Shown here: positions 1 through 10,494 of the stretch, one piece after another
Position numbering within the stretch: the first letter of the stretch is position 1
Layout: every line of letters begins with the position of its first letter
Assembly (NCBI GenBank): GCA_025774425.1
Contig: JALGWA010000056.1
Coordinates: 1 to 10,494 of the forward strand
Direction: 5' to 3'
DNA: 10,494 nt
Origin: a bacterium
GTDB taxonomy: Bacteria; Arandabacterota; Arandabacteria; Arandabacterales; JALGWA01
Notes under the pieces: generated by a model
Seen by the model: only the letters and a program-made list of their open reading frames with translations
Database searches by the model: none
Told to the model about the DNA's origin: nothing
Program-made: the position numbers and the translations under genes

Positions 1-1424
1 CGCCAGGCCTGGATCGCGTATGCCTTGGTCACTCCCCTGAAGCCGTCGGCGATCTTCTCGAGCTTCTCGAGCCGCTTGACGTAGGTCTCCAGCGTCTCGC
101 GCCTCGCACCGGGCCGCGCGCTCGACAGCGCATCGGCCGCCTGGACGAGAACGGATATGGGAGACTCGGTCACGCCGTCGCCGTGATGCGAGGATATGGC
201 ATGCAGGACCGCCGGGTTCTCGCCGTAGCGTTGCGCCAGTTCGGTTCCGATCTCCACATGCGTCCCCTCCGCCTCATGATCGACGGCCTTGCCTATGTCA
301 TGGAGCAGGCCGGCCCGCCTGGCGAGGGAAGGATCGAAACCGAGCTGAGACGCCATCGTGCCGGCGAGGAAGGCGACTTCCTTCGAGTGCTGCAGCACGT
401 TCTGGCCGTAGCTGGTGCGGTACTTGAGCCTGCCGAGGAGCTTGATCAGTTCCGGATGCAGCCCGTGAACACCGACATCGAGCGAGACCTGCTCGCCGGC
501 CTCGCGGATCTTCTCCTCCATCTCCGTCTGGGCCTTGGTAACGATCTCCTCTATGCGCGCCGGATGTATGCGGCCGTCGGCGACGAGACGCTCGAGGGAG
601 ACCCTTGCGATCTCCCGCCTGATCGGGTCGAAACCCGACAGGATCACGGCCTCGGGTGTGTCGTCGATGATGACGTCGATGCCCGTCGCCATCTCGAAGG
701 CCCTGATGTTCCTGCCCTCGCGTCCGATGATGCGGCCCTTCATCTCCTCGTTGGGGAGGTCGACGACCGACACGGTGGACTCGACCACGTGGTCGGCGGC
801 GCATCTCTGGATGGCGAGCGTCAGTATCTCCTTGGCTTCCCGATCGGCTGTGCGCTCGGCCTCTTCCTTGATCTGACGGATGCGCTGAGCCGCGCCCGCC
901 CTCGCCTCCGCTTCCAGATTCCTCATCAGGATCTGCTTGGCCTCTTCCGCCGTCATGCCGGCGATGCGCTCGAGCCGCCTGTTCTCTTCCTCGATGAGGT
1001 TCTTGAGCTGACGCTCCTTCTCGGCATACTCCCTTTCCCTGTTGCCGACCTCGCGCTCGCGCCGCTTCAGGTCGGCCTCCTTCTTGTCGAGGATATCGAC
1101 CTTGCGGTTCAGGTTGGCCTCGCGCTCGCTGAAGCGCTTCTCCAGCCTGCCGAGCTCGGCCTTCCGGGCCTGGGTCTCCCTCTCGAAGTTCTCCTTGGCC
1201 TTGTACCACTGGTCCTTGGCCTCCAGCATCGCTTCGCGCTTGTGGGTCTCGGCCTCCTTCTTGGCCTCCGCGATGATCTTCTCCGCCAGCTTCTCCGTGC
1301 TCATCAGTTTGCTCTCGCTGGTGCGCCTATGCGCGTACCAGCCGAGCAGGAAAATCAACACGCCCACCACCAGCGACGTGATCGGGTGTTGTAGAAGTTC
1401 GACTACCGAGCTCTGTGCAATCAT
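1..1424 (-). CDS. rny: Ribonuclease Y (3' end beyond the window)
   Basis: This is the membrane-anchored endoribonuclease that starts mRNA decay. The frame gives 474 complete codons and is open at position 1; the family is about 520 residues, so roughly 45 C-terminal residues are missing. Residues 15-31 form one hydrophobic membrane segment ([16 protein letters not shown]). Residues about 40-190 are a charged Lys/Glu/Arg coiled coil. The KH domain carries [10 protein letters not shown] at 230-239, followed by [19 protein letters not shown]. The HD domain carries [12 protein letters not shown] with the metal-binding His375-Asp376, then SSHHGD, and [14 protein letters not shown] further on. The ATG at 1424 follows GGAGG (1434-1438) at a 9-nt gap. 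The gene lies 133 bp after zapA. One oddity at the edge is YAIQAW where the family has YAIQAG. The identification is secure. Confidence 0.96.
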
Positions 1425-1557
1425 ATATGGCCACCTCCCACCACTTGTCCTCACTTGCGTTCAGAGTTCACGCATAGAGCAGGTGCACACCGTGGCCTGG
1501 GGCGGGGTGAATAGTCCGGAAGGTCAGCAGGTCCTCACAGAGATAATGCTAGATAAA
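1425..1557. other. Intergenic spacer between zapA and rny
   Basis: This 133-bp gap is the longest non-coding stretch inside the gene cluster. I see no ORF, no clear sigma70 promoter and no hairpin followed by a T-run. On the minus strand there is a weak hairpin with a 5-bp stem (TGCGT/ACGCA, about 1458-1476), an 8-nt direct repeat GTGAGGAC present twice (about 1531-1538 and 1446-1453) and the rny ribosome binding site at 1434-1438. In many proteobacteria the 6S RNA gene follows zapA, but this gap is shorter than a usual 6S RNA of about 180 nt and I cannot draw the long 6S-like hairpin. Confidence 0.5.
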
Positions 1558-1848
1558 TCAAGGGGTTATCTCCTCTAGCTTCTCCTTCATCCGCGAGGTC
1601 GCTGCTTCGATCCCCGATAGGATTCGATTCTTCTCGTCTCTCTCTTTGAACAGCTCTTCAGCGATATTGAGGGCGCCGAGAATAGCGATCTTCGAAAGCG
1701 ACCCCAGCGCCGTGCCCCTGGCGACTTCCTTCATCTTGGCGTCGACGTATCTCGCTATTTCCGCGACATACTCGGGGTCGGCGTCGCCGCTTATCCTGTA
1801 TTCCTGTCCGTATATCTCGACCTTGGTGCTGCCCTTTTCCTCGGGCAC
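1558..1848 (-). CDS. zapA: Cell division protein ZapA
   Basis: ZapA binds FtsZ and cross-links its filaments at midcell. The 96-residue product has the family signature: KVEIYGQEYRISGDADPEY (a short beta hairpin), then VAEIARYVDAKMKEVA, KIAILGALNIAEELF and a charged C-terminal helix. I chose the GTG at 1848 because a perfect AGGAGG (1857-1862) lies 8 nt before it and the length then fits ZapA (about 85-110 residues). The frame is also open to a GTG at 1917, which would add 23 residues (MGWSGRVIQFGR...) that do not look like ZapA. The gene sits 75 bp after the coiled-coil gene in the same direction, a pairing that matches ZapA with a ZapB-type partner. The family call is secure; the start is likely but not certain. 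Confidence 0.92.
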   Translation of the reverse strand: MPEEKGSTKVEIYGQEYRISGDADPEYVAEIARYVDAKMKEVARGTALGSLSKIAILGALNIAEELFKERDEKNRILSGIEAATSRMKEKLEEITP

Positions 1849-1856
1849 CCAGGAAC

Positions 1857-1862
1857 CCTCCT
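1857..1862 (-). promoter_or_regulatory. Ribosome binding site deciding the zapA start
   Basis: AGGAGG lies 8 nt before the GTG at 1848. The same 8-9 nt spacing is seen for the ZapB-like gene, rny and the proposed infC AUC start, so it supports the short form of ZapA over the longer open frame. Confidence 0.7.
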
Positions 1863-1923
1863 CACCGAGCCTGAATACGAATCGTCCGAACTGTATAACC
1901 CGTCCCGACCACCCCACCTATTC

Positions 1924-2196
1924 CTACTGCAAACTGTCGACTTTCGCAAGCATGGAAGCTACTCTTGACTTCAACATCCTGTGATTCTTCTCATAGGCCT
2001 TGTTCCTGGCCATGACTTCGTTTATGTTTCCAACCTCCTTCTCGCTCCTGCGGAGGTCCTTCTCGAGCGAAGCGACCTTCCGTTCGAGCTCCTTATTCCT
2101 CAAAACAAGGTCATCAATCCTCTTCTTGGTGCTTATGTACTTGTCGACGATATCTTCGACCTTCTTCGTAACAGCTTCGAGTTCACCCAGTTGCAT
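1924..2196 (-). CDS. Small coiled-coil protein, ZapB-like
   Basis: The 90-residue product (MQLGELEAVTKKVEDIVDKY...) is almost entirely heptad-patterned, charged helix with no Cys, no Pro and no membrane segment. It has Leu/Ile/Val at repeating positions (IDDLVLRNKELERKVASLEK) and ends in MLAKVDSLQ. Composition, size and position directly before zapA suggest a ZapB-type division factor that bridges ZapA to the wider divisome, but coiled coils are low in information and this rests mainly on context. The ATG at 2196 has GGAGG (2205-2209) 8 nt upstream. A GTG at 2226, 1 nt after the pheT stop, would add ten residues (MNGETVEGAP) but lacks a good ribosome binding site of its own. The gene is probably cotranscribed and translationally linked to pheT. 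Confidence 0.75.
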   Translation of the reverse strand: MQLGELEAVTKKVEDIVDKYISTKKRIDDLVLRNKELERKVASLEKDLRRSEKEVGNINEVMARNKAYEKNHRMLKSRVASMLAKVDSLQ

Positions 2197-2227
2197 CGGG
2201 GCACCCTCCACGGTCTCGCCGTTCACA

Positions 2228-4624
2228 TCAACTCGATCTTAACCTGCCCCCCAGCCGCTTTGCAACACCAAGTTCGATCTTTTTCTGCAGGTCGTTCACC
2301 TCGTCCTCATGGAGCGTTCTCTCGTCGCTCTGGAACACCAGTCGGTATGCGAGGCTCACCGTCCCCTCGGGGATGCGCTCGCCCGTGTAGACATCGAACA
2401 ACTCGAGGCTCCCGAGCAGGGGCGCCCCCTCCGGGGCTATTATCCGCCTGACATCGGCCTCCCTGACGCTCCTCGGCACGATGACCGCGAGGTCCCGCTT
2501 GAGACCGGGAAACCTGGGCGTCTTTTCGTACCGGAGCCCCTCGGGAATGCGCTCCATGAGGGCGTCCAGGTCCACCTCGGCCACGAACACCTTGTGCGCG
2601 ATGTCCATGGCCTCGACTATGGCCGGCAGCACCTCCCCCAGGTGGCCTATCGCGGCCTCGCCGCCGGCGCCCGGCAGCATGACGGTCGCCCTGCGCCCGG
2701 GATGGAGGCCGGCCGGGCCGTCCGTCCCGAAGACGACGCGCACGCCCAGCAAGCGCGTCAGGCTCTCCACGACGCCCTCGACGTCGAAGAAATCGACCTC
2801 CCTGGGCTTCGAGTGCCACGACCGGGGCCGGTCCAGGCCGCACAAGCCGACGGCGAGCGCGTATCTCTCGCGGAAGCCCTCTTCCCCGGCCGCGAATACC
2901 TTGCCTATCTCGAAAACGGCCACGCGTTCGCTCCCCCTGTTGAGATTGCGCGCCATCACCTCGACGATTCCGGGCGTCATGCTCGGCCTCAGGAACGACG
3001 TCTCGACGCCAAGCGGATTCCGCACCCGCACGGCGCCCCTCCGGCCGATCCTGAAGCGGTCCAGGCTGGTCGGACCGACCATGGTATCGGTGAGAACCTG
3101 CGTGATTCCCATGCCGATGAGGGCCTCCTCGATGCGGCCTATGCTGAACAGGCTCCCGTCTCTCCTGCCGTAGCAGCGAGTCGAGGCCTTGGCCTGCTCG
3201 CTGACCCTGTCGTAACCGTAGAGCCTCAGGATTTCCTCGGCGATATCCGCCTCTCCCTCGACGTCGATCCTGCGCGTGGGGACGACGATCTCCAGCTCCT
3301 TGCCCGGGCTTACCAGGAAGCCCAACCTCTCCAGATAGTCGCACATCTCCTGCTCGGGAATGGAGGTGCCGAGGAGGCGGTTGATGCGCTTGGGATCGGC
3401 GAAAATGCGGCGGGGCGGCCGGGGCTCGGGGTAGATGTCGATCCTCCCCGCGTGGAACGGGCATCTGCTCGTACTGCGTATCAGGGAGGCCGCCCTCGCG
3501 AGCACGTAGAGCACCGCCCCGACATCGACGCCGCGCTCGAAGCGGTACGAGGCCTCCGTCGAGATCCCGAGCCGCTTCGACGTGCGACGGATGCGGGCGT
3601 GGTTGAAGAAAGCCCCCTCGAGGAGGATCTGCGTGGTCGAGAAATCGACCTCGGAGTTCTCGCCGCCGATGATGCCGGCTATGGCGATCGGTTTCTCGAG
3701 GTCCGCGATGACCACATCGTCCTGGTCGAGTTCGTATTCATTGCCGTCGATCGCCTTGATCTTCTCGCCAGTCCTGCCCCGGCGCACGACGACCGTCTGC
3801 CCTTCGATCCTGGCGAGGTCGAAGGCGTGCAGGGGATGGCCCGTCTCGAAGAGCACGATGTTGGTCGCGTCGACGACATTGTTGATCGGCCGCAGGCCGG
3901 CGAGGCGGAGCCTGGCCCGGACCTGCGCCGCCGAGCGCCTGACCTCTACCCTGTCGCACACGAGGGCTCCGTACCGCGGGCATCCCTCGACATCCTCCAC
4001 TTCGACCCTGGCCGCACCCGTGTGCTCGGAAGTCTCGGCGGCGAGAGATGGCTCGGGGATGAGGAGTTCCTTGCCGTAGACGGCGGCCAGCTCCCTCGCT
4101 ATGCCGATCAGGCCGAGGCAGTCCGGCCGGTTGGGTGTCACCTCGATCTCGATCACGGGCTCGTCGAGCCCGAGGACTTCAATAAGGTTGCTCCCCGGGG
4201 CGGCGTTGTCGTCGAGGGCCATCAGCTCCTCCCTCGAATCGTCGATCCATGCCTCCCATCCCGAACAGAGGATACACTCGGACGGTACGCCCGAGATCTC
4301 CGCCTGCTCCACCAGGTCGCCGCTCGGCAGCCTGGCGCCCGGAAGCGCGACTGCATAGATCCGCCCTTTCTCGACGTTCGGCGCGCCGCAGACCGACGTA
4401 TGCTGCGCGAAGCCGAGGTTGACGCGCACGACCTTCAAGTCGGGCGCCGACGGATGCGGCTCGACGGCGGTCACCCGCCCGGCGACGAACGAGTCCAGCA
4501 TCTCCCACTCGTTGGGAAGCACCTCGGCGTCGCCGAAACCCAGCATGATGAGCTGGGCGCAGAGCTCCTCCGGGGCGACGTCGATCTTCACGAAGTCCTG
4601 CAGCCACCGGAACGGAACTCTCAT
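2228..4624 (-). CDS. pheT: Phenylalanyl-tRNA synthetase beta subunit
   Basis: This is the beta subunit of the alpha2-beta2 enzyme that charges tRNA-Phe; it binds tRNA and edits mischarged Tyr-tRNA. At 798 residues it is full length. In order: N-terminal MRVPFRWLQDFV; a tRNA-binding OB fold (about 42-153, with HPSAPDLKVVRV and VCGAPNV); EVTPNRPDCLGLIGIARELA (161-180); the B3/B4 editing domain (about 213-385, with LRPINNVVDATN, GHPLHAFDL and STEASYRFERGVD); the B5 domain (about 405-475, ending VPTRRIDVEGEADIAEEI and LYGYDRV); a catalytic-like core; and the C-terminal FDX-ACB anticodon-binding domain (about 702-798, from RFPGLKRDLAVIV). The ATG is 9 nt after pheS, with AAGGA in the gap. The stop is followed at once by the ZapB-like gene. 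I see no broken motif. Confidence 0.98.
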   Translation of the reverse strand: MRVPFRWLQDFVKIDVAPEELCAQLIMLGFGDAEVLPNEWEMLDSFVAGRVTAVEPHPSAPDLKVVRVNLGFAQHTSVCGAPNVEKGRIYAVALPGARLPSGDLVEQAEISGVPSECILCSGWEAWIDDSREELMALDDNAAPGSNLIEVLGLDEPVIEIEVTPNRPDCLGLIGIARELAAVYGKELLIPEPSLAAETSEHTGAARVEVEDVEGCPRYGALVCDRVEVRRSAAQVRARLRLAGLRPINNVVDATNIVLFETGHPLHAFDLARIEGQTVVVRRGRTGEKIKAIDGNEYELDQDDVVIADLEKPIAIAGIIGGENSEVDFSTTQILLEGAFFNHARIRRTSKRLGISTEASYRFERGVDVGAVLYVLARAASLIRSTSRCPFHAGRIDIYPEPRPPRRIFADPKRINRLLGTSIPEQEMCDYLERLGFLVSPGKELEIVVPTRRIDVEGEADIAEEILRLYGYDRVSEQAKASTRCYGRRDGSLFSIGRIEEALIGMGITQVLTDTMVGPTSLDRFRIGRRGAVRVRNPLGVETSFLRPSMTPGIVEVMARNLNRGSERVAVFEIGKVFAAGEEGFRERYALAVGLCGLDRPRSWHSKPREVDFFDVEGVVESLTRLLGVRVVFGTDGPAGLHPGRRATVMLPGAGGEAAIGHLGEVLPAIVEAMDIAHKVFVAEVDLDALMERIPEGLRYEKTPRFPGLKRDLAVIVPRSVREADVRRIIAPEGAPLLGSLELFDVYTGERIPEGTVSLAYRLVFQSDERTLHEDEVNDLQKKIELGVAKRLGGRLRSS

Positions 4625-4633
4625 CTCTCTTCC

Positions 4634-5674
4634 TTATGCATGCATTCCCTGAAACTGCTTCAGGAATCTCAGGTCATTGTCGTAGAGAACCCTCATGTTC
4701 TCTATGCCGTACTTGAGCAACGCCAGTCTCTCGACCCCCATGCCGAAGGCGAAGCCGGTCACGCTCCTCGGGTCATAGCCGGCGTGCCTGAACACATTGG
4801 GATGGACCATGCCGCAGCCCAGCACTTCGACCCATCCGGAGTTCTTGCACAACCTGCACCCCTTGCCGCCGCAGACGAGGCAGGAGATGTCCAGCTCGGC
4901 GCTCGGCTCGGTGAAGGGGAAGAAATGCGGCCTGAACCTGACACGCGTCTCCGTCCCGAAGATCTCGCGTGCGAATGCCGCCAGCGTCCCCTTGAGATCC
5001 GCCATGCTGACCTCGTAGTCCACGTACAGTCCTTCGACCTGGTAGAAGCTGATGACATGCGACGCGTCCGGGGTGTCCCGGCGGTGGCATCTGCCGGGCA
5101 CTATCACCCTGACCGGCGCCGGCTGGGACTTCATGACGCGAATCTGGGCCGGTGAGGTATGCGTTCGCAAGACCAGGCCGTCGGCGACGTAGAAGGAGTC
5201 GTGCTCATCCCGGGACGGATGCCACTCGGGCGTATTGAGGGCGTCGAAGTTGTTGTACTCGGTCTCGATCTCGGGCCCCTCGATCGAGGTGAAGCCCATC
5301 CCGAGGAACACCTCCATGATCTCCCGCATCATCTTGATCGTAGGGTGGCGGCTGCCGATCTCACGGGCTCTGCCGGGCAGGGTTATGTCTACGGACTCTT
5401 CGTGAAGGCTGGCCTCGTCGCGCGCAGCCTTGAGGGCGGCCTTGCGCGCGTCGATCTCGGCCGACAGGGCGCTCTTGGCCGCGTTGAGGAAGCGGCCGAG
5501 TTCCCTTCTCTCGTCGGGGCCCGCCTCGCCCAGTTTCCGGAGGAGCCCAGTCAGCAGGCCCTTGCGACCGAGGTACTTGACGCGGACGGCCTCGAGGTCT
5601 TCGAGGCTCTTCGCGGAAAGGATTTCCTCCTTTGCGTCGCTCTCTAGGCGCCTTGCCTCCTCACTGGGATCCAT
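4634..5674 (-). CDS. pheS: Phenylalanyl-tRNA synthetase alpha subunit
   Basis: This is the catalytic alpha subunit of PheRS, which makes Phe-AMP and Phe-tRNA. The 346-residue product has an N-terminal coiled-coil arm that binds tRNA (to about residue 85, with [11 protein letters not shown]), then the class II core: [19 protein letters not shown] (motif 1), [21 protein letters not shown] and FYQVEGL (motif 2), [10 protein letters not shown], a four-Cys loop (C265, C268, C273, C276) followed by GCGMVHPNV, and [17 protein letters not shown] (motif 3). The start overlaps the end of rplT by 14 nt, so translation is probably coupled. I prefer the ATG at 5674. A TTG at 5686 in the same frame would add MKRP and has a G-rich tract upstream, so it remains possible. 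All catalytic motifs are present. Confidence 0.97.
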
Positions 5675-6035
5675 AGGCCTTTTCAAGCGCCCCCTTTGCG
5701 GTCTGCACCACTTCCTTGAACGCCGCTTCGTCGTTCACCGCAAGGTCGGCGAGGATCTTCCTGTCGATTGCGACGCCGGCTTTCCTGAGGCCGTCCATCA
5801 GCCTCCCGTAACCGATGCCGTTCATCCTGGCCGCTGCGTTTATTCTCACTATCCACAGGGAACGCATGTCCCTCTTCTTGGTCCTTCTGTCGCGATACGC
5901 GTATGCGAGGGCCCGCCGCACGCTCTCGAGCGCCGTCCTGTAGAGTCTGTGCTTCGAGCCGACATAGCCTTTCGCGGCCTTCAGAACCTTCTTTCTCCTC
6001 CGCCTCGACTGGACGGAGCTCTTAGTTCTCGGCAT
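5661..6035 (-). CDS. rplT: 50S ribosomal protein L20 (bL20)
   Basis: L20 binds 23S rRNA and is needed early in 50S assembly; in other bacteria it also represses its own operon by binding mRNA. The 124-residue product matches the family over its whole length. It has a basic N-terminal arm ([19 protein letters not shown]), [50 protein letters not shown] and the globular end [13 protein letters not shown]. The ATG lies inside the end of infC (14-nt overlap), where rpmI would usually separate the two genes. A purine-rich stretch (GGGGGGAGAGGAAG) precedes the start. No regulatory mRNA structure could be made out by eye. Confidence 0.97.
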
Positions 6036-6618
6036 CTTCCTCTCCCCCCGCCTCCTTCGCCTTCTCGCCGGGCTTCTTCACGAAGCCGGGCTTGGGCGCG
6101 ACTATCATTATGAGGGCGTGGCCCTCCCGCTTGGGCCTGACCTCGACGTTGGCGATCTCCTCGAGGTCCTTGGCTACCCGCTCCATCACCCGCTGACCTA
6201 TATCGAGATGGGTAACTTCCCTGCCCCTGAATATCAAGGAAAACTTGACCTTGTCGTTGTGCTCGAGAAACCTGCGGGCGTGGTTCATCTTGAATTCGTA
6301 GTCGTGCTGCTCGATGCCCGGGCGCATCTTCACTTCCTTGACATGAACGACGTGCTGCTTCTTCTTCGCCTTCCGGGCCTTCTTGCTCTGCTCGTACTTG
6401 TACTTCCCGTAGTCCATTATGCGGCACACGGGCGGGCTCGCGTTGGGAGAGACCATGACGAGGTCGTATCCCCGGTCCCTGGCCGTCTCCAGCGCGTCCC
6501 TGGTGCTCATGACGCCGAGCACCTGGCCCGTCTCGTCGACGAGCCTCACCTGAGGAACCCTTATCCTCTCATTGATCCTCGCTTCTTTTCTCGTACTCCT
6601 GCTCACGGCCCTTTTGAT
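6022..6618 (-). CDS. infC: Translation initiation factor IF-3, probable AUC start
   Basis: IF3 binds the 30S subunit, keeps subunits apart and rejects wrong start codons. The product (198 residues from the AUC) has the N-domain [39 protein letters not shown], a lysine-rich linker ([10 protein letters not shown]), then the C-domain [29 protein letters not shown] and a conserved end, plus an acidic tail ([11 protein letters not shown]). No ATG is near the 5' end. A GTG at 6627 overlaps the Shine-Dalgarno itself. An ATC at 6618 lies 8 nt after a perfect AGGAGG (6627-6632), which makes AUC the best start; a GTG at 6606 is too far downstream. Rare start codons are known for infC (AUU in E. coli, AUC reported in Myxococcus) and let IF3 repress itself. 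The Shine-Dalgarno overlaps the thrS stop. Confidence 0.95.
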
Positions 6619-6624
6619 CTTGCC

Positions 6625-6632
6625 CACCTCCT
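6625..6632 (-). promoter_or_regulatory. Perfect Shine-Dalgarno that decides the infC start
   Basis: AGGAGGTG is fully complementary to the usual 16S rRNA 3' end and overlaps the TAG stop of thrS. It sits 8 nt before ATC (6616-6618) but runs into the GTG at 6625-6627, which therefore cannot be its start codon. A strong Shine-Dalgarno joined to a poor start codon is the arrangement expected for IF3 self-regulation. Confidence 0.75.
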
Positions 6633-8466
6633 AGTCCAACGAGCGAGCTTCGATCTCGCTCTTGACCATTCCGACGAATTCCTCGAGCGGCACGGCCCCC
6701 TTGTCCGTCCCGCCCCTCTTGCGCACGGCGACGGTTCGGGAGGCCCTCTCCCGTTCTCCGACAACGAGGATGTATGGAATCTTCTCCATGGTTTTCTGTC
6801 TGATCCTGTAGCCCAGCTTCTGCTGCGATGAAGTCGTCTCCGCCCGCACCCCGCCGGCGGCGAGGGCATTGCACACGTCGCCGGCGTATTGCTCGACCTC
6901 TTCCTTGACCGGGAGGACCGAAACCTGCACGGGGGACAGCCACAACGGGAAAGCGCCGCCGTAATGCTCGATCAGCACGCCGAAGAAGCGTTCGATGCCC
7001 CCGAGGACGGTTCTGTGAATCATGACGACGTTGTGCGGGCGGCCGTCCTCGCCGACGTACTCCACGCCGAGCCGGCCGGGGAGGTTGGGGCCGTAGAAGA
7101 CGGCCTCCCCCTTCGCGACGCGGTAGTCGATGCCCTTGCGCTCGAGCGCCCCCGCGAGCGCCCGTTCCGCCTCCTCCCAGTCGCGCGGCGAACCGGCGTA
7201 GTCCTGCGGCCGCGCAGGGTCACGGACGCTCAAGTCCACCTGGTAGTCCTTGAAACCGAGGGCCGAGAGCAGGTACTCGTAGAGGTCGATGACGCCGATG
7301 ACCTCGTCCACGATCTGCTCGCGCGTACAGAATATATGGGCGTCGTCCTGCGTGAAACCCCTCACCCTCATCAGACCGTGCAGCGTCCCCGACCTCTCCC
7401 TCCTGTAGACCGTCCCCATCTCCGCGTATCTTATCGGCAGGTCCCTGTAACTCCTTTTACGCGATTTGTACACCAGGATGTGGCCGACGCAGTTCATGGG
7501 TTTCAACACGTAGTCTTCGTCGTCGACCTTGAGCACGTACATGTTTTCTCTGTAGTAGTCGAAGTGGCCGGAGGCCTTCCAGAGGCCGGCCCTTGCTATG
7601 TGGGGCGTGTACAGCAGGCGATAACCCCTCTTGACGTGTTCGTCCTCCCAGAACCTCTCGATCAGCTTCCGTATGAGCGAGCCGTTGGCATGCCAGTACA
7701 CGAGCCCCGCCCCGGCCTCTTCGCGAATCGAGTAGAGATCGAGATCGATCCCCAGCCGGCGGTGGTCCCGCTTCTTCGCCTCTTCGAGTCTCCCCAGATA
7801 GTCCTCCAGCTGCGCCTCGTCCTCGAAGGCAGTCCCGTAGATCCGCTGCAGCATCGGCCGCCTCTCGTCGCCCCTCCAGTAGGCGCCGGCCACGCTCGTC
7901 AGCTTGAACGACTTGAGCCGACCCGTCGTCGGAAGATGGGGGCCCCGGCAGAGGTCGCTGAACTCGGCCTGCCTGTAAATGCTCACCGTCTCGTCCGTCA
8001 ACTCCTCGAGGAGCTCGACCTTGAAGCGCTCACCCGCCTGAGAGAAGACATCGACGGCCTCGGCCCTCGGGACTTCGACCCTCTCGATCGGGATGTCCTC
8101 GGCCACGATCTTCTTCATCTCCTCCTCGATGCGCGGGAGGTCCTCCTCGGTCAGGTGATGCGGGAGATCGAAGTCGTAATAGAAGCCGTCCATGATGGCC
8201 GGCCCGATGCCGAGTCTCGCCTGCGGGAAGAGACGCTTGACCGCCTGGGCCATGACATGCGACGCCGTGTGGCGGTAGACTTCGCGGGCCTCCTCGGAGT
8301 CGAACGTCAGGAACTCGACGCTCGCGTCCTCCTGCAGCACGGTCGAAAGGCCGATCACCTCGGTTCCGACGCGGGCGGCGATGAGGAGCCTTTGCGTTTC
8401 TCTCTCGACCGCACGCGCCCGCTCCCTGAGATCGGTGCCGGCTTTGAGGTCATAGACTAGTGCCAT
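6631..8466 (-). CDS. thrS: Threonyl-tRNA synthetase with an internal catalytic-core deletion
   Basis: ThrRS charges tRNA-Thr and clears Ser-tRNA-Thr. The 611-residue product (E. coli 642) has a shortened TGS domain (1-56), the editing domain with HTASH (H66, H70) and CRGPH (C173, H177), the class II core with the zinc ligands C326 (KPMNCVGH), H377 (FTQDDAHIF) and H484 (VMIHR), motif 2 (RYAEMGTVYRRERSG), motif 3 (GGIERFFGVLIEHY) and the C-terminal anticodon-binding domain. Two things are odd. After FYGP (457-460) the protein goes straight to NLPGR, so about 23 residues are missing, including positions equal to E. coli K465 and Q479. The ATG also lies 8 nt after the tRNA CCA end with no ribosome binding site. 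The family is certain; whether this copy is active is doubtful. Confidence 0.93.
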   Translation of the reverse strand: MALVYDLKAGTDLRERARAVERETQRLLIAARVGTEVIGLSTVLQEDASVEFLTFDSEEAREVYRHTASHVMAQAVKRLFPQARLGIGPAIMDGFYYDFDLPHHLTEEDLPRIEEEMKKIVAEDIPIERVEVPRAEAVDVFSQAGERFKVELLEELTDETVSIYRQAEFSDLCRGPHLPTTGRLKSFKLTSVAGAYWRGDERRPMLQRIYGTAFEDEAQLEDYLGRLEEAKKRDHRRLGIDLDLYSIREEAGAGLVYWHANGSLIRKLIERFWEDEHVKRGYRLLYTPHIARAGLWKASGHFDYYRENMYVLKVDDEDYVLKPMNCVGHILVYKSRKRSYRDLPIRYAEMGTVYRRERSGTLHGLMRVRGFTQDDAHIFCTREQIVDEVIGVIDLYEYLLSALGFKDYQVDLSVRDPARPQDYAGSPRDWEEAERALAGALERKGIDYRVAKGEAVFYGPNLPGRLGVEYVGEDGRPHNVVMIHRTVLGGIERFFGVLIEHYGGAFPLWLSPVQVSVLPVKEEVEQYAGDVCNALAAGGVRAETTSSQQKLGYRIRQKTMEKIPYILVVGERERASRTVAVRKRGGTDKGAVPLEEFVGMVKSEIEARSLD

Positions 8467-8474
8467 AATGAAAA

Positions 8475-8551
8475 TGGTGGGCGATACTGGACTTGAACCA
8501 GTGACTTCCTGCTTGTCGAGCAGGCACTCTGACCAACTGAGCTAATCGCCC
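8475..8551 (-). tRNA. tRNA-Val (GAC), CCA encoded, C at position 33
   Basis: A complete cloverleaf can be drawn: acceptor GGGCGAT/ATCGCCC, D arm GCTC-AGTTGGTCA-GAGT (closing G-U), anticodon stem CCTGC/GCAGG, variable loop AAGTC, T arm ACTGG-TTCAAGT-CCAGT, discriminator A, then CCA in the DNA. The anticodon loop is TCGACAA, so positions 34-36 are GAC (valine), and A35, C36 and A73 fit known valine identity. Position 33 is C where almost all tRNAs have U. The thrS start codon follows 8 nt after CCA. The gene probably shares a transcript with thrS, so 3' processing would free the thrS mRNA. Confidence 0.93.
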
Positions 8552-8641
8552 ACGCCTCTAACTTTAATGTCTGCAAATGATTAAACCTGCCGTTTCAATC
8601 AATACGACGGCCGACGGGGCCCTGTCAAGCGAAAACGCCCG
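8552..8641. other. Intergenic spacer between rpsA and the tRNA
   Basis: This 90-bp gap holds the promoter described separately. There is no ORF and no convincing terminator for rpsA: the only small hairpin after the stop is GCGTTTTCGC, with a 3-bp stem, so rpsA transcription may read through. Confidence 0.6.
8599..8628 (-). promoter_or_regulatory. Sigma70-type promoter for tRNA-Val and thrS
   Basis: On the minus strand TTGACA (8623-8628) is followed after 18 nt by TATTGA (8599-8604). The first is a perfect -35 box; the second is a fair -10 box (4 of 6). Transcription would start around 8590, about 40 nt before the tRNA. The spacer contains the near-palindrome GACAGGGCCCCGTC (8613-8626), which could be an operator or chance in GC-rich DNA. 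Confidence 0.6.
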
Positions 8642-10494
8642 CTAGGAAGCACGCTCGCCCTCGTCCTCCCCGGCGGCCGTCCCTTCCTCTGCGTCTGCAC
8701 CGGCCGGCGGGGCCCCCTCGCCCGTGTCGTCTCCCGGCTCGTCCGTTCCCGCCTGCGCCTTATCGGGCTCCGCCGGGGTCTCGTCCACGGGCCGAGTCTC
8801 CGCCTCCGGGGCTTCGGCCTCCTGGGATGCAGCCGCTGCCGCCTCCTCGGCCCGGGCCTCGCCCGCCGCTTCCGAAGCGGCCGGCTCTTCCGCCACCCCC
8901 TCTTCCTTCACGGTGACATGGTCACCCACGGTTATCTTCCTCGGACCGTACTTCTTCATGTATTCCTCGATCTCGTCGCGCTCCTGGCCGTCCAGGTACT
9001 CCTTGACCGAAAGCAGTATCTTGCGCGCGTCGGGATCTATCTTGATTACCCTGAGAGGCAGTTCGTCCCCCGGCTTGAAGACCTCCGACGGCCGCGAGAT
9101 GCCGTCCTGGCCGAGGTGCGAGAGAGGCACGAACCCCTCGACATCCTCCTCGAGCTCGACGACGACGCCTCTGTCATGGACCTTGGTGATCGTGCCCCTG
9201 GTCACGGTGCCGGCGGCGTAGGTCTCCATCAGCTTGGTCCAGGGATTCTCTTCGATCTGCTTGAGACCCAGCGAGATCTTCCGGTTGTCTTTGTCCACGC
9301 CGAGCACGACGACGTCGACCTTGTCCCCCTTCTTGAGAATCTCACTGGGATGCCTGATCCTCTTGGTCCAGGACATGTCCGAGATGTGCACCAGGCCCTC
9401 GATACCCGACTCGATCTCGACGAAGGCGCCGAAGTTGGTGAGGTTCCTGACCTTGCCGACGATTCTGCTGCCGACCGGGTACCTCTCCTCGAGGGTTTCC
9501 CACGGGTCCGGCTCGATCTGCTTGAGACCGAGGGATATCTTCTCGTGCTCCTTGTCTATCTTGAGCACGACGGCCTCGATCATGTCGCCTATGGCGACAA
9601 CCTTCGACGGGTGCTTGACATGCTTGGTCCAGGACATCTCCGACTTGTGAATCAGTCCCTCGACGCCCTTCTCCAGCTCGACGAAAGCCCCGTAGTCGGT
9701 GATGCTGACGACCTTGCCCCTGACCTTGTCGCCGACCGGGTACTTCTCCTCGATGTTCTCCCACGGGTACGGGGTCAGCTGCTTGAGGCCGAGCGAGATC
9801 CGCTCGCGCTCCTTGTCGAAGTCGAGCACCATCACCTTGACCTTGTCGCCGATGGCGACCATCTCCGAAGGATGGCTGACCCTGCCCCACGCGAGATCGG
9901 TTATGTGCAGCAGGCCGTCGATGCCGCCGAGGTCGATGAACGCGCCGAAGTCGGTGATGTTCTTGACGATGCCTTCGCGCGTCTGCCCCTTCTCCAGCTC
10001 GGCGAGGAGGGCGACTTTCATCTTCTCTCTCTCCTCCTCGAGCACGACCCGTCTCGAGACGACGACATTGCGCCTGCGCTTGTTTATCTTGATCACCTTC
10101 ACCCTGATCATCTCGCCGATGAGATCATCGAGGTTCTGGATCTGCCTGATCCCGACCTGGGAGCCCGGCAGGAACGCCTCGACCCCGAACAGGTCGACGA
10201 CGGCGCCGCCCTTGATCCTCCTCATCAGCTTGCCCTCGACGACCTTGGAGTTGTCGTAGGCGTCCTTGATCGTTCCCCAGACCCTGAGGAAGTCCGCCCT
10301 CTGCTTCGACAGCACGATCAGGCCGTCCTGGTTCTCCATCTTCTCGAGATAGACGTCCACGTCGTCGCCGACGCACACCGTCGGACTGTCGCCGAACTCC
10401 GAGAGCGGGATCACCCCCTCCGACTTGAAGCCGACATCGACGAGCACTTCGCTCTCGGAGACCTTCACGACGCGCCCCTTGACTATGTCGCCTT
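8642..10494 (-). CDS. rpsA: 30S ribosomal protein S1 (5' end beyond the window)
   Basis: S1 binds mRNA and helps unfold and load it on the 30S subunit. The frame is open at the right edge (reading GDIVKGRVVKVSESEVLVDV...), so the GTG at 10468 is an internal valine and the true start lies outside. Numbering from that GTG, six S1 repeats are visible: R1 up to about 55, R2 75-140 (GAVVDLFGVEAFLPGSQVG), R3 161-230, R4 246-317, R5 332-404 and R6 419-489. R3-R5 carry the RNA-binding consensus (TDFGAF, TDYGAF, TNFGAF). Residues 522-608 are an acidic Ala/Glu/Pro/Gly-rich tail, probably disordered. The six-repeat layout identifies ribosomal S1 rather than a smaller S1-domain protein. The gene precedes the tRNA/thrS unit by 90 bp. 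Confidence 0.96.
   Translation of the reverse strand, partial: GDIVKGRVVKVSESEVLVDVGFKSEGVIPLSEFGDSPTVCVGDDVDVYLEKMENQDGLIVLSKQRADFLRVWGTIKDAYDNSKVVEGKLMRRIKGGAVVDLFGVEAFLPGSQVGIRQIQNLDDLIGEMIRVKVIKINKRRRNVVVSRRVVLEEEREKMKVALLAELEKGQTREGIVKNITDFGAFIDLGGIDGLLHITDLAWGRVSHPSEMVAIGDKVKVMVLDFDKERERISLGLKQLTPYPWENIEEKYPVGDKVRGKVVSITDYGAFVELEKGVEGLIHKSEMSWTKHVKHPSKVVAIGDMIEAVVLKIDKEHEKISLGLKQIEPDPWETLEERYPVGSRIVGKVRNLTNFGAFVEIESGIEGLVHISDMSWTKRIRHPSEILKKGDKVDVVVLGVDKDNRKISLGLKQIEENPWTKLMETYAAGTVTRGTITKVHDRGVVVELEEDVEGFVPLSHLGQDGISRPSEVFKPGDELPLRVIKIDPDARKILLSVKEYLDGQERDEIEEYMKKYGPRKITVGDHVTVKEEGVAEEPAASEAAGEARAEEAAAAASQEAEAPEAETRPVDETPAEPDKAQAGTDEPGDDTGEGAPPAGADAEEGTAAGEDEGERAS
8645..8905 (-). other. 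Segment encoding the acidic low-complexity tail of S1
   Basis: The last 87 codons of rpsA encode almost only Ala, Glu, Pro, Gly, Asp and Thr (for example EEPAASEAAGEARAEEAAAA), with no S1 fold and strong negative charge. It follows the end of the sixth repeat and a short linker (KKYGPRKITVGDHVTV). It is in frame with the gene and ends at its stop codon. Confidence 0.8.
9200..10000 (-). repeat. 261-bp periodic repeats within rpsA (S1 repeats 3-5)
   Basis: S1 repeats 3, 4 and 5 are alike enough to show at DNA level. The plus-strand string CTGCTTGAG recurs at 9257, 9518 and 9779, exactly 261 bp (87 codons) apart, within the coding for SLGLKQ at the end of each repeat. This is tandem domain duplication within the gene, not a mobile repeat. 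Confidence 0.85.

Follow-up and report, generated by a model that had tools for sequence, protein, structure and literature searches.

An in-frame gap of 23 active-site codons in a housekeeping thrS of an Arandabacterota draft genome, probably a library or assembly artefact

Background

What is to be made of a threonyl-tRNA synthetase (ThrRS) gene that is open from end to end and lacks, in frame, a piece of the catalytic core? The question is raised by a stretch of 10,494 nucleotides (contig JALGWA010000056.1, positions 1 to 10,494, assembly GCA_025774425.1), which comes from a bacterium of the phylum Arandabacterota and is called the window below. Its thrS gene (6631..8466, minus strand) is an open frame of 611 codons, as against 634 in its closest sisters. 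A sequence-only reading of the window had proposed that about 23 residues are gone after the FYGP motif, and had offered two explanations: an inactivating deletion, with a second thrS elsewhere in the genome, or a deletion made in assembly or sequencing. We examined the protein, its relatives, its gene neighborhood and its source genome with respect to these possibilities.

The lost segment and the protein that remains

In the window ThrRS, FYGP (residues 457-460) is directly followed by NLPGRLGVEYVGEDG. The codon of P460 (CCC) occupies 7089-7087 and that of N461 (AAC) 7086-7084, which places the junction at 7086..7087 on the minus strand; this placement could shift by up to 3 nt if the parent sequence had CAA at both ends. 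All eight closest homologues (P0002-P0009; 634 residues, 78-81% identical over aligned columns and 75-78% by the protein search) align with a single 23-residue gap after P460, and the difference in size corresponds to 69 nt, with the frame kept. Alignment to E. coli ThrRS (1QF6) shows that the window protein, unlike its E. coli counterpart, is devoid of the residues equivalent to 465-487; K465, Q479 and Q484 fall inside this part and Y462 is retained. The codon positions and the alignments thus bear out the size, frame and place that had been read from the sequence, together with the E. coli numbering of the three residues. These residues act in the active site, and the lost stretch encodes the β-hairpin that bears them in the class II catalytic core; not one of its 23 positions is left. 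In an AlphaFold2 model of a full-length sister it forms the strands 461-467 and 473-481. The window protein was modeled with a pTM of 0.54 versus 0.79 for the sister and a mean pLDDT of 81.7 versus 88.2, with 46 of the 122 homologues described below used in building the models.

The 5' part of the gene (7087..8466, minus strand) encodes the N-terminal and editing domains and the catalytic core up to FYGP, and the 3' part (6631..7086, minus strand) the end of the core, with the zinc ligand H484 and motif 3, and the anticodon-binding domain. The whole matches the equivalog model TIGR00418 in two stretches with 631.1 bits, against a curated cut-off of 383.65, and its best PDB matches likewise split at about residue 462. 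In domain order, zinc ligands, editing residues, class II motif arginines and anticodon domain it resembles the bacterial ThrRS proteins of this family and the E. coli enzyme. The residues that we take to be zinc ligands (C326, H377 and H484, presumably equivalent to E. coli C334, H385 and H511), those presumed to serve in editing (H66 and H70 of HxxxH, C173 and H177 of CxxxH) and the presumed arginines of motifs 2 and 3 (R355 and R493) are all present and are invariant in an alignment of 47 sequences, in keeping with the earlier statement that these elements are intact. By likeness to the ThrRS-ed or Ser-tRNA(Thr) hydrolase proteins, catalysis would be expected to be lost and other functions might stay; unlike those proteins, the window protein retains nearly the whole catalytic core, and it matches the hydrolase model NF011500 over residues 505-604 only, with 60.3 bits against a cut-off of 362.

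The short form is confined to one genome among those sampled

The 23 residues are kept in all 115 related loci examined, taken from relatives and genome contigs (at least five of these repeat a gene already fetched), and in all 122 other homologous proteins returned by the protein searches. The first of these searches listed the best 120 of 7,999 candidates scored, and more distant rare short forms could be missed by it. Equivalents of Q479 and Q484 occur in 122 of the 122 homologues and that of K465 in 116; the ThrRS of S. aureus has no glutamine at the Q479 position, so that Q479 alone is not universal. A second search, centered on the junction and using the 40 residues around it, gave 41 candidates and 40 matches. 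The window protein came first with 80 bits, ahead of the next at 58 bits, and none of the 39 further matches is a short form, all of them carrying the segment. At the level of DNA, the junction pattern was found in one of eight genomes of the phylum, namely the window's own. The sequence-only reading had named close homologues that share the short form as the mark of a genuine lineage variant; the sampled homologues, loci and genomes include none. As far as these comparisons reach, a variant shared by relatives is not supported, and the loss of the 23 residues is not ordinary variation.

A conserved housekeeping locus

Upstream of thrS lie a tRNA-Val(GAC) gene (8475..8551) and rpsA, for ribosomal protein S1 (8642..10468), and downstream infC, for IF-3 (6022..6627), and rplT, for ribosomal protein L20 (5661..6035), all on the minus strand; the names of the three protein genes are those that we presume from their sequences. 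The order rpsA, tRNA-Val, thrS, infC, rplT, pheS, pheT is common to the relatives to the limit of their contigs, with rpsA and infC as conserved neighbors on either side and the tRNA-Val(GAC) upstream of thrS in each of the five relatives' loci scanned. The thrS neighborhood of the window is thus like that of its relatives, and in view of this conserved gene order we take the window gene to be the orthologue of the housekeeping thrS rather than a spare paralogue.

Two further features of this locus may be recorded. The infC and rplT genes overlap (5661-6627), with no rpmI (bL35) between them, and a scan with a motif that we assume to typify bL35 found no such frame in the window or in four relatives' loci (L114, L116, L117 and L118). 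A bL35 gene (PF01632) lies on a contig other than that of thrS in all eight genomes (C269 in the source genome, G000), and we therefore rejected the missing rpmI as a sign of further deletions. The six-residue unit DE(A/V)PK(A/V) is repeated 12 times in the C-terminus of IF-3 in one relative (G002; L116:3743-3958).

Constraint on the rest of the gene

Outside the gap the gene is well preserved. Of 217 alignment columns invariant in 41 relatives, 20 lie inside the gap and 197 outside it; the window breaks two of the latter, and other sequences break none to four, which speaks against decay as a pseudogene. Nor is a chimera of two organisms joined at the junction supported: GC3 is 0.867 before the junction and 0.849 after it, and both parts fall near the same sister group, with identities to the sisters of 79-82% before and 74-79% after (82% and 79% for P0002).

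There is at the same time a small departure from this pattern. The mean identity of the window protein to the outer group, 0.670, is the lowest among nine sisters (0.678-0.695 in the others). Private changes number 20 in the 460 residues before the junction versus 15 in the 151 after it (p 0.015, uncorrected and one of eight tests). Seven other sisters have 6-19 and 1-8 changes in the same parts; this control drew on eight sisters, P0009 being excluded because it nearly duplicates P0008. Fourteen of the 15 changes after the junction come after residue 512, in the anticodon-binding part. Before the junction, three private changes sit at 447, 450 and 452, and a 12-residue window with four occurs elsewhere in the gene, so that no cluster at the junction rises beyond the level seen elsewhere. 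Taken together, the alignments show a gene that was under constraint for most of its history, and they give a mild hint of relaxation.

How the segment may have been lost

In five of six relatives, that is in all but L114, the segment has CAA at both ends. The suggestion, made from the sequence alone, that a 3-nt CAA flanked the loss fits these five, and proving it would take the parent sequence itself. When folded with RNA parameters, the 69-nt segment closes a 7-bp stem 1 nt in from both ends in three of six relatives (L116, L117 and L118), a prediction that carries no significance test. A stem of this shape could favor skipping by a polymerase, and such a skip, whether in vivo or during amplification of the library, would yield the short product. 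For a repeat to collapse in assembly it would have to be long. The flanks of the segment share just 2-3 nt in the relatives, and collapse in a k-mer assembler is therefore unlikely; the junction is probably present in some reads.

The most probable account, in our view, is that the housekeeping thrS is ordinary and that the assembled copy is short by 69 nt through an artefact of library or assembly. On this account the working thrS of the species would be full length, the loss would have arisen outside the cell, in a metagenome library of thin coverage, through a molecule that was chimeric or in which the hairpin had been skipped, and the assembler would have kept this aberrant molecule. We infer the artefactual origin, the thin coverage and the skip between CAA repeats from the observations above. 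That the short form is the species' working ThrRS is very unlikely. Because the gene order is that of the housekeeping locus and most of the gene is well constrained, an artefact or a recent allele is favored. The excess of private changes in the 3' part points weakly in the opposite direction: 15 of 151 residues, together with the lowest identity to the outer group, would fit some relaxed constraint. On account of this excess we lowered our estimate for an artefact very slightly and raised, by as little, those for a hidden second copy and for a functional short form, both discussed below.

Other features also count against an artefact. The loss is in frame, as one in three would be by chance, and it removes one whole hairpin. 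The strongest point that speaks against an artefact is the clean background of open reading frames. There is no N in the window, and the other window genes align to those of the relatives with no comparable gap, save for scattered gaps in rpsA, which has a variable tail. We further compared 329,387 bases of the source genome (60 of its 476 contigs and the window) with 546,326 bases of the relative G001. At E<=1e-25 this gave 62 matches, from which 23 were dropped (identity below 45% or length below 100), leaving 39 pairs with 12,315 aligned columns. A gap of at least 10 residues occurs in one pair, that of thrS. Five smaller gaps of 6-9 residues lie in poorly conserved flanks and run in both directions. 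The frames were called mechanically, and the window itself supplied seven of the 39 pairs, including one that is an antisense frame; one alignment stretch was read per pair, and a gap that splits the alignment would be missed. For the part of the genome compared, a general proneness of the assembly to deletions is not supported.

Alternatives in which the deletion is genuine

The alternative that fares best is that the sampled population has a deletion allele which is real and of recent origin, carried by a minority or dying lineage or in a mixture with intact cells, its enzyme being inactive. We regard it as a possible but unlikely account. Deletion between short repeats is a usual type of mutation in vivo, to which the CAA at both ends in five of the six relatives conforms; a recent event would leave the gene largely constrained elsewhere, as it is, and the assembly is otherwise clean where it was checked. 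However, thrS is essential and no second copy is seen, so that a cell with such an allele should not grow, and assemblers as a rule follow the majority path.

It is doubtful that the deletion is fixed and that a second, intact thrS lies in the unassembled part of the genome. When the source genome was searched with PF00587 and, at E values up to 10, with the protein of a full-length sister, the window copy alone was recovered, with neither a second thrS nor a relocated missing piece. The draft is fragmentary, with 476 contigs and an estimated completeness of 83%, a figure that may flatter it: SerRS and ProRS were not found in it and are both present in the four relatives tested. A thrS could be hidden in the same way, and because these two synthetases are missing, the absence of a second thrS from the draft says little. 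Hence the search for a second copy, proposed in the sequence-only reading, found none and cannot separate a real deletion from an artefact; synteny and constraint instead favor an artefact or a recent allele. Two ThrRS-like places occur in each of two of 59 other genomes (G035 and G059) among the matches listed, and relaxed constraint would be in line with the slight surplus of private changes past the junction. Against this, the six relatives of the same order show no second synthetase among the matches listed, and it is the syntenic copy that is damaged, with just the two invariant columns broken. As a separate observation, five of these six relatives encode a further protein, in frames of 502-618 aa, whose match is confined to residues ~9-190 of the window ThrRS, with E values of 2e-26 to 8e-25 (G001:C76, G002:C391, G003:C60, G004:C3 and G005:C263); the source genome has none of this type among the matches listed.

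A short ThrRS that still works and charges tRNA with no hairpin, or a ThrRS-like protein kept solely for editing or regulation, we consider highly improbable, and hardly more is to be expected of a real and fixed deletion in which the short protein is kept for tRNA binding and Ser-tRNA(Thr) editing, or for weakened charging, beside an unassembled second ThrRS.

Implications

When an essential gene of a draft metagenome genome shows a clean in-frame gap, this can mimic biology; the present case, which is most likely an artefact or a broken allele, calls for caution in this respect. If the deletion were real and fixed and the protein had a retained role, the faster-changing anticodon-binding part would be a mark of that changed role. 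A loss that was both real and fixed would mean that a class II synthetase can do without its active-site hairpin, or that a dead ThrRS can be kept.
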